From assembly GCF_900683735.1 (NCBI RefSeq), contig NZ_LR215979.1, positions 1 to 64,000 on the forward strand: DNA of 64,000 nucleotides, read 5' to 3'. The notes beneath the pieces were generated by a model. It saw only the letters and a list, made by a program, of their open reading frames with translations. It was not told where the DNA came from and searched no databases. The stretch is from Fusobacterium ulcerans ATCC 49185 (GTDB taxonomy: Bacteria; Fusobacteriota; Fusobacteriia; Fusobacteriales; Fusobacteriaceae). The translations under genes were made by a program, and so were the position numbers. This document shows, in pieces, positions 1 to 64,000 of the stretch; the stretch's first letter is position 1; every line of letters begins with the position of its first letter.

Positions 1-522
1 TCATTGGCAATGGGAATTGGATATTGGATAGCACCATTCTTGAAAGGTTATGGAATTGTTATTCCAGCATATATTGGGCCAATGTTTATTGCAGCTATAA
101 TCAGAAATATAGTTGATATGCAAAAAAAGGTGCTTCCTATGAAAGAAATATCTATCACTGGAAATATAGCACTTTCTCTATTCTTAGCAATGGCATTGAT
201 GACATTGAAATTGTGGGAACTTGCAGCACTTGCTATTCCTATCATTTCAATACTGTTGATACAAACAGCAATCATGGCAGCTTATGCTTACTTCGTTACA
301 TTTAATTTCAACGGAAAAGATTATGATGCTGCTGTTATAGCAACAGGACACTGTGGATTTGGACTTGGAGCGACTCCAAATGCAATGGCTAACATGGAAG
401 TATTTACTAAAGAAAATGGACCTGCAACAAGAGCTTTCTTTGTTCTGCCTATCGTTGGAGCATTATTTATAGATTTTACAAACGCAACAGTAATAACATT
501 TTTCATCAATATGTTTAAATAA
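1..522 (+). CDS. gltS: Sodium/glutamate symporter GltS (C-terminal part)
   Basis: The reading frame is open from base 1, so the 5' end lies outside the window. The visible 173 residues contain several hydrophobic membrane segments and the glycine-rich stretch GHCGFGLGATPNAMANM, which resembles the second pore-loop region of the ESS (GltS) family. GltS imports glutamate with sodium across the inner membrane, which suits an amino-acid-fermenting anaerobe. A strong hairpin terminator follows 50 bases after the stop. The family assignment is good; substrate is by family. Confidence 0.88.
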   Translation, partial: SLAMGIGYWIAPFLKGYGIVIPAYIGPMFIAAIIRNIVDMQKKVLPMKEISITGNIALSLFLAMALMTLKLWELAALAIPIISILLIQTAIMAAYAYFVTFNFNGKDYDAAVIATGHCGFGLGATPNAMANMEVFTKENGPATRAFFVLPIVGALFIDFTNATVITFFINMFK

Positions 523-571
523 AACTATTGTTGAACTTTCTATATTTGTTGTGAATACCCTAACTCACAAG

Positions 572-598
572 GGCTGGTCTTTTATGACCAGCCTTATT
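572..598 (+). terminator. Intrinsic terminator of gltS
   Basis: GGCTGGTC (572-579) pairs with GACCAGCC (586-593) around a 6-nt loop and is followed by TTATTTTTAT. A very similar stem recurs at 38231-38256. Confidence 0.9.
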
Positions 599-626
599 TT
601 TATAGTACAGGATATAGTTTAGCTGT

Positions 627-646
627 TTACAAGAAGAAACTTGTAA
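627..646. promoter_or_regulatory. Palindrome TTACAAG-N6-CTTGTAA, candidate regulator site
   Basis: A perfect 7-6-7 inverted repeat. Its core ACAAG-N6-CTTGT occurs again at 866-885, just before the LysR-type gene, so the two may be sites of the same regulator. It could instead act as an RNA hairpin in front of the micro-ORF at 664. Confidence 0.4.
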
Positions 647-663
647 GACAAACAGGAGCTAAT

Positions 664-711
664 ATGTTAAAATTGATGTATAGGAATAAAAAACTACAGT
701 TACAGCTGTAG
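664..711 (+). CDS. Possible 15-residue micro-ORF or leader peptide
   Basis: ATG at 664 has an AGGAG (654-658) at 5-nt spacing. The frame encodes MLKLMYRNKKLQLQL and its stop falls inside the hairpin at 690-718. Function is unknown. The ribosome-binding site is convincing, but an ORF this short can arise by chance. No gene follows directly that it could attenuate; the next is lysR, 200 bases on. Confidence 0.25.
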   Translation: MLKLMYRNKKLQLQL

Positions 712-718
712 TTTTTTA
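690..718 (+). terminator. Intrinsic terminator after the micro-ORF
   Basis: AAAACTACAG (690-699) pairs with CTGTAGTTTT (706-715), followed by more T. It implies transcription of the short 600-690 interval independent of the gltS terminator. Confidence 0.75.
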
Positions 719-730
719 TAGGGTATGACA

Positions 731-760
731 AAATTATCTAAAAGATCCAGATAATTTTTT
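731..760 (+). terminator. Third hairpin with T-tract downstream of gltS
   Basis: AAATTATCT (731-739) pairs with AGATAATTT (749-757) and runs into a short T-tract. The stem is AT-only except for one C and one G, so it is weaker than the two hairpins before it. Confidence 0.5.
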
Positions 761-838
761 ATAAATTTTAAATAGAAAATTATATTTGGTTTATAAAGTT
801 TTATATTTATATTTAAATTATAAATTTTAAATAGAAAA
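760..838. repeat. Pair of 20-bp direct repeats upstream of lysR
   Basis: An identical 20-bp AT-rich sequence starts at 760 and at 819 (59 bp apart), each reading TATAAATTTTAAA then TAGAAAA. In DNA this AT-rich some chance similarity is expected, but 20 identical positions is more than usual. Role unknown. Confidence 0.45.
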
Positions 839-865
839 AAGTAAAACAGTATATTGTTTAATAAC

Positions 866-885
866 CTACAAGTATAAACTTGTAG
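866..885. promoter_or_regulatory. Palindrome CTACAAG-N6-CTTGTAG, candidate LysR autoregulatory site
   Basis: A perfect 7-6-7 inverted repeat ending 28 bases before the lysR start codon and sharing ACAAG-N6-CTTGT with the site at 627-646. The place, between a possible TATATT -10 (near 851) and the gene, suits an autoregulatory operator. Inference from position and symmetry only. Confidence 0.45.
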
Positions 886-913
886 AGATAGTAAGAGGAA
901 GGGAGGAAAAAGT

Positions 914-1846
914 ATGGTAACAAGTTTTGAAATATTTTTAAAAGTAGCAGAAGAATTAAGTGTAAGCAGAGCAGCAGCAAGATGTTTTGTAACACAACAA
1001 TGTGTAAGTGATCATATAAAAAGGTTGGAAGAGGATTATGGAATTTTACTTTTCAATAGAAAGCCTCATTTTTCCCTTACAGAAGCTGGGAAAATACTTT
1101 ATGAATCTGTTTTGGAAATACAAAAAATAGAAGAAGATATAAAAACAAAATTTGCCAGATTAAAAAATAATAAAAAACTTATTGTAGGAATGAATGCTAC
1201 AAGAATAAGCCTTATTCTTCCAGAACTTCTTCCTATATATAATGAAATATTTCCAGATGTAGAGATATCATTTGTAATGCATGAAACACGAGTACTGGAA
1301 CAGATGATGTTGAAAGGAGATATTGATGTATTTGTAGGAGTAAATGTAAACAGCAGTTCAAAATATAATGCTGATCTTCTTGGAATGGAAAAAATAAATA
1401 TAATAATTTCTTCTAAACTTTTTAAAAAGAATTTTAATTTAAAAGATTTAACAAGAATGAAAAAGGGAGTAAACTTTTCTGAATTTAAAAATATTTCTTT
1501 TGTAAAAGAACCTGGTTGGAGTAGAATAAATGATTTAATAGATTTTTATTCAAAACGTGAAGATGTATATTTGCAGCCACTGTATTATACAAGAGATTAT
1601 GATACTCAGATAGCTCTATGTTCTTCTGGGCTTGTGGCTGTAGTATGTCCTAGTATGATAACTAAGAAAATTCTGGAACATAATGAAAAAAATTCTAAAG
1701 AAAATGAGATGTTTATATTTCCATTGAATAATCAGACAGAACTTTTAAAGATAGAATTAATAACACTTAAAAAATCTGATGAAAGTGATTATAAGATTAA
1801 ATTTATAGAGCTATTGAAAAAACATATGAAAGAGAGTATTCATTGA
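914..1846 (+). CDS. LysR-family transcriptional regulator
   Basis: A 310-residue protein of usual LysR length. Residues 1-65 form the winged helix-turn-helix (EIFLKVAEELSVSRAAARCFVT, then QCVSDHIKRLE and LLFNRKP), and the rest matches the two-lobed periplasmic-binding-protein-like effector domain. GGGAGG lies 7 nt before the ATG. Effector and target genes are unknown. The neighbour gltS is upstream in the same direction, not divergent as in the classical arrangement. The palindromes at 627 and 866 are the best operator candidates. Confidence 0.9.
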   Translation: MVTSFEIFLKVAEELSVSRAAARCFVTQQCVSDHIKRLEEDYGILLFNRKPHFSLTEAGKILYESVLEIQKIEEDIKTKFARLKNNKKLIVGMNATRISLILPELLPIYNEIFPDVEISFVMHETRVLEQMMLKGDIDVFVGVNVNSSSKYNADLLGMEKINIIISSKLFKKNFNLKDLTRMKKGVNFSEFKNISFVKEPGWSRINDLIDFYSKREDVYLQPLYYTRDYDTQIALCSSGLVAVVCPSMITKKILEHNEKNSKENEMFIFPLNNQTELLKIELITLKKSDESDYKIKFIELLKKHMKESIH

Positions 1847-1913
1847 GGAGAAAAGTTTTTAAGGGAAGAAAAAATAATAGATTATATTATTTTGCATAGA
1901 GATTTTCTCAGTA

Positions 1914-1942
1914 TTTACAAATATTCTAATATGTGGTAAAAT
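1914..1942 (+). promoter_or_regulatory. Sigma-70-type promoter for ychF
   Basis: TTTACA (1914-1919), 17-nt spacer, TAAAAT (1937-1942), about 35 bases before the start codon of ychF. Confidence 0.7.
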
Positions 1943-1977
1943 TTGTAGTAATATAAATTTTTAGGAGGGGCTTTTTA

Positions 1978-3075
1978 ATGATTGGAATAGGAATAGTAGG
2001 TCTTCCAAATGTAGGGAAATCTACACTTTTTAATGCTATAACTAAAGCTGGAGCTGCTGAAGCAGCAAACTATCCCTTTTGTACAATAGAACCAAATGTA
2101 GGGATGGTAACTGTACCAGATAAAAGACTTGATCAACTTTCTGCTATAATCAATCCACAAAGAGTAGTGCAGGCAACTGTTGAGTTTATAGATATTGCTG
2201 GACTTGTAAAAGGAGCAGCTAAGGGTGAAGGACTTGGAAATAAATTTCTTTCAAATATAAGAACAACTGCTGCTATATGTCAGGTTGTAAGATGTTTTGA
2301 AGATGAAAATGTTATTCATGTAAGCGGATCAGTAGATCCTATTAGAGATATTGAAATTATTAATACAGAGCTTATTTTTGCTGATATGGAAACTATAGAA
2401 AAAGCTATTGAAAAACATAAAAAATTAGTTACGAGTAAAAATAAAGAATCAATGGAATTAATGCCAGTATTATTGAAATGTAAAGAACATCTTGAAAGTT
2501 TTCAGCTGTTGAAAATATTACCATTGACTCCAGAAGAAACTGAATTATTGAGAACATATCAATTACTTACTTTAAAACCTATGATATTTGCAGCAAATGT
2601 AGCTGAAGACGATTTAGCAGCAGGAAATGAGTATGTTGAAAAAGTAAAAGAATATGCTGAAACAGTTGGGTCACAAGTGGTAATAGTTTCTGCAAAAGTA
2701 GAGGCTGAACTTCAAGAAATGGAAGATGAAGGAGAAAAGCAGGAATATTTGGAAACATTAGGAGTAGAAGAAGCAGGACTCAGCAGATTAATAAGAGCAA
2801 GTTTTAAACTTTTAGGACTTCAAACTTATTTCACAGCAGGAGTGAAAGAAGTAAGAGCTTGGACTATAAAAATAGGAGATACAGCACCTAAGGCAGCAGG
2901 AGAAATTCATACTGATTTTGAAAAAGGATTTATCAGAGCCAAAGTAGTTTCTTTTGATGATTTTATCAAATATTCTGGATGGAAAGGATCACAAGAAGCA
3001 GGAGTGTTGAGATTAGAAGGAAAAGAATATATAGTAAAAGATGGGGACTTAATGGAATTCCTGTTTAATGTTTAA
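1978..3075 (+). CDS. ychF: Redox-responsive ATPase/GTPase YchF
   Basis: A 365-residue OBG-family P-loop protein, the standard YchF length. It begins [20 protein letters not shown] with the P-loop GLPNVGKST, has a G3-like [17 protein letters not shown] and the typical noncanonical G4 region, and ends in a TGS domain (about residues 280-363: TFFTAG-like [14 protein letters not shown] and [11 protein letters not shown]). The Shine-Dalgarno sequence is AGGAGGGG. YchF prefers ATP and is linked to ribosome binding and oxidative stress responses in other bacteria. It has its own promoter (1914-1942). Confidence 0.96.
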
Positions 3076-3102
3076 AATAAAATCTTTGTGAAGAAATTTT
3101 AC

Positions 3103-3131
3103 TTGACAAGGTTTAAAAAAATTAGTAAAAT
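3103..3131 (+). promoter_or_regulatory. Consensus promoter for yceD-rpmF
   Basis: TTGACA (3103-3108), 17-nt spacer, TAAAAT (3126-3131). The predicted transcript starts near 3138, which rules out any yceD start upstream of 3138 and supports the TTG at 3160. Confidence 0.85.
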
Positions 3132-3159
3132 ATCTAGGTATAGATTGGAGGAGGTTGTC

Positions 3160-3654
3160 TTGAAACTAAGAGTTAAAGATTTTAGCAGCGTTCTTAACAA
3201 TACTATAAGGTTTGATTTTTATGCAGAAAGCATTGGTGATATTGAACTTTCAGATAAAATACATATAGTAGGAAGTGCAATTTCTGATGGTAATGGTAAG
3301 ATAGAAGTCAGTGGAAAATATTCTACAAAAGCCATTGTCCAATGTGTAAGATGCTTAAAAAATATTGAAGTAGATCTGAATGGAGAATTTACAGGGAGCT
3401 TTTTAGATGAAGGTGCATATAGACAATATATGAAAAATCTAAAAGCAGAATGTGAAATAGACAGTAATGAAATCTATGATGAGATTGTAGATGGAGAAAT
3501 AGATCTATTAGAATTGGTAAGAGAGTATATAATACTTGATCTGCCCCCATACCCGCAATGCGATCCTGAATGCGAAGACGATTCTGAAATAGAAAAGTAT
3601 AGTGATAATGGGATAGATTCAAGGTGGCAGCAATTATTACAAATAAAAAATTAA
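3160..3654 (+). CDS. yceD: YceD/DUF177 family protein
   Basis: The frame is open from 3088, but the promoter at 3103-3131 lies inside that extension and GGAGGAGG precedes the TTG at 3160, so the start is placed there (164 residues). It carries the DUF177 signature: CVRCLKNIEVDLNGEF and later a DLPPYPQCDPEC cysteine pair. In many bacteria yceD sits directly before rpmF, as here. In E. coli and plants the family is linked to 23S rRNA accumulation; the exact activity is not settled. Confidence 0.9.
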   Translation: MKLRVKDFSSVLNNTIRFDFYAESIGDIELSDKIHIVGSAISDGNGKIEVSGKYSTKAIVQCVRCLKNIEVDLNGEFTGSFLDEGAYRQYMKNLKAECEIDSNEIYDEIVDGEIDLLELVREYIILDLPPYPQCDPECEDDSEIEKYSDNGIDSRWQQLLQIKN

Positions 3655-3690
3655 TTTTTTAAATATGAGTGTAGTAGGAGGGAAACTAAG

Positions 3691-3873
3691 ATGGCAGTAC
3701 CTAAGAAAAAGACATCTAAGGCTAAAAAGAACATGAGAAGATCTCATCACGCTTTAACTGGAACTGGTTTAGCAACTTGTGAAGTTTGCGGAGCACCAAA
3801 AAGACCTCACAGAGTTTGTTTAAGCTGTGGAGACTATAATGGTAAAAAAGTTTTAGCTGGAGACGCTGAGTAA
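3691..3873 (+). CDS. rpmF: 50S ribosomal protein L32
   Basis: A 60-residue basic protein beginning [20 protein letters not shown], with a zinc-ribbon pattern [20 protein letters not shown] (four cysteines, CxxC-CxxC). It is a component of the large ribosomal subunit. GGAGGG precedes the ATG by 8 nt. It follows yceD in the conserved order and is closed by a terminator at 3897. The zinc-binding C+ form is present, with no sign of a C- paralogue here. Confidence 0.98.
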
Positions 3874-3896
3874 TCAACGTAAGATGCAAACTAAAT

Positions 3897-3931
3897 AAAA
3901 AAAGACAAGAAGGATAATCTTGTCTTTTTTT
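3897..3931 (+). terminator. Intrinsic terminator of yceD-rpmF
   Basis: AAAGACAAG (3901-3909) pairs with CTTGTCTTT (3919-3927), followed by a T-run. Confidence 0.9.
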
Positions 3932-3992
3932 ATATGTACATATTTTTTTAAAATTATTGAAATATCTAGTTTTCTATTTCGAAAAAGTAATG

Positions 3993-3998
3993 TATAAT
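3993..3998 (+). promoter_or_regulatory. Possible -10 element for plsX operon
   Basis: TATAAT 38 bases before the plsX start and after the rpmF terminator. No convincing -35 hexamer at 16-18 nt (TTTTCT is the best match), so an activator or another feature may be needed. No recognisable FapR box was seen. Confidence 0.5.
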
Positions 3999-4035
3999 AT
4001 ATGAGAAAATGTTTTTTTATTTTAGGGAGGAAAGA

Positions 4036-5046
4036 ATGAGAATAGCTTTAGATGCTATGGGTGGAGATAATGCCCCAGTAGAAACAATAAAGGGAGCAGT
4101 AGCCGCTTTGAGTGAAATAGAAAAGTTGCAACTTGTATTAGTTGGAAAAAAAGAAGTAATTGAAGCTGAACTTTCTAAATATAAGTATTCTAAAGAGAGA
4201 GTAGAGATAGTAGATACAAGAGAAGTAATAGAAATGACTGATGATCCTGTAACTGCAGTAAAAACTAAGAAAGATTCTTCTATGAACAAAACACTTGAAC
4301 TTGCAAAAGAAGGAGTGGTAGATGCTTCTGTTTCAGCAGGAAATACAGGGGCTCTTATTACAGCTAGTCAACTTAAACTAAAAAGAATAAGGGGAGTATT
4401 AAGACCAGCTATTGCTACTATGTTCCCTAATAAAAAAGGACATATGCTGATGCTTGATGTTGGAGCTACAGCAGACTGTAAACCTGAATTTCTTAATCAA
4501 TATGCTATGATGGGGTCTAAATATGTGGAAATTCTTTTAGGAAGAAAAGAACCTAAGGTAGGACTTTTGAATATAGGAACAGAAGAAGGAAAAGGTAATG
4601 AGATAACAAGAGAAGCATATGAACTTTTAAAAGACAATAAGGCAATAAATTTTGTTGGAAATGTTGAAAGTACAGAAGTAATGAATGGAGAAATAGATGT
4701 TGTTGTAACAGATGGATTTACTGGAAATATGGTTTTAAAAACAGCAGAGGGAATTGCAAAATTTGTATTGAGCATAATAAAGACAGAAATTAAGAAGAGT
4801 ATTATTTATATGTTAGGGGCTCTTCTGCTTCGTCCTGCTTTAAAAATGATAAAATTAAAAATGGATTCTTCTGAATATGGAGGAGCAATATTTTTAGGGC
4901 TTAATGGTCTTTCTATAAAAGCACATGGAAATTCAGATTCCAATGGGATAAAAAATGCAATAAAAGTTGCAAACAGATTTGCTGAATTAAACTTTGTAGA
5001 AGAATTGAAGAAAGTTATAGATATTGACAAAGAAGAATCAAATTAG
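4036..5046 (+). CDS. plsX: Phosphate acyltransferase PlsX
   Basis: A 336-residue protein that converts acyl-ACP to acyl-phosphate for glycerolipid synthesis, acting at the membrane surface. The N-terminus MRIALDAMGGDNAP is diagnostic and DASVSAGNTGALI, MLDVGATADCKPEFL and DGFTGNMVLK follow. The ATG at 4036 is preferred over one at 4009 because GGGAGG lies just before it and the family begins there. It is first in a plsX-fabH-fabD-acpP-fabF-rnc cluster, 8 bases before fabH. Confidence 0.97.
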   Translation: MRIALDAMGGDNAPVETIKGAVAALSEIEKLQLVLVGKKEVIEAELSKYKYSKERVEIVDTREVIEMTDDPVTAVKTKKDSSMNKTLELAKEGVVDASVSAGNTGALITASQLKLKRIRGVLRPAIATMFPNKKGHMLMLDVGATADCKPEFLNQYAMMGSKYVEILLGRKEPKVGLLNIGTEEGKGNEITREAYELLKDNKAINFVGNVESTEVMNGEIDVVVTDGFTGNMVLKTAEGIAKFVLSIIKTEIKKSIIYMLGALLLRPALKMIKLKMDSSEYGGAIFLGLNGLSIKAHGNSDSNGIKNAIKVANRFAELNFVEELKKVIDIDKEESN

Positions 5047-5054
5047 GAGGTAGA

Positions 5055-6047
5055 ATGGAATTTAAAAGTGTAGGAGTCAAAGGGATGGGATATTATGTTC
5101 CAGAAAGAATTATGTCTAACTTTGATTTTGAAAAAATACTGGATACTAGCGATGAGTGGATAAGAACAATGACAGGGGTAGAAGAAAGAAGATTTGCAGC
5201 TCCTGAAGAAGCAACTTCAGACCTTTGTGTAAAGGCGGCTGAAAAGGCATTGAAAGTTGCAGGAATGACGATAGAAGATATAGATATGATAATCGTAGCT
5301 ACAGTTACTCCAGACTACCCAGTTCAAAGTACAGCTTGTCTTGTACAGCATAAAATGGGAGCAAGAAATGTACCATCTTTTGATGTAAATGCTGCATGCA
5401 GCGGATTCATATATTCTCTTACAATAGCAGGATCAATGATAAGAAGTGGTATATATAAAAATGTTTTGGTAATTGGTGCAGAAGTTCTTTCAAGAATACT
5501 TGATATGACTAATAGAAGCAACTGCATTCTTTTTGGAGATGGAGCAGCAGCAGCAGTAGTATCAGAAGTAGAAGAAGGATATGGAATGCTTTCTACATAT
5601 CTAGGAGCAGAGGGAGAAGATGATTATATTCTTAAAATACCAGCAGGAGGAAGTAAAAAACCTAATGATGCTGAAACAATAGCAAACAGAGAAAATTTCC
5701 TTGTAATGAAAGGATCAGAAGTTTTCAAATTTGCTGTACATGCTCTACCTTCAGCAACTAATAAAGCTTTAAAAATAGCAAATGTAAAATCAGAAGAGTT
5801 GAAAATGATATTTCCACATCAAGCTAATGTAAGAATAATAGAATCAGCAGCTAAAAGAATTCATGTTCCTATGGATAAATTCTATATGAATATTAAAAGA
5901 TTTGGAAATACTTCAGCAGCTTCTGTAGGAATTGCTTTGGGAGAAGCTCTTGAAAAAGGAATGCTTCAAAAAGGAGATTTAATTGCTCTTACAGGATTCG
6001 GTGCTGGACTTACTTACGGATCAATTGTTATGAAATGGGCTTATTAA
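5055..6047 (+). CDS. fabH: Beta-ketoacyl-ACP synthase III
   Basis: A 330-residue thiolase-fold enzyme that condenses acetyl-CoA with malonyl-ACP to start fatty acid synthesis. The triad is visible: Cys115 in VNAACSGF, His in IFPHQANVRI and Asn in FGNTSAASVG. GGAGG lies 6 nt before the ATG. Translation is probably coupled to plsX (8-base gap). Confidence 0.97.
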   Translation: MEFKSVGVKGMGYYVPERIMSNFDFEKILDTSDEWIRTMTGVEERRFAAPEEATSDLCVKAAEKALKVAGMTIEDIDMIIVATVTPDYPVQSTACLVQHKMGARNVPSFDVNAACSGFIYSLTIAGSMIRSGIYKNVLVIGAEVLSRILDMTNRSNCILFGDGAAAAVVSEVEEGYGMLSTYLGAEGEDDYILKIPAGGSKKPNDAETIANRENFLVMKGSEVFKFAVHALPSATNKALKIANVKSEELKMIFPHQANVRIIESAAKRIHVPMDKFYMNIKRFGNTSAASVGIALGEALEKGMLQKGDLIALTGFGAGLTYGSIVMKWAY

Positions 6048-6050
6048 TTA

Positions 6051-6079
6051 TTGACATATTTTAAATGCTGTGATATATT
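6051..6079 (+). promoter_or_regulatory. Consensus internal promoter for fabD-acpP-fabF
   Basis: TTGACA (6051-6056), 17-nt spacer, TATATT (6074-6079), starting 3 bases after the fabH stop. It lets fabD and downstream genes be expressed apart from plsX-fabH. Confidence 0.85.
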
Positions 6080-6113
6080 AAAAAAACAGGTGTAATTAAT
6101 AAGGGGGCTTTTT

Positions 6114-7028
6114 ATGTCAAAAATTGCTTTTGTATTTCCAGGACAAGGAACACAATATGTTGGAATGGGAAAAGAACTTTATGAAAACAGCGAACTGGCA
6201 AAAAAAGAATTTGACAGTCTGTTTTCAAAGCTTGATTTTGATCTTAAAACAGTAATGTTTGAAGGACCAGAAGAAGCATTGAAAGAAACAAAAAATACTC
6301 AGCCGGCTATCGTTTCTATGAGCCTTATACTTACAAAATTATTAGAAGCTAAAGGGGTAAAACCTGATTATGTTGCTGGGCACTCAGTTGGGGAATATGC
6401 AGCCTTTGGAGCAGCAGGATATTTAAGCACAGAAGATACAGTAAAACTTACAAGTGCAAGAGGAAAATTTATGAATGATACAGCTGTGAAAGTAAATGGT
6501 GGAATGGCTGCAATCATTGGAATTGACTCAGAAAAGATAAAAGAAGTATTAAAAAATGTTGAAGGAATAGTAGAAGCAGTAAACTTTAACGAACCAAACC
6601 AGACAGTAATAGCAGGACAAAAGGATGCTATAGAAAGAGCATGCACAGCTTTAAAAGAAGCAGGAGCAAGAAGAGCAATGCCTCTGGCAGTCTCTGGTCC
6701 TTTCCATTCTTCTTTAATGAAAGAAGCTGGAGAAAAATTAAAAGAAGAAGCTGAAAAATATACTTTCCAAATGACAGATGTAAAGCTTGTAGCTAATACT
6801 ACAGCTGATATTTTAAACAGTGTTGAAGACATAAAAAATGAGATATATACTCAAAGTTTTGGACCAGTTAAATGGGTAGATACTGTAAAAAAATTAAAAT
6901 CTGAGGGAGTAACAAAAATTTATGAAATCGGTCCAGGCAAAGTATTAGCGGGACTTGTGAAGAAAATCGACAAGGAAATAGAAATAAAAAATATAGAAAA
7001 ACTTGAAGATTTGGAAAATTTAATGTAA
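6114..7028 (+). CDS. fabD: Malonyl-CoA:ACP transacylase
   Basis: A 304-residue enzyme that loads malonyl groups on ACP. It shows the N-terminal FPGQGTQYVGMGKELYE, the nucleophile elbow GHSVGEYAA (Ser91) and the catalytic His in SGPFHSSLM. AAGGGGG lies before the ATG. It has its own promoter at 6051-6079 and precedes acpP by 45 bases. Confidence 0.97.
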   Translation: MSKIAFVFPGQGTQYVGMGKELYENSELAKKEFDSLFSKLDFDLKTVMFEGPEEALKETKNTQPAIVSMSLILTKLLEAKGVKPDYVAGHSVGEYAAFGAAGYLSTEDTVKLTSARGKFMNDTAVKVNGGMAAIIGIDSEKIKEVLKNVEGIVEAVNFNEPNQTVIAGQKDAIERACTALKEAGARRAMPLAVSGPFHSSLMKEAGEKLKEEAEKYTFQMTDVKLVANTTADILNSVEDIKNEIYTQSFGPVKWVDTVKKLKSEGVTKIYEIGPGKVLAGLVKKIDKEIEIKNIEKLEDLENLM

Positions 7029-7073
7029 AATCTAAGTATAATGCATAGATAAAGAATTTTAAGGAGGAAAAAA

Positions 7074-7298
7074 ATGTTAGATAAAATAAGAGAAATTGTA
7101 GTAGAACAATTAGGGGTTGACGCTGAACAAGTAACTCCAGAAGCTAACTTTGTAGAAGATTTAGGAGCAGATTCACTAGATACAGTTGAGTTAATAATGG
7201 CTTTTGAAGAAGAATTCGATGTAGAAATTCCTGATACAGATGCTGAAAAAATCAAAACTGTACAAGATGTTATGGATTACATTGAAGCAAAAAGATAA
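7074..7298 (+). CDS. acpP: Acyl carrier protein
   Basis: A 74-residue acidic protein with the phosphopantetheine site GADSLDTVE (Ser34). It carries growing acyl chains for FabD, FabH and FabF. AAGGAGG lies 7 nt before the ATG, a very strong ribosome-binding site suited to its usual high abundance. AcpS, its activating enzyme, starts at 63706. A stable hairpin follows at 7319-7342. Confidence 0.98.
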
Positions 7299-7318
7299 GA
7301 AAATCTAATATATTAAGA

Positions 7319-7342
7319 AACGGGGTATGAATGTACCCCGTT
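7319..7342 (+). terminator. Hairpin between acpP and fabF (partial terminator or mRNA-stabilising stem)
   Basis: AACGGGGTA (7319-7327) pairs with TACCCCGTT (7334-7342), 9 bp with a 6-nt loop. The following bases are CCTTATATAT, not a full T-tract, so it is more likely a 3' stabiliser or weak attenuator that raises acpP over fabF. That role is inferred. Confidence 0.6.
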
Positions 7343-7381
7343 CCTTATATATACTATAATTATAAAAATAGAGGTGAGAAT

Positions 7382-8620
7382 GTGAAGAGAGTAGTAGTTA
7401 CAGGGCTTGGATTAATAACTGCATTGGGGACAGGTTTAGAAAAAAGCTGGAAAAAAATATTAGCAGGGGAAACTGGAGTAGCTCTTTTAGAGTCATATGA
7501 TACTACAGATATGCCTGTAAAAATAGCAGCTGAAGTAAAAGATTTTGATCCATTAGAATTTGGAATAGAAAAGAAAGAAGTTAAAAAATTAGCAAGAAAC
7601 ACTCAATTTGCTATTGCTGCAACTAAAATGGCGTTAGAAGATTCAGGACTTGTTATAGATGAGAATAACTGTGAAGATATAGGAGTAATTGTTTCCTCTG
7701 GTATTGGAGGAATAGAAATATTTGAAGGACAACATCAGACTATGTTGGAAAAGGGAGTAAAAAGAATATCTCCATTCACTATACCTGGAATGATATCTAA
7801 CATGGCAGCAGGAAATATAGGTATATATTTTGGTGCAAAAGGGCCAAATAAATCTATAGTTACAGCTTGTGCAGCAGGAACTCATTCTGTTGGGGATGCT
7901 TTTGAAATGATAAAAACAGGAAGAGCTAAAGTAATGATAGCTGGTGGAACAGAAGCTTCAATAACTCCATTTGCAATGAATGCTTTTGCTAATATGAAAG
8001 CATTATCTACTAGAAATGATGAACCTCAAAAAGCTTCAAGACCATTTTCTGCAGACAGAGATGGATTTGTAATGGGAGAAGGAGCTGGAATCCTTATTCT
8101 TGAAGAATTAGAAGCTGCTAAGGCAAGAGGAGCAAAAATATATGCTGAAGTAGTAGGATATGGAGAAACTTGTGATGCATACCATATTACTGCACCAGCT
8201 GATGGAGGAGAAGGAGCTGCAAGAGCTTTCAAAATGGCATTAAAAGAAGGAAATATCGATTTAAATGATGTTGATTACATAAATGCACATGGAACATCTA
8301 CACCTGCAAATGATAAAAATGAAACTTTGGCAATAAAAACTGTATTTGGTGAAAGAGCTAAAGATCTTTTAGTTTCTTCTACTAAAGGAGCTACAGGACA
8401 TGGACTGGGAGCAGCTGGAGGAATAGAGGCTGTATTAATAGCTAATACTATTTTTACAGGAGTAGTGCCACCTACTATAAACTATGATAATCCTGATGAG
8501 GTTTGTGATCTTAATTATGTACCGAATAAACCAGTAGAAAGAACTGTAGAAGTAGCAATGTCAAGTTCTCTTGGATTTGGTGGACATAATGCTGTAATTG
8601 CAATGAGAAAATATAAATAA
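7382..8620 (+). CDS. fabF: Beta-ketoacyl-ACP synthase II
   Basis: A 412-residue elongating condensing enzyme. The GTG at 7382 after GAGGTGAGA gives the family start KRVVVTGLGLITALG; with this start the catalytic residues fall at Cys163 (TACAAGTHS), His303 (NAHGTSTP) and His340 (GATGHGLGAAGG), the same numbers as in E. coli FabF. The longer frame from 7331 would run into the hairpin and is rejected. It is followed by rnc 10 bases on. Confidence 0.96.
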   Translation: MKRVVVTGLGLITALGTGLEKSWKKILAGETGVALLESYDTTDMPVKIAAEVKDFDPLEFGIEKKEVKKLARNTQFAIAATKMALEDSGLVIDENNCEDIGVIVSSGIGGIEIFEGQHQTMLEKGVKRISPFTIPGMISNMAAGNIGIYFGAKGPNKSIVTACAAGTHSVGDAFEMIKTGRAKVMIAGGTEASITPFAMNAFANMKALSTRNDEPQKASRPFSADRDGFVMGEGAGILILEELEAAKARGAKIYAEVVGYGETCDAYHITAPADGGEGAARAFKMALKEGNIDLNDVDYINAHGTSTPANDKNETLAIKTVFGERAKDLLVSSTKGATGHGLGAAGGIEAVLIANTIFTGVVPPTINYDNPDEVCDLNYVPNKPVERTVEVAMSSSLGFGGHNAVIAMRKYK

Positions 8621-8630
8621 GGAGGATAAG

Positions 8631-9338
8631 TTGAAAAAGAATTATTTAGAGCTTGAAGGAAACTTAGGTTATTCTTTTAATAATAAAGAGCTTTTAAAGA
8701 ATTCACTTATCCATAGATCTTTTGGAAATGAACACTGGAGATATAAAAAAATAAGCAATGAAAGACTAGAACTGCTGGGAGATGCAGTTCTAGATCTTGT
8801 TGTTACTGAATATCTATATAAAAGCCATGAAAGTTCAACAGAAGGGGATTTAGCCAAAATAAAATCTATGGTTGTAAGTGAACCTGTATTGGCATCTATT
8901 TCTAAAAAAATGGATGTTGGAAAATATCTTCTTTTAAGTAAGGGAGAAGAAATGACAGGTGGAAGAGAAAGAAGTTCTATATTAGGAGATGCATTTGAAG
9001 CAATATTAGGAGCAATATATCTTGATTCAGATTTTGAAACAGCAAAAAAATATGCTTTAAGTCATATAAAAGATTCAATAGATCATGTGGATAAAAATGA
9101 GGATATATTAGACTTTAAAACTATACTGCAAGAATATAGTCAAAGAGAATATAAAATAATACCATCTTATGAAGTAATAAGGGAAACTGGGCCTGATCAT
9201 CAAAAAATATTTGAAATAGAAGTAAAAATTGGTGATAGAACAGGGAGAGGAACAGGAAAAAATAAAAAGAGTGCAGAGCAGTCAGCAGCTAAAGAATTAT
9301 GTAAAAAGTTAGGTGTAAAAACACATGAAGCATTATAA
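8631..9338 (+). CDS. rnc: Ribonuclease III
   Basis: A 235-residue double-strand-specific endoribonuclease for rRNA and mRNA processing. The signature NERLELLGDAVLDLVV lies near residue 43, the second acidic cluster is GDAFEAILGAIY, and the C-terminal dsRNA-binding domain ends in NKKSAEQSAAKELCKKLG. It starts at TTG after AAGGAGG. It sits after fabF as in many Firmicutes, and its last 14 bases overlap the next gene. Confidence 0.95.
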   Translation: MKKNYLELEGNLGYSFNNKELLKNSLIHRSFGNEHWRYKKISNERLELLGDAVLDLVVTEYLYKSHESSTEGDLAKIKSMVVSEPVLASISKKMDVGKYLLLSKGEEMTGGRERSSILGDAFEAILGAIYLDSDFETAKKYALSHIKDSIDHVDKNEDILDFKTILQEYSQREYKIIPSYEVIRETGPDHQKIFEIEVKIGDRTGRGTGKNKKSAEQSAAKELCKKLGVKTHEAL

Positions 9339-10365
9339 TATTCCCATCTTTATAAGTCATTTTGGTTGTCCTAATGCTTGTGTTTTTTGTAATCAGAAGA
9401 AGATAAATGGACGTGAAACTGATGTGACAATGGAAGATCTGAAAGAAACAATAGAAACATATTTAGAAACTCTGCCAAAGAATTCCAAAAAAGAGGTGGC
9501 TTTTTTTGGTGGAACTTTTACAGGAATCTCTTTTGATCTCCAGAGACAATATCTAGAGACAGTACATGAATATATAAAAAAAGGGCTGATAGATGGGATA
9601 AGACTTTCTACAAGACCTGACTGCATAAATAAAGAGATAGTGGAACAGCTGAAAAAATATGGAGTGACTTCAGTAGAACTTGGAGTTCAGTCTTTAGATG
9701 AGAAAGTATTAAAAGCTACAGCAAGATATTATCCTGTTGAGGTAGTAGCAGAGGCTTGTACTTTATTAAAAAAATATGATATAGAATTAGGGATTCAATT
9801 AATGATAGGTCTCCCAGAATCAACTTTTGAAAGTGATCTTTTTACAGCAGAAAGAGCTTTGGAAATGAAACCAGATGTAGCAAGAATATATCCTACCCTT
9901 GTGATAAAGGGAACAAAGATGGAAGAGATGTTCAAAGATGGAGAATACAAAGCTTTATCTATAGAGGAAGCTGTAGAAAGAACTAGGAAAATATATTCAC
10001 TTTTAGAGAGCAGAGGAGTGAATGTTATAAGAGTTGGGTTACAACCTAGTGAAGACTTGAGAGAAGAAGGGGTAGTTTTAGGTGGCCCTTTTCACCCTGC
10101 ATTCAGAGAACTTGTGGAAACGGAGATTTATTACAATTTTTTTAGCTCCATAGCAGAGAGAGAAAAAAGATTGGATATAAGGGCAAATGAAAAAAATATA
10201 TCAAAACTGGTAGGAATAAAAAAAGCTAATAGAGTAAGACTGAAGGAATATTTTAATATAAAAATAGACGATAGTGTTGGAAAAGATGAAGTTGTTGTAA
10301 ATGACAGAGTGTATTCAAGACTGGATATCCTTAGAAGGGAGATTAATGAACCAGATAGTAATTAA
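9325..10365 (+). CDS. Radical SAM protein (Elp3-like, function unassigned)
   Basis: A 346-residue radical SAM enzyme with the cluster motif CPNACVFC (Cys15, Cys19, Cys22), then FFGGTFTGI, a typical SAM-contact GG-like motif, and LSTRPDCI and GLPEST further in. It resembles the Elp3-like/YhcC-type group of radical SAM proteins of uncertain role but lacks an acetyltransferase domain. The start overlaps the end of rnc by 14 bases and the end overlaps rng by 20, so it is tightly coupled to two ribonuclease genes; an RNA-related role is possible but unproven. Confidence 0.85.
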   Translation: MKHYNIPIFISHFGCPNACVFCNQKKINGRETDVTMEDLKETIETYLETLPKNSKKEVAFFGGTFTGISFDLQRQYLETVHEYIKKGLIDGIRLSTRPDCINKEIVEQLKKYGVTSVELGVQSLDEKVLKATARYYPVEVVAEACTLLKKYDIELGIQLMIGLPESTFESDLFTAERALEMKPDVARIYPTLVIKGTKMEEMFKDGEYKALSIEEAVERTRKIYSLLESRGVNVIRVGLQPSEDLREEGVVLGGPFHPAFRELVETEIYYNFFSSIAEREKRLDIRANEKNISKLVGIKKANRVRLKEYFNIKIDDSVGKDEVVVNDRVYSRLDILRREINEPDSN

Positions 10366-11815
10366 TATAGATGAGTTTCAATCCAGAGCAGCTATAATAG
10401 AAGATGGAAAAGTTGTAGAGATACTTGTAGAGAGAGAAGAAGAGGGAAGAATAAATGGAAGCATATACAAAGGAAAAGTTGCCAATGTACTTCCTGGAAT
10501 GGAATCAGCTTTTGTCAATATTGGATTGGAAAAAAATGGATTTCTTTATGTAAATGATTTAAGAGAATTTGAAGAAAAATATCTAGATGGAATATTAAAT
10601 AGCAGTAGACCTATAGAAGATATATTGAATGTAGGTGATGATGTAGTGGTGCAGATACTCAACGAACCTCGTGGAACGAAGGGGGCAAGAGTCACTACGC
10701 ATTTTACAATACCAGGAAAATATCTGGTGCTTATGCCTAATAATGATCATATAGCTATTTCAAAGAAAATAAGAGATGAAGAAGAGAGAGAAAGATTAGA
10801 AAATATATTTAAAGAAATAAAACCTGAAAATATGGGTGTAATAATAAGGACAGCTGCTTTTGGGAAAAGTGAGTTCCATTTTGAAAGAGAAATAGAATAT
10901 CTTGTGAAGAAGTGGGAAGATATAGAAAAGAAAATAAAAGGAACTAAAATAGGAGAGGTACTGTATAAAGATAATGGAATTATTACTACAGTGCTGAGAG
11001 ATATTTTCTCCAATGACATAGATGAGCTTATAGTGGACAATGAAGAGGTGTATTGGGAAGTTATAGATTATATTAACGCCTTCAGTGAGAAGACCCTTAA
11101 AACAAAAATAAAGCTGTATAGAGATGGAAAAGAAAAGGATATCTTTGACTTATATGGTATAAATGAAGAGATAGATAAAGCGCTTAATGAAGTAGTGTGG
11201 TTAGAGTGCGGAGGATATCTTGTTATTCAAAAGACAGAAGCTTTGATCAGTATTGATGTAAATACAGGAAAAAATACTGGAAGCCTGAACCTTGAAGAAA
11301 CAGTTGTAAATACTAATCTAGAAGCAGCAAAAGAGATACCTAGACAGCTTAGACTTAGAAATTTTGGTGGAATAATAATAATAGATTTCATTGATATGAG
11401 AGTGGAAGAAGATAAAATAAAGGTATTGGAAGCTTTGGAAAAACATTTGCAAAAGGATAGAATAAAAAATAATATAGTTCATTTTACTGATCTTGGACTT
11501 GTGGAAATGACAAGAAAACGTACTGGAAAACCTTTAGCATATTATTTTCAGGAAGTGTGTCCGCATTGTAATGGAACTGGAAAAATAAAATCTCAGGATG
11601 CTCTTATCCACGAGCTTATGAAAGAAATTAAGATGTGCTCTGAGGATAAAGATATCAGTACAATAAAAGTAAAACTATCAAAAACTTTGATAGAATCTTT
11701 TAAGGAAATATATTTTGAAATTATTAAAGAGTTCTTAAAAGTAAAGAAAAAAGCTATAGAATTAGAAGTAGATACAAATAATAGTTGCCAATATGAAATA
11801 ATTCTGGTTAAATAG
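10346..11815 (+). CDS. rng: Ribonuclease G/E family endoribonuclease
   Basis: A 489-residue Rne/Rng protein, RNase G length. The start at 10346 has GAAGGGAG just upstream and gives MNQIVINIDEFQSRAAI. An S1-like RNA-binding region covers about residues 35-120 (GSIYKGKVANVLPGMESAFVNIG). The DNase-I-like catalytic part has ISIDVNTGKNTG and IIIDFIDM with the metal-binding aspartates, and the zinc-link CPHCNGTGK follows. No long RNase E C-terminal scaffold is present. Confidence 0.94.
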   Translation: MNQIVINIDEFQSRAAIIEDGKVVEILVEREEEGRINGSIYKGKVANVLPGMESAFVNIGLEKNGFLYVNDLREFEEKYLDGILNSSRPIEDILNVGDDVVVQILNEPRGTKGARVTTHFTIPGKYLVLMPNNDHIAISKKIRDEEERERLENIFKEIKPENMGVIIRTAAFGKSEFHFEREIEYLVKKWEDIEKKIKGTKIGEVLYKDNGIITTVLRDIFSNDIDELIVDNEEVYWEVIDYINAFSEKTLKTKIKLYRDGKEKDIFDLYGINEEIDKALNEVVWLECGGYLVIQKTEALISIDVNTGKNTGSLNLEETVVNTNLEAAKEIPRQLRLRNFGGIIIIDFIDMRVEEDKIKVLEALEKHLQKDRIKNNIVHFTDLGLVEMTRKRTGKPLAYYFQEVCPHCNGTGKIKSQDALIHELMKEIKMCSEDKDISTIKVKLSKTLIESFKEIYFEIIKEFLKVKKKAIELEVDTNNSCQYEIILVK

Positions 11816-11826
11816 AGGAGAGAACT

Positions 11827-12321
11827 ATGAAAATAGGTGTTTATGCTGGAAGCTTTGATCCTATAACTAAGGGACATTATGATGTTATAAAAAAATCATT
11901 AAAAATAACAGATAAGCTTATTGTAGCAGTCATGAATAATAGTAATAAAAAAGGATGGTTTTCTCTTGAAGAGAGAAAAAATATGATAAAACTCCTAGTT
12001 GGAGAAGATAATGAAAAAATAGAAGTAAAAAGTTTTGATGGACTTCTGATAAATTTTATGAAAGAAAATGGAGCAGATATAATAATCAGAGGATTGAGAG
12101 CAGTTTCAGACTATGAGTATGAACTGGGATATGCCTTTGCTAATCATGATCTTTCTTATGGAGAAATAGAAACTGTATTTATTCCAGCAGCAAGAGAATA
12201 CATGTATTTGAGTTCCAGTTCAGTAAGAGAAGCAGCTATGGTGGGAGCCAGACTTGATATATTTGTAGATGATAAAATAGCTGAGATAGTGAAAGAAAAA
12301 GCAAAAACTATCAAAGGATAG
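11827..12321 (+). CDS. coaD: Phosphopantetheine adenylyltransferase
   Basis: A 164-residue nucleotidyltransferase catalysing the fourth step of coenzyme A synthesis. The H/TxGH site appears as YAGSFDPITKGHYDVI, and IIRGLRAVSDYEYE and YLSSSSVRE are family motifs. GAGGAGAG precedes the ATG. It supplies CoA for ACP activation and fatty acid synthesis encoded nearby. Confidence 0.96.
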   Translation: MKIGVYAGSFDPITKGHYDVIKKSLKITDKLIVAVMNNSNKKGWFSLEERKNMIKLLVGEDNEKIEVKSFDGLLINFMKENGADIIIRGLRAVSDYEYELGYAFANHDLSYGEIETVFIPAAREYMYLSSSSVREAAMVGARLDIFVDDKIAEIVKEKAKTIKG

Positions 12322-12329
12322 GAGAAAAA

Positions 12330-13721
12330 GTGGCTAAAAGTAAAAGTTTTTATGTTTGTGGTGAATGTGGATATAAATCATCTAAATGGATGGGAAAGTG
12401 TCCTCAATGCAATGAATGGGGTGCTTTTGAAGAAGAGATAGAGATAACATCAGCAGGGGCACCTGTAGTTTCTTCAGCTGTTTCTGTAAAAGAGACCTCT
12501 GAAAAAGTATACTCATTTTCAGATATAAAAATGGAAGATATGTATAGATACAAAACTGGAATAGAAGAATTTGACAGAGTACTTGGAGGTGGACTCCTTC
12601 AAGGTGAGGTAGTACTAGTAACAGGAAATCCTGGAATAGGAAAGTCTACACTTTTACTTCAAGTGGCAGATAGATATACATCATATGGAACAGTCATATA
12701 TATATCAGGAGAGGAATCTCCTTCTCAGGTAAAAAATAGAGGAGAAAGACTTAAACTAAATGCAAAAGATTTATTTCTTATGGCTGAAACAGATGTTTCT
12801 AATATCTATGAATATCTTATAGCTAAAAAGCCTAAAGTAGTAATAGTTGATTCAATACAGACATTGTATAATTCATCAATAGATTCTATACCAGGAACTC
12901 CTACACAAATAAGGGAATGTACTTTAAAAATAATAGAACTTGCTAAAAAATACAATATATCATTTTTTATAGTAGGTCATATAACTAAAGATGGAAAAGT
13001 AGCAGGGCCAAAAATGCTTGAGCATATGGTGGATGCTGTATTTAATTTTGAGGGAGAAGAGGGACTCTTCTACAGGATATTGAGAAGTACTAAAAATAGA
13101 TTTGGTTCAACTAATGAGCTGGCTGTTTTTAGTATGGAAGAAGATGGAATGAAAGAGATAAAAAACTCTTCAGAATATTTTTTGAGTGAAAGAGATGAAA
13201 AAAATGCAGGTAGTATGGTAGTTCCAGTCTTGGAAGGAACAAAAGTATTTCTCTTGGAGATACAGACACTTCTTACTGAATCAAGTATAGGAATACCAAA
13301 AAGAATAGTTCAGGGATTTGACAGGAATAGAATACAGATACTGACTGCAATAGCAGAGAAAAAAATGCATATGAGCCTTGCTATGAAGGACATGTTTGTA
13401 AATATACCAGGGGGCTTGAATATAGAGGATCCAGCAGCAGATTTGGCTGTTCTTATATCTCTTTTATCTGTATACAGAGGAGTAGAAATAAGCCAGAAGA
13501 TTGCAGCTATTGGAGAGTTAGGACTAAGAGGGGAAATCAGAAAAGTTTTTTTTATTGAAAAAAGGTTGAAAGAACTTGAAAAATTGGGATTCAAGGGAGT
13601 ATATATTCCAGAAGCTAATAGAAAAGAGATAGAAAAAAATAGCAACAAATATAAATTAAAATTAATATATTTAAAAAATTTAGAAGAACTTTTAGAAAGG
13701 ATGAACAAGGATGGTCAATAA
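12330..13721 (+). CDS. radA: DNA repair protein RadA
   Basis: A 463-residue branch-migration ATPase. It has the N-terminal zinc finger CGECGYKSSKWMGKCPQC, a Walker A GNPGIGKSTLL, the KNRFGSTNE motif specific to RadA and a Lon-like C-terminal domain (GGLNIEDPAADLAV). It starts at GTG after AGGAG. Its last 11 bases overlap disA, an arrangement also found in Bacillus and other Firmicutes, where RadA inhibits DisA. Confidence 0.96.
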   Translation: MAKSKSFYVCGECGYKSSKWMGKCPQCNEWGAFEEEIEITSAGAPVVSSAVSVKETSEKVYSFSDIKMEDMYRYKTGIEEFDRVLGGGLLQGEVVLVTGNPGIGKSTLLLQVADRYTSYGTVIYISGEESPSQVKNRGERLKLNAKDLFLMAETDVSNIYEYLIAKKPKVVIVDSIQTLYNSSIDSIPGTPTQIRECTLKIIELAKKYNISFFIVGHITKDGKVAGPKMLEHMVDAVFNFEGEEGLFYRILRSTKNRFGSTNELAVFSMEEDGMKEIKNSSEYFLSERDEKNAGSMVVPVLEGTKVFLLEIQTLLTESSIGIPKRIVQGFDRNRIQILTAIAEKKMHMSLAMKDMFVNIPGGLNIEDPAADLAVLISLLSVYRGVEISQKIAAIGELGLRGEIRKVFFIEKRLKELEKLGFKGVYIPEANRKEIEKNSNKYKLKLIYLKNLEELLERMNKDGQ

Positions 13722-14760
13722 AAAACTTGAAGAAATGCTCTTACAAATAACTCCCGGAACTCCTCTGAGAGAAGGACTGTATAATATCATTGATGCAGGA
13801 ATAGGTGCATTGATAGTAGTTGGTATGGATGAATCAGTAGAAAAAATGCTTGATGGTGGATTTTACATAAATTGTGAATATACACCAGAGAAAATCTTTG
13901 AATTGGCTAAAATGGATGGAGCTATAATAGTTGATGAAGAATGTAAAACAATAATATATGCTAATGTACATCTTCAAGTAGACAGAAAGTATTCATCTGA
14001 AGAGAGTGGAACTAGACACAGAACAGCTCAAAGAGCAGGTAAACAGACTAATAAACTGGTAATAGCTGTATCTGAAAGAAGAAAAACTATAAGTCTGTAC
14101 AAAGGAGATATGAGATATAAGCTTAAAAATATGGCTGAAATCATGAATGAGGCATCACAAGCTTTAAAAACTATGGAAAGATACAGATATGTATTGGATA
14201 AATCATTAGCAAATCTAACTATATTAGAACTTGATGATATAGTGACTATTTATGATGCTGCATTAGTTTTACAAAGATTTGAAATGATGATGAGAATAGA
14301 GGAAGAATTAGAAGGATATGTAGTAGAACTGGGAGCAGAGGGAAGACTTATCGAGCTTCAGCTGGAAGACCTGGCTCAGGATATACATGAAGAGATGCTG
14401 GAATTTCTAAGTGACTATAAAAGTGAAGAAGTTGAATATGAAAGTATTATTACACAACTTAGAGAATTTACTAATACTGAACTTCTTGAAATTGAAAACT
14501 TTGCAAGTGTGCTTGGATATAAGAAAAGCTACAGCAGCCTAGATAATAAAATAAGTCCTAAAGGATATAGAATTCTTGGAAAAATAAGCAAACTTACAAA
14601 GAAAGATATTGAAAAACTTGTATCTAATTATGGAGAACTTTCTTCTATACAGGAAGCTCCTATTGAAGAACTGTCAGATACAAAATTGAGTAAATTAAAA
14701 ATAAAAGCTATAAAGAATGGACTTAAAAGACTTAAATTTACAGTAGAATTAGAAAAATAA
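13711..14760 (+). CDS. disA: DNA integrity scanning diadenylate cyclase DisA
   Basis: A 349-residue enzyme that makes c-di-AMP from two ATP. The DAC domain (residues 1-145) carries MDGAIIVD (DGA motif) and SGTRHRTAQRAG (RHR motif); a helical linker and a C-terminal HhH DNA-binding region (near residues 285-345) follow. The start overlaps radA. It is the last gene of the run that begins at plsX; a perfect palindrome at 14853-14874 may terminate it. Confidence 0.96.
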   Translation: MVNKKLEEMLLQITPGTPLREGLYNIIDAGIGALIVVGMDESVEKMLDGGFYINCEYTPEKIFELAKMDGAIIVDEECKTIIYANVHLQVDRKYSSEESGTRHRTAQRAGKQTNKLVIAVSERRKTISLYKGDMRYKLKNMAEIMNEASQALKTMERYRYVLDKSLANLTILELDDIVTIYDAALVLQRFEMMMRIEEELEGYVVELGAEGRLIELQLEDLAQDIHEEMLEFLSDYKSEEVEYESIITQLREFTNTELLEIENFASVLGYKKSYSSLDNKISPKGYRILGKISKLTKKDIEKLVSNYGELSSIQEAPIEELSDTKLSKLKIKAIKNGLKRLKFTVELEK

Positions 14761-14852
14761 AGAAATAAATTTATTAAATAGCAAAAGGTAATAAATTTAT
14801 ATAAAATAAAGGGAAGAATAATATTAGGATAAAAAATAATTTTTATTTTTTG

Positions 14853-14874
14853 AAAAAAATACTTGTATTTTTTT
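14853..14874. terminator. Perfect 10-2-10 AT palindrome, likely terminator after disA
   Basis: AAAAAAATAC, a TT loop, then GTATTTTTTT. The A-stem/T-stem can work as a weak terminator in both directions. It lies 93 bases past disA and 53 before the small ORF at 14927. Confidence 0.5.
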
Positions 14875-14926
14875 AGAAAAAGGAGTATTATTAAAAAAAT
14901 AAAAAATTAAGAAAGGGAGTTCAGAT

Positions 14927-15061
14927 ATGTATTCATCAGCTAACGTAATAATAATAAGCATATATATAATATTGGTTATAATAGTCATTATAAGCAATAA
15001 ATTTTTATATGCAAAAGATTACGTTAGGAAAAATGGACTGAACTTAAAATATTTGGGATAG
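14927..15061 (+). CDS. Small single-pass membrane protein (44 residues), unknown
   Basis: An ATG at 14927 preceded by GGGAG (7-8 nt) opens a 44-codon frame. The peptide begins MYSSANVIIIS and is dominated by Ile/Val/Leu through residue 23, followed by a polar basic tail (NKFLYAKDYVRKNG), as expected for a single membrane helix with cytoplasmic tail. It has its own terminator at 15103. No family recognised. It occupies what is otherwise a 400-base gap after disA. Confidence 0.6.
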   Translation: MYSSANVIIISIYIILVIIVIISNKFLYAKDYVRKNGLNLKYLG

Positions 15062-15102
15062 AATAAAGAAATCTGACTAAGTATATTTAGAGTGTATGTT
15101 TA

Positions 15103-15125
15103 ACAGCCTGACAGGGCTGTTTTTT
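15103..15125 (+). terminator. Intrinsic terminator after the small membrane ORF
   Basis: ACAGCC (15103-15108) pairs with GGCTGT (15115-15120) and runs into nine T. It separates the small ORF from the following symporter genes. Confidence 0.88.
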
Positions 15126-15162
15126 TTTATAAAAATTTTAAAAAAATGGAAGGGGAAATAAA

Positions 15163-15255
15163 ATGAAGAAGTACATAACAGATCGGATAAAAAGATCAGA
15201 GGCGGACAAAATGGCGATTGGATATTTAAAGCGGAAATTTAATAGAGACAAATAA
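15163..15255 (+). CDS. 30-residue basic small protein or leader upstream of the BASS transporter
   Basis: ATG at 15163 after GGAAGGGG encodes a highly charged peptide (MKKYITDRIKRSEADKMAIG, then YLKRKFNRDK). Its stop TAA forms the first bases of the AAGGAG ribosome-binding site for the transporter gene 11 bases downstream, so translation of the two is probably coupled. Function unknown; a coupling leader is as likely as a stable protein. Confidence 0.5.
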   Translation: MKKYITDRIKRSEADKMAIGYLKRKFNRDK

Positions 15256-15266
15256 GGAGATATAAA

Positions 15267-16271
15267 ATGAAATTATTAAATAAACTGAGTGACTTTTTAG
15301 GGAAATATTTTATTGTTTTGGTTTTACTTATGGTAGTGGCGGCTATGGCATTGCCACAGGCATTTATTACATTGGGAAGAACAAGAGTTTTTGGACAGTC
15401 TTTGGTTACAGTAGGGCTGGGATCTATTATGTTTGTTATGGGGCTTACTCTTAATGAAAAAGATTTCAAGGTAATTGTAACAAGACCTAAAGATGTATTC
15501 ATTGGATGTCTTGCTCAATTTACTGTAATGCCTTTTATGGCTTACTTTTTGGCAAAAACATTAAGACTTCCCCCTGAATTAGCAGTAGGGCTGGTTCTTT
15601 TAGGAACTTGTCCAGGAGGAACTGCAAGTAATGTTATGACTTACCTTGCTAAAGGTGATGTAGCTCTTTCTATTGGAATGACTACTGTATCAACATTGGC
15701 AGCACCTCTTTTAACACCAGCTCTTACATATTTTTTAGCAGGTCAATGGGTAGAAATCAATATGTATGCTATGCTTCTTGATATTGTAAAAGTTGTCATT
15801 GTTCCTATCTTCTTGGGAATGGCAGTCCATAAAGTATTTGGAGAAAAGGTACATAAAGTATCTAAAGTACTGGTAATTATTCCAATTATGTGTATTGTAA
15901 TGATTGTGGGACTGTGTGTAGCACCTAACAAAATGAATCTTATTAATTCTGGAGCTGTTCTTATTATGGCAGTATGTCTTCATAATTGGTTTGGGTTTAT
16001 TTTAGGATATGTTATTGGAATGTTTGCTAAAATGGATGATTCTAAGAAAAAAGCACTTTCTATTGAAGTTGGATTGCAGAATTCTGGACTGGCAGTAGGA
16101 TTGGCAGCACAATTTGCGAATCCTTTATGTGCATTGCCAGCAGCAGTGGCAACTGTAGTACATCAGGTATCTGGTTCTCTGCTAGCTAATGTATTTTCAG
16201 GAAATATGTCATTCAATTTTTTCAGAAGAAGAATCAAATCAGCAGCTAATATCACTATGATGAATAAATAA
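15267..16271 (+). CDS. Bile acid:sodium symporter (BASS) family transporter
   Basis: A 334-residue membrane protein with about ten hydrophobic segments. Family landmarks are the sodium-site region GTCPGGTASNVMTYLAKGD and the second crossover LSIEVGLQNSGLAVGLA. BASS proteins move organic anions (bile acids, pantoate, keto acids) with sodium; the substrate cannot be read here. The gene is followed 18 bases on by an alcohol dehydrogenase, so the pair may take up and reduce or oxidise the same compound. Confidence 0.9.
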   Translation: MKLLNKLSDFLGKYFIVLVLLMVVAAMALPQAFITLGRTRVFGQSLVTVGLGSIMFVMGLTLNEKDFKVIVTRPKDVFIGCLAQFTVMPFMAYFLAKTLRLPPELAVGLVLLGTCPGGTASNVMTYLAKGDVALSIGMTTVSTLAAPLLTPALTYFLAGQWVEINMYAMLLDIVKVVIVPIFLGMAVHKVFGEKVHKVSKVLVIIPIMCIVMIVGLCVAPNKMNLINSGAVLIMAVCLHNWFGFILGYVIGMFAKMDDSKKKALSIEVGLQNSGLAVGLAAQFANPLCALPAAVATVVHQVSGSLLANVFSGNMSFNFFRRRIKSAANITMMNK

Positions 16272-16289
16272 AAGAAGGAGATAAGAAAA

Positions 16290-17363
16290 ATGTCAAATAG
16301 AAATGTATTTTTGCCAAATTATAGTATTGGAGATTCAGCATATGATGAAGTTGTAAAAGTCTGTTCAAATTATGGGAAAAAGGTTGTATTTATTGGAGGA
16401 AAAACTGCTTTGGAAAAAGCAAGTCATCTGGTAAAAGAATTGATGGCAGGAAGTGATTTGGAAGTAGTGGATACATTGTGGTATGGAGGGGAGGCTGCAT
16501 ATGCCAATGTGGAAAAATTAAAAGAGATGAAAGTTGTTCATGAGGCAAATATGGTCTTTGCTTTTGGTGGAGGAAAAGCAATAGACACATGTAAAGTTCT
16601 TACTGGAGATTTGAATAAACCTCTGTTTGTATTTCCTACTATCTCATCTACTTGTGCAGCTGTTACATCAGTATGTGCCATTTATACTGTAGATGGAGTA
16701 TTTGAAGGACTGTACTGGAGAAATGCTCCAGCTGAACATACTTTTATTAATACAAAAATCATAGCAGAAGCACCAGATAAATATTTATGGGCTGGAATAG
16801 GAGATACTCTTGCTAAAGGATATGAACCTGAGTTTTCATCAAGAGGAAGAAAACTGGATCACCCTAATGCTTTAGGAGTGACACTGTCTAAGCTTTGTCA
16901 GGAACCATTGGTAGAATATGGTTCAAAGGCATTGGCAGACTGCAGGGAAAACAAAGTATCTGATGATCTTGAGGAAACTGTTCTGTCCATTATTGTAAAT
17001 ACAGGACTTGTATCTAATCATGTTATTAATGATTATAACAGTTGTGTAGCCCATGCAATGTGTTATGGATTCTCTACTATGGCAAAGGTAGAACATAATC
17101 ATCTTCATGGGGAAATTGTATCATATGGAGTGTTGGTACAGTTAATGCTGGATAATGATACTAAAGAAATAGATAAACTGCTCCCATTCTATCAAGAGAT
17201 AGGACTTCCTACATCTTATAAAGATTTTGGAGTGACAAGGGAAGAGATGGAAGGGGTATTGCAGAAAGCTTCTGAAGTAAATGATGTAAAGGTAGCTGCT
17301 ATGGATATCACAAAGGATAAACTGGCAGATGCAGTGGATAGACTAGAGAGATATGTTGGATAA
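16290..17363 (+). CDS. Iron-containing alcohol dehydrogenase family protein (GldA-like)
   Basis: A 357-residue NAD(P)-dependent dehydrogenase of the glycerol dehydrogenase-type branch. The nucleotide-binding stretch FAFGGGKAIDTCKVL lies near residue 90; metal ligands are likely Asp in AGIGDTLAKGYE and the histidines in CVAHAMCYG and HNHLHGEIVSYG. AGGAG lies 9 nt before ATG. It is probably cotranscribed with the BASS symporter. Substrate unknown; glycerol is only one possibility. It ends before a strong nested terminator. Confidence 0.87.
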   Translation: MSNRNVFLPNYSIGDSAYDEVVKVCSNYGKKVVFIGGKTALEKASHLVKELMAGSDLEVVDTLWYGGEAAYANVEKLKEMKVVHEANMVFAFGGGKAIDTCKVLTGDLNKPLFVFPTISSTCAAVTSVCAIYTVDGVFEGLYWRNAPAEHTFINTKIIAEAPDKYLWAGIGDTLAKGYEPEFSSRGRKLDHPNALGVTLSKLCQEPLVEYGSKALADCRENKVSDDLEETVLSIIVNTGLVSNHVINDYNSCVAHAMCYGFSTMAKVEHNHLHGEIVSYGVLVQLMLDNDTKEIDKLLPFYQEIGLPTSYKDFGVTREEMEGVLQKASEVNDVKVAAMDITKDKLADAVDRLERYVG

Positions 17364-17436
17364 TAAAATGAAAAGATTAATCAATGAATAAACGTAAATT
17401 AATATATGTAATAGTTTTAGATTATAGAGAATAAAG

Positions 17437-17500
17437 GAGAGTGAATCATGAGGGAAAACATAATTTTAGAAGTTTTCAGCTCTTTGATTCACTCTCTTTT
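17437..17500. terminator. Nested bidirectional terminator between convergent genes
   Basis: GAGAGTGAATCA (17437-17448) pairs with TGATTCACTCTC (17485-17496) followed by TTTT. Inside the loop GAAAAC (17454-17459) pairs with GTTTTC (17473-17478). It can serve the dehydrogenase on the + strand and the ABC exporter on the - strand. Confidence 0.8.
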
Positions 17501-19237
17501 CTATAAAGCATATTGAGTACTATATAGATTAAAATAAAATCCATTTTGATTCATCAATTCATTATGTGTTCCCTGTTCAGCTATCTTTCCATCTTTTAAG
17601 ACAAGGATAAGATCAGCATTTTTAATAGTAGAAAGTCTGTGAGCAATTATGAAGCTTGTTCTTCCTTTGATAAGGTTGGCAATAGCTTTCTGCAGTCTTA
17701 TTTCAGTTCTTGTATCAACTCCACTGGTAGCTTCGTCAAGAATAAGGAACTTAGGATCAGAGGCAATGATCCTTGCTATTGTAATAAGCTGTTTCTGCCC
17801 TTGGGAAAGAATCATATTATCTTCAGTTATCATAGTGTTATATCCATCAGGGAATTTCATTATAAAGTCATGGGCACAGGCAAGTTTTGCACTTTCTATA
17901 ACTTTATCAAATGAAATATCAGTATTTCCATAACTTATATTATCTTTGATGGTTCCTGTAAAGAGCCAGCTGTCTTGCAGTACCATACCAAAGAGTTTTC
18001 TTATTTCACTTTTCTTGTATTCTTCTATATTTATTCCATCCAGAAGTATCTCTCCAGATGTTATATCATAAAATCTCATTAAAAGATTTACAATGGTAGT
18101 CTTTCCTCCACCAGTAGGTCCTACTATGGCAATTACTTCTCCATTTCCAGTTTTAAATGAAAGATTTTTAAGTACAGGAGTTTCCTCATTATAGGCGAAG
18201 TCTACATTTCTAAATTCAATATTTCCTTTTAAGGAATCAAGATTAATATTTTTTTTACCAGGGTCTAAATCTTCGTCCTGCTCCATAAACTGAAAGAATC
18301 TCTCAGCACTTACCAGAACAGTCTGAATAATGCTGTATGCTTCAGATATACTTGCTATTGGTCTGTTAAAAAGTTTTGAGTAAATAACAAAACTTGAAAG
18401 TCCTCCAAGAGTTATTTTCCCTTGAAGCATAAATATAGCACCAATAAGAATAATAAGAGAATACCCAAGATTTCCTATAAAGTTAAGTGTAGGAAAGTTA
18501 AATCCTGCAAGGAAAATTGATTTTATTGCATTTTCCTTATAAGATGAATTTAGGTTTCTAAAAGTTTCAACAGCTCTCTCTTCATATGAGAAAGATTTTA
18601 CTTCTGCCTGCCCTGTAAGAATCTCATCAATATAACCACTTAATTTTCCAAGATATCTCTGCTGCACTCTTCTTTTTTCACGGCTTTTTTCTGTTATCTT
18701 CTTTAGAAACACTCCTGTGAAAGATACCAGCAGAAGCTGAATCAAAGTAAGAGAAGGACTGATATACAGCATTATTCCAAGGGCTGTAAATATAGTAAGT
18801 ATATTTACTATAACTCTTGTCCCTATTTGTGAAAGAGAACCACTGATATTATCTATATCATTTATCATTATACTGATGATATTTCCTTGAGAGATACCAT
18901 CAAAATATTTTAATGGGAATTTATGTATTTTTTCTATCCCATCTTTTCTCATCTTATTTACAATATCCTGAGATATTATATTCATTTTTATATTCTGTAT
19001 CAAAGTAAGAACTGCACCAGTTACATATGAAAAAAGAAGTAGTACAGACATTTTTCCAAGCTGTAGAAAATCACTTTTATTCATCTGGAAATGTATCTGA
19101 TTTATCCCTTTTCCTACTAGATAAGGTCCAATTAAAGTAAGAAGGTTTCCTATGATTGCAAGGAAAATCAGAAAAATAAATTCAGCTTTATATTTTTTTA
19201 AATAAGGGAGTAATTTTCTAAATAAACTATACTTCAC
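17501..19237 (-). CDS. ABC exporter subunit with canonical ATPase site
   Basis: A 578-residue type IV ABC half-transporter: six membrane segments over about residues 1-310 and a nucleotide-binding domain with Walker A GPTGGGKTT (near 375), LSQGQKQL signature, Walker B LILDEATSGVD with the catalytic Glu, and H-loop IAHRLST. The GTG at 19237 preceded by AGGGGGG is chosen; a longer frame from 19327 lies inside the upstream gene. Its first 11 bases overlap the partner gene. It most likely pairs with that protein as a LmrCD/TmrAB-type heterodimeric multidrug or lipid exporter. Confidence 0.93.
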   Translation of the reverse strand: MKYSLFRKLLPYLKKYKAEFIFLIFLAIIGNLLTLIGPYLVGKGINQIHFQMNKSDFLQLGKMSVLLLFSYVTGAVLTLIQNIKMNIISQDIVNKMRKDGIEKIHKFPLKYFDGISQGNIISIMINDIDNISGSLSQIGTRVIVNILTIFTALGIMLYISPSLTLIQLLLVSFTGVFLKKITEKSREKRRVQQRYLGKLSGYIDEILTGQAEVKSFSYEERAVETFRNLNSSYKENAIKSIFLAGFNFPTLNFIGNLGYSLIILIGAIFMLQGKITLGGLSSFVIYSKLFNRPIASISEAYSIIQTVLVSAERFFQFMEQDEDLDPGKKNINLDSLKGNIEFRNVDFAYNEETPVLKNLSFKTGNGEVIAIVGPTGGGKTTIVNLLMRFYDITSGEILLDGINIEEYKKSEIRKLFGMVLQDSWLFTGTIKDNISYGNTDISFDKVIESAKLACAHDFIMKFPDGYNTMITEDNMILSQGQKQLITIARIIASDPKFLILDEATSGVDTRTEIRLQKAIANLIKGRTSFIIAHRLSTIKNADLILVLKDGKIAEQGTHNELMNQNGFYFNLYSTQYAL

Positions 19238-20957
19238 AATATGACCCCCCTGGTATACATATTTCTTGTGATTCACATATCTCTCTATATACTTCACAAT
19301 TTTCAGCAAGAGCAGCATGAGAATCAAATCCTACTACTTTTCCATTGTCCATAACTATGATTTTGTCCATTTTCATAAGAGAGGCAACTCTTTGAGAAAT
19401 AGTAAGGATAGTAGTATTTTTCAGATAATTTTTAAGCTCATTTTTTAGATTATATTCTGTAATAAAGTCCAAAGCACTAAAGCTGTCATCAAATATGAGA
19501 ATTTCTGGTTCTTTAATTAATGTTCTAGCTATAGAAAGTCTTTGCTTTTGTCCTCCAGAGAAATTAGTTCCTCCTTTGGTTACTTCAGTTTTATACTGTT
19601 CAGGAAGTTTCTCAACAAAATCTTTGCCTTGAACAATAGAGATAACATTTTTAACAGCTTCTTCAGAGGCTTTTTCATTTCCCCATTTGATATTTTGTTC
19701 TATACTTTGGGAGAAAAGGAATGACTTCTGCATTACTATACCAATTTTATCTCTTAATTCTTTTTCTTTGTATTTATTGACATTTATACCATCTATGAGA
19801 ACTTCACCTTTAGTCACTTCATAGAATTTAGGAATAAGAGCTATAAGGGAAGTTTTTCCAGAACCTATACCTCCAATTATTCCAATATTTTCACCTTTTT
19901 TTATCTTTAGATTTACATTTTCAAGTATATAGTTATCAGTGTTATCATAAGAAAATGAAACGTTTTTAAATTCAATAACAGTATCAGTGAATATTCTTTC
20001 AAATTCTTCTTCAGACATATTAATTACATCTTCAAAAAGAACTTCTTTTACTCTTCGGTATGATATAGCAGTTCTGCTATACAGTGTAAATAGGAAAGAA
20101 AGTGCATTCATAGAGAACAGAAGCATATTAAGGTAATTTATAAATGCAACAACTTCTCCAAGGTGCATTTTTCCATAATTTACTCTGAGACCTCCAAACC
20201 ATAATACAGCTACCACTCCAATATTCATTACAAGAGTAATAAATGGAAGCTTGCTTGCCATTAGATTATCAGCTTCAATTGTTTTTAATTTAAGGTCATC
20301 ATTCTTTTCTTTAAATCTTTCAGCTTCAATTTTTTCTTTTGAAAGAGCACGAATAACTCTTATTCCAGTAAGATTTTCCCTCATTACCAATGTGAGATTA
20401 TCAAGTTTTTTCTGTACTTCAGCATATATACCAAAAGATTTTTTCATATAGTACATAGTAGTTCCAACAATAGTAGGAACTATGAAGATAAAAATCACAG
20501 CCAGAACAGGATTGATGGTTACAGCCATAATTACGGCTCCTATACCTGTTACAAGACCTCTCAGCACCATTCTTATACACATAAGAAACATATTCATAAT
20601 TTGATCTACATCTTTAGTCATTCTTGTAATAAGAGATGCCTGTGTAAATTTATTAAGATGTACAAAATTGAAGCTTTGTATTTTAGTAAATACTTTATCT
20701 CTGAGAGATGCTCCAAAGTTTTGAGTTGTGTGAACAGAAAAGTAATTACAGAAGATAGAACATATATATCCTCCCAATGCAATGGCTACCATGGTTCCAC
20801 CCATTTTAGTAATATATGTTAAATCTTTGTTAGAAACACCTATATCTATTATTTTAGCCATTATTAGAGGAAGAGATAAATCACAGAAGGCTTCCCCCAT
20901 TTTGAAGAGTGAGGCTAATATAGCTTTAGGTATGAAAGGTTTAAAAATTTTGAACAT
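19227..20957 (-). CDS. ABC exporter subunit with degenerate ATPase site
   Basis: A 576-residue ABC half-transporter with six membrane segments and an NBD: Walker A GGIGSGKTS (near 360), signature FSGGQKQR, then Walker B ILIFDDSFSALD in which the catalytic Glu is Asp. The switch histidine region reads TISQRVAS, with Gln in place of the usual His. Such losses in one half are typical of heterodimeric exporters. AGGAGG supports the ATG at 20957 rather than one at 20990. Cotranscribed with the partner at 17501-19237. Confidence 0.93.
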   Translation of the reverse strand: MFKIFKPFIPKAILASLFKMGEAFCDLSLPLIMAKIIDIGVSNKDLTYITKMGGTMVAIALGGYICSIFCNYFSVHTTQNFGASLRDKVFTKIQSFNFVHLNKFTQASLITRMTKDVDQIMNMFLMCIRMVLRGLVTGIGAVIMAVTINPVLAVIFIFIVPTIVGTTMYYMKKSFGIYAEVQKKLDNLTLVMRENLTGIRVIRALSKEKIEAERFKEKNDDLKLKTIEADNLMASKLPFITLVMNIGVVAVLWFGGLRVNYGKMHLGEVVAFINYLNMLLFSMNALSFLFTLYSRTAISYRRVKEVLFEDVINMSEEEFERIFTDTVIEFKNVSFSYDNTDNYILENVNLKIKKGENIGIIGGIGSGKTSLIALIPKFYEVTKGEVLIDGINVNKYKEKELRDKIGIVMQKSFLFSQSIEQNIKWGNEKASEEAVKNVISIVQGKDFVEKLPEQYKTEVTKGGTNFSGGQKQRLSIARTLIKEPEILIFDDSFSALDFITEYNLKNELKNYLKNTTILTISQRVASLMKMDKIIVMDNGKVVGFDSHAALAENCEVYREICESQEICIPGGSYCEV

Positions 20958-20995
20958 CATTCCTCCTAAATGTTTATGTATATTTTCCATTTATA

Positions 20996-21023
20996 ATTTT
21001 ACCATAAAAACTGTAAGAAACAA
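20996..21023 (-). promoter_or_regulatory. Promoter for the ABC exporter pair
   Basis: On the minus strand, TTGTTT (21023-21018), 16-nt spacer, TAAAAT (21001-20996) preceded by TGG as an extended -10. Confidence 0.55.
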
Positions 21024-21051
21024 ATACTTTCATAATCAAAATTTTAGGATA

Positions 21052-21081
21052 TAAAAAAAGGAACTAAGTTTCCTTAGTTCC
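21052..21081 (-). terminator. Intrinsic terminator of the cold-shock gene
   Basis: GGAACTAAG (minus strand) pairs with CTTAGTTCC over 21060-21081 with a short loop; seven T follow on the minus strand. Confidence 0.9.
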
Positions 21082-21104
21082 GATTAAATTCAATTCTAAA
21101 TCAA

Positions 21105-21302
21105 TTATTTAGTTTTGATGTTAGCTGCTTGAGGTCCTTTTTGACCTTCAATTACATCATAAGTAACTTCTTCATTTTCATTTAAAGTTTTGAATCCATC
21201 TTTTTGGATTTGAGAGAAGTGAGCGAATATATCTTTTCCATCCTCACCAGTAATAAATCCAAATCCTTTTTCTTGGTTAAACCATTTAACTGTACCTTTC
21301 AT
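21105..21302 (-). CDS. Cold-shock domain protein (CspA family)
   Basis: A 65-residue protein consisting of a single cold-shock domain. Both RNA-binding motifs are present: KGFGFITG (RNP1) and DIFAHFSQI (RNP2). It begins [17 protein letters not shown] and ends [15 protein letters not shown], the standard architecture. GGAGG is placed before the ATG. It acts as an RNA chaperone. The promoter (21469-21497) implies a leader of about 160 nt, as in cold-inducible csp genes. Confidence 0.96.
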
Positions 21303-21468
21303 TTGTTTCCTCCATAAATATAATTTTTTAATGATATAACTTGTGATATTTTGGCAATAGTTATGACAAACTATCAGGTATAAATTTAATACTTAGGAAG
21401 ATACTTCTTGAAAGACCTTTAAATATTAAAACCTCAAAACTCATAAATCTTTTATCACTACAAGAAAT

Positions 21469-21497
21469 ATTATACACTATTTTTTATAAAATGTATA
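21469..21497 (-). promoter_or_regulatory. Promoter for csp with a long 5' leader
   Basis: Minus strand TATACA (21497-21492), 17-nt spacer, TATAAT (21474-21469). The start near 21462 leaves about 160 untranslated bases before the gene. Confidence 0.7.
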
Positions 21498-21512
21498 GCT
21501 TTATTTTTAAAA

Positions 21513-21541
21513 TTGACATATAGCAGGCAAAATAGTATAAT
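21513..21541 (+). promoter_or_regulatory. Consensus promoter for the MATE gene at 21619
   Basis: TTGACA (21513-21518), 17-nt spacer, TATAAT (21536-21541): an exact match to the sigma-70 consensus. Predicted start near 21548. Confidence 0.92.
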
Positions 21542-21561
21542 ATATAAGGTTAAATAAAGAA

Positions 21562-21606
21562 AAAAGCAGGTGGGCGGCTGATAACCCATCTGCTTTTATT
21601 TTTTTA
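21562..21606 (+). terminator. Leader terminator (attenuator) before MATE gene 1
   Basis: AAAAGCAGGTGGG (21562-21574) pairs with CCCATCTGCTTTT (21585-21597), 13 bp with one G-T pair and a 10-nt loop, followed by ATTTTTTTT-like sequence. It lies between the strong promoter and the ribosome-binding site, so most transcripts should stop unless read-through is induced. Confidence 0.8.
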
Positions 21607-21618
21607 GGAGGAAAATTA

Positions 21619-22974
21619 ATGCTGGATAAATTGAAACTAGATAAAAGATTCATAAAAACTTTGCTGGTACTAGCAGTTCCAATAATATTACAAAGTTTAG
21701 TAACAGCTTCATTAAATCTTTTGGACAATCTTATGATAGGAAGTTTGGGAGAAAATGAAATAGCTGCAGTGGGAATATCAAATCAATTCTATATGGTGTA
21801 TTATTACTCTATAATGGGAATAACTCTGGGAGCTGGAATATTTATGTCACAGTTTTGGGGGAAAAAAGATATATCAAGTATACATAAATTTTTAGGAATA
21901 TCTCTTGTATTTGGAATGGGAGCAACAATATTTTTTGCTTTGGCAGCCTTTTTTATTCCAGATAAGATAATGAGTATATTTACTAAAGAGGCAGTAGTAA
22001 TATCCTTAGGAAGAGATTATTTAAGAGTAGTGGCTCTAAGTTATATTTTTACTACTGTATCTTTGGCTTTTGCAGCATCGCTTAGGAGTATAGGACAGAC
22101 TAAAGTACCAATGTATGGAAGCCTTGTAGGGCTTATGTTCAATGGAATACTTAACTATATATTCATATTTGGAAAATTTGGTGCACCTGCTATGGGAGTT
22201 GCAGGAGCAGCTCTGGGAACAACTGTATCAAGATGTATGGAACTTTCTTTTATTCTTTTTATCATATATAAGAACAAGAATATAGTAGCAGGAAGTCTAT
22301 CACAGCTTTTAGATTTTGATTTTTCTCTTGTAATAAAGTTTTTCAAAACAGCTACACCAGTTATTTTTAATGATGTAATGTGGATAGGAGGAATAACAGC
22401 ATATTTTGTAGCCTATTCAAAATTGGGAACAAATGCTACTGCAACTATGCAGATAGCAAATACTATAAATAATGTATTTAATATATTTGGAATAGGAATA
22501 GCATCAGCTTCTGCTATATTAATAGGAAATAAGATTGGAGCTGGACTTGAAGAGGAAGCAAAACAAGATGCTTTGAAAATATCAGTTTTTGGAGTAATGA
22601 TTGGAGTAATCATAGGAGCAGTATTCTTTGCAGTAGCTCCATTGATAGCAATGCTTTTTAAGATAACTCCAGAGACTTATCACAATGTAATAATTGTACT
22701 TAGAATAATGGCAGCAGCTCTTCCATTGAGATTTTTTGGAATAGTACAGATTATTGGTGTGCTTCGTGGAGGAGGAGATGTTCTTTATGCTATAATGACA
22801 GAACTTATAGCTGTATGGTGTATTGGAGTTCCATTGTCATTTTTAGGAGCAGTATATTTTAAATTCCCAATAATCTTTGTGTACCTTATGGTATGTCTAG
22901 AGGAACCATTTAAAGTAGCAGCTACTATTCCAAGACTTCGTTCAGGAAAGTGGATAAAGAATTTAATAAGGTAA
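21619..22974 (+). CDS. MATE-family multidrug/cation exporter 1
   Basis: A 451-residue protein with about twelve hydrophobic segments in two similar halves. The first begins with VPIILQSLVTASLNLLDNLMIGSLG and the second with ATPVIFNDVMWIGGITAYFVAYSKLG, both typical of the MATE fold. MATE proteins expel drugs or organic cations using sodium or protons. AGGAGG lies 8 nt before the ATG. Expression probably depends on read-through of the leader terminator. Closest to the NorM/MepA-like groups; substrate unknown. Confidence 0.92.
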   Translation: MLDKLKLDKRFIKTLLVLAVPIILQSLVTASLNLLDNLMIGSLGENEIAAVGISNQFYMVYYYSIMGITLGAGIFMSQFWGKKDISSIHKFLGISLVFGMGATIFFALAAFFIPDKIMSIFTKEAVVISLGRDYLRVVALSYIFTTVSLAFAASLRSIGQTKVPMYGSLVGLMFNGILNYIFIFGKFGAPAMGVAGAALGTTVSRCMELSFILFIIYKNKNIVAGSLSQLLDFDFSLVIKFFKTATPVIFNDVMWIGGITAYFVAYSKLGTNATATMQIANTINNVFNIFGIGIASASAILIGNKIGAGLEEEAKQDALKISVFGVMIGVIIGAVFFAVAPLIAMLFKITPETYHNVIIVLRIMAAALPLRFFGIVQIIGVLRGGGDVLYAIMTELIAVWCIGVPLSFLGAVYFKFPIIFVYLMVCLEEPFKVAATIPRLRSGKWIKNLIR

Positions 22975-23090
22975 GATAGAAAAAATATTTTGTAGTTATG
23001 AGATTTTTTTATGAAAAAATAATTAAAATTTATTTAAAAGAAAATAATAAAGTTTATAATGTTCAAAGGAATGAAATAGGAAATTGAAAG

Positions 23091-23116
23091 ACAGAGAGTA
23101 AAATCTCTGTTTTTTG
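23091..23116 (+). terminator. Intrinsic terminator downstream of MATE gene 1
   Basis: ACAGAGA (23091-23097) pairs with TCTCTGT (23104-23110), followed by TTTTTG. The rest of 22975-23223 shows no gene. Confidence 0.8.
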
Positions 23117-23223
23117 CTGAGATAAAATATAAGTTTTGATAAGAAAAGGAATAATGATATATAAATCGTAAACAATATCATAACAATAATAAAATACAAA
23201 CTAAAGAATTAGGAGGCATAAAT

Positions 23224-23592
23224 ATGTTTATTGATGTTTTTATTGATGTTTTATCTCATAATGGTGTAGTATCTATTACAACATGGGCAGATAATTCGGT
23301 TCATGTTTCTAATACATGGAATAAGTATTTACAAATAGTGGATAATAAAATTTTAATTCCAGCTGCTTGGCTGCATAAAACTGAAAAAAATATAAAAATA
23401 AATAATCAGGTTATAATAACATTAGGAAGTCCTGATGTTCAAGGTAAAATAGGAATGGGAACTGGATTTGTAGTAGAAGGAACAGCTACTTTTCTTGATT
23501 CAGGAAAAGAATATGATATGATGAAAGAAAAATTCCCATTTTTAACAAGAGTATTGGAAATAACTCCCAAAAATATAAGACAAACAATTTAA
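23224..23592 (+). CDS. Small FMN-binding split-barrel protein (PPOX family)
   Basis: A 122-residue protein that matches in length and pattern the FMN-binding protein of Desulfovibrio vulgaris: VLSHNGVVSITTW, then HVSNTWNKYL, then ILIPAAWLHKTEKN and GTGFVVEGTA. Such proteins form a homodimeric split barrel with FMN and probably serve in electron transfer or flavin redox. AGGAGG lies 8 nt before the ATG. Monocistronic, closed by a terminator. Similarity is from memory of the family, not a search. Confidence 0.85.
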   Translation: MFIDVFIDVLSHNGVVSITTWADNSVHVSNTWNKYLQIVDNKILIPAAWLHKTEKNIKINNQVIITLGSPDVQGKIGMGTGFVVEGTATFLDSGKEYDMMKEKFPFLTRVLEITPKNIRQTI

Positions 23593-23612
23593 ATAATACC
23601 TAAAAATAGAGG

Positions 23613-23638
23613 CAGAGATTTATTCTCTGTTTTTTTTT
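23613..23638 (+). terminator. Intrinsic terminator of the FMN-binding protein gene
   Basis: CAGAGA (23613-23618) pairs with TCTCTG (23624-23629), followed by ten T. Confidence 0.9.
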
Positions 23639-23679
23639 GTAAAAAAAGTTCTATCAGATGACAATATTCCGGTTTTTAT

Positions 23680-23693
23680 AACGTAAATACGTT
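23680..23693. promoter_or_regulatory. Operator candidate 1 of the galactonate operon
   Basis: AACGTA-AA-TACGTT, a perfect 6-2-6 palindrome about 95 to 82 bases upstream of the predicted transcription start. A near-copy in inverted orientation is at 23802. The likely binder is the IclR protein at 25456. Confidence 0.65.
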
Positions 23694-23739
23694 TAAAAAT
23701 ATACAAAAGAAACTTTTTTAGAATTTTATGTATTTTTTA

Positions 23740-23768
23740 TTGACATAAAATAAAAAATGTTATATATT
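23740..23768 (+). promoter_or_regulatory. Consensus promoter of the galactonate operon
   Basis: TTGACA (23740-23745), 17-nt spacer, TATATT (23763-23768). Start near 23775, between the two operator candidates. Confidence 0.85.
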
Positions 23769-23801
23769 TATACCAAGAAGATAATGTATATACATCAATT
23801 A

Positions 23802-23815
23802 AACGTATTTACGGT
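23802..23815. promoter_or_regulatory. Operator candidate 2 of the galactonate operon
   Basis: AACGTA-TT-TACGGT, the same palindrome with one mismatch; 15 bases (CGTAAATACGTTTAA) match site 1 in inverted orientation. It lies about 27-40 bases downstream of the predicted start, where a bound repressor would block elongation or form a loop with site 1. Confidence 0.65.
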
Positions 23816-23838
23816 ATAAAAAAGGAGGTGTAATAAAA

Positions 23839-24477
23839 TTGTATGAAGAATTATTAAAAACATTAAGGGAAGAAAAAATAGTAGCAATATTAAGAGACGT
23901 TCCTTTAGAAAAATTTGAAGATACATTAGATATTTTAAAAGAAGAGGGAATAAAAATACTTGAAATAACTTTGAATAGTAAAGATGTAGAAAAACAATTT
24001 GAAATAGTGAATAGAAAATATTCTAATGATTTTATAATAGGAGCAGGAACAGTAGTAACGTTAAAGGGGTTAGATTTTGCAGCAAAAAATGGTGCTAAAT
24101 TTATACTTACACCTAATCTAGATGAAGAAATACTAAAGGAAGCAGAAAGAATTGGAATGTTTTGTGTATGTGGTTTTTTCACAGCTTCAGAAGCTATGAA
24201 AGCTAAAAAATACAGCTGCTGCAAGATTTTAAAATTATTCCCAGCAGGAGAAATACCATTCTCTTATTTAAAATCTTTGAGAGGACCAATTAATGATCTT
24301 GAATGTATGGCAGTGGGAGGAGTTAACAGAAACAACGTTTCTGAGTTCCTAAAAGCAGGATTCAGCTGTCTTGGTATAGGAAGTTCTCTAGTAGATAACA
24401 AACTTATAAAAGCAGAAAAATTTGATGAATTAAGAGAAAATATAATTGCTATAAAAAAAGCTGCTGAAAGTTTTTAG
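23839..24477 (+). CDS. dgoA: 2-dehydro-3-deoxy-6-phosphogalactonate aldolase (KDPGal/KDPG family)
   Basis: A 212-residue class I aldolase splitting 2-keto-3-deoxy-6-phosphogalactonate to pyruvate and glyceraldehyde-3-phosphate. Motifs: IVAILRDVP, ILEITLNSKD (catalytic Glu), IGAGTVVT, KLFPAGE (Schiff-base Lys in the conserved LKLFPAG) and AVGGVNRNN. It starts at TTG after AAAGGAGGTG. By sequence alone it could be the closely related KDPG aldolase Eda; the kinase and dehydratase neighbours favour the galactonate pathway. Confidence 0.88.
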   Translation: MYEELLKTLREEKIVAILRDVPLEKFEDTLDILKEEGIKILEITLNSKDVEKQFEIVNRKYSNDFIIGAGTVVTLKGLDFAAKNGAKFILTPNLDEEILKEAERIGMFCVCGFFTASEAMKAKKYSCCKILKLFPAGEIPFSYLKSLRGPINDLECMAVGGVNRNNVSEFLKAGFSCLGIGSSLVDNKLIKAEKFDELRENIIAIKKAAESF

Positions 24478-24493
24478 CAAGGAAATGGTGAGA

Positions 24494-25444
24494 ATGAAAA
24501 AAATAGTAACAATTGATGCAGGAACTTCTAATTTAAGAATCAGAATTGTAGAAGGAAAAAATATAATTTTTGAAAGAAAAGAAAATTATGGAGTGAAAAT
24601 TGGAAAAGAAAAATTTGAAAATGAACTATACAAGCTTCTAAAAGAATGTATAAGAGAGAATAGAATAGAAAAAGAAGAAATTGAATGTGTAATTGCTTCT
24701 GGAATGATAACATCATCTTTAGGATTAATGGAAATTGAGCATTTACATGTTCCAGTATCTTTAGAGAAATTTTCGAAGAATATAAAAAAAGTTAAATTCT
24801 TTGAATTTGAAATATACTTGATAACAGGAATAAAAGTAGAGAAAGAATATTTTAAAGATGAACATCTAAAAAGTATAGATGTAATAAGGGGAGAAGAGGT
24901 AGAAGTATTTGGAATACTTGAAGAGATAAAAGTAGAAGAGCCAGTACTTGTAATTCTTCCAGGATCACATAATAAATTTATAGAGATATCTGATGGAAAT
25001 ATAGTTGATCTTCTTACAACTATGAGTGGAGAAATCTATGATGTAATGACAAAATACACTATATTAAAAACTTCTGTAGATGAAAAATTTGCTGATAAAA
25101 TAGAAAAAAAATATTTGTCTTTGGGGAACAAGGCAGGTAGAAAATATGGAATAAATCAAGGTTCGTTTATGTTGAGAGGACTTGATTTATCACAAAAGCT
25201 TACAATAAATGAGAAGTCAAACTATCTTTTAGGATTGGTTTTAAGTGAGGATATAGCTTCTTTAGAAAAGAATGGATATTTAACAAAATATAAAAAAATA
25301 ATAATAGCAGGTGGAAATATAATTGCCAAGGGATTGTTTGAACTTCTTTCAGATATGAACTTAGACAATGATATTCAGGTAATTATATCCTGTGAACTGG
25401 CAACGAGGGGAGCATTAAAAATCTGGGAAGAAAGTAAAAAGTAA
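24494..25444 (+). CDS. dgoK: 2-dehydro-3-deoxygalactonokinase
   Basis: A 316-residue sugar-acid kinase with an ASKHA-like N-terminal phosphate loop, VTIDAGTSNLRIRIV. It contains VIASGMITSSLGLMEIEH and a GSHNKFIEI stretch typical of DgoK. It phosphorylates 2-keto-3-deoxygalactonate for the aldolase encoded just upstream. An ATG at 24485 is also in frame, but AAGGA lies only 1 nt before it and 10 nt before the ATG at 24494, so the latter is used. Confidence 0.9.
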   Translation: MKKIVTIDAGTSNLRIRIVEGKNIIFERKENYGVKIGKEKFENELYKLLKECIRENRIEKEEIECVIASGMITSSLGLMEIEHLHVPVSLEKFSKNIKKVKFFEFEIYLITGIKVEKEYFKDEHLKSIDVIRGEEVEVFGILEEIKVEEPVLVILPGSHNKFIEISDGNIVDLLTTMSGEIYDVMTKYTILKTSVDEKFADKIEKKYLSLGNKAGRKYGINQGSFMLRGLDLSQKLTINEKSNYLLGLVLSEDIASLEKNGYLTKYKKIIIAGGNIIAKGLFELLSDMNLDNDIQVIISCELATRGALKIWEESKK

Positions 25445-25455
25445 GGTGGGATATT

Positions 25456-26202
25456 ATGTTGAATAAGTCGACTTTGAAAACAATGGAAATACTTGAAAAA
25501 ATTTCTAACTCAAAAAATGGAATGACAATAACACAGCTTTCAAAAGAGCTGGAAATTCCAAGAAGCTCTGTAGATGATATAGTAAAAGCTCTAGTTTCCA
25601 AAAAATATCTTTATTGCTCTGATGAAAGTTTGAAACTATACCAACTTGGAAATAAAATATTTGAACTTTCATTAAAAATGAGAGGAAAAAGAGAGGTTCT
25701 GGATATAGTAACACCATTTTTAAAGGAATTAGTTGATGAATTTAATGATACATTATTCTTTGGGTTAAAAGATGAAGATGATGTATTGTATCTTTCAAAA
25801 ATGGAAAGCTCAAAGACTGTAAGGACTACGGCAGTATTAGGAAGCAGAAAATCATTGTACTATACAGGACTTGGAAAGGCTATCTTATCAACTTATTCTG
25901 AAAAAGATTTAGATGAATATATTGCCAGAACTAAATTAGAACCAAAAACTAACTATACAATAGTTGATTCTGAAAAATTGAAGGAAGATATTCTGAAGAC
26001 TAAAAGAAGAGGATATTCAATAGACTACAGAGAAGGAGATGTGGAAGTTTCCTGTGTAGCAGCTCCAATATATCAGGATGGAAAAATATTTGGAGCGATA
26101 AGTTTAGCTGGTTTATATACAACAATAGATGAAGAGGAAACAAAAAGAAGAGGGAAGAAAATAAAAGACACAGCAGAGAAGATATCAGAAATTTTAAATT
26201 AA
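25456..26202 (+). CDS. IclR-family transcriptional regulator of the galactonate operon
   Basis: A 248-residue IclR protein: winged HTH in residues 1-60 (MEILEKISNSKNGMTITQLS, then IPRSSVDDIVKAL) and the GAF-like effector domain with TGLGKAILSTYSE and the RGYSIDYREGDVEVSCVAAPI signature. It lies inside the operon between kinase and TRAP genes, so it is expressed with them. The two palindromes near 23680 and 23802 are its probable sites. E. coli uses a GntR-type DgoR instead. The effector may be galactonate or a keto-deoxy intermediate. Confidence 0.92.
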   Translation: MLNKSTLKTMEILEKISNSKNGMTITQLSKELEIPRSSVDDIVKALVSKKYLYCSDESLKLYQLGNKIFELSLKMRGKREVLDIVTPFLKELVDEFNDTLFFGLKDEDDVLYLSKMESSKTVRTTAVLGSRKSLYYTGLGKAILSTYSEKDLDEYIARTKLEPKTNYTIVDSEKLKEDILKTKRRGYSIDYREGDVEVSCVAAPIYQDGKIFGAISLAGLYTTIDEEETKRRGKKIKDTAEKISEILN

Positions 26203-26222
26203 AGAAATTAGGAGGAGTGAAG

Positions 26223-27194
26223 ATGAAAAGATTTTTAATGGTATGTATGTTTATTGTTTTGTCAACATTGGGATATGCTGAAAAAGTTATGAGAGTAGGG
26301 CTGGGGGTTCCAGAATCACATTTTGAATATAAAGGAATGGAGCTTTTTAAGAAAAATCTTGAAGAAAAAACAAACAAAGAGATAAGAGTAGAACTTTATC
26401 CATCGAATCAAATAGGGGTTGATCAGGAAGTTCTTGAACAAATAAAATTTGGAGCAGCACATATGAATCTGCCTGATCCAGCAGTATTAGGAACATTTGT
26501 AAAAGAATTTCAGTTTTTATCTTTCCCTTTCATATTTGATAGTCAGGAAAAAGCCATGGAAGTATGTAATGGTGAATGGGGACAGGAATTATTAAAGAAA
26601 TTAGAAAAAGCAGGATATGTGGGATTAGGTTTTGGACCTTTTGGTTTTAGACATGTAACAAATAATGCAAGAGAAATAAAAACTTTAGAAGATTTCAAAG
26701 GATTAAAAATCAGAACAATGCAAAATCCTTTACACTTGAGAGTATTTAGAGCTTTAGGAGCAAATCCTACACCAATGCCTTTCAGTGAATTATTCTCTGC
26801 TCTTCAACAAGGAGTTGTTGATGGACAAGAAAATCCAATGATGAATATTTATTCTCAAAAAATTTCTGAAGTTCAAAAATATGGAACAATGACAGGGCAT
26901 GTTTACAGCTGGGTTGTACTAGTAGTGGGAAAAAATTTCTATGATTCATTGACACCAGAACAACAAACTATAATGCAGGAATCTGCTGATATAGCTATAG
27001 CTTATATGGCAGAATCAGTGGCAAAAGATGATGAAACAGCAAGAGAAGAAATGGCAAAAACAGGGTTAGTATTTGTAGAACCTTCTGAAGAGTTTAAAAC
27101 AAAAATAAAAGAGATAGTAGCTCCAATATTAGAAAAAGAAGGAGATAAAATCAATAAAGATATGTATAAAAAACTTAAAGAAGCAACAAAATAA
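26223..27194 (+). CDS. TRAP transporter solute-binding protein (DctP family)
   Basis: A 323-residue periplasmic protein with a signal peptide (MKRFLMVCMFIVLSTLGYA, likely cut before EKV). The DctP landmarks are GLKIRTMQNPLHLRVFRALG, containing the carboxylate-binding Arg, and PFSELFSALQQGVVDGQENP. It captures an organic acid for the DctQM pair. The operon points to D-galactonate or a related sugar acid. The ATG at 26223 follows AGGAGG; a GTG two codons upstream overlaps the ribosome-binding site and is not used. Confidence 0.94.
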   Translation: MKRFLMVCMFIVLSTLGYAEKVMRVGLGVPESHFEYKGMELFKKNLEEKTNKEIRVELYPSNQIGVDQEVLEQIKFGAAHMNLPDPAVLGTFVKEFQFLSFPFIFDSQEKAMEVCNGEWGQELLKKLEKAGYVGLGFGPFGFRHVTNNAREIKTLEDFKGLKIRTMQNPLHLRVFRALGANPTPMPFSELFSALQQGVVDGQENPMMNIYSQKISEVQKYGTMTGHVYSWVVLVVGKNFYDSLTPEQQTIMQESADIAIAYMAESVAKDDETAREEMAKTGLVFVEPSEEFKTKIKEIVAPILEKEGDKINKDMYKKLKEATK

Positions 27195-27218
27195 ATTTTT
27201 GATGAATAGGAGATAAAG

Positions 27219-27683
27219 ATGGGCGAAAGAAAAGAATTTGAGTACTATGTAATAACTGGAGCAATGTTGTTGCTTGTACTTATGGGAGTGCTGCAAATAT
27301 TATTCAGATTTGTTCTCAATTTTTCTTTATCATGGACAGAGGAATTAAGCAGATATTTATTTATCTTAATGGTCTATACTGGAGCTTCATTGGCTCTGAA
27401 AAGAAAAAAACATGTTAGAGTGGAATTGATAGATATTTATGTAAAGAGCAAAATAAAAAAATATATTTTTATATTTAATGATATAGTAATGATTTGGTTG
27501 TTATTGTTAGTAGGATATGCAGGATTGAAAATTTCGATGACAACATATGAGATGGAGCAGTTATCTCCTGCTTTGGGGCTACCTATGTATTTAGTTTATG
27601 GAATAATTCCACTGACTTTCTTATTTGGAGCTTGCAGAGCTTTCCAAGTTTTGATTGCTGAAATCAAAGGAGGGAAAGAATAA
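27219..27683 (+). CDS. TRAP transporter small membrane subunit (DctQ family)
   Basis: A 154-residue inner-membrane protein with four hydrophobic segments. The family pattern is FVLNFSLSWTEELSRYLFILMVYTG split by a trypical WTEE motif and ASLALKRKKHVRV. It pairs with DctM at 27686, 2 bases after its stop, to import the ligand of the DctP protein with sodium. AGGAG lies before the ATG. Confidence 0.93.
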   Translation: MGERKEFEYYVITGAMLLLVLMGVLQILFRFVLNFSLSWTEELSRYLFILMVYTGASLALKRKKHVRVELIDIYVKSKIKKYIFIFNDIVMIWLLLLVGYAGLKISMTTYEMEQLSPALGLPMYLVYGIIPLTFLFGACRAFQVLIAEIKGGKE

Positions 27684-27685
27684 AA

Positions 27686-28969
27686 ATGCAGATATTTATG
27701 ATAATGATGATGGTATTTATAATTGCCATATTTATAGGAATTCCTATTGCATACTGTATAGGTATTTCTGGGTTGGTAGGATTGTTTATTAGTGGAATAA
27801 GTGTAGAATTTGTAGCCAAAACAGTTTTTACAGGATTGGATAGTTATACATTTCTAGCTATACCAATGTTTATCCTTGCAGGACTGATAATGGAAAAAGG
27901 GGGAATATCTAATAGGCTGATAAAGCTTGCCACTTCATTAGTAGGAAATGTTTATGGAGGGTTGGGAATAATAACAGTTATAGCTTGTTTCTTCTTTGCT
28001 GCTATTTCAGGATCTTCTCCAGCAACAGTTGCAGCTATTGGAGCAATGATGATTCCAGCTATGAAGGAAGAAGGATATGATACAGCATTTGCAGGAGCTT
28101 TAACAGCAGCTTCTGGTTCTATGGGAGTATTGGTTCCTCCATCAGTTACAATGATAATATATGCAATTACAGCAGAGGTGTCAATAGGGGAATTATTTCT
28201 TGCAGGATTTGTACCAGGAGCACTTTTGACAGTATGTCTGATAGTTACAGTGTATATAATAGCTAAAAAGAATAATTACAGAAGTAAAAAAGTTGAAAGA
28301 TTATCAGGTAAAGATTTTCTTAAAGCAGTTTGGGATGCTAAGTGGTCAATGCTGATTCCTTTTATAATTCTTGGAGGAATTTATAGTGGAATATTCACAG
28401 CAACTGAATCTGCAATTGTAGCAGTTGTTTATGCTTTAGTAATAAGTATATTTGTTCATAAGGAGTTAAAATTCTCACAAGTACCTGGTATAGTAGCACA
28501 AGCAGCTTTGACAACATCTACTGTAGTAATAATTTTAGGGTTTGCAATTGCATTTGCAAGATATTTAACAATGGCACAAATTCCACAGGAGTTTGCAAAA
28601 GAAATATTGAGATTAACAAATAATGTATATGTAATATATCTAATGTTTATAGCTTTAGCATTTGTAGCTGGAACTTTTATGGCAATAGAAGCACAAATTT
28701 TAATTTTTACACCAATGTTTCTTCCTATTTTGAAAAACTTAGGAGTAGATCCAATACATTTTGGAATAATCTTTATAATTTCAGCACAGATAGGATTCTT
28801 AACACCACCAGTTGGAGTAAATCTATTTGTTGCACAAGGAATATCGAATTGTTCAATAGTAGAGCTTTCTAAGAGGATACTGCCATTCTTGGCTGCAATG
28901 ACTTTTGCACAAATGGTACTGTTGATATTCCCAGATATTGTAATGTGTTTGCCTAGACTGTTTTTTTAA
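27686..28969 (+). CDS. TRAP transporter large permease subunit (DctM family)
   Basis: A 427-residue permease of the expected size with about eleven to thirteen membrane segments. Landmarks are FLAIPMFILAGLIMEKGGIS, ISGSSPATVAAIGAMMIPAM (the first hairpin region) and GFLTPPVGVNLFVAQGIS (the second). It forms the sodium-driven channel with DctQ. The two genes are nearly adjacent, as normal for TRAP operons. Confidence 0.95.
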   Translation: MQIFMIMMMVFIIAIFIGIPIAYCIGISGLVGLFISGISVEFVAKTVFTGLDSYTFLAIPMFILAGLIMEKGGISNRLIKLATSLVGNVYGGLGIITVIACFFFAAISGSSPATVAAIGAMMIPAMKEEGYDTAFAGALTAASGSMGVLVPPSVTMIIYAITAEVSIGELFLAGFVPGALLTVCLIVTVYIIAKKNNYRSKKVERLSGKDFLKAVWDAKWSMLIPFIILGGIYSGIFTATESAIVAVVYALVISIFVHKELKFSQVPGIVAQAALTTSTVVIILGFAIAFARYLTMAQIPQEFAKEILRLTNNVYVIYLMFIALAFVAGTFMAIEAQILIFTPMFLPILKNLGVDPIHFGIIFIISAQIGFLTPPVGVNLFVAQGISNCSIVELSKRILPFLAAMTFAQMVLLIFPDIVMCLPRLFF

Positions 28970-28985
28970 GGAGATGAAATAGAAA

Positions 28986-30137
28986 ATGGAAATAACAAAG
29001 TATGAATTATTTGAAATCCCACCAAGATGGCTATTTTTAAAGATAGAAACTGACACAGGATTAGTTGGATGGGGAGAACCAGTAGTAGAGGGAAGAGCAA
29101 GTACTGTAAAAGGTGCAGTAAAAGAATTAATGGATAACTATATGATCGGAAAAAATCCACTGGCAATAGAAGATCACTGGAATGTATTATACAGAGGGGG
29201 ATTTTATAGAGGAGGAGCTATTATGATGAGTGCCCTTGCTGGAATAGATCAAGCCCTTTGGGATATAAAAGGAAAATATTTAAATCAGCCAGTGTATGAA
29301 TTAATGGGTGGAAAATGCAGAGATAAAATGAAGGTTTATTCTTGGATAGGTGGAGATAGGCCCAATGATGTAGCAGCAGCAGCTAAAGAAAAGCAGGAAC
29401 AAGGATTTACAGCAATAAAAATGAATGCTACAGAGGAATTACAATTTATTGATTCATATGAAAAAATAGATGCTGTATTAGAAAGAGTAGCTGCTATAAG
29501 AAAGGCAACTGGAAAATATTTTGGTATTGCTGTAGATTTTCATGGAAGAGTACATAAACCAATGGCTAAAATATTAGCTAAGAAATTGGAAGAATATGAC
29601 TTAATGTTTATTGAAGAACCAGTTTTATGTGAGAATAAAAAATCTTTTAGAGATATTGCCAATGCTACTTCTATTCCAATAGCAACAGGAGAAAGACTAT
29701 TCTCAAGATGGGATTTTAAAGATATATTATCTAGTGGATATGTAGATATAATACAGCCAGATTTATCACATGCTGGAGGAATTACAGAAGTTAAAAAGAT
29801 TGCTTCAATGGCAGAGGCATATGATATAGCAGTAGCTCCACATTGTCCATTAGGGCCAATAGCACTTGCTGCTTGTCTTCATTTAGATGCTACAACATAT
29901 AATGCTGTAATTCAAGAACAAAGTATGGGTATACACTATAATAAAGGTAAGGATGTTTTAGACTATGTAAAAAATAAAGAAGATTTTAAATTTACAGAAG
30001 GATATGTAAATATTTGCTCAAAAGCAGGATTAGGAGTAGATGTTAATGAAGAACTTGTAAGAGAACTTTCAAAAGTTCCTCATAACTGGAAAAATCCTAT
30101 ATGGAGACATAAAGATGGATCATTTGCTGAATGGTAA
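28986..30137 (+). CDS. dgoD: D-galactonate dehydratase
   Basis: A 383-residue enolase-superfamily enzyme that dehydrates D-galactonate to 2-keto-3-deoxygalactonate. It matches E. coli DgoD closely from memory: [71 protein letters not shown] and [13 protein letters not shown]. The metal ligands Asp (DFHGR), Glu (FIEEP) and Glu (ATGERLF) and the catalytic His in APHCPLGP are visible. It is the last gene of the operon and carries its entry reaction. Confidence 0.96.
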
Positions 30138-30142
30138 AAAGA

Positions 30143-30172
30143 AAAAGATAGGTGGATTTTCACCTATCTTTT
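30143..30172. terminator. Bidirectional terminator between dgoD and the lipoprotein gene
   Basis: AAAAGATAGGTG (30143-30154) pairs with CACCTATCTTTT (30161-30172). A-run and T-run flanks let it work on both strands. Confidence 0.9.
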
Positions 30173-30183
30173 TGCATTTATCT

Positions 30184-30714
30184 TTATATATCCAGTATTA
30201 TTTTATTCAAAACTTCTAAAGGTGACAGATCACGAAACTCATCTCTCAGCTTTTTTTCTTTTGCTTCTATTTCCTCTTTTTCTTCTGGAGTAAGAGCATT
30301 AGGGTCATACTCTGGAGGAGCCATATATTTTCTTATACTATATTTTGATACTATCCTGTCAACAGGATCAAAATATATTGTAAGAATAGTTTCTTCCAGT
30401 TCATCTTCTTTTTTCAATATTTTTTCAGGCAGAAGTTTTTTTAATATTTCTTTGTGTTCTTCAGTATTTTTTAAGTAATAGCTTCCATTGTGGTAAGTTA
30501 TGCCATAGAATCTATTTTTTTTGGAAATAACGAAATCAGGTTTTCCAAAGAATTCCCTCATTTCTTTTTCAGTAGACCTGTATGGAATTATCACAGGGTT
30601 AAGAGATCTCTCAACATGAAAGACAAGCATTTTTTCTGTGATAGAAGAGCACCCAGTTAAGAAAATAATACAGATAATAGTGTATAGAAGTCTGGGAACT
30701 TTATTCAGTTTCAA
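30184..30714 (-). CDS. Lipoprotein of unknown function
   Basis: A 176-residue protein starting at TTG after AAGGAGG. It has a lipoprotein signal (basic start, hydrophobic core, lipobox FLTGC with Cys22). Residues 45-60 (STEKEMREFFGKPDFV) recall the helix-turn motif of BamE/SmpA-like proteins, but the resemblance is slight. The C-terminal 35 residues are acidic and coiled-coil-like (EEKEEIEAKEKKLRDEFRD). Monocistronic. A peripheral envelope lipoprotein is all that can be said. Confidence 0.78.
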   Translation of the reverse strand: MKLNKVPRLLYTIICIIFLTGCSSITEKMLVFHVERSLNPVIIPYRSTEKEMREFFGKPDFVISKKNRFYGITYHNGSYYLKNTEEHKEILKKLLPEKILKKEDELEETILTIYFDPVDRIVSKYSIRKYMAPPEYDPNALTPEEKEEIEAKEKKLRDEFRDLSPLEVLNKIILDI

Positions 30715-30916
30715 GGGAATATCCTCCTTAAATTTTTATATAATCATCTATGAAGATTATAGCATAAAATTATGGCTTTTTTAGAAAATTTTAAAATAAA
30801 AAATACAAAAAAGAGAAATAAATATGGTATCATAATTAATAAGGTTAAGACAATAAAATTGGGGGATAAATCAAGTAAAATTAGAGGTAATATGAATAAA
30901 TCAGGGGGAAACTGAT

Positions 30917-32431
30917 ATGAGGGAGAGAGATAGTTTAGAAAAAATATGGAAGGATATAGAAAAAGTATTTTTAAAAGCTATGGAAAAAGATGAAACAGTA
31001 AAAGAAAAATATGATTTTATCTGCAGAGAATATCAGAAATTTCTTAGTAATTACTTTGATTTTAAAGAGATAGCAGATAACCTTTTTGATGGTATTTATA
31101 TTTCTGATGGAGAAGGGAAAACTCTCTTTATAAATGAAGCTTATACAAGGATAACTGGAATAACTAAAGAAGAGATAATTGGAAAAAATGTAAGAGATAT
31201 CTTGGCAAAGGGAGATATTTATAAAGGAGCAGTAACTTTAGATGTAATAAAGGAAAAAAAACGAATCAATAATATTGGAAAAATAGTCAAGCTGGATAAA
31301 GATGTGTTGGTAACTGGGAGTCCGATATTTGATAAATATGGAAATGTGGAACTTGTTGTTATAAACAACAGGGATATAAGTGAATTAAAGGAACTGGAGA
31401 ATAAGATTGAAAAATTGAAAAAAACCTCTTTGAAAGTAGATGAGGAGATAAAATTTTTAAGAAGCAGGCAAATGTCCAATAGAAAACTTGTATATAAAAG
31501 CGAAAAAATGAATTCTATATTTACTTTGATAAATACAATAGCTCCAACAGATGTAACAGTTTTGATAACTGGAGAATCGGGAACAGGGAAGGAATTAGTA
31601 GCAGATGAGATTTTTTATAAAAGTTTTAGGAAAGACAAGCCTTTTATTAAAGTGAATTGTGCTGCTATTCCAAGTGAATTATTAGAAGCGGAATTGTTTG
31701 GATATGAAGGGGGAGCATTCACAGATTCTAAGAAAAGTGGAAAAATAGGAATGTTTGAATTGGCAAATGAAGGGACTATTCTATTGGATGAAATAGGAGA
31801 TATGCCTATAAAATTACAGACTAAGCTTCTAAGAGTGCTACAGCAGAAAGAAATTATGAAACTGGGAGGAACACAGCCTATAAAACTAAATATAAGGATT
31901 ATAGCTTCTACTAACCAAAATTTAAAAGAGCAGATAAAAAATGGAAAATTTAGGGAAGACTTGTTCTATAGATTGAATGTAGTTCCAATAGATATAGAGC
32001 CTTTAAGAAAAAGAAAAGAAGATATACCAGAACTAATATTTGAATTTTTAAATATATTCAATAAAAAATATAATAAAAATACCAAAATAGATAAAGAGGC
32101 TATAGAGCTTCTTGTAAAATATAAATGGCCTGGAAATATCAGAGAATTAGAAAATTTTCTTGAAAGAATGGTAGTAATAAATACAACAGGAATAATTACT
32201 GTGAGAGAAGTAGCTCCAATGATAGATAGTGATGATTTCTTTATGGAAGTAAGTGATTATGATTTGAAAAAAGCAGTATCTTATCTGGAGAAAAGGATGA
32301 TAAGCAAAGCTTTAAAAAACTTTGGGTCAACAAGAAAAGCGGCTAAGCATTTAGGAATTGATCAATCAACAGTAGTTAAAAAATGTAAAAGTTTGGAAAT
32401 AGATATTCTTAGACTGAAAGAGTATGAGTGA
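30917..32431 (+). CDS. Sigma-54-type enhancer-binding regulator (PAS, AAA+, Fis HTH)
   Basis: A 504-residue activator. A PAS domain spans about residues 48-160 (NLFDGIYISDGEGKTLFINEAY split, GITKEEIIGKN), AAA+ about 190-420 (Walker A GESGTGKELVA, Walker B ILLDEIGD), and a Fis-type HTH ends the protein (GSTRKAAKHLGIDQSTVVKK). The sigma-54 contact loop, normally GAFTGA, reads GAFTDS at residues 266-271. A -24/-12 promoter lies 177 bases downstream before the kce operon, its presumed target. The HTH resembles that of TyrR. The PAS ligand is unknown. Confidence 0.9.
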   Translation: MRERDSLEKIWKDIEKVFLKAMEKDETVKEKYDFICREYQKFLSNYFDFKEIADNLFDGIYISDGEGKTLFINEAYTRITGITKEEIIGKNVRDILAKGDIYKGAVTLDVIKEKKRINNIGKIVKLDKDVLVTGSPIFDKYGNVELVVINNRDISELKELENKIEKLKKTSLKVDEEIKFLRSRQMSNRKLVYKSEKMNSIFTLINTIAPTDVTVLITGESGTGKELVADEIFYKSFRKDKPFIKVNCAAIPSELLEAELFGYEGGAFTDSKKSGKIGMFELANEGTILLDEIGDMPIKLQTKLLRVLQQKEIMKLGGTQPIKLNIRIIASTNQNLKEQIKNGKFREDLFYRLNVVPIDIEPLRKRKEDIPELIFEFLNIFNKKYNKNTKIDKEAIELLVKYKWPGNIRELENFLERMVVINTTGIITVREVAPMIDSDDFFMEVSDYDLKKAVSYLEKRMISKALKNFGSTRKAAKHLGIDQSTVVKKCKSLEIDILRLKEYE

Positions 32432-32444
32432 TGAAATTTGGAAT

Positions 32445-32478
32445 AGGTCAGATGAAAAAATTCATCTGACCTGTTTTT
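32445..32478 (+). terminator. Intrinsic terminator of the enhancer-binding regulator
   Basis: AGGTCAGATGAA (32445-32456) pairs perfectly with TTCATCTGACCT (32461-32472), then GTTTTT. Confidence 0.92.
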
Positions 32479-32527
32479 CTTTATTTTAGAGTTAAAAGTA
32501 TAAAATTTCATATTTTTAAAATAAAAT

Positions 32528-32543
32528 GATGAAAATAATCATC
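32528..32543. promoter_or_regulatory. Inverted repeat GATGA-N6-TCATC, candidate enhancer site
   Basis: An inverted repeat about 100 bases upstream of the predicted sigma-54 start, the usual distance for an enhancer-binding protein. No second copy was recognised, so the call is tentative. Confidence 0.4.
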
Positions 32544-32607
32544 TATAATAAAAATGCACTTTTTTATAAACTTTGAATAAATCATAGTTTCTTAATTTGA
32601 GAAAAGA

Positions 32608-32623
32608 TGGCATAGAATTTGCT
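32608..32623 (+). promoter_or_regulatory. Sigma-54 (-24/-12) promoter of the kce operon
   Basis: TGGCAT-N5-TTGCT, with the invariant GG (32609-32610) and GC (32621-32622) separated by 10 bases, matches the RpoN consensus TGGCAC-N5-TTGCW with one change. Predicted start near 32635, 36 bases before kce. It implies that the organism has sigma-54; rpoN itself is not in the window. Confidence 0.8.
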
Positions 32624-32670
32624 TTATTAATTTGTACTAACAATAAAATATAAATGGAGGGTGAATTAAT

Positions 32671-33501
32671 ATGAGTAAAATAATAATAACAGTAGCTCCA
32701 ACAGGAGCTTGGCCATCTAAAAAAGATAATCCCAATATACCTTTAACACCTGAAGAAATTGCAAATGATGTATATGAGTGTTATAAGGCAGGAGCTTCTG
32801 TAGCGCATCTTCATATGAGAGATGATATGGGGAAAGGAACTATGGATACTAAGAAATTTGAAGAAACAGTTAAACTTATAAAAGAAAGATGTGATATAGT
32901 TATTAATCTAACAACTTCAGGGGATTTAAATGCCACTGATGAAACTAGACAGGCACATTTAAAATCAATAAAACCTGATCTTGCTTCTTATGACTGTGGT
33001 TCTATGAACTGGATGCATAATAGTTTATTTATCAATCATCCTAAATTTTTAGAAGAATTAGGATATACAATGCAGGAAAATAATGTCAAACCAGAAATTG
33101 AAATTTTTGATGCGGGAATGATATACAATTCATTGTATTATATAAAGAAAGGAGTTTTAAAAGAACCAGTACATTATCAATTTGTATTGGGAGCTGCAGG
33201 GGGAACAGCTGCAACTGTTGAAAATTTGGTTTATTTAAAAAGTTTAATACCAGAGGGAAGTACTTGGTCAGCATTGGGAATTGGAAGAGGACATATACCT
33301 ATTCTAATGACAGCTATTGCCATGGGAGGACATGTGCGTGTAGGAATGGAGGATAATGTATATTATGGACCAGGAGAATTAGCTGTTTCAAATGCTCAGC
33401 TTGTAGAAAGAGCAGCCAGACTGATTAAAAATTCTATGAATGAAGTAGCAACTCCAGCTGAAGCTAGAGAGATTTTAGGTTTGAAAAATGGAGTTGAGTA
33501 A
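32671..33501 (+). CDS. Beta-keto-acid cleavage enzyme (BKACE/DUF849, Kce family)
   Basis: A 276-residue TIM-barrel enzyme of the family that includes 3-keto-5-aminohexanoate cleavage enzyme. These react a beta-keto acid with acetyl-CoA to give acetoacetate and a new acyl-CoA. Zinc ligands His46 and His48 lie in VAHLHMRDD, and GGHVRVGMEDN holds the third His and active-site Arg/Asp. At position 14, where lysine-pathway Kce has a Glu that contacts the substrate amino group, this protein has Trp (PTGAWPSK), so a different beta-keto acid is likely. First gene of a three-gene operon. Confidence 0.9.
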   Translation: MSKIIITVAPTGAWPSKKDNPNIPLTPEEIANDVYECYKAGASVAHLHMRDDMGKGTMDTKKFEETVKLIKERCDIVINLTTSGDLNATDETRQAHLKSIKPDLASYDCGSMNWMHNSLFINHPKFLEELGYTMQENNVKPEIEIFDAGMIYNSLYYIKKGVLKEPVHYQFVLGAAGGTAATVENLVYLKSLIPEGSTWSALGIGRGHIPILMTAIAMGGHVRVGMEDNVYYGPGELAVSNAQLVERAARLIKNSMNEVATPAEAREILGLKNGVE

Positions 33502-33503
33502 TT

Positions 33504-34451
33504 ATGATAAAGAATATTTCAGTGATAGGTGCTGGAACAATGGGGCATGGAATAGCAGAAGTTTTTGCTCTGCATGGATATAATGTAAGTTTATACGAAA
33601 CTAATGCAGAAATAAGAGAAAATGCAAAGAAAGTTATAGAAGATGAACTTTTATTTTTACTGGAAAATGATTTTATAAAAAAAGATGATATTCAAAAAAC
33701 ATTAAAAAATATAGAGATGTTTTCTGATTTAAAAGAAGCAGTAAAAGATGCTGATTATGTAATAGAAGCAGTTCCAGAAAGAATTGAATTAAAACAGGTA
33801 TTGTTTAAACAGTTAGATGAATACTGCAAAAAAGGAGCAATCTTTGCAAGTAATACATCAAGTTTGAAATTAAATGAGATGAGCCAAGATATAAGTGAGG
33901 ACAGAAAGAAAAGGATAATGGTATGCCACTGGTATAATCCAGCTCATTTAATGCCTATTGCAGAACTGTCATTTTTTGGAAATATGCCTGAAGAAATATA
34001 TAAAGAAGTGGAAAAACTTTATTATAATTCTGGAAAACAGACTGTAAAGATTTTAAAGGATGTACCTGGATTAGTTGCTAACCGTATACAACAGGCAATA
34101 GCCAGAGAAGTATTTTCATTGATAGAGATGGGAGTAGCAGAGCCAGAGGATATTGATAAGGCATTGAAATTTGGACCAGCATTCAGATATGCAACATCTG
34201 GTCAATTGGAAATAGCTGATATAGGAGGATTAGATATTTGGTGTACTGTGGGAGATAATTTGTTGAGTGTTATGGATAATAGAAAAGAAGCAAATCCATT
34301 ATTGAGGAAAAAGGTGCTTGAAAATAAATTGGGAATGAAATCAGGAGAAGGTTTTTTCAAATATCCTAAAGAAAAAATAAATGATATTAAAAATAAATTC
34401 AATAAAAAATTGATTATACAGCTGAAAACATCAAAAAACTATGAAGAATAA
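33504..34451 (+). CDS. 3-hydroxyacyl-CoA dehydrogenase family, probable beta-hydroxy-acid dehydrogenase
   Basis: A 315-residue NAD-dependent dehydrogenase. The Rossmann start is SVIGAGTMGHGIAEVFALHG; DYVIEAVPE and the catalytic His in VCHWYNPAHLMPIAEL follow, then the C-terminal helical domain with PGLVANRIQQAIAREVFSL. The start is 2 bases after kce. In carnitine degradation a related enzyme oxidises the free hydroxy acid whose keto product goes to a BKACE enzyme; the pairing here suggests the same logic. Ordinary 3-hydroxybutyryl-CoA dehydrogenase activity is the alternative. Confidence 0.85.
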   Translation: MIKNISVIGAGTMGHGIAEVFALHGYNVSLYETNAEIRENAKKVIEDELLFLLENDFIKKDDIQKTLKNIEMFSDLKEAVKDADYVIEAVPERIELKQVLFKQLDEYCKKGAIFASNTSSLKLNEMSQDISEDRKKRIMVCHWYNPAHLMPIAELSFFGNMPEEIYKEVEKLYYNSGKQTVKILKDVPGLVANRIQQAIAREVFSLIEMGVAEPEDIDKALKFGPAFRYATSGQLEIADIGGLDIWCTVGDNLLSVMDNRKEANPLLRKKVLENKLGMKSGEGFFKYPKEKINDIKNKFNKKLIIQLKTSKNYEE

Positions 34452-34468
34452 AATTAGGGGGATAAGAT

Positions 34469-35839
34469 ATGGAAAATTCTAAATCAGCAAATAAAGGAAC
34501 GTTTTTGTGGAGATTGAGTAAAAAATTTCAATTTGCAGCTGATAAATTGATTCCTGACTCATTTGTATTTTGTTTGATACTTACTTTTATAGTTTTTGTT
34601 TTAGGAATAATTTTTACAAAGACTGGTCCTGTAAAGATGGTTATACACTGGTATAATGGATTGTGGACTCAAATGACTTTTGCATTCCAGATGGCATTTA
34701 TGGTAGTCACATGTGCTGTGTGTGCAAAATCCAAGCAGGTGAAAAAAGTATTGAGATGGATTGCAAGTGTACCAAAAACACCAATGGGAGCTATGATACT
34801 TTTGATGGGATTTGGATATGTTTCTAGTTTTGTTAATTGGGCTTTTTGTACAGTGGTTACTCCTATTTTAGCTATGCAGCTTTCAAAACAGATAAAAGGA
34901 CTGCATTTTCCTATGATGATTGCAGCAGGATATTCCACTATGATTTTAGGGCAGTGCTTAGGACCAAGTGCATCTGTTTATGCTCTTGTTGCAACAAAGG
35001 GGCATTTTCTTGAAAATGAGATAGGGATATTGACACAGGCAGATACTGTATATAACAGTGTAAATGTGGCTTTATTTGTAATCATGGCAGTATTTACTGT
35101 GTTGTTAAGTATTTTTACAGTTCCTCCAAAAGAAGAGATTGTAGAATTTAAAACTGCTTTAGATGATGAAGAAATTAATGAAGAAATAGAAGAAAATGAA
35201 ACAGTTGCTGATAAATTAAATGGCAGCAGAATAATAATGTATCTTATAGGAATATCTGGAATCTTAGTTTTAGGAAATACATTTATAACAAAAGGGTTTC
35301 TAGGAGCTTTAAGTGTAAACTTTATTATATTTCTGTTTATTACATTAAATTGTTTTCTGTATAATACTCCGAGAAAATTTGTTGAAGCATATAAAGAAAA
35401 TATGTTTTTAACTACTGAGATAATAATTCAGTTTCCATTTTATGGAGGAATAGCAGGAATGATGATGGACTCAGGATTTGGAGCTGTTGTAGTTGCAGCA
35501 ATCATAAATGTTGCTAATGCTTCTACTATGCCGGTTTGGGCATATATATCAGCGTCTGTAACAAACTTATTTATTCCTTCCCAAGGAGGGCAGTGGATAG
35601 TTCAAGGTCCATTATTAGTAGATGCTGCAAAGCAGGTAGATGCTAATATGCTATATGTAATAAATGCTTTTGTATATGGAGATGAGGCAACTAATTTACT
35701 ACAGCCTCTATATGTTATTCCTGCATTGTCTGTTGTGGGAATGAAACTAAAGGATGTATGGGGGTTCATGGCATTTATTTGGGTATTCTGGTTAGTAATT
35801 ACAACAATTGGACTTTATGTAATACCTATGTTAGTATAA
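34469..35839 (+). CDS. AtoE-family short-chain carboxylate transporter
   Basis: A 456-residue inner-membrane protein with about ten to twelve hydrophobic segments, matching the AtoE/TIGR00366 family: KKFQFAADKLIPDSFVFCLI at the start, then FVNWAFCTVVTPILA and a late LFIPSQGGQWIVQGPLL, which is diagnostic. AtoE is the predicted importer of acetoacetate/short-chain fatty acids in E. coli. As the last gene of the kce operon it probably brings in the acid that the two enzymes use. Confidence 0.92.
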   Translation: MENSKSANKGTFLWRLSKKFQFAADKLIPDSFVFCLILTFIVFVLGIIFTKTGPVKMVIHWYNGLWTQMTFAFQMAFMVVTCAVCAKSKQVKKVLRWIASVPKTPMGAMILLMGFGYVSSFVNWAFCTVVTPILAMQLSKQIKGLHFPMMIAAGYSTMILGQCLGPSASVYALVATKGHFLENEIGILTQADTVYNSVNVALFVIMAVFTVLLSIFTVPPKEEIVEFKTALDDEEINEEIEENETVADKLNGSRIIMYLIGISGILVLGNTFITKGFLGALSVNFIIFLFITLNCFLYNTPRKFVEAYKENMFLTTEIIIQFPFYGGIAGMMMDSGFGAVVVAAIINVANASTMPVWAYISASVTNLFIPSQGGQWIVQGPLLVDAAKQVDANMLYVINAFVYGDEATNLLQPLYVIPALSVVGMKLKDVWGFMAFIWVFWLVITTIGLYVIPMLV

Positions 35840-35864
35840 ATAAGTTGAATAAAAAGTAAATATG

Positions 35865-35909
35865 AAGCAGTTTTCTTTTCGATTAATTTTAAAGGAAACT
35901 GCTTTTTAT
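35865..35909 (+). terminator. Intrinsic terminator of the kce operon
   Basis: AAGCAGTTTTCTTT (35865-35878) pairs with AAAGGAAACTGCTT (35891-35904), followed by TTTAT. Confidence 0.88.
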
Positions 35910-36054
35910 ATTTATTTCCTTTGGGGAATAATGAAAATGTGTTAGAATAAGGCTATTAAATGTGAAACAAAAGGAGTAAGTTTTTTATTTAAATTTTTAG
36001 CTAGATTAATTATTTATAAAAATTAATGATTACTTAAGAAAGGAAGATGGTAGA

Positions 36055-37548
36055 TTGAATATTTATACTGAGAAATTTAAAGAAGCTTTCTCTTCTATAT
36101 TACCAATTACAATTATTGTGATAATATTAAATTTTACGCTGACACCTCTAGGGGTACCCTTGATTATTAGATTTATAATTGGGGCGATTTTAATAATTAT
36201 TGGACTTTCAGTGTTTTTGATAGGAGTAGATATTGCTATTACACCTCTGGGGAGTCAGGTGGGAGCCACTCTTGCAAAATCAAATAAAATGTGGATTGTA
36301 GTTGTTGGGGGGCTGATTGTAGGATTTTTTATCTCAATTGCTGAACCAGGATTGATTATTTTGGCTGATCAGGTGGATATAGTGACATCTGGGCAGATAT
36401 CAAGCTTGAGTATACTAAGCATTGTATCAATAGGACTGGCACTTATGTTGGCAATGGGGTTTGTTAGAATAGTAACAAATACACCTTTATATAAAGTTCT
36501 TACTGTACTATATATTTTAGTATTCATATTGGCATTGTTTACCCCAATAGAATTTTTAACAATTGCTTTTGATGCTTCTGGAGCAACTACAGGGATTTTA
36601 GCTGTACCTTTTATTCTAGCATTAGCACTAGGTGTATCTACAATGAAAAAAGACAGTAAGGCTTCAGAAATGGATAGTTTCGGACTGGTAGCAATAGCAT
36701 CAGTAGGAGCAATAATGTCAGTTATGATACTGAGTATTTTTTCAGGGACTAGAGATTTTACAGCAAAGCTGGAATTTAATATAACTGAATCAAAATCTAT
36801 ACTTGAACCTTTTATAGAAAATATACCAACTCTATTTAAAGAAGGATTTTTAACTATTTTACCTCTCCTCATTATATTTCTTTTTTTCCAAAAGGTATAT
36901 TTTAAAATGAGCAACAGAAATGTTGCAAAGATGGTAAAAGGATTTATTTATGCTTTTATTGGATTATTTTTGTTTCTTGTAGGAGTTAATACAGGATTTA
37001 TGGATGTTGGAGGAATTATAGGATACACTCTGGCATCTTATGATAACAAATCATATATAGTTGTTATAGCTTTTATTCTTGGATTTGTAACAATTCTGGC
37101 AGAACCAGCAGTATATGTTCTTACTTATCAAATTGAAAATGTAACCAGCGGATATGTAAAAAGAAAAGCTATTTTACTTGCTCTGTCAATAGGAGTAGGA
37201 GCTGCTGTAGCATTATCAATGATAAGAATTATTGTACCAGGAATACAGCTGTGGCATTATCTTCTCCCAGGGTATATTATAAGTCTTTCTATGATGTATT
37301 TTATTCCTAAATTGTTTGTGGGAATCGCCTTTGATGCGGGAGGGGTAGCCACTGGACCAATGACTACAACTTTTATTCTGGCTTTTACACAGGGGGCAGC
37401 TGAAGCAATAGAGGGAGCGAATATACTCACTGATGGCTTTGGAATGATTGCTACAGTAGCTATGACGCCAATAATAACACTACAGATACTAGGTTTCATT
37501 TTTGGAATGAACTTAAAAAAGGGGGAAAATCTGAAAAATGCAGAGTGA
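36055..37548 (+). CDS. DUF1538 membrane protein, internally duplicated
   Basis: A 497-residue protein with about twelve or more membrane segments. Two homologous halves are plain: AEPGLIILADQVDIVTSG (residue 97 on) matches AEPAVYVLTYQIENVTSG (348 on), and AFDASGATTGILAVPFILAL (171 on) matches AFDAGGVATGPMTTTFILAF (425 on). This is the DUF1538 family, generally thought to be transporters but with no settled substrate. It starts at TTG after AAGGAAG and overlaps a PII-like gene by 11 bases, which suggests that its activity is controlled by that protein. Confidence 0.88.
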   Translation: MNIYTEKFKEAFSSILPITIIVIILNFTLTPLGVPLIIRFIIGAILIIIGLSVFLIGVDIAITPLGSQVGATLAKSNKMWIVVVGGLIVGFFISIAEPGLIILADQVDIVTSGQISSLSILSIVSIGLALMLAMGFVRIVTNTPLYKVLTVLYILVFILALFTPIEFLTIAFDASGATTGILAVPFILALALGVSTMKKDSKASEMDSFGLVAIASVGAIMSVMILSIFSGTRDFTAKLEFNITESKSILEPFIENIPTLFKEGFLTILPLLIIFLFFQKVYFKMSNRNVAKMVKGFIYAFIGLFLFLVGVNTGFMDVGGIIGYTLASYDNKSYIVVIAFILGFVTILAEPAVYVLTYQIENVTSGYVKRKAILLALSIGVGAAVALSMIRIIVPGIQLWHYLLPGYIISLSMMYFIPKLFVGIAFDAGGVATGPMTTTFILAFTQGAAEAIEGANILTDGFGMIATVAMTPIITLQILGFIFGMNLKKGENLKNAE

Positions 37549-38209
37549 TTTTATAGATATAGAACTTGAATTGATGTATATAATAGTTAATTATGGACTA
37601 GGAAGCAAAATAATTAAATATGCAAAGAAGTTTGGGATTACAGGAAGTACAATTTGTCTAGGAAAAGGGACGATAAGAAATTCATTTTTGGAATTTCTTG
37701 CAATTAATGAATCTAGAAAAGAGATTATATTAATGGTAGGAGAAAGGAAGATACTTTATTCAACAATGGAAGAGCTGAATAAAAAGTTTTCTTTTGATAA
37801 ACCCAATAAGGGAGTTGCATTTACTGTTCCTGTAAAAGAAGCAATAGGAGCTAGAGGGCTGAAAGAAGTTAATTATAATCCAGAAGAAAGTAGAGGTGTA
37901 GAAAAATCTATGTATAATCTTATAATTGTCATAGTTGAAAAAGGTAATGGGGAACATGTGGTTGAGGCTGCAAATAAGGCAGGTTCAAGAGGAGCTACAA
38001 TTATCAATGGAAGAGGATCAGGAATACAGGAAACAAGCAAACTTTTTGCTATGGATATAGAGCCTGAAAAAGAGATTGTAATGATTATTTCTCAGAGTTC
38101 TCTCACTGAAAAAATTGTTTCTTCAGTAAGGGAAGATTTAAAGATAGATGAACCTGGAAGAGGGGTTATTTTTGTTCAGGAAGTTAATAAAGCATGTGGA
38201 CTGTATTAA
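37538..38209 (+). CDS. Tandem PII-like signalling protein
   Basis: A 223-residue soluble protein built of two PII-type ferredoxin-fold domains (about 12-105 and 122-222). Domain 2 keeps the PII-like pattern AANKAGSRGATIINGRGSG, and GRGVIFVQEVNKACGL ends it; domain 1 has the corresponding KKFGITGSTICLGKGTI and NKGVAFTVPVKEAIG. Normal PII proteins are about 112 residues and trimeric; here the fusion must assemble otherwise. The start overlaps the DUF1538 gene. PII proteins bind nucleotides and regulate transporters such as AmtB, so a gating role is likely. Confidence 0.86.
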   Translation: MQSDFIDIELELMYIIVNYGLGSKIIKYAKKFGITGSTICLGKGTIRNSFLEFLAINESRKEIILMVGERKILYSTMEELNKKFSFDKPNKGVAFTVPVKEAIGARGLKEVNYNPEESRGVEKSMYNLIIVIVEKGNGEHVVEAANKAGSRGATIINGRGSGIQETSKLFAMDIEPEKEIVMIISQSSLTEKIVSSVREDLKIDEPGRGVIFVQEVNKACGLY

Positions 38210-38230
38210 GATTTATTTAGATTAAAAAAA

Positions 38231-38256
38231 TGAGGCTGGTCAAAAGATCAGCCTCA
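38231..38256. terminator. Terminator shared by the PII-like gene and the glycine-zipper gene
   Basis: TGAGGCTG (38231-38238) pairs with CAGCCTCA (38249-38256); GTC/GAT extends the stem to 11 bp. On the minus strand it runs into seven T, so it mainly ends the gene at 38263. Confidence 0.85.
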
Positions 38257-38262
38257 AATGCT

Positions 38263-38457
38263 TTATTTAGTTTTTTCAGATATAATGGCACCAGAAGCAG
38301 CACCAACACCTGCACCTACAAGAGTACCAGTATTACCACCAATTATATGACCAGCTACAGCACCAACTGCTGCACCAGTAGCTATATGCTTTTCAGTACG
38401 AGTACATCCTGCAAATACAATGGCTAATACAGCTGCTATAAAAATAGTTTTTTTCAT
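38263..38457 (-). CDS. Small glycine-zipper lipoprotein
   Basis: A 64-residue protein. A lipobox (FAGC, Cys18) ends the signal peptide. The mature part is one glycine zipper: GAAVGAVAGHIIGGNTGTLV followed by GAGVGAASGAI, like OsmB and SlyB-type outer membrane lipoproteins. AGGAGGG precedes the ATG. It has its own terminator. Envelope-stress or membrane-packing role is inferred from the family. Confidence 0.82.
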   Translation of the reverse strand: MKKTIFIAAVLAIVFAGCTRTEKHIATGAAVGAVAGHIIGGNTGTLVGAGVGAASGAIISEKTK

Positions 38458-38533
38458 TTTTATCCCTCCTTTTTGTAATGAAAATTAATTATTCTTCCCA
38501 TTAAGAGATATACAAAAAAATCACATTTATCCT

Positions 38534-38845
38534 TTATAATTTAATAATAACATATTTTTTACCTTTATAGGTAATATTTTCTTGAACTTTTTTATTTATT
38601 TTTTCAAATTTTCTATGAGTATATTTTCTAGCATGTTTTGGAGGATAATCCTCAAAAGTTCTGGATGCCATAAGGGCAATAGTAAGATCTAGTTCGGCTT
38701 TATCAGGAGTTACAAGATAATCTTCTCCTGCAAAAGAGAAAAGTATACCTGGATACATATGGTCGCTTTTTATTGATTTAAAATTAAAAGTTTTTCCTGT
38801 TTGATTTACAAGAAACTGTCCAAGTGCATTTATTCTATCTATCAT
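38534..38845 (-). CDS. Hypothetical protein, coupled to a flavin reductase
   Basis: A 103-residue protein of mixed charge, basic at the C-terminus (KHARKYTHRKFEKINKKVQE). No signal peptide, membrane segment or known motif. Its ATG directly follows the stop of the flavin reductase gene (TAAATG), so the two are made together. No function can be assigned. Confidence 0.7.
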   Translation of the reverse strand: MIDRINALGQFLVNQTGKTFNFKSIKSDHMYPGILFSFAGEDYLVTPDKAELDLTIALMASRTFEDYPPKHARKYTHRKFEKINKKVQENITYKGKKYVIIKL

Positions 38846-39505
38846 TTATTTTTTCACCTTCTTTTTTCCTGTTTGATTTTTTTTATTTTTCACTGATGGA
38901 ACACCAGTTTTTTTAGCAGCAGCTTTTTTTTCAATAGTTTTCTTTTTAGCAACAGAATATCCAAAACTTCCAATAGGTTCTTTAGATATTGGGAAGTATT
39001 CTCCATGAGAATAGCTTATAAGATTTGCCCATTCAAAGTGAATCTTTTCATTTTCATCAAGTAGTTTTGAATCTATATGAGAGCAAAGGACCTCTGCAAG
39101 AAAAAGATCATGTGTACCTAAAGGAATTATATCTTTTACTCTGCACTCTATATTTACAGGACATTCGTCAATATATGAACTTTTTACTTCCTTACCTTTC
39201 ATCAGAGTGAATTTCATTTCTTCTATTTTATTATTTGTTCTTCCAGAACGGACACCACAGTAGTCAGTTTCTCTAGTGAGCTTTCTAGTAGGAAGATTTA
39301 CAGTAAATTCCATAGTTTCTTTTATATATTCATATGAGAGTCTTTCAGGTCTGATAGATATGGAAAGCATAGGAGGCTTTGTGCAGATAGTTCCAGTCCA
39401 TGCCACTGTAAAAACATTTTCTTTACCTTCAGAATTTCTGCTGGTAATGAGGACTACTGGAACAGGATTCAGCACAACACTGCCCTTAAATAGGTTTTTT
39501 TTCAT
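38846..39505 (-). CDS. Flavin reductase family protein with a lysine-rich tail
   Basis: A 219-residue split-barrel flavoprotein: NPVPVVLITSRNSEGKENVF, then MLSISIRPERLSYEYIKETM and FTVNLPTRKLTRETDYCG, the flavin reductase-like pattern of DIM6/NTAB. It probably reduces FMN or uses it in electron transfer. The last 35 residues are low-complexity and strongly basic (VAKKKTIEKKAAAKK and NQTGKKKVKK), which is not part of the family fold and may bind nucleic acid or membranes. Second gene of the unit is 38534-38845. Confidence 0.86.
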   Translation of the reverse strand: MKKNLFKGSVVLNPVPVVLITSRNSEGKENVFTVAWTGTICTKPPMLSISIRPERLSYEYIKETMEFTVNLPTRKLTRETDYCGVRSGRTNNKIEEMKFTLMKGKEVKSSYIDECPVNIECRVKDIIPLGTHDLFLAEVLCSHIDSKLLDENEKIHFEWANLISYSHGEYFPISKEPIGSFGYSVAKKKTIEKKAAAKKTGVPSVKNKKNQTGKKKVKK

Positions 39506-39591
39506 AATATATCCTTTCTTTATTTATTTCATTTTTAGAAAATTATAACATTTTTTCACGAATGGTACAAATAATAAAATAAGGATTGTTG

Positions 39592-39620
39592 TTGCTTATA
39601 AAAAAACCATATGATATACT
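39592..39620 (+). promoter_or_regulatory. Promoter of minCDE
   Basis: TTGCTT (39592-39597), 17-nt spacer, TATACT (39615-39620), 35 bases before minC. Confidence 0.7.
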
Positions 39621-39654
39621 AAGATTATAAAGTTGAGTGAAAAAGGTGAAACTT

Positions 39655-40317
39655 ATGAATAATTATGTTATTTTAAAAGGGAAAAAAGACAGATTAGTGA
39701 TACACTTAAATTCAGAAGTAGATTTTTTGACTCTTAGAGACAGCTTAGTCGAAAAAGTAAGAGAAGCTAGGAATTTTATTGGAAATGTTCAGTTAGCTAT
39801 TGAATTTAGTAATAGAATATTATCAGAATTAGAGGAAAATGTACTAATTGACCTAATAAAATTAAATAGTGATATTAATATCACTTATGTATTTTCTGAA
39901 AGTGGACCTGAAAAAAAAGACAAGATAAAATTTTTCAAAGCTGTGACAGAAGAAGGACCTACAAAATTTTTTAAAGGAACCTTGAGATCTGGGAGTAAGC
40001 TGGAATATGATGGAAATATAGTAATATTAGGAGATGTGAATCCAGGAGCATTAGTTAGAGCCAGAGGGAATGTAATTGTTCTTGGGTATTTGAATGGTAC
40101 TATTTATGCTGGACTAGATGAAGATTCAGATGCTTTTATAGGTGCTAATTTTATGAATCCTATCCAGATGGTAATCGGTGCAGTTACTGCAAAGCCTATG
40201 CAAAAAGAGATTCTTGATACCAACAAGATAGACAGAAAAGGCGGATTCAAAATAGCTTACATCAGAAACAATGAAATATTTATCGAAGATTTTAGTACAC
40301 GTTCATTTTGTGAATAA
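39655..40317 (+). CDS. minC: Septum site-determining protein MinC
   Basis: A 220-residue inhibitor of FtsZ polymerisation. The N-terminal domain covers about residues 1-95 and the C-terminal beta-helix carries GTLRSGSKLEYDGNIVILGD, then NPGALVRARGNVIVLGYLNG, the MinC signature. The ATG at 39655 after AAAGGTG is favoured over a GTG at 39637 with no ribosome-binding site. First gene of minCDE, which places the division site at mid-cell. Confidence 0.95.
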   Translation: MNNYVILKGKKDRLVIHLNSEVDFLTLRDSLVEKVREARNFIGNVQLAIEFSNRILSELEENVLIDLIKLNSDINITYVFSESGPEKKDKIKFFKAVTEEGPTKFFKGTLRSGSKLEYDGNIVILGDVNPGALVRARGNVIVLGYLNGTIYAGLDEDSDAFIGANFMNPIQMVIGAVTAKPMQKEILDTNKIDRKGGFKIAYIRNNEIFIEDFSTRSFCE

Positions 40318-40346
40318 CCAAAAATTTATGTTGGGAGTGGATTAAG

Positions 40347-41138
40347 ATGGCAAAGGTGTTTGTAGTTACATCAGGAAAAGGAGGAGTAGGAAAAACAACT
40401 ACTACTGCTAACCTTGGAGCTGGATTGGCTCTTAAAGGCAATAAAGTACTTTTAATAGATACTGATATTGGGTTAAGAAATCTTGATGTTGTAATAGGAC
40501 TTGAAAATAGAATAGTATATGATCTGGTTGATGTTATAGAAGGAAGATGTAGAATAGCACAGGCTCTTATCAAAGATAAAAGATGTTCTAATCTATGCCT
40601 TCTGCCAGCTGCACAGATCAGAGATAAAAATGATATAAATGGCGATCAGATGAAAACTCTGATAGAGGCTTTAAGAAAAGATTTTGATTATATAATAATA
40701 GACTGCCCTGCTGGGATAGAACAGGGATTTAAGAATGCAATAGCAGCAGCAGATGAAGCTATTGTAGTAACAACTCCAGAGATATCTGCTACTAGGGATG
40801 CTGACAGAATAATCGGATTGCTGGAAGCTAATGATATAAGAAATCCAAAACTTATAATAAACCGTATAAAAATGGATATGGTAAGAGCTGGGAACATGCT
40901 TGGAGTAGAAGATATATTGGATATTCTTGCAATACCTCTTCTTGGAGTTATACCAGATGATGAAAATATAGTTATATCAACAAACAAAGGAGAGCCTTTG
41001 GTATATAAAGGTGAATCTTTGGCAGCAGAAGCATACAGAAATGTTGTATTAAGGATGACAGGAAAAGACGTTCCATTCCTTGATCTAGATGTGAAACATG
41101 GATTCTTTGATAAACTAAAAATGGTTTTTGGAAAGTAG
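40347..41138 (+). CDS. minD: Septum site-determining ATPase MinD
   Basis: A 263-residue ParA/MinD-type ATPase with a deviant Walker A, VTSGKGGVGKTTTTANLGAG, plus VLLIDTDIGLRNLD and DYIIIDCPAGIE. The C-terminal membrane-targeting helix is present (GFFDKLKMVFGK). It recruits MinC to the membrane and is displaced by MinE, encoded 7 bases downstream. Confidence 0.98.
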   Translation: MAKVFVVTSGKGGVGKTTTTANLGAGLALKGNKVLLIDTDIGLRNLDVVIGLENRIVYDLVDVIEGRCRIAQALIKDKRCSNLCLLPAAQIRDKNDINGDQMKTLIEALRKDFDYIIIDCPAGIEQGFKNAIAAADEAIVVTTPEISATRDADRIIGLLEANDIRNPKLIINRIKMDMVRAGNMLGVEDILDILAIPLLGVIPDDENIVISTNKGEPLVYKGESLAAEAYRNVVLRMTGKDVPFLDLDVKHGFFDKLKMVFGK

Positions 41139-41145
41139 GTGTGTT

Positions 41146-41415
41146 ATGGGAATTTTTGATTTTTTTAAAAAGAATGATAATCAATCTAAGAATATTGCCA
41201 AGGACAGACTGAAATTAGTTCTGATTCATGACAGAGCAATGCTTCCTTCTGGTGTTCTTGAAGATATGAAAGATGACATAATAGCTGCAATATCTAAATA
41301 TGTAGATATTGATAGAAACAGCTTGAATATAGAAGTAGCTCAAAGTCCTGAAAATAAAAGAAGAACAACTTTGATAGCTAATATACCATTGATAATTAAA
41401 AAAGAAGAAGAATAA
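41146..41415 (+). CDS. minE: Cell division topological specificity factor MinE
   Basis: An 89-residue protein: N-terminal membrane-binding helix MGIFDFFKKND, the anti-MinCD region AKDRLKLVLIHDRAMLPSG and the C-terminal dimer domain. The ATG at 41146 is used; the frame is open upstream to 41128 but that lies in the end of minD. It drives MinD oscillation or gradient. Confidence 0.96.
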   Translation: MGIFDFFKKNDNQSKNIAKDRLKLVLIHDRAMLPSGVLEDMKDDIIAAISKYVDIDRNSLNIEVAQSPENKRRTTLIANIPLIIKKEEE

Positions 41416-41427
41416 AATAAAAATAAA

Positions 41428-41465
41428 AGGGTTGTCTGAAATTTTTTAGACAGCCCTCTTTTTTT
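41428..41465. terminator. Terminator of minCDE, shared with the convergent marR gene
   Basis: AGGGTTGTCT (41428-41437) pairs with AGACAGCCCT (41448-41457), with one G-T pair, followed by a T-run. Confidence 0.88.
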
Positions 41466-42021
41466 ATTTATTATTTTTTAAAAGTTTTTCATTTCTGAAT
41501 TTATTCACTTTTATAAAAAAATTAAATATAGTTTTAAGTTCAGCATCAGTAAAGTTGTCTTCAAGAAACATTTCTATCTCATTTTCTTTTTTTAGAAATT
41601 CTTTGTAAATATTTAAGTATATTTTCATTCCTGATTTTGTCAGGGAAAAGAATATTTCTTTCTTGTTAGGAGGTATTTGAAAAGTTTCTATAAGCTCATA
41701 AGAGTGCAGTTTTTTTACAACCTTGCTGGTATATCCTTTGCTACTTTTCATTTTCTTAGACAGTTGAGTAATATTTATATTTTCGTTAGAACCAATATAA
41801 TAAATAAAATTATAATCAGATATATTGAGATCAAGTGTTGTAGATATTTCCAATGATTCATCTTCTTTTTCAGCTAGATACTGAAATTCTTTCATGCTCA
41901 GATATATTTCAGGAATAAAACTATTTCTAGGTTCTCTGGAAAGAAAATCTTTGTAAAATTCTCTGCTGTCCTCTATTAAATTAAAAAATTTTCTTACAAC
42001 TTTATTAGAAATTTTAATCAC
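41464..42021 (-). CDS. MarR-family transcriptional regulator
   Basis: A 185-residue winged-helix protein. The DNA-binding part is NINITQLSKKMKSSKGYTSK followed by VVKKLHSYELIETFQIPPNKKEIFFSLT. It starts at GTG with only a weak AAAAGG next to it; no better start was found. Two palindromes GTTTC-N4-GAAAC (42040 and 42124) lie upstream. The first covers its own predicted start, so it is probably autoregulated. The PTS gene is divergent and a possible target. Confidence 0.88.
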   Translation of the reverse strand: MIKISNKVVRKFFNLIEDSREFYKDFLSREPRNSFIPEIYLSMKEFQYLAEKEDESLEISTTLDLNISDYNFIYYIGSNENINITQLSKKMKSSKGYTSKVVKKLHSYELIETFQIPPNKKEIFFSLTKSGMKIYLNIYKEFLKKENEIEMFLEDNFTDAELKTIFNFFIKVNKFRNEKLLKNNK

Positions 42022-42039
42022 CCTTTTCGAAAAAAGATA

Positions 42040-42053
42040 GTTTCATTAGAAAC
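42040..42053. promoter_or_regulatory. MarR operator candidate 1
   Basis: GTTTC-ATTA-GAAAC, a perfect palindrome directly downstream of the marR -10 element (42054-42059), covering the start of transcription. Confidence 0.65.
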
Positions 42054-42082
42054 ATTATACAATTTAAAACCTTATTTTACAA
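42054..42082 (-). promoter_or_regulatory. Promoter of marR
   Basis: Minus strand TTGTAA (42082-42077), 17-nt spacer, TATAAT (42059-42054). Confidence 0.65.
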
Positions 42083-42123
42083 GGAAACTTAAGAAAAAAA
42101 GCTGAGGTGATTGAAAACAGGAA

Positions 42124-42139
42124 TGTTTCTTATGAAACA
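42124..42139. promoter_or_regulatory. MarR operator candidate 2
   Basis: TGTTTC-TTAT-GAAACA, the same half-sites and spacing as site 1, 71 bp (from centre about 85 bp) further from marR and 46 bases upstream of the PTS -35 element. Confidence 0.6.
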
Positions 42140-42184
42140 AAAAAAATCAGTTCTAATAGGGAAAACAAATCCAAGAACCGCATA

Positions 42185-42213
42185 TTGACAGGGAATTTAC
42201 AGTAAAGTATACT
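42185..42213 (+). promoter_or_regulatory. Consensus promoter of the PTS gene
   Basis: TTGACA (42185-42190), 17-nt spacer, TATACT (42208-42213). Confidence 0.85.
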
Positions 42214-42271
42214 TTGAATAATAAAACAGCTTGAAATTAATTTTAATTTCTTTTTAGGAGGGAGCTTAATT

Positions 42272-43885
42272 ATGAAAAAAGGATTTTCTCTTTTACAGAG
42301 AGTGGGAAGAGCATTTATGCTGCCAATTGCAGTTCTCCCTATGGCGGGGATACTTCTTGGAGTAGGAGGAGCTTTTACAAGCAGTGCTATAGTTGATACA
42401 TATAATCTAACTTTTTTAGCACCAGGAACATTACTTAACCATATTTTAATACTATTTTTAAATGCAGGAGCATTTATTTTTGCCAATCTTTCAGTTATAT
42501 TTGCAGTAGGAGTGGCAATAGGGCTTGCTCATCAGAACAAGGAAACAGCGGCACTTTCAGCACTTTTAGGATTTCTTCTTTTCCATACAGTAATAGGTAC
42601 AGTTCTTGGATTTATGGGACAAACAGCAGATACTACAACAGTACAGGCACTGATGGATAAGGGGATGACTTATGGGGAAGCTATTGGAAAAGCATCTCTA
42701 TACACAAAAGAATTAGGAATATTTACACTTCAGACAGGGGTTTTAGGAGGAATAATTTGTGGATGTTTCTCAGCATTTATAACAAATAGATTTTCAAATA
42801 AAACATTACCTGATTATCTTGCATTTTTTAGTGGAAATAGACTAGTACCAGTATTAACAATGATATTTTTTATTCCATTAGGAGTTATAGTTCCATTTAT
42901 CTGGCCTACAGTTTTTGGAGCAGTAGTGAAGGCAGGGGAAGCTTTCACAGCTATGGGACCAATAGGAACTTTTCTTTATGGACTGACAGGAAGACTTTTA
43001 AATGTATTTGGTCTTCATCATGCAGTTTATCCACTGTTCTGGTATACAGAACTTGGAGGAACTATGGAAGTAGCAGGACAAATGGTAGCAGGGGGACAGA
43101 AGATATTCTTTGCACAACTAGCAGATCCAGCTACTGTACATTATTCAGCTGATGCTACAAGAACTATGACTGGAGGATTTCTTCCAATGATGTTTGGACT
43201 TCCAGCTGCAGCTCTTGCAATGTATAGATGTGCTGACGTAGATAATAAAGCGAAGATAAAAGGAATCCTTGTTTCAGCTGCCTTGACATCATTTCTTACA
43301 GGGATAACAGAGCCAATAGAATTTACATTTTTATTTGTTGCTCCTCCCCTATATGTAATTCATGCAATATTAGAGGGAATATCTTATGGACTTATGCATT
43401 TCCTTAATGTAGCAGTGGGAATAACTTTTTCAAGAGGAATAATAGACTTTACATTCTTTGGATTGCTTCAGGGAATGGCCAAAACTTCATATCAATGGAT
43501 ATTAATATTAGGACCAATATATTCAATAGTATATTATTTTATCTTTAAATTTATGATAGAGAAATTCAATTATATGACTCCTGGAAGAAAAGAGGGAGAA
43601 AATAGGCTCTATACAAGAAAAGATTATCAAGGAAAAGCAGATAGTGATGATTTTATTGATGAAATAGTAAAAGCTCTAGGGGGAGTAGATAATATTGAAG
43701 GAATAGATGCCTGTATTACAAGATTGAGAGTAACAGTAAAAGATGAAGAAAAAGTTGTTGATGATGATACATGGAAAAGTTTAAAATCTCAAGGGGTAAT
43801 CAGAGCAGGAAAAGGAATACAGATAATATATGGAACACAGGCAGAAACTTATAAAAATAAAATAATAAAAAAATATGGATTGTAG
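42272..43885 (+). CDS. PTS permease IICB of the glucose/maltose family
   Basis: A 537-residue sugar phosphotransferase permease. The IIC part (about 1-430) begins RVGRAFMLPIAVLPMAGILL and includes FGLHHAVYPLFWYTELGG, MMFGLPAAALAMYRCA and ITEPIEFTFLFVAPPLY; the C-terminal IIB domain has the phosphocysteine Cys481 in GIDACITRLRV. No IIA domain is fused, so it needs a separate Crr-type IIA. Length and order fit MalX/PtsG types; glucose or an alpha-glucoside is likely. AGGAGGG lies before the ATG. Confidence 0.92.
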   Translation: MKKGFSLLQRVGRAFMLPIAVLPMAGILLGVGGAFTSSAIVDTYNLTFLAPGTLLNHILILFLNAGAFIFANLSVIFAVGVAIGLAHQNKETAALSALLGFLLFHTVIGTVLGFMGQTADTTTVQALMDKGMTYGEAIGKASLYTKELGIFTLQTGVLGGIICGCFSAFITNRFSNKTLPDYLAFFSGNRLVPVLTMIFFIPLGVIVPFIWPTVFGAVVKAGEAFTAMGPIGTFLYGLTGRLLNVFGLHHAVYPLFWYTELGGTMEVAGQMVAGGQKIFFAQLADPATVHYSADATRTMTGGFLPMMFGLPAAALAMYRCADVDNKAKIKGILVSAALTSFLTGITEPIEFTFLFVAPPLYVIHAILEGISYGLMHFLNVAVGITFSRGIIDFTFFGLLQGMAKTSYQWILILGPIYSIVYYFIFKFMIEKFNYMTPGRKEGENRLYTRKDYQGKADSDDFIDEIVKALGGVDNIEGIDACITRLRVTVKDEEKVVDDDTWKSLKSQGVIRAGKGIQIIYGTQAETYKNKIIKKYGL

Positions 43886-43911
43886 TTAAAAGAATAAAGC
43901 TGTATAAAAAG

Positions 43912-43940
43912 ACATCAGAAAAAAATTCTGGTGTTTTTTT
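43912..43940 (+). terminator. Intrinsic terminator of the PTS gene
   Basis: ACATCAGAA (43912-43920) pairs with TTCTGGTGT (43926-43934), followed by seven T. Confidence 0.9.
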
Positions 43941-43950
43941 ATGGAAAAAT

Positions 43951-44025
43951 ATTGCCGCCATGCATGATCTGGTCGAGTACGAAGAAAACCGAATCGGAAA
44001 CTGTCGGATACGGCCAGATAGCCAC
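43951..44025. other. GC-rich conserved-looking island of unknown nature
   Basis: About 52% G+C over 75 bases (39 of 75 counted) against roughly 30% around it. ATCTGG (43967-43972) pairs with CCAGAT (44014-44019), and inner CCGA/TCGG pairs are possible, so a folded RNA is conceivable. The minus strand can be read as a protein piece (GYLAVSDSFRFGFLRTRPDH), part of a 71-codon frame without convincing start. It may be a dispersed element, a remnant of a transferred sequence, or an RNA. Not identified. Confidence 0.5.
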
Positions 44026-44187
44026 TAATAATAACAGTATTTAATAATAACAAGAAAGATAAAAGTAAAATATACACACACAAGGGAGAGGGATTATTCA
44101 CAAAAAAATGGGAGCAAGTATTGTAATCTACACAAAAAGCCTGATTTTTCTTCTGGAATAAAATTTAATAGAGAGCATATAAAGAAT

Positions 44188-44215
44188 CTCAGATGAATGC
44201 GTCTGAGTTTTTTTA
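44188..44215 (+). terminator. Orphan intrinsic terminator
   Basis: CTCAGA (44188-44193) pairs with TCTGAG (44202-44207), followed by seven T. The previous gene already ended at 43940, so some transcript, perhaps a small RNA from 43940-44187, seems to end here. No ORF with a ribosome-binding site was found in that interval. Confidence 0.75.
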
Positions 44216-44396
44216 TTTAAAAATTAAAATGACGGCAAAAAATCAAGAGGTAATTCTCAAAAATCATTCTGCACCCCTCATTTTATTTTATATTTTTTTG
44301 GTAAAAAATATATTGAGTTAAAAGTGAGAAAAAAATGATTGAAAAATTTAGAAAGGAAGAAAAAAAATTAAAAAAACAAAAAAATAAAAATTAGGA

Positions 44397-44619
44397 GTTC
44401 TTGTTTATGTATAAATACGAACACTTTCAGAATTTGTAACTATCTAAAACAATCTTTACTCCTATCAATTATATATATCATAAAAAAACAAAATAATCAA
44501 TTTTTATTTTTTTAAAGTTTGATGTTTTTAAAAAAATGCAAGTTAAATTTTGTATTTAAGATGATTTAAAAAAAAATAAAAAAATTTTAAAAAGTTCGTA
44601 TTTATACATAAACAGGAAC
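44397..44619. repeat. Segment bounded by 26-bp inverted repeats (candidate invertible promoter)
   Basis: The left arm (44397-44422) and right arm (44594-44619) are inverted copies identical at 25 of 26 positions, starting GTTC and containing TTTAT-GT-ATAAA near the middle. They enclose 171 very AT-rich bases. No direct target-site duplication flanks them. Upstream of a surface autotransporter, this is the layout of a phase-variable invertible promoter; a small mobile remnant or a pair of operator sites are alternatives. No invertase gene lies in the window. Confidence 0.7.
44472..44500 (-). promoter_or_regulatory. Promoter-like site inside the inverted-repeat segment, facing away from the autotransporter
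   Basis: Minus strand TTGATT (44500-44495), 17-nt spacer, TATATA (44477-44472). Inversion of the segment would place its start near 44551, reading toward the gene at 44789. No equally good promoter reads rightward in 44397-44788; TTGAAA-N18-TATTTT (44636-44665) is the best. Confidence 0.5.
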
Positions 44620-44788
44620 CTTTTTTTGATTTTGATTGAAAAGTTAAATTTTTAAGAAATATTTTGACAACTATTTTGATAAAAAAATTGAGAAAAATAG
44701 AGGTAAATCTTTAAAAAAAGTACAGTTTAGGTGTGAAGAAAGAACCTGTATAAAAATATTAAAAAACATTTTTGGGGAGGAAAACAAT

Positions 44789-47700
44789 ATGATAGATAAG
44801 ATTATAAAAGCAGTAAAAAGGAGCAACAAAAGAAGAGGAAGAAATATAACAATAGGAGCAGTGATTGGATTTTTACTTTCATGTACAGTGGTAATGGGAG
44901 CAGGAGAAATAGGACTAGAAATAGGCGGCTCTGAAAATAGAATAGAATTCAAAAAAGATGGAACAGTATTTATTCCTAAAAAGGAAGATGGCTCAGATAA
45001 AGATCCATATCTTGACAACAGCTGGGAAGAAGGTGCAAAAACTTATACAAACAACACAATAATATCAGGATATAACGGATCTGGTAAAAGTTATGGAGTG
45101 AAATTAAGTGGAGATTTAGGTAAATTCAAATTTATAAATAATGCTTTAATAACAGGAACAGGAAATAATGAAGCTTATGGAATATATCTTGATTCCTCCT
45201 CTAAAGCAGGAGATATAATAAATACTGGAATATTGAATAGTAAAGTTATTGGTCCTTCCAAGAGTTATGGAGTATATCTTAGTTCTTCATCTGAAGCAGA
45301 AAATATAATAAATACTGGAGTAGTAACAGTTCGTTCTTTTGATACAACTTATGGAATATGTCTTGTTTCATCTAAAGCAGAAGGCATAACAAATAGTGGA
45401 ATAATAAGTACTGCTAATGATGGTTATTCTAGTGCTTACGGAATAGAGATTAGAGATTCATCAGTAGTAGAATACATAGAAAATACTGGCTTGATATATA
45501 GTGCAGAATCTGGAATGTATCTTGCTTCTTCAAGCGTAGGGGATATAATAAATACAGGAGTTATTTATGGTGATGATTCTCGAGGAATCGGTCAATATAG
45601 TGGGAGTACTATATCTCATATAACAAATACAGGAGTTATTTATGGAAAATCATATGTTGTAGATAATGTTAGTGGAACAATAACTAATTTTAATAACTAT
45701 GGAATACTTGCGTCAGGTAATAGTTCTGGTAGTGTGGTTGATGGTTTAACAATAGTGGCTCATAATGATTCTGGTGGTGAAGATAAAATAAAAAACTATG
45801 GATTAGCCTTTGCAGATACAGGTTCTGGTGTCTATAAGAATTATGATAATAGTTCCAGTAATTTTGGAGTAATATATTCAGATGAAAATATTGCTGGAGT
45901 TCAGTATGATATCATAAATATTAGAGCAGATGTAGATGGTAGTACTAATGAAATAAAAGATTGGAAGAGCCTGGGTATAAAAGATGGAAAGCTGTATTCT
46001 GATGCTGGTGATACTACTGGTGGTGAAATAAGTAGTTTTTCTTCAAATAAGCAATATATTTTAAATGGAATAGAAGATACTCTTAAAGTTATTGGAGCAA
46101 ATGAGGGGAATAGATTAAATAATAGTATAATCAATGCCTATAAGACAGCAGTAAAATTTGATGCTGCTGCTGAGGGAAAACTTACTCTATCAGGAACAAC
46201 AGTAAATGGTGGAGCAGATGGAAGTGATGTAGTAGTAGGAGGCAGTAATTCAGATACTTTAATATTGGAAGATGCAAGTATAATCAATGGAAATATAAAC
46301 ATGGGAGATGAGGTGGATAATCTTTCTCTAAATTCTGGAGTAATAGTTAATGGAACTGTAAAAATGGGAGATGGAAATGATGTTCTTAATATTGTTAGTG
46401 GGGGAAGAATAAATGGAACTCTTGATGGAGGAGATGGAATTGATGATATTCTTAATTTTGCTTCGCCAGCAGCAAGAGATGCAGCTAATGGTGGAATAAA
46501 TATTCATCATAACATATCAGGATTTGAAAAAATGAATATAAATACTAATGTAACCCTATTTGAAAAAACTATTAAAGATGATGGAACATTAGAAGATTTA
46601 GCCATAACAGGAGCAGAAAATATAACAATAGGAGAAAATGGAGTCCTTACTTTAAGAATAGATTCAGTAAATAGTAATAAGCATGCTCTGTCAACAGGAA
46701 ACACTGGAACAATAAAATCAGAAAATGGAGGAAAGCTTCTTCTGGCTCTGAATGGAGCTGGAAACAAAAGTAAAATAAGTTTTGGAAATCTTAAATTAGA
46801 CAGTAGCTTAGTGACAGGATATGAAGGAGAATATCAAGAAGATGTAACTTTTGGGACAACATCAGTACTTCATTCTGTGAAAAGAACAGGAGGAACTAAT
46901 GAAGTAGAGGTTGCAGCTAAAAAGGATCTTCCTCCAAAAGCAAGTGGTTCTGATGAGCTGTTTTATGAAAAATTGAATAAAATATATCAAAGTATTCTTT
47001 CAGTAGATGAATTAGGAAATTTCAATGTAGACAATGATGAAAAATTATCAACATTCTTAGGATATCTAAATGATATCTATGCAGGAAATCCATATTCATA
47101 TTCTTCTGAATTATCAAGAAAATCTGCTGGAATGTTCAGAGATATAGTAACAGAAAATATTTTTAAACCAGAAACAAATAAATGGATGATTTATGGTGGG
47201 CTGACTCATGTAGATGGAGGAACAAAAGATACTTACTATGGGAAAGGATATTACACATATGACATAGGAAGTTCTGATATAGATGCAGATACAAAAATTA
47301 CTGGAGCATATATGTTAGGAGAATATGGAGTATCTGATACACTTACTTCTGGAGTAGTGATAGGAGGGAATAAACTTAAATTTGACTTGTCCAATGGCTC
47401 AAAAGTAGATGGAAGCGCATTATATCTAGGAGCTTATGCAAAGAAATATATAGGAAATCTAAAAGTAACAGCAGGAGCAGGATTCCAATATGGAGATTAT
47501 GATGCAGACAGACTGGCAGTAAACAATGCAGCTTCAAGTAAGGCAGAACCAGTGATTAAATATTCTGATAATTACAATGATATGACATATGATATCTACC
47601 TAAATGGAAGATATTCACATAATATTGGAGATAACCTATTCTTAGAACCATATGGAACATTGTCATATACATATATAGATCAAGATGGTGCAGATGAAGG

Positions 47701-48088
47701 AAATCAAACTCTAGCAATAGAAACAGATTCAAAATCATTTGACTATACAGTAGGAAAAGTAGGAGTAGACCTTAAAAAAGTTATACCTCATGAAAAAGGA
47801 AAAAGTACACTTTCAGCAGGAGTAAGCTACACAAGAATACTTGATGGAGCAGATGAGGAGTTTATCACAGGAAGATTTAAAGGTGGAAGCAACTTTGATA
47901 TATTGGTTGCTCATAAAAATGAACATAGTATAGGACTAAATGCAAAATATGCTCTGGAACTTGAAAATGGAATTCTATTTGATGTAAAAGGGACTTATGC
48001 AGTAGAAAGAGATTCACATAACGGAGCAGGAAAAAACAAGGCTAAAGGGGAATGGATAGTAGGAGCAGGATTAGGATATAAGTTCTAA
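44789..48088 (+). CDS. Type Va autotransporter (surface protein)
   Basis: A 1,099-residue protein. An extended basic signal (KAVKRSNKRRGRN then a hydrophobic core ending VVMGA) is followed by a passenger domain and, from about residue 798, a C-terminal beta-barrel (NKWMIYGGLTHVDGGTKD, ending GLGYKF with the terminal Phe). Residues 145-290 hold about six beta-helix turns with the core N-T/S-G-I/V (NTGILNSK, NTGVVTVR, NSGIISTA, NTGLIYSA, NTGVIYGD, NTGVIYGK). Around 500-555 come VDNLSLNSGVIVNGT and GDGNDVLN turns that resemble RTX-like motifs. GGGGAGG precedes the ATG. Adhesion or other surface role; ligand unknown. Confidence 0.92.
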   Translation: MIDKIIKAVKRSNKRRGRNITIGAVIGFLLSCTVVMGAGEIGLEIGGSENRIEFKKDGTVFIPKKEDGSDKDPYLDNSWEEGAKTYTNNTIISGYNGSGKSYGVKLSGDLGKFKFINNALITGTGNNEAYGIYLDSSSKAGDIINTGILNSKVIGPSKSYGVYLSSSSEAENIINTGVVTVRSFDTTYGICLVSSKAEGITNSGIISTANDGYSSAYGIEIRDSSVVEYIENTGLIYSAESGMYLASSSVGDIINTGVIYGDDSRGIGQYSGSTISHITNTGVIYGKSYVVDNVSGTITNFNNYGILASGNSSGSVVDGLTIVAHNDSGGEDKIKNYGLAFADTGSGVYKNYDNSSSNFGVIYSDENIAGVQYDIINIRADVDGSTNEIKDWKSLGIKDGKLYSDAGDTTGGEISSFSSNKQYILNGIEDTLKVIGANEGNRLNNSIINAYKTAVKFDAAAEGKLTLSGTTVNGGADGSDVVVGGSNSDTLILEDASIINGNINMGDEVDNLSLNSGVIVNGTVKMGDGNDVLNIVSGGRINGTLDGGDGIDDILNFASPAARDAANGGINIHHNISGFEKMNINTNVTLFEKTIKDDGTLEDLAITGAENITIGENGVLTLRIDSVNSNKHALSTGNTGTIKSENGGKLLLALNGAGNKSKISFGNLKLDSSLVTGYEGEYQEDVTFGTTSVLHSVKRTGGTNEVEVAAKKDLPPKASGSDELFYEKLNKIYQSILSVDELGNFNVDNDEKLSTFLGYLNDIYAGNPYSYSSELSRKSAGMFRDIVTENIFKPETNKWMIYGGLTHVDGGTKDTYYGKGYYTYDIGSSDIDADTKITGAYMLGEYGVSDTLTSGVVIGGNKLKFDLSNGSKVDGSALYLGAYAKKYIGNLKVTAGAGFQYGDYDADRLAVNNAASSKAEPVIKYSDNYNDMTYDIYLNGRYSHNIGDNLFLEPYGTLSYTYIDQDGADEGNQTLAIETDSKSFDYTVGKVGVDLKKVIPHEKGKSTLSAGVSYTRILDGADEEFITGRFKGGSNFDILVAHKNEHSIGLNAKYALELENGILFDVKGTYAVERDSHNGAGKNKAKGEWIVGAGLGYKF

Positions 48089-48171
48089 TTAGATAATATG
48101 GGAGTTATCTCGAAATGAAATTAAGATTATCTAAAATATTTTTGAAAATTAAAAGATAAAACAAATAAAAT

Positions 48172-48219
48172 GAGTGACTGAAAGTTAGATTGATTTCTAC
48201 TTTTGAGTCACTCTTTTTC
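48172..48219. terminator. Bidirectional terminator after the autotransporter
   Basis: GAGTGACT (48172-48179) pairs with AGTCACTC (48206-48213); AAAGT/ACTTT extends the stem inward. Followed by TTTTTCT on the + strand and a T-rich run on the minus strand. Confidence 0.82.
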
Positions 48220-48245
48220 TATATAAAAAGGATTTTGCTTAATGT

Positions 48246-49718
48246 TTAATTAATATATAAATAGTAAGCTTTATTCTTATAAAGAAGTTTAAAATTTTTA
48301 TTTTCATCAATATCATCTTTATATTTTTCTCTGCTTACTAAAAATACTTTTTGTTCTTTAATATCAGAAAGATTTTCTTTGTTTTCTATTTCTTTGATAT
48401 CTTTATTTATTTCATAGGAAAGATTTAAAAGATCAGGAAATTTATAGGCTATTATATTATTATTACTTTTTTTAAGAATAGAAGCTATACTTTTTAAACT
48501 AAACTCTTCATTATATTTTACAAGTAAAAATGGAAAAATAAGATATAGAATAATGGTACTGCTAAAAATAAATTTTATGCTTTTTTCTATACTTTTTTCT
48601 TTGTTGAAAAAAATATCAATGAACAAAGGAACTATCAAAAGTCCTTCTGTGATTTTTATAAAAATATTTCCAGAATTTTTAAATTTTATTCTTTCAATAA
48701 AAGATAAGCTTAAAATTATAAAACCTGTATATAATGGAAGAAGATATATTTCTAATTTTCCACTCATAAAAGAGAAGAATATTAATGGGACAACACTCCA
48801 TGAAAATCCTATTTTTTCTAATAATGTCCAAGAAAAATATTTCTTTATATTTTTTATATAATATACTAAAGCTCCTAAATAGATGATTCCATATGGATAA
48901 AGTATAAGTGGAAGCTTAGTAAGATAAAAGTAAAATGGTCTTGAATGTGTCTTGGCTTTTGTCATTCTTTCAAATGTTTCCTGTCCTAAAAGGAGAGAGA
49001 TATACTCTTTACCTTGAGGTTGGAGATATATTCCATAAAACCATATTCCAATTATCATTATAATTAACAATATTCCTTTGAAAAAATGTATCTCTTTAAG
49101 AAAAGATAATTTTTTTTCAAGAATAAGAAATGTTAGTATAATCAAAATAGGAACAGCAAATCCTGCTCCACCTTTTATAAGAACTGCAATGCTAATACTT
49201 AAATAAAGAAGTATAAGTTTTGTAATAGTTATCTCATTTTTTTTCTGGTACATTGTAAAAAATAGATACATAGACAGCAGTATAAAAAAGCTCATAAGTA
49301 TATCCATTCTTAAAAATAGAGATACACCCAAAAAATATGGGATGGAAATTAAGATCATAGTAATAAAAAATCCTGTTTTTTCATCTTTTAGTTTTGTAAA
49401 AAGTTTAAAAGATAAAATTGATATTCCAAAAGATGGAAGTAAGCTTCCAAACAAAAGAGATAAAGGAAAAAATAAAGTTTTAAAGTATGTCTTAAAAAAT
49501 ATTAATATAAAAAAGTATAATGGCGGCTTATCAGGATAAAGCTCTGAAAAATATTTTAAGATGAGATAATTTTTTGCATTTATCATATCTTCAGTTATCA
49601 CAAAATATTTAAATTCATTTCTGACATCTGGATATCTAAAAAATGCTAAAGGAACGAAAATAATAAGGTAGATAAGGGTGATGAAAATATATTGTTTTTT
49701 ATGAGATTTCTTTTCCAT
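48246..49718 (-). CDS. ArnT/PMT-like glycosyltransferase (GT39/GT83 type)
   Basis: A 490-residue membrane protein with about eleven hydrophobic segments. The first periplasmic loop holds NEFKYF (in place of the usual DE-R-Y) and YPDKPPLYFFI, the KPPL motif of lipid-A aminoarabinose transferase-like enzymes. The soluble C-terminal part (about 385-490) is small. Such enzymes transfer sugars from polyprenyl phosphates to lipid A or other envelope glycans. GGAGG lies before the ATG. Acceptor and donor are unknown; the name ArnT would be too specific. Confidence 0.83.
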   Translation of the reverse strand: MEKKSHKKQYIFITLIYLIIFVPLAFFRYPDVRNEFKYFVITEDMINAKNYLILKYFSELYPDKPPLYFFILIFFKTYFKTLFFPLSLLFGSLLPSFGISILSFKLFTKLKDEKTGFFITMILISIPYFLGVSLFLRMDILMSFFILLSMYLFFTMYQKKNEITITKLILLYLSISIAVLIKGGAGFAVPILIILTFLILEKKLSFLKEIHFFKGILLIIMIIGIWFYGIYLQPQGKEYISLLLGQETFERMTKAKTHSRPFYFYLTKLPLILYPYGIIYLGALVYYIKNIKKYFSWTLLEKIGFSWSVVPLIFFSFMSGKLEIYLLPLYTGFIILSLSFIERIKFKNSGNIFIKITEGLLIVPLFIDIFFNKEKSIEKSIKFIFSSTIILYLIFPFLLVKYNEEFSLKSIASILKKSNNNIIAYKFPDLLNLSYEINKDIKEIENKENLSDIKEQKVFLVSREKYKDDIDENKNFKLLYKNKAYYLYIN

Positions 49719-49767
49719 ATTTCCTCCAAAATAAAAGATTTATATGGAAAAGTATCTCATATCAAGG

Positions 49768-50580
49768 TTAATTTTTAGTAAAAATAAATTTATTTATAAG
49801 TTCAGCCATTCCACCTTCATCATTAGATGAAACAATGAAATCTACAGTTTCTTTTATTTCAGGCTGGGCATTTACAACAGCAACAGAAGTTCCAGCAACT
49901 TTCAGCATTGGAAGGTCATTAAATGAATCTCCTGCAGCAATGACTTCTTCTATTTTTATTCCCAGAATATCAGCCAGTTTTTTTACAGCAGTTCCCTTAT
50001 CTATACCTAACTTTGTTACCTCAAGAAAAAAAGGTTTTGATATAGCTATACTGTATTTATCTCCATACTCTTTTTTTAATTCCTCTTCCACTTTTTTAAG
50101 ATATGAAGGCTCTTCCAGAAGCATACATTTTACAGCATCTCTATTTACAGCTTTTTTAAAGTCTTCAACTTTTCTGTGGTTCATTTTAGTAAGATTTACC
50201 TCTACATCTATATATTCACTGTCAGTTTCAGAAACTATTTCATCATTTATATATGTAAGAATATGAGTTTTATGTTTTTTACTGAAGTCATACATCAGAT
50301 GAATATCCTGTTTAGTCAATGATTCTTCTGAGATATTTTTTCCTGTACTGCAATCTGTAATAATAGAACCATTAAAAGAAAGTATATAACTTCCATAGTC
50401 AGCAAGCTTTAATTCCTGAGCAAGTTCTTTCATAGCAAAAGTTGGTCTTCCAGAAGCAAGAATAAATTTAACGCCAGCTTTCTGAGCTTTCATTATAGCT
50501 TCTTTATCTATAGGAGATACTTCTTTTTTAGAATTTAAAAGAGTATCATCTAAATCTGTAACTATCATTTTATATTTCAC
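49768..50580 (-). CDS. Cof-type HAD-IIB phosphatase
   Basis: A 270-residue HAD hydrolase: motif I VTDLDDTLLNSKK, motif II LSFNGSII region, motif III with Lys in KPFFLEVTKLGIDKGTAV, and motif IV AAGDSFNDLPML. This group removes phosphate from sugar phosphates, flavins or pyridoxal phosphate. The GTG at 50580 after GGAGG is chosen over an ATG at 50595 that lacks a suitable site. It follows the efflux operon at 48 bases and may be cotranscribed. Substrate unknown. Confidence 0.92.
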   Translation of the reverse strand: MKYKMIVTDLDDTLLNSKKEVSPIDKEAIMKAQKAGVKFILASGRPTFAMKELAQELKLADYGSYILSFNGSIITDCSTGKNISEESLTKQDIHLMYDFSKKHKTHILTYINDEIVSETDSEYIDVEVNLTKMNHRKVEDFKKAVNRDAVKCMLLEEPSYLKKVEEELKKEYGDKYSIAISKPFFLEVTKLGIDKGTAVKKLADILGIKIEEVIAAGDSFNDLPMLKVAGTSVAVVNAQPEIKETVDFIVSSNDEGGMAELINKFIFTKN

Positions 50581-50627
50581 AATAATCCTCCACAAAAAGT
50601 TTTCTTATAATTATAGCAATAGGAAGA

Positions 50628-52121
50628 TTATTTTACAACAGATTTTCTAGCCATAAATACCAGCGGAATAAGGAAAAGTATCATTAAACCACTTCCTATG
50701 ATTATATCATTTACTCCCATAAGGGCAGATTGTTCTGTTATCATTTGATTGATAAGAGCAAGTTTCGTCTGAATAGGGCCTTGTACTTGGTGAATATAGC
50801 TTAAGTAATTTGGATTTCCATTATTAATTGCAGAAACTAAGTCTTGATGGTGCATAGACATTCTATGATCCCAAAAGTTTATAGCAAGAGAAGTTCCAAA
50901 ACTGTTCCCTATATTTCTTGTGAAGTTATATAATCCAGAAGCTCCAGCCATATCTTCAGGCTGGATATTTGACAAAGTAATAGTGTTTAATGGAATGAAG
51001 AACATTCCAAGCCCAATACCTGTTAAAAATCTGGAGACAGATATATAAGTTGGGGTGACATCAGGAGTATAGTTTCCTGTAAGTACAGCAGTTATTGAAA
51101 AGAGAATGAATCCAGTAACAACAACTTTTCTTGCATCAAGTTTATTTAATACACTTCCTAGTACTGGTGCAATAAACAGTATGGAAAGTCCAAGGGTGGA
51201 GGTGGTCATACCACTTTGGAGAGCAGTATACCCCATATAATTCTGTAACCAGAGAGGTATTACTACTACAGAAGAAAAAAATGCAACTGATGATATTGTA
51301 AGACTGATTGCTCCAATAGCAAAGTTTCTATTGAGAAACAGCCTTACATTGACTACTGGGTTGTCCTGATGCCATTCCCAGATAATAAGTATGGTAAGAA
51401 AAATAAATGCCATAAGAGAAAGAACTATGATAAAAGGACTTGAAAACCAATCCAGATCATTTCCTTTGTCCAGCATTATCTGTAGAGAAGATATTCCAAG
51501 AGCGAGAAATATAAGGCCCCATTTATCAATAGGAACTTTTTCAGTTTTATCTTTATATCCTTTTTTCTTAAAAATAGAATAAACTATGTATGTAGATATT
51601 ACTCCAAAAGGAAGATTGATATAAAAGCACCATCTCCAAGAGAAAGAGTCAGTTATCCATCCTCCTATAACAGGACCAAGTACAGGAGCAAGAACAACAG
51701 TCATAGACCATATTCCCAGAGCCATAGATTTTTTCTCCTTTGGATAAAAGCTCAGCATCAAAGTCTGAGAAAGAGGAATCATGCTGGCACCAACTACTCC
51801 TTGAAGGACTCTTGCAAAAAGCAGAAATCCAAAAGAAAAACTTATACCGCAGAGCATACTTGCAAGGGTAAATAGAAGAGTAGCAGCAATATATTGTCTT
51901 ACTATTCCAAATCTTTTAGTCAGCCATCCTATCAAAGGAAGAAAGATTGCTTCTGAAACAGCATAAGATGTAATTACCCATGTTCCCTGTGTGGGAGCTA
52001 CTCCAAAATCTCCTGCTATATGTGTAAGAGATACATTTACAATTGTACTGTCCAGTACATTCATAAATGAACCTATTGCCAGAGCTAAGGTGGCTAGTAT
52101 GAGTTCAAAAGATATTCCCAT
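50628..52121 (-). CDS. emrB: DHA2-family drug exporter (EmrB type)
   Basis: A 497-residue MFS protein with 14 membrane segments. Motif C-like LAPVLGPVIGGWITDSFSWRW and the start FMNVLDSTIVNVSLTHIAGD are typical of EmrB/QacA. It works with the membrane fusion protein and the outer membrane channel encoded directly upstream, forming a tripartite pump that spans both membranes and expels hydrophobic drugs or acids with protons. AGGAGG precedes the ATG. Confidence 0.93.
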   Translation of the reverse strand: MGISFELILATLALAIGSFMNVLDSTIVNVSLTHIAGDFGVAPTQGTWVITSYAVSEAIFLPLIGWLTKRFGIVRQYIAATLLFTLASMLCGISFSFGFLLFARVLQGVVGASMIPLSQTLMLSFYPKEKKSMALGIWSMTVVLAPVLGPVIGGWITDSFSWRWCFYINLPFGVISTYIVYSIFKKKGYKDKTEKVPIDKWGLIFLALGISSLQIMLDKGNDLDWFSSPFIIVLSLMAFIFLTILIIWEWHQDNPVVNVRLFLNRNFAIGAISLTISSVAFFSSVVVIPLWLQNYMGYTALQSGMTTSTLGLSILFIAPVLGSVLNKLDARKVVVTGFILFSITAVLTGNYTPDVTPTYISVSRFLTGIGLGMFFIPLNTITLSNIQPEDMAGASGLYNFTRNIGNSFGTSLAINFWDHRMSMHHQDLVSAINNGNPNYLSYIHQVQGPIQTKLALINQMITEQSALMGVNDIIIGSGLMILFLIPLVFMARKSVVK

Positions 52122-52132
52122 GATGTGCCTCC

Positions 52133-53350
52133 TTAATTTTTGCCAATATTAGCCTTTATAATATTATCAATTTCCTTATTCATTACATTTTCATCAATTG
52201 AATAAAGGTTTGAAGATTTTTCAGTATAAGGAAGTATATTTTTAGTTTCTTTTCTTATATCAACAATAGCTTCCATTGAGCTCCCTATAGGAATCATTCC
52301 ATTTTTTTTTAGACTGTCTTTATCTATGATTATACGTACTGGAACTCTTTGAACGATTTTTATCCAGTTACCAGTTGCATTTTGTGCTGGAAGGAGAGAA
52401 AGAGAACTTCCTGTACCAGCAGATAATCCCTGTACATAACCAATATATTTTTTACCATTGATATCACTGACAAGTTCAGCTTCATCACCAGGTTTTACAT
52501 CTTTCATTTGAGTTTCCTTTAGGTTGGCATCTACCCATACATTGTCCAAATCTATAATTGTCATGAGTTCCTGTGAAGGAGAAATTTTTTGCCCTAGAAA
52601 TACAGATTTTTTTGCTATATTTCCAGACTCAGGAGCATATATTTTTGTCCTCATAAGATTAACATAGGCATTTTTATATGCAGCTATTGCCTGCTGTACA
52701 TCTGGATGATTATATATAGAACTGCTGTCAGCCTGTACTTTTGCATTTTCTAAAGCTTTTTCACTTTGGTTCAAAGATGAAATAGCTATATTAAGATTAT
52801 TTTTACTTGTTTCATATTGATGTTTGCTTATCAGACCAGCATTATATGAAGCTCTGTCCATAGCAAAATCAGTTTCAGCTTTCTTTAACTGGCTTTTCTT
52901 TACTTTTACATTATCTTCACTTTGAGCTACATCAGAAGAAAGATTTGAATAAGCACGTACAGCTTTTCCCAAACTTGCAGTAGCATTTTCTAATGCTATT
53001 TTATAATCTATATCATCTAAAACAGCAAGGAGTTGACCTTTTTCAACAAATTGAGTATCTTCAATATAAATTTGTGTAACAGTTCCTCCAACTTGGGAAG
53101 TGATTATATTCTGATTTCCATTTACATAGGCATCATCAGTTTTTACATAATTTCTGCCATATAGCAGCCAATAAGCTCCATAGATTATTCCTAATACTGC
53201 AAGAATAATCAGGAAAATTGAGATTTTTTTAATCGCTTTTTTTCTTTTTATTTTTTGATCTTCATTTTGATTTTCTACGACTTTGGAAGAGTCAGAAGAG
53301 TTGCTTTTTTCTGCTTCTTCATTACTATTAGTCTGTGTATTATTTTCCAT
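52133..53350 (-). CDS. emrA: HlyD/EmrA-family membrane fusion protein
   Basis: A 405-residue periplasmic adaptor. After a polar, acidic N-terminus (about 40 residues) comes one membrane helix (ISIFLIILAVLGIIYGAYWL), then the lipoyl domain (YVKTDDAYVNGNQNIITSQV, matching the D-DAYV signature of EmrA), an alpha-hairpin and a beta-barrel domain (IYAPESGNIAKKSVFLGQ). The ATG at 53350 is used because GGAGG lies just before it. It bridges EmrB to the outer membrane channel. Confidence 0.92.
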   Translation of the reverse strand: MENNTQTNSNEEAEKSNSSDSSKVVENQNEDQKIKRKKAIKKISIFLIILAVLGIIYGAYWLLYGRNYVKTDDAYVNGNQNIITSQVGGTVTQIYIEDTQFVEKGQLLAVLDDIDYKIALENATASLGKAVRAYSNLSSDVAQSEDNVKVKKSQLKKAETDFAMDRASYNAGLISKHQYETSKNNLNIAISSLNQSEKALENAKVQADSSSIYNHPDVQQAIAAYKNAYVNLMRTKIYAPESGNIAKKSVFLGQKISPSQELMTIIDLDNVWVDANLKETQMKDVKPGDEAELVSDINGKKYIGYVQGLSAGTGSSLSLLPAQNATGNWIKIVQRVPVRIIIDKDSLKKNGMIPIGSSMEAIVDIRKETKNILPYTEKSSNLYSIDENVMNKEIDNIIKANIGKN

Positions 53351-53364
53351 ATTGTCCTCCATAC

Positions 53365-54786
53365 TTATTTATCTAGTTTATATACTCCTCCAAGAGAGTT
53401 TATAAGCTGTAATTGTTGTGTGTATAAATTAAAATGCTGCTGTTCGTTATCTAATTTGTTGTTATACCAGCTGTATTTTTTAGATAAATAATCATATTTT
53501 GAAATAGTTCCAATCTCCAGCCTTTTTTCATCTCTTGAAAGTAAATTAGTTTGTGTTTTAAAATTTTCATCAGAGTCATTTGAAGTACTCCATAAAGTTT
53601 TAGTTTTGTAAAGTTCATTATCTACATCATTGTATGCGTTGATAATAGCTTTATTGTATTCTTCTATAAAAATATTCATATCAGTACCAGCTATTTTATA
53701 TGTACTTTTGATAGCTCCTGAATGAAAAATAGGGAGATAGATACTAGGGCCTATAAAGCCTAGAAGAGAATCTTTTCTCAGTATTTTATTGAAGTTTATT
53801 CCTTCAAATCCATATTGACCTGTGATGGAAAATTGTGGATAAAAATCTGCTTTAGCAGCATCCAGATGTTTTTCCTGTCCCTTTATCAGCATGAGATAAT
53901 ATTCTACATCTGGTCTGTTTATAATGACATCAGAAGATATTGAAGAAGGAATATTGATTTTTTCTTTAAATTCTATATTCAAATCTTGAGAATTTTTTTG
54001 TAGAAGAGAAGATATATCATTACTATGTTTATTGCTAGATAATATATTCAGGTTGTTTATTGTAAGCTGTTTATTAAGTTCATTTTCTTTAATAAGCATA
54101 TCAGTTGCTCTTATTTCATCTTGAACAGTCAGTATATTATCCTCTATACCATTTCCTATTTTTAAATTTGTTTCCTGTAATTTTTCTATTTCAGTAAGAA
54201 TTTTTTTCTGTTCATTGAGAATAGTATTTTCTTGATATAAATATTTCCAGTATAGATACAGTCTGGTTACTTTATTGGATATATCAAGTTCTATCCATTT
54301 AGAATTTAATTTTAAAGCTTCAGCTTTATATTTTTGCTCTGTTGCCAATGAATTAACTTTATTGAACAGATCAATATTGTAGTCAGCTTGAAGTCCAATA
54401 CTTCCAATATTAATTATTTTTCCTCCAAATGGTGGAGGAGTAGTTCCATTTTTTCCAAGTTTTTCTCTTTTTAAATCTCCAGCTAGATTTATGGTTATTC
54501 CTGATCCAGATTTTGCAAGATTTACAGCTTCATCAGCTTTTAAAATATTAAGCTTTGCTATTTTTAAATCTTCATTTTCCTTCAATGCAAAATCAATTAA
54601 TTGATCAAGAACAGGATCGTTATACATTTTCCACCAGTTTATATTTGAGAATGTAAGTTTTTGATTTCCAAGTGTATCTGTAGATATATTTCCTGGAGTA
54701 ATGATTTCATTCTTAGCGATTTTAGGTATTGGTGAACATCCTAAAAAGGTAGATAATATAAGGGCTAAAATAATTTTTTTGTTCAT
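53365..54786 (-). CDS. Outer membrane efflux lipoprotein (TolC/OprM/NodT family)
   Basis: A 473-residue protein with a lipobox (TFLGC, Cys17), then WWKMYNDPVLDQLIDFALKE, the start typical of OprM/NodT proteins, and two coiled-coil repeats; VIINRPDVEYYLMLIKGQEK marks the half-repeat junction. It forms the trimeric exit duct of the EmrAB pump. First gene of the operon. Upstream direct repeats (54826-54935) may be regulatory. No regulator gene is adjacent. Confidence 0.92.
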   Translation of the reverse strand: MNKKIILALILSTFLGCSPIPKIAKNEIITPGNISTDTLGNQKLTFSNINWWKMYNDPVLDQLIDFALKENEDLKIAKLNILKADEAVNLAKSGSGITINLAGDLKREKLGKNGTTPPPFGGKIINIGSIGLQADYNIDLFNKVNSLATEQKYKAEALKLNSKWIELDISNKVTRLYLYWKYLYQENTILNEQKKILTEIEKLQETNLKIGNGIEDNILTVQDEIRATDMLIKENELNKQLTINNLNILSSNKHSNDISSLLQKNSQDLNIEFKEKINIPSSISSDVIINRPDVEYYLMLIKGQEKHLDAAKADFYPQFSITGQYGFEGINFNKILRKDSLLGFIGPSIYLPIFHSGAIKSTYKIAGTDMNIFIEEYNKAIINAYNDVDNELYKTKTLWSTSNDSDENFKTQTNLLSRDEKRLEIGTISKYDYLSKKYSWYNNKLDNEQQHFNLYTQQLQLINSLGGVYKLDK

Positions 54787-54825
54787 CTCTCCTCCTATTT
54801 GTATAAAGTCTAAGATACTATACTC

Positions 54826-54935
54826 TTCTAAAATAATCCTAAAATCCTTTTTAATATTATAATTTTATATCTAATAACGAAAAAGGATAAATAAAGGTTA
54901 ATAATACAAGTCCTAAAATATTATATTCTAAAACC
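54826..54935. repeat. Four TYCTAAAA direct repeats upstream of the efflux operon
   Basis: TTCTAAAAT (54826), TCCTAAAAT (54837), TCCTAAAAT (54911) and TTCTAAAAC (54926) in the same orientation. The first pair is spaced 11 bp, like sites of OmpR-type response regulators, the second 15 bp. In DNA of this composition chance is possible. The rest of the 490-base gap to 55277 shows only promoter elements and no ORF. Confidence 0.4.
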
Positions 54936-55102
54936 ATTTTAAAATATAAAATGGAAAATTGATATGAAACTGATGAAGTTGAGAAATTAATGGAGTAACT
55001 TACAAAAATAAAAAGTATAAATTTTTTTGACATTTAAAAGCTTGGTTTTAAGAAAAGATAGAGTTCAATAAAAGAACTTTATGTTTTTAAAAAAGAAAAA
55101 TA

Positions 55103-55111
55103 TGATATAAT
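55103..55111 (+). promoter_or_regulatory. Extended -10 promoter of the fadA-like gene
   Basis: TGA-TATAAT (55103-55111), an extended -10; no good -35. Start near 55118 gives a leader of about 160 bases. Confidence 0.5.
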
Positions 55112-55277
55112 ATAATTGAAATGAAACTTTTTGATTAAAAAATAGGACATACATTTATAAAAAAATGTTAAAATAATATAGAATTAAAGTGGTTAAGAAA
55201 ATTTATATTTTTAACAGAAAAAAGCATTTAATAATCAAAAGTTTTATAATTTTTATAAAAAGACATAAGGGGGAAAA

Positions 55278-55643
55278 ATGAGAAAGGTACTACTAGGATG
55301 TTTTTTATTTACAGCGTCAATAACAATTTTTGCAGAAACTAATGTTTTATCTACATTAGAACAACTAGAACTTAATTTTCAACAGCTTGAGGCTGAAGAA
55401 AAAGCTATGTATGAGAAAAGAAAATCAGAAGCAGAAGAGGCACAAAGAACTCTTGCTCAGCAAAGAGAGATGTATCAACAAATAATTACACAAGAAAAGC
55501 GTATAGCTGATGTGAAAGGGAATAGATACTATAAAGATCAATATAATCAGCTTGCTAAAAAATATTCTGATGCTAAGAAAGTATTGGAAGAAGATATGAA
55601 AAAACAAGAAGAAATAATTAATTTATTTGAAATGATTAAATAG
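55278..55643 (+). CDS. FadA-family adhesin
   Basis: A 121-residue secreted helical-hairpin protein. The signal peptide ends FA before ETNVL. The mature part shows the FadA pattern: LEQLELNFQQLEAEEKAMYE, then RTLAQQREMYQQI and RYYKDQYNQLAKKY, followed by a helical tail. FadA of F. nucleatum polymerises on the cell surface and binds host cadherins; this homologue (a FadA2/3-type relative) need not do so. GGGGG precedes the ATG. Followed 18 bases on by a small basic protein gene. Confidence 0.9.
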   Translation: MRKVLLGCFLFTASITIFAETNVLSTLEQLELNFQQLEAEEKAMYEKRKSEAEEAQRTLAQQREMYQQIITQEKRIADVKGNRYYKDQYNQLAKKYSDAKKVLEEDMKKQEEIINLFEMIK

Positions 55644-55661
55644 GGGAAAGGGGAAAGATTT

Positions 55662-55868
55662 ATGAAGGGAGAAAAAGAAAAAGCTAAACCAACAAGAGGA
55701 AGACCATTAGGAAGCGGTATAAAAAAATATAGAATTTTAGGTTGCAGATTTACTAGAGAAGAGTATACATTTATTAACAAAAGTTTAAATAAATTAAGAA
55801 GAAAATATCAAACGAACAGTAAAGTTTTGATGGAATTATTTAAGGTCTATAGTCAAGAAATGAATTGA
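55662..55868 (+). CDS. Small basic protein with an AT-hook-like motif, possible RHH-type DNA-binding protein
   Basis: A 68-residue protein. Residues 8-18 hold TRGRPLGSGIK, the RGRP core of an AT hook, and the rest (YRILGCRFTREEYTFINKSL onward) suggests a strand-helix-helix unit like short ribbon-helix-helix proteins. GGGGAAAG precedes the ATG. It is probably cotranscribed with the FadA-like gene and closed by the terminator at 55883. A regulator of the adhesin is possible; nothing shows it directly. Confidence 0.65.
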   Translation: MKGEKEKAKPTRGRPLGSGIKKYRILGCRFTREEYTFINKSLNKLRRKYQTNSKVLMELFKVYSQEMN

Positions 55869-55882
55869 AAAATGGGAGATTA

Positions 55883-55908
55883 AAAAAAGCGGTGAAAGCC
55901 GCTTTTTT
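55883..55908. terminator. Terminator between the FadA unit and MATE gene 2
   Basis: AAAAAAGCGG (55883-55892) pairs with CCGCTTTTTT (55899-55908) around a 6-nt loop; symmetrical, so usable on both strands. Confidence 0.9.
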
Positions 55909-55957
55909 CTTTAATATATATTTTCTATAGTTTCTTTTCTATAATTTTTAGCTGAGG

Positions 55958-57310
55958 CTACCTATTTTTCAACATGGCATTATTTTTCCAGCTTCCATAT
56001 TTCATATAAATTATGCACATTATTAAAGATATGAAGGTAGCCAGTGGAGCTCCAAATCCTATCTTGTAAAGTGTTATTCCCTCTATTCTGCTCAGAAAAA
56101 ATGAAACAGGAATTCTTATTAAAAATGTAGCTATAAGGCTATGCACCATGGGAAAGATAGGATGTCCGCATCCACTGAAAAAAGAGTTCATACAGAAAAT
56201 AAAGCAAACAAGAATACAATCCAAACTGTATGATTTCAAATATGCTGCAGCTGTATATATAACTTCCTTGTCATTGGAAAACAGAGATGTAATACTTTCT
56301 GGGGAAATTTGTGAATATATCCAGAAAGCAATTCCCATAACTAAAGAGCAGGCAATTCCAGCATAAAGTGATTTTTGAGCTCTTTCTACTTTTCCAGCTC
56401 CTATATTTTGAGCAGTCATTACAGCAATAGCAGAAGCAAAAGCTGTTGGTGGAAGCATAGCGAATACAATAATTTTTTCAACCACTCCAACAGCAGCAGA
56501 AGCTGTAAGTCCCATAGTGTTGATAATAGTCGTAATAAGTAAAAACGATATATTTATAAGTCCATCCTGCAATGCAATAGGAAGTCCGAGATGGAATATT
56601 ATTTTAGCTTTTTTTGGAAATAACAAGATATATTTTTTTCCAAATTCAAAAGGGAATCCTTTTTTCCACAGAAATAAAACTGCAAGAAGAAAACTTATTC
56701 CTTGTGCTCCTACAGTGGCAGCAGCAGCTCCCACAGCTCCCATTTTGAAGAAATCCACCAGAATTATATCAACAGTTATATTTATCACACAAGCAATAGC
56801 TATGAAGTAAAGAGGCGTTTTAGAATCTCCCATTCCTCTCAGGATACCGCTCACAGCATTATAACCTATAATAAATGGAATACCACATGAACATATAAAA
56901 ATATACTGTTGAGTATATTTCATTGCTTCATCTGGAGTGTGCATTATTCTGGCAATAGGATTGGTAAATAATACCATAAGAATGGTAAGAACTACAGAAA
57001 GGAAACCAAATACACAGATAATAGTTCCTATAGTTTTCGCCATATCTTTTTCTCGTTTTGCTCCTAAATATTGTCCAATAAGAATAGTACCTCCAGTGGT
57101 TATTCCTAAGATAACTCCTGTAATTGTCTGCATTACCTGACTTCCAATAGCTACAGCAGATACAGCAGCAGAATCTGCATACTGTCCAACTACAAAAAGG
57201 TCAGCAGCTCCATAAAATGCTTGGAGAAGGCTCGCCAGAAGAAAGGGAAACGAAAATTTCATAAGACTTTTGAAAATACTTCCCTCAGTTAATAAATTTT
57301 TTTGTTCCAT
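55958..57310 (-). CDS. MATE-family multidrug/cation exporter 2
   Basis: A 450-residue protein with about twelve hydrophobic segments and two repeats: FPFLLASLLQAFYGAADLFV and LGLPIALQDGLINISFLLIT. It belongs to the DinF/MepA-like branch of MATE exporters and is only distantly similar to the MATE protein at 21619. AGGAGG precedes the ATG at 13 nt. The gene is expressed behind a leader terminator at 57334-57385. Substrate unknown. Confidence 0.93.
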   Translation of the reverse strand: MEQKNLLTEGSIFKSLMKFSFPFLLASLLQAFYGAADLFVVGQYADSAAVSAVAIGSQVMQTITGVILGITTGGTILIGQYLGAKREKDMAKTIGTIICVFGFLSVVLTILMVLFTNPIARIMHTPDEAMKYTQQYIFICSCGIPFIIGYNAVSGILRGMGDSKTPLYFIAIACVINITVDIILVDFFKMGAVGAAAATVGAQGISFLLAVLFLWKKGFPFEFGKKYILLFPKKAKIIFHLGLPIALQDGLINISFLLITTIINTMGLTASAAVGVVEKIIVFAMLPPTAFASAIAVMTAQNIGAGKVERAQKSLYAGIACSLVMGIAFWIYSQISPESITSLFSNDKEVIYTAAAYLKSYSLDCILVCFIFCMNSFFSGCGHPIFPMVHSLIATFLIRIPVSFFLSRIEGITLYKIGFGAPLATFISLIMCIIYMKYGSWKNNAMLKNR

Positions 57311-57333
57311 AAATAAAAAATCCTCCTGTAATT

Positions 57334-57385
57334 AAAAAATGCTGGATAAAACAGTTGGGCTTTATCCAACCATCTTATCCAGCAT
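57334..57385 (-). terminator. Leader terminator (attenuator) before MATE gene 2
   Basis: On the minus strand ATGCTGGATAA (57385-57375) pairs with TTATCCAGCAT (57349-57339), with an inner stem GGTTGG/CCAAC (near 57370-57354), and six T follow (57339-57334). It lies between the promoter at 57421-57449 and the gene. Confidence 0.82.
57362..57385 (-). CDS. Possible 7-residue leader peptide MLDKMVG inside the attenuator
   Basis: ATG CTG GAT AAG ATG GTT GGA TAA occupies the left arm of the terminator stem, so ribosome occupancy would prevent the terminator from folding. A GGAGGG lies at 57407-57402, 16 nt upstream, which is far for a ribosome-binding site. Tentative. Confidence 0.3.
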   Translation of the reverse strand: MLDKMVG

Positions 57386-57420
57386 ATAAATTTTTTATAT
57401 ACCCTCCGATGAACTAACTA

Positions 57421-57449
57421 AGTATACAATATTTTAGGTCAATTATCAA
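57421..57449 (-). promoter_or_regulatory. Promoter of MATE gene 2
   Basis: Minus strand TTGATA (57449-57444), 17-nt spacer, TATACT (57426-57421). Start near 57414. Confidence 0.75.
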
Positions 57450-57571
57450 GAAAAACATATATGTATATAAATAAAAATAAAAACTATACTGTATTATTCT
57501 CAATAGTTAGACCCAAATGAAAAATCATGATATAATTACCTAGAAAAAGTAGTTTTAAAAAGAGGCAGCAG

Positions 57572-57600
57572 AAGACAAATGGTATAAAATGTGCTATAAT
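57572..57600 (+). promoter_or_regulatory. Promoter of the pilT-acpS gene run
   Basis: AAGACA (57572-57577), 17-nt spacer, TATAAT (57595-57600) with an upstream TGC as extended -10. Confidence 0.65.
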
Positions 57601-57629
57601 ATAAAGTAAAAATTTATCTAAGGGAAGGT

Positions 57630-58658
57630 ATGATGATTTTATTAGATATCTTAGAAAAAGGTCAGAAAAAAAATGCATCAGACATTCATCTTGTGAATAA
57701 TGAAAAAGTAATCTATAGAGTAAATGGAGAACTGATAAGAGATGAAGAAAATGGTAAGGTTTCAGAAGAATCTTTAATAAACTTTATAAGAGAACTATTC
57801 ACAGAGAAGCAGAAAGAAATCTTTGAAAAGAATAAGGAGATAGATATATCTTTTGAAGATATAAAAAAAAGAAGATACAGAATAAACTTGTATAATGAAA
57901 AGAGTTTTCCTGCATTTTCTATAAGAATTTTAACAAAAAAGATACAAAATTTTGAAGAGCTGAAACTTCCAGAAATATTGAAAAACATGATAGAATATGA
58001 AAATGGATTGGTACTTGTAACTGGACCAACAGGAAGTGGAAAAAGTACAACATTGGCAGCTATGATAGAAGAGATAAACCAGAGGGAAGCTTTAAGTATA
58101 GTCACTATTGAAGATCCTGTTGAATATATTTTTGAAAATAAAAAAAGCTTGATAAGACAACGGGAGATAGGGAGAGATACCCTGTCTTTTGCAAATGCGT
58201 TAAAAAGTGTTCTAAGGCAAGATCCAGATATAATTATGGTAGGAGAATTGAGAGATATAGAGAGTATAGAAGCTGCTCTTACAGCTGCAGAAACAGGACA
58301 TCTTGTATTTGGAACTCTTCATACCAATGGAGCAGTGGAAACAATCAATCGTCTTATAGATGTTTTTTCAAAAGAAAAGCAGGAACAGATAAAGATACAG
58401 CTCAGCTCAACATTGAGAGGTGTTGTAAGCCAGCAGTTATTATTGGATAAAGAAAATAAAGTAGTTCCAGCTTTTGAAATACTCTTTGTAAATACTGCTG
58501 TGTCTAATCATATAGCATCTGGAAAAACAAATCAAATATCTATAGCTATTGAAACAGGACAAAAGTATGGAATGATATCTATGAAAGAATATATTTCTAA
58601 TATGTATAAAAATAGAGTTATAGATAAAAAAGAATATGACAGAAAAAGAGGATATTGA
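57630..58658 (+). CDS. PilT/GspE-family secretion ATPase
   Basis: A 342-residue hexameric ATPase for retraction of type IV pili or related machinery. It has ASDIHLVNNEKVIYRVNGEL (N-terminal PAS-like region), Walker A GPTGSGKSTT, the Asp box VTIEDPVEYIF, Walker B RQDPDIIMVGELRD and the His box GHLVFGTLHTN. Size and order are PilT-like; the C-terminal AIRNLIRE retraction motif is not clearly seen (ISIAIETGQKYGM at its place). ATG at 57630 or 57633 are both possible. No other pilus genes are in the window. Confidence 0.88.
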   Translation: MMILLDILEKGQKKNASDIHLVNNEKVIYRVNGELIRDEENGKVSEESLINFIRELFTEKQKEIFEKNKEIDISFEDIKKRRYRINLYNEKSFPAFSIRILTKKIQNFEELKLPEILKNMIEYENGLVLVTGPTGSGKSTTLAAMIEEINQREALSIVTIEDPVEYIFENKKSLIRQREIGRDTLSFANALKSVLRQDPDIIMVGELRDIESIEAALTAAETGHLVFGTLHTNGAVETINRLIDVFSKEKQEQIKIQLSSTLRGVVSQQLLLDKENKVVPAFEILFVNTAVSNHIASGKTNQISIAIETGQKYGMISMKEYISNMYKNRVIDKKEYDRKRGY

Positions 58659-59260
58659 TGAATAAAGAAAAAGAAAGAATGCTCTCAGGAAAACTCTACC
58701 AAGGAAATGATGAAGAGTTAGTTGCTGAAAGAGCTGAAGCAAAGAAAAAATGTTTTAAAATAAATAATATTTCTCCTGAAAAATCTCATGAAATAATGAA
58801 AAATATAAAGGAACTTTTTGGAGAAATGGGAGAAAATACCTCTGTTAAAACTCCAATTATGTGTGACTATGGATATAATATTTCATTGGGAGAAAATAGT
58901 TTTATAAATCATGACTGCATATTTCTTGACATTGGAAAGATAAAAATAGGAAAAAATGTCTTGATAGGCCCTAGAGTATCTTTTTTAGCTGTAAGTCATC
59001 CTTTGTTTCCAAGTGAAAGAGAAACAGGATATGAGTATGGAACTCATATCATAGTGGAAGATGGTGTGTGGATAGGAGGAGCAGTTACAATAAATGATGG
59101 AGTAACTATTGGAAAAAACAGTGTAATAGGTTCTGGAAGTGTAGTTGTAAAAGATATTCCTGAAAATGTCATAGCAGTTGGAAATCCATGCAGAGTACTA
59201 AGAGAAATTGATGAAAAAGATAAGATGATGGAAGAATTTTATTTGGAGGAAAAGTGTTAA
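58658..59260 (+). CDS. maa: Maltose/galactoside O-acetyltransferase family protein
   Basis: A 200-residue left-handed beta-helix acetyltransferase. The N-terminal KERMLSGKLYQGNDEELVAE is the Maa domain; hexapeptide repeats run from about residue 70 (IMCDYGYNISLGENSFINHD) to VIGSGSVVVKDIPENVIAVG, and the catalytic His is in VSHPLFP. It acetylates sugars with acetyl-CoA. The ATG shares one base with the pilT-like stop (TGATG). Confidence 0.92.
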   Translation: MNKEKERMLSGKLYQGNDEELVAERAEAKKKCFKINNISPEKSHEIMKNIKELFGEMGENTSVKTPIMCDYGYNISLGENSFINHDCIFLDIGKIKIGKNVLIGPRVSFLAVSHPLFPSERETGYEYGTHIIVEDGVWIGGAVTINDGVTIGKNSVIGSGSVVVKDIPENVIAVGNPCRVLREIDEKDKMMEEFYLEEKC

Positions 59261-60657
59261 TTAATTCAGAATTTGAAATAAATATTAGAAGTATAGAAGA
59301 GTTTGCAAGAGTAATGGTACCAGAAGCACTGGATAAAACTATGAATCTTTCTATAAGAGAAACTTCTGATGTGATAGAAATAGATATGGAGATAGACGGG
59401 AAAAAAGGAAATTTTCTTTATGCAAACCAAGAGGATAAAATAGATGAACAGAAACAGACTATGGTGAAAATACTTTTGCTGAAAGTATATGAAAAACAGT
59501 ATTCTTGGGGAGGACTTATGGGAGTAAGACCTACTAAAGTATTGAGAAGGTTGCTGTCTTTAGGATATTCATATGAACAGGCAGAGGATATGCTGAGAGA
59601 TTTCTATATTGTAAGTGATGAGAAAATAGAACTCCTTATAAATACTGTAAAAAAAGAACTGGAATTTTTGAATAGAGAATATATTAATCTATACATAGGA
59701 GTTCCTTTCTGTCCAACTAAATGTAAGTACTGCTCATTTGCTTCTTATGAAATAAATGGAGGGGTAGGAAGATATTATAAGGGATTTGTTGAAACTTTGC
59801 TGGAAGAAATAGAAATGACAGGAAAGTTTTTGAAAGATGAAGGTTACAAGATAGAATCTATCTATATAGGGGGAGGAACTCCAAGTACTCTTACAGAAGA
59901 GGATTTAGAACAAGTATTACGAAAAGTAAATGAGAATATTGATATGACTTATCTGAAAGAATTCACTTTTGAAGCAGGGAGAGAAGATTCACTCACTGAA
60001 AAAAAATTGGAACTCATAAAACAATATGGTGCTGATAGGATAAGTTTAAATCCACAAACATTTAATGAGGAAACTTTAAGAAAAGTAAACAGAAACTTTA
60101 ACAGAGAAAATTTTGATAAATATTTTAAAATAGCTAAAGATATGGGTTTTATAATAAATATGGATTTGATAATAGGACTTCCAGATGAAACAACAGAGGA
60201 TGTACTTCACACATTAAACGAAGTAGAAAAATATGATATAGAAAATCTTACTATACACTCTCTAGCATTTAAAAGAGCCTCTAAACTTTTTAAAGAGGAT
60301 AAAAGTAGAAAAGAACTAGATAGAGAAATAATAGAGAAAAGAATAAAAAAACTTACAGAGAAAAAGCAGATGAAACCATACTATATGTACAGACAGAAAA
60401 ATATTATGGAATGGGGAGAAAATGTAGGTTATGCAAAAGAGGGAAAAGAATCTGTTTTCAATATAGAAATGATAGAGGAAAACCAGTCAACTATGGGATT
60501 AGGTGGAGGAGCTATTACTAAGATAGTAGTAGAAGAAACTGAATTTAGAGATTATATAGAAAGAATAATTAATCCTAAAGATCCAGCACTGTATATAAAA
60601 GAGATGAAAGAGAGGATGGAAAGTAAATATAAATTATTTAAAAAAGGAGAAAAATAG
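59254..60657 (+). CDS. hemZ: HemZ-type radical SAM coproporphyrinogen dehydrogenase
   Basis: A 467-residue radical SAM enzyme. After a 145-residue N-terminal extension comes CPTKCKYC (Cys near 153), then YIGGGTPSTLTEEDLEQVL and RISLNPQTFNEETLRKVNR, typical of the HemN/HemZ family. HemZ is proposed to oxidise coproporphyrinogen III without oxygen, though some relatives are haem chaperones (HemW). It starts at GTG after GGAGG and overlaps maa by 7 bases. Confidence 0.87.
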   Translation: MLINSEFEINIRSIEEFARVMVPEALDKTMNLSIRETSDVIEIDMEIDGKKGNFLYANQEDKIDEQKQTMVKILLLKVYEKQYSWGGLMGVRPTKVLRRLLSLGYSYEQAEDMLRDFYIVSDEKIELLINTVKKELEFLNREYINLYIGVPFCPTKCKYCSFASYEINGGVGRYYKGFVETLLEEIEMTGKFLKDEGYKIESIYIGGGTPSTLTEEDLEQVLRKVNENIDMTYLKEFTFEAGREDSLTEKKLELIKQYGADRISLNPQTFNEETLRKVNRNFNRENFDKYFKIAKDMGFIINMDLIIGLPDETTEDVLHTLNEVEKYDIENLTIHSLAFKRASKLFKEDKSRKELDREIIEKRIKKLTEKKQMKPYYMYRQKNIMEWGENVGYAKEGKESVFNIEMIEENQSTMGLGGGAITKIVVEETEFRDYIERIINPKDPALYIKEMKERMESKYKLFKKGEK

Positions 60658-61185
60658 ATGAAAATTTGTAAAGGGATACTCATTGCAGTTATGCTTGCAA
60701 TCATCAGCAGTTTTGCTTTTGGAGAAGAAGAAACAATATCAGCCCCCTTTAAATTAATAATGAGTGAAAATATGCTTGAAAAAAAAGATAATCTCATTGA
60801 TATAAATGCTGCTTCTAAAGAGGAAATGGTATCACAGGGAATTGGAATAGGATATGCTGGCAAGATTTTAAGCTACAGAGAAAAAACAGGTGGTTTTGAA
60901 AAGCTGGAAGAAATGAAAAGAATAAAAGGAATAGGAGATGCAACTTATGAAAAGCTCTCTAAAAAATTTAAAATAGAAAGTGAAATTGAAAAAAATCCTC
61001 TTTATATAAATGAGGCTAATGATGAACTTTTAAAATATTTTGGTTTTGAGAAAAAAGAGATCAAGAAAATTAGAGAATATATTAATAGAAATAAAAGAAT
61101 AGATAATAATCTTCAATTAATGGAGATACTTTCAAAGAAAAGATATGAAGAATATAAAAGAATAATTAAATATGATAAATTTTAG
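60658..61185 (+). CDS. ComEA-like exported helix-hairpin-helix protein
   Basis: A 175-residue protein with a signal peptide (ILIAVMLAIISSFAFG, cut before EEE). The HhH pair INAASKEEMVSQGIGIGYAG and MKRIKGIGDATYEKLSKKF matches the ComEA DNA-binding domain. A second HhH-like region (INEANDELLKYFGFEKKEIK) follows. ComEA binds incoming DNA at the cell surface during natural transformation. It starts directly after the hemZ stop. The second region without an obvious glycine-rich hairpin may be degenerate. Confidence 0.84.
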   Translation: MKICKGILIAVMLAIISSFAFGEEETISAPFKLIMSENMLEKKDNLIDINAASKEEMVSQGIGIGYAGKILSYREKTGGFEKLEEMKRIKGIGDATYEKLSKKFKIESEIEKNPLYINEANDELLKYFGFEKKEIKKIREYINRNKRIDNNLQLMEILSKKRYEEYKRIIKYDKF

Positions 61186-61196
61186 AGGTGATATAA

Positions 61197-62090
61197 ATGG
61201 GTAAAATAATAAGAGGAATAAGTAAAAATGCCAGATTTTTTCTGGTGGATTCAACAGATATAGTACAAGAAGCATTGGATATACATAAGTGCAGCCCCAC
61301 AGCAATAGATGCTTTTGGAAGACTTCTTACAGCAGGAGTAATGATGGGAAGCACTTTAAAAGGAAAAGATTTACTGACTTTGAGAACAGATACTGATGGA
61401 CTGCTGAATAATATGGTAGTTACAGCAGATTCTGATGGAGGAGTAAAAGGATATGTTTCTAATCCTTCAGCTGATGCAGCACTAAAAGATAATGGAAAAT
61501 CAAATGTAGGTGCTTTAATTGGAAAAGGAATGCTTAGAATAATAAAGGATCTGGGATTGAAAGAACCATATATTGGAATGTCACCAATAGATTCAGGAGA
61601 GATAGCTCAAGACTTGGCTTACTATTTCTTTAATTCAGATCAAACACCAACTGTAATAGCATTGGGAGTGAATTTAAAAGATGAAAAAACTGTAGCTTGT
61701 GCAGGAGGATATATGATACAGCTTCTTCCAGGAGCAGAGGAGAGTTTTATAGGAGCTTTGGAAGAAAAAATAAATGCAATCAGACCTATGACTGAACTTA
61801 TGATGGGTGGAATGGATCTTAAAAGAATATTGAAACTTCTGTATGAAGATATGAACAGTGAAGATAATGAAAAAATGATTGAAGAATATGAGATACTTGA
61901 AGAAAAAGAAGTAAGCTATAAATGTAATTGTGATAAGGATAAATTTTATAGAGGACTTATCACTCTTGGGAAAAAAGAACTGATTGAGATATTTGAAACA
62001 GAAGAATTTTTAGAAACTGAATGTCATTTCTGTGGAAAAAAATATAAATTTACTAAAGAAGATTTTAAAGATATTTTAGAGGTGAAATGA
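61197..62090 (+). CDS. hslO: Redox-regulated chaperone Hsp33
   Basis: A 297-residue holdase that is activated by oxidative unfolding. The zinc-binding redox switch is CNCDKDKFYR and later CHFCGKKY near the C-terminus (CxC and CxxC). The N-terminal core has AIDAFGRLLTAGVMMGSTLK and GYVSNPSADA. AGAGGTGA precedes the ATG. Confidence 0.96.
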   Translation: MGKIIRGISKNARFFLVDSTDIVQEALDIHKCSPTAIDAFGRLLTAGVMMGSTLKGKDLLTLRTDTDGLLNNMVVTADSDGGVKGYVSNPSADAALKDNGKSNVGALIGKGMLRIIKDLGLKEPYIGMSPIDSGEIAQDLAYYFFNSDQTPTVIALGVNLKDEKTVACAGGYMIQLLPGAEESFIGALEEKINAIRPMTELMMGGMDLKRILKLLYEDMNSEDNEKMIEEYEILEEKEVSYKCNCDKDKFYRGLITLGKKELIEIFETEEFLETECHFCGKKYKFTKEDFKDILEVK

Positions 62091-62849
62091 ATGAAACTTA
62101 TAGATTCTCATGCTCATATGGATTCAAAGCAATTTGATTCAGATAGAGCAGAGGTATTTCAAAGAATAAAAGATAATATGGATTTCATAGTCAATATAGG
62201 GTATGATATAGAGAGCAGCAAACAAGGTGTTGAATACAGTAGAGAATATGATTTTATATATGCTGTTGTGGGAGTACATCCTGACGATATAGAGGGATAT
62301 GATGATAAGCTTGAACAAGAACTTGAAGAGCTGGCTAAAGATGAAAAAGTACTGGCTATTGGAGAGATAGGACTGGACTATCACTGGATGACTCGTCCAA
62401 AGGAAGAGCAGCAGAAAATATTTAGAAGACAGATGAAAGTAGCAGAAAGAGTTGGAAAACCAGTGGTAATACATTCAAGAGATGCTATAGAGGATACTGT
62501 AAAAATATTGAAAGAGTTTCCTTCAGTAAAAGGAATATTTCATTGTTATCCAGGTTCAGTGGAAACAGCTCTTCAGGTAATGGACAATTACTATTTTGGT
62601 ATAGGTGGGGTACTTACTTTTAAAAATGCAAAAAAACTGATTGAGGTAGTGAAGAATATACCTTTAGAAAAATTAATTCTTGAGACTGATTGTCCATATA
62701 TGGCACCTACTCCTTTTAGAGGACAGAGAAACGAACCCATATATGTGGAATATGTAGCTAAAAAAATAGCTGAGATAAAAGGAATAACATATGAGGAAGT
62801 AGCAGAAGCTACAAATCTAAATACAAGAAAAGCCTATAACATGATATAG
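62091..62849 (+). CDS. tatD: TatD-family metal-dependent DNase
   Basis: A 252-residue TIM-barrel hydrolase: DSHAHMDSKQFDSDR (metal His pair), AIGEIGLDYHWM (Glu), PVVIHSRDA, FHCYPGS and ILETDCPYMAP (Asp). It acts as a 3'-5' exonuclease or deoxyribonuclease in quality control. The ATG directly follows the stop of hslO, so the two are coupled. Confidence 0.95.
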   Translation: MKLIDSHAHMDSKQFDSDRAEVFQRIKDNMDFIVNIGYDIESSKQGVEYSREYDFIYAVVGVHPDDIEGYDDKLEQELEELAKDEKVLAIGEIGLDYHWMTRPKEEQQKIFRRQMKVAERVGKPVVIHSRDAIEDTVKILKEFPSVKGIFHCYPGSVETALQVMDNYYFGIGGVLTFKNAKKLIEVVKNIPLEKLILETDCPYMAPTPFRGQRNEPIYVEYVAKKIAEIKGITYEEVAEATNLNTRKAYNMI

Positions 62850-62864
62850 GAATGAGGGGAAAAA

Positions 62865-63686
62865 ATGATAATTTGTCCTGTTTGTAAAAAAATATTAGAT
62901 AAAGATGGAAAAACATATAGATGTGAAAATAACCACTGTTTTGATGAAGGAAAGCAAGGATATCTGAATCTTCTTCTTGCAAATCAGAAGCATAGCAAAA
63001 CTCCAGGTGATGATAAGGAAATGGTGCTTAGCAGAAAAGGATTTCTGGAAAAAGATTACTATAAGATAATATCGGAAGCGGTAAATACGCTAGTTTTGGA
63101 TAATAGAGCATCTAATGATATAGAAATATTGGACATAGGATGTGGAGAGGGATATTATACTGGAAGATTGAAAAAATCTCTTGATGAGAATGGAATAAAA
63201 TCCAATATAACTGGGATAGATATTTCTAAAGAAGCAGTGATATGTGCTGCAAGAACATATAAAAATATTGACTGGATAGTAGCCAGTGCCACTAATATTC
63301 CTCTTGAAGCTGGATCTCTTGACTATATAATTTGTATGTTTGCTAAAATAATTCCAGAAGAGAAAATGAGAACATTGAAAAAGGGTGGAAAGCTAATAAT
63401 AGTTTCTACTGGAGAAAATCATCTGCTGGAATTAAAAAAAGTTGTGTATGATAATGTAAGAACAGAATTTTATTCTCCAATAGAGGATCTAAAAATTTTT
63501 AAGCATATAAATACAGTAAACTGTACAGGAAAATCTTTCATAAAAGAAAATGAAAGTATAAGAAATCTTTTTGATATGACTCCGTATAAATGGAGAAGTC
63601 CAAAAGAAGGTGTGGATAAACTCTTTGCATTGAATGAGTTGGAAATAACTATTGATGTGAATATAGATATTTTTGAGAAAGAATAA
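62865..63686 (+). CDS. rlmA: 23S rRNA (guanine-N1)-methyltransferase RlmA
   Basis: A 273-residue SAM methyltransferase. The N-terminal zinc ribbon is CPVCKKIL with later C and H-C (RCENNHCFDEGKQGYLNLLL, the strongly diagnostic region), then GDDKEMVLSRKGFLEKDYY and SAM motif I ILDIGCGEGYYTG. It modifies a guanine in helix 35 of 23S rRNA (G745 in E. coli, G748 in TlrB). Loss or gain in family members affects macrolide sensitivity. Confidence 0.93.
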   Translation: MIICPVCKKILDKDGKTYRCENNHCFDEGKQGYLNLLLANQKHSKTPGDDKEMVLSRKGFLEKDYYKIISEAVNTLVLDNRASNDIEILDIGCGEGYYTGRLKKSLDENGIKSNITGIDISKEAVICAARTYKNIDWIVASATNIPLEAGSLDYIICMFAKIIPEEKMRTLKKGGKLIIVSTGENHLLELKKVVYDNVRTEFYSPIEDLKIFKHINTVNCTGKSFIKENESIRNLFDMTPYKWRSPKEGVDKLFALNELEITIDVNIDIFEKE

Positions 63687-63705
63687 TCCTCAAGGAGAAA
63701 AAACT

Positions 63706-64000
63706 ATGATTCTAGGGATAGGAAATGATATTATAGAGATAGCAAGAATAGAAAAAGCTATATCTAATGAAAAATTCAAAAAGAGAGTATATACAGAAAA
63801 AGAGATAGAAATTACAGAAAAAAAAGGTAACAAAGCAGCCAGCTATGCTGGAAGATTTTCAGCAAAAGAGGCAATATCTAAAGCATTGGGAACAGGGGTA
63901 AGAGATTTTAATCTGACTGATATAGAAATATTAAATGATAAACTGGGAAAGCCATATGTTGTATTTAAAAATATATTAAAAGACAGAATGGCAGATGTGA
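63706..64000 (+). CDS. acpS: Holo-ACP synthase AcpS (5' part)
   Basis: ATG at 63706 after AAGGAG opens a frame that runs off the window end (98 codons seen of about 120). It reads MILGIGNDIIEIARIEKA, with the metal-binding Asp in GNDI, then GRFSAKEAISKALGTG, the second AcpS motif (Glu in AKEA). It transfers phosphopantetheine from CoA to Ser34 of AcpP, encoded at 7074-7298. Last gene of the run that begins at 57630. Confidence 0.95.
   Translation, partial: MILGIGNDIIEIARIEKAISNEKFKKRVYTEKEIEITEKKGNKAASYAGRFSAKEAISKALGTGVRDFNLTDIEILNDKLGKPYVVFKNILKDRMADV

What the first reader, a model, noticed from the sequence alone, without database searches (positions are those of the whole stretch)
44397..44619. 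Candidate invertible promoter (phase switch) upstream of the autotransporter, drawn in the OFF orientation
Two 26-bp inverted repeats identical at 25 positions enclose 171 AT-rich bases 170 bases upstream of a large surface protein. The only good promoter inside (TTGATT-N17-TATATA, minus strand) points away from the gene; inversion would make it read toward the gene. This is the known layout of phase-variable invertons. Alternatives are a MITE-like remnant or operator pair. The recombinase must be elsewhere.
Basis: partly seen in the sequence, partly recalled or inferred. Interest (0 to 1): 0.78.

Follow-up and report, generated by a model that had tools for sequence, protein, structure and literature searches.

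The report
Genome-wide invertible promoter switches in Fusobacterium
A short stretch of DNA in front of a surface-protein gene looks like a promoter that is flipped to turn the gene on or off, and it is one of roughly twenty near-identical switches in this Fusobacterium genome, most of them in front of genes for adhesins and other surface proteins.

Summary
In detail: two 26-bp inverted repeats (25/26 identical) flank 171 AT-rich bases, 169 bases before an autotransporter gene. The element is one of 76 examined pairs in four Fusobacterium genomes (this one, F. varium Fv113-g1 and two more). The site is GTTCNNNTTT-[6-bp spacer]-AAANNNGAAC and is absent from 57 other Fusobacteriaceae genomes. 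Four lines of evidence point to site-specific inversion. (1) The 6-bp spacer is identical and inverted in 75 of 76 pairs, while the arms vary independently, as expected of a tyrosine-recombinase crossover region. (2) In three loci the interior is flipped while the flanks stay collinear. (3) Of 76 elements, 67 carry a sigma-70-type promoter on exactly one strand (63 away from the gene, 4 toward it), against 4 of 304 flank strands. (4) Solo sites in one genome look like excision scars. A 198-aa FimB/FimE-sized tyrosine recombinase occurs at 80% identity or more in exactly the four site-bearing genomes; it is the likely enzyme. The window copy is drawn OFF. Not shown: both orientations in one population, recombinase activity, or expression change. 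The kind is known; this network was not found in the literature I could search.

The parts
44397..44422 (+). Distal (left) recombination site, GTTCTTGTTT-ATGTAT-AAATACGAAC
44407..44412 (+). 6-bp spacer (inferred crossover region) ATGTAT of the distal site
   Evidence: covariation between partner sites
44423..44593 (.). Invertible interior, 171 bp, 86% A+T
   Evidence: homologous interior is flipped in G008_2099442
44495..44500 (-). -35 element TTGATT
   Evidence: conserved in family alignment
44472..44477 (-). -10 element TATATA, preceded by TGN (extended -10)
44594..44619 (-). Proximal (right) recombination site, GTTCCTGTTT-ATGTAT-AAATACGAAC on the minus strand
44604..44609 (-). 6-bp spacer of the proximal site, identical to the distal one when inverted
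44774..44780 (+). Ribosome-binding site GGGGAGG
44789..48088 (+). Controlled gene: type V autotransporter, 1099 aa (PF03797 beta-domain at residues 822-1062)

Best explanation
44397-44619 is a tyrosine-recombinase inverton that works as an ON/OFF promoter switch for the autotransporter at 44789. A short recombinase, most likely the 198-aa protein at G000:C1:992076-992669 and possibly its paralogue at 1678016, binds the two 26-bp quasi-palindromic sites as pairs of 10-bp arms. It exchanges strands across the identical 6-bp spacers (ATGTAT) and inverts the interior. As assembled, the promoter TTGATT-N17-TATATA points away from the gene (OFF). Inversion would place the -10 at 44539-44544 and start an mRNA near 44551 with a leader of about 240 nt to the ATG (ON). 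The same site family forms a network of at least 21 pairs in this genome (76 pairs examined in four genomes). Targets are autotransporters, HU-like protein plus FadA or autotransporter operons, MBOAT-type and OmpA-like genes. SHOWN by sequence: site family, spacer covariation, flipped interiors with collinear flanks at other loci, one promoter per element, scars, co-occurrence with the recombinase. INFERRED: reversible inversion in living cells, which recombinase acts, and ON/OFF expression.
For: Site pairs. The spacer is identical and inverted in 75/81 pairs chosen by arms alone, against a shuffled mean of 18.8 and maximum of 31; five of the six failures are spurious weak partners (arm score 10), so 75/76 genuine pairs. 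Per position, columns 11-16 covary while outer-arm columns 5-10 do not. Flips with collinear flanks: G008_2099442 vs G008_2279891, interior 87% identical reversed over 169 bp, upstream and downstream flanks 82% and 88% in the same orientation; G000_958543 vs six paralogues in its own genome; G000_3783353 vs three (weaker); 17 flipped vs 194 same-orientation comparisons. Promoter on one strand only in 67/76 elements, 63 away and 4 toward, vs 4/304 flank strands. Scars at G009 595782 and 2105540, with both outer half-sites joined and flanks 88-95% identical to an intact element. Recombinase with the catalytic residues invariant in 7 homologues, PF00589, at least 80% identity only in the four site-bearing genomes of 61. 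The only serine recombinase in the genome is one 478-aa large-type protein.
Against: No reads were available, so both orientations of one locus in one strain were never seen. The window's own interior is flipped only relative to a related locus in another species (78.9% identical, reversed, upstream flank collinear). The three flipped loci are paralogues or orthologues at 72-87% identity, so inversion could be old and rare. All promoters are predicted, and the strict motif was chosen after seeing the elements. Recombinase assignment rests on co-occurrence; homologues at 50-58% identity exist in genomes without this site. The 63:4 OFF bias means most switches are seen in one state only.
Confidence: 0.9

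Rival explanations
1. The repeats are a pair of operators for a dimeric transcription regulator (for example looping between two palindromic sites), with no DNA inversion.
For: Each 26-bp site is quasi-palindromic, and pairs sit at fairly regular spacings (142, 151, 168-172, 186, 197-201, 231 bp) upstream of related genes.
Against: An operator model does not predict that only the central 6 bp must match between partners, in inverted orientation, nor flipped interiors between collinear flanks, nor half-site-joined scars.
Confidence: 0.04
2. A MITE-like or other dispersed mobile element with 26-bp terminal inverted repeats.
For: Many copies per genome; the window element and the copy at 108402 are about 94% identical.
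Against: No target-site duplications above chance (60 of 69 with none, expected 61). Copies lie almost always just upstream of surface-protein operons in one gene-relative layout. Interiors belong to several unrelated families that share only the sites and a single promoter.
Confidence: 0.03
3. A once-active inverton that is now locked: inversion happened in evolution but no longer occurs at a useful rate in this strain.
For: 63 of 67 promoter-scorable elements are OFF. One G009 pair has mismatched spacers and three loci carry scars or solo sites. No read evidence of switching.
Against: Intact recombinases with all catalytic residues are retained; spacers remain matched in 75/76 pairs, which needs continued selection or recombination; promoters are kept on exactly one strand.
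Confidence: 0.2
4. Inversion is real but catalysed by another enzyme (a genus-wide 190-aa Xer-like protein, XerC/D-type proteins or phage integrases) rather than the 198/213-aa pair.
For: The genome has 11 PF00589 matches; no recombinase adjoins the window switch.
Against: The 190-aa protein and larger integrases also occur in relatives without sites. Only the 198-aa type is common to all four site-bearing genomes at 80% identity or more.
Confidence: 0.2

Closest known systems
ipuS / UpaE phase switch of uropathogenic E. coli CFT073 (PMC6083910)
   Same: Promoter-bearing invertible element controls an autotransporter operon; tyrosine recombinases are shared among several switches and can lie far from some of them (abstract).
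   Different: Three switches in that strain against at least 21 pairs here; the repeats were not compared here; in this genome no recombinase lies next to the window switch.
fimS with FimB/FimE (type 1 fimbriae, E. coli)
   Same: Promoter inversion by ~200-aa tyrosine recombinases for a surface adhesin (FimB/FimE size from general knowledge; PF00589 and size tested here).
   Different: One element there; here a long quasi-palindromic 26-bp site family with several spacer classes spread over the genome.
RecV-controlled switches of Clostridioides difficile (PMC5903667)
   Same: One tyrosine recombinase acts in trans on several invertible segments, including a cell-wall protein gene and flagella.
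   Different: Seven switches there with differing repeats; here many loci share one arm sequence, and the spacer defines classes.
Mpi-controlled promoters of Bacteroides fragilis
   Same: A genome-wide set of (at least thirteen) invertible regions for surface structures under one master recombinase (as cited in PMC5903667).
   Different: Mpi is a serine recombinase; here the 6-bp crossover region and the genome inventory point to a tyrosine recombinase.

Membership tests
Phase-variable invertible promoter (inverton) | Inverted repeats flanking a short intergenic segment with a promoter upstream of a gene | tested here: met
Phase-variable invertible promoter (inverton) | Both orientations of the segment exist between the same flanks | tested here: met
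   Met at other loci of the family by comparing paralogues and orthologues; not seen for the window locus itself
Phase-variable invertible promoter (inverton) | Both orientations coexist in one clonal population | not testable with these tools
   No sequencing reads available
Phase-variable invertible promoter (inverton) | Orientation changes transcription of the downstream gene | not testable with these tools
   Promoters predicted only
Tyrosine-recombinase site (two arms around a 6-8 bp crossover region) | Crossover region identical between partner sites, arms free to differ | tested here: met
   Positions 11-16 covary, 75/76 pairs match; outer-arm positions 5-10 do not covary
Serine-invertase system (Hin, Gin, Mpi) | Small serine invertase encoded in the genome; 2-bp crossover | tested here: not met
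   Only one PF00239 protein, 478 aa; matched region is 6 bp, not 2
FimB/FimE-type recombinase | About 200 aa, single PF00589 catalytic domain, catalytic residues intact | tested here: met
   198 aa; PF00589 at residues 12-182; R44, H146, R149, H172, Y181 and a lysine-rich hairpin invariant
FimB/FimE-type recombinase | Demonstrated inversion activity on the element | not testable with these tools
   Needs an experiment
MITE | Target-site duplication at both ends | tested here: not met
   Direct flanking repeats at chance level over 69 pairs

The most novel reading that the evidence does not exclude
A single trans-acting tyrosine recombinase runs a network of at least 20 surface-protein switches per genome. 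All sites share the same arms; the 6-bp spacer sorts them into classes that recombine only within a class and differ in switching bias (all four ON elements have spacer ATATAA or GTATAT, while all 54 promoter-scorable ATGTAT and ATCTAT elements are OFF). Recombination between same-class sites of different loci also swaps switches and genes, as the chimeric window locus hints.
Probability: 0.25. Interest if true: 0.85.

Novelty: new member of a known kind. Interest (0 to 1): 0.7.

Why it matters
F. varium and its relatives carry very many autotransporters and FadA adhesins (44 and 13 in Fv113-g1, PMC5720691), and how they are controlled is unexplained. A shared DNA-inversion system would make most of them phase-variable. 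That would help explain why isolates differ, mean that a deposited genome or single-culture transcriptome shows only one state, and make the control testable with one recombinase gene. The matched-spacer covariation also gives a general read-free way to map a crossover region from genome sequence alone.

Tried and rejected
Operator pair and MITE readings were tested and rejected. A serine invertase was considered because 26-bp sites with a variable central dinucleotide resemble hix sites (from memory); rejected because the matched region is 6 bp and the genome has only one large serine recombinase. A genome-contig scan for the site gave two lone chance-like matches in unrelated organisms; near relatives may be left out of that collection. 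A general sigma-70 weight matrix scored the window promoter as ambiguous because its -10 ends in A; conservation and a stricter motif resolved it. Literature searches for Fusobacterium with inverton, invertible promoter, DNA inversion, phase variation or PhaseFinder found no description; Jiang et al. 2019 and its tables are not held, so a bulk listing there cannot be excluded.

Full report
WHAT IS THERE. The two 26-bp arms (44397-44422, 44594-44619) are 25/26 complementary around a 171-bp interior that is 86% A+T, and the autotransporter starts 169 bp further on. No such repeat arises in composition-matched surrogates. The downstream protein has an autotransporter beta-domain.

IT IS NOT ALONE. 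A search of the 3.84-Mb genome with the element returned two near full-length relatives (94% and 79%) and many partial ones. The 26-bp site recurs in pairs 141-233 bp apart. Using arms only (GTTCNNNTTT / AAANNNGAAC), exact sites occur in 4 of 61 Fusobacteriaceae genomes: 32 in this genome, 21 in G008, 44 in G009, 15 in G010, and none in the other 57. G010 is F. varium Fv113-g1, recognised by its plasmid (same length and recombinase coordinates as AP017969). I examined 21 pairs here and 76 in all four genomes. Five further strong sites have a variant partner 152-153 bp away with a matching spacer.

WHERE THEY SIT. Nearly all pairs lie directly upstream of a gene in one orientation: autotransporters of several families, operons starting with HU-like genes (PF00216) and continuing with FadA-like or autotransporter genes, MBOAT-type acyltransferases and OmpA-like proteins (MBOAT and OmpA-like are from sequence inspection, not tested with Pfam).

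THE CROSSOVER SEQUENCE. If the sites recombine, the crossover region must match between partners but the arms need not. Over 56 distinct pairs, positions 11-16 of the site agree between partners in 98-100% of cases (expected 41-96% by shuffling; position 15 never varies and says nothing), while outer-arm positions 5-10 agree no more than chance. Inner-arm positions 20-22 are mildly correlated, probably through shared ancestry. With partners chosen by arm score only, 75 of 81 pairs have identical inverted spacers against a shuffled mean of 18.8 and maximum of 31; five of the six failures are spurious weak partners, leaving one true exception, G009 1564473/1564624. Spacer classes include ATGTAT, ATCTAT, GTATAT, ATATAA, GTGTAT, AGGTAT and ATTTAA. 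A 6-bp crossover fits a tyrosine recombinase and not a serine invertase.

FLIPPED ALLELES. Interiors of related elements were compared with the gene-facing orientation fixed. G008_2099442 is reversed relative to G008_2279891 (87% over 169 bp; no better forward match) although upstream and downstream flanks align in the same direction right up to the sites. It is likewise reversed relative to G000_108402, G000_218373, G009_1145044 and the window element. G000_958543 is reversed relative to six paralogues in this genome. G000_3783353 is reversed relative to three, but with only 72-75% identity and a weaker forward match as well, so I count it as probable. In total 17 comparisons are flipped and 194 are not.

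PROMOTERS. The window promoter TTGATT-N17-TATATA with an extended -10 is conserved in all six elements of its family (TTGCTT in one). Across 76 elements, 67 have a sigma-70-like promoter on exactly one strand and none on both: 63 point away from the gene and 4 toward it. Flanks of the same length have it on 4 of 304 strands. The motif was set after seeing the elements, so the contrast with flanks is the meaningful part. The window copy is therefore OFF; flipped, its -10 would lie at 44539-44544 and the leader would be about 240 nt.

RECOMBINASE. This genome has one serine recombinase, of 478 aa, and 11 PF00589 matches. The 198-aa protein at 992076-992669 has relatives at 80-84% in G008, G009 and G010 and at most 58% in the other 57 genomes. 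A 213-aa paralogue at 1678016-1678654 is 95-98% identical in G008 and G010 but has no separate orthologue in G009. Catalytic residues are invariant in seven homologues; the closest solved structures are XerC-like and XerA recombinases. Both genes lie among HU-like, FadA-like or other surface genes. Because G009 has the most sites and only the 198-aa type intact, that one is the best candidate.

SCARS AND EXCEPTIONS. In G009, solo sites at 595782 and 2105540 consist of the two outer half-sites joined, with both flanks 88-95% identical to the intact element at 3064001. They look like precise excision products that leave an autotransporter without its switch promoter; 1840157 is similar, differing slightly from the expected join. 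Excision could come from the recombinase or from slippage between quasi-palindromic sites.

A CHIMERIC WINDOW LOCUS. Window 44082-44627 is 95% identical to 108394-108940 (reverse strand), which precedes an HU-like gene and a different autotransporter family. Similarity stops 8 bp after the proximal site. Exchange between two same-class switches would explain this, but ordinary homologous recombination or deletion could too.

ON/OFF AND SPACER CLASS. All four ON elements have spacer ATATAA (3 of 4 of that class) or GTATAT, whereas all 54 scorable ATGTAT and ATCTAT elements are OFF (Fisher p about 0.0003, few and related events). I treat it as a lead.

LIMITS. No reads, no expression data and no second strain of the same species were available. 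Inversion is established as an evolutionary event at sibling loci. Ongoing phase variation at the window locus is a strong inference. The literature library gave no description in Fusobacterium, and the main text of the Fv113-g1 genome paper does not contain the words inverted, promoter or recombinase, but the largest published inverton catalogue could not be read.

Noticed in passing
G009:C1:595782, 2105540, 1840157 (L089, L100, L098): Solo 26-bp sites that look like precise deletion scars of switches upstream of autotransporters.
   Followed up: yes
G009:C1:1564473 and 1564624 (L096): The only genuine pair with mismatched spacers (ATACAT vs ATCTAT), flanked by intact switches of both classes; a natural negative control.
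   Followed up: partly
G000_958543, G008_2099442, G008_165899, G009_3056156: All four elements with the promoter facing the gene have the rare spacers ATATAA or GTATAT; the common spacer classes are all OFF.
   Followed up: partly
window 44082-44627 vs G000:C1:108394-108940: 95% identical over switch and upstream flank, but followed by different gene families; the breakpoint is 8 bp beyond the proximal site.
   Followed up: partly
L023, L025-L028, L031, L087, L136 and relatives: One or two HU-like DNA-binding protein genes (PF00216) often come first in the switched operon, ahead of FadA-like or autotransporter genes; a DNA-bending protein there could feed back on inversion.
   Followed up: no
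L025, L026, L027, L028 (also a divergent copy in L023): A repeated ~276-aa protein with a Cys-containing start (KCQFCGKEYMKNP...) recurs near the FadA loci, suggesting the operons spread as larger cassettes.
   Followed up: no
G010:C1:1744702-1744868 (L120): A pair with the palindromic spacer ATATAT, which could recombine in either alignment and so both invert and delete.
   Followed up: no
G009:C1:1140660-1141286: A decayed copy of the short tyrosine recombinase about 4 kb from the switch at 1145044.
   Followed up: no
AP017969.1 56685-63201 (L159): A plasmid of F. varium Fv113-g1 carries two further short recombinases, one next to an autotransporter gene.
   Followed up: no
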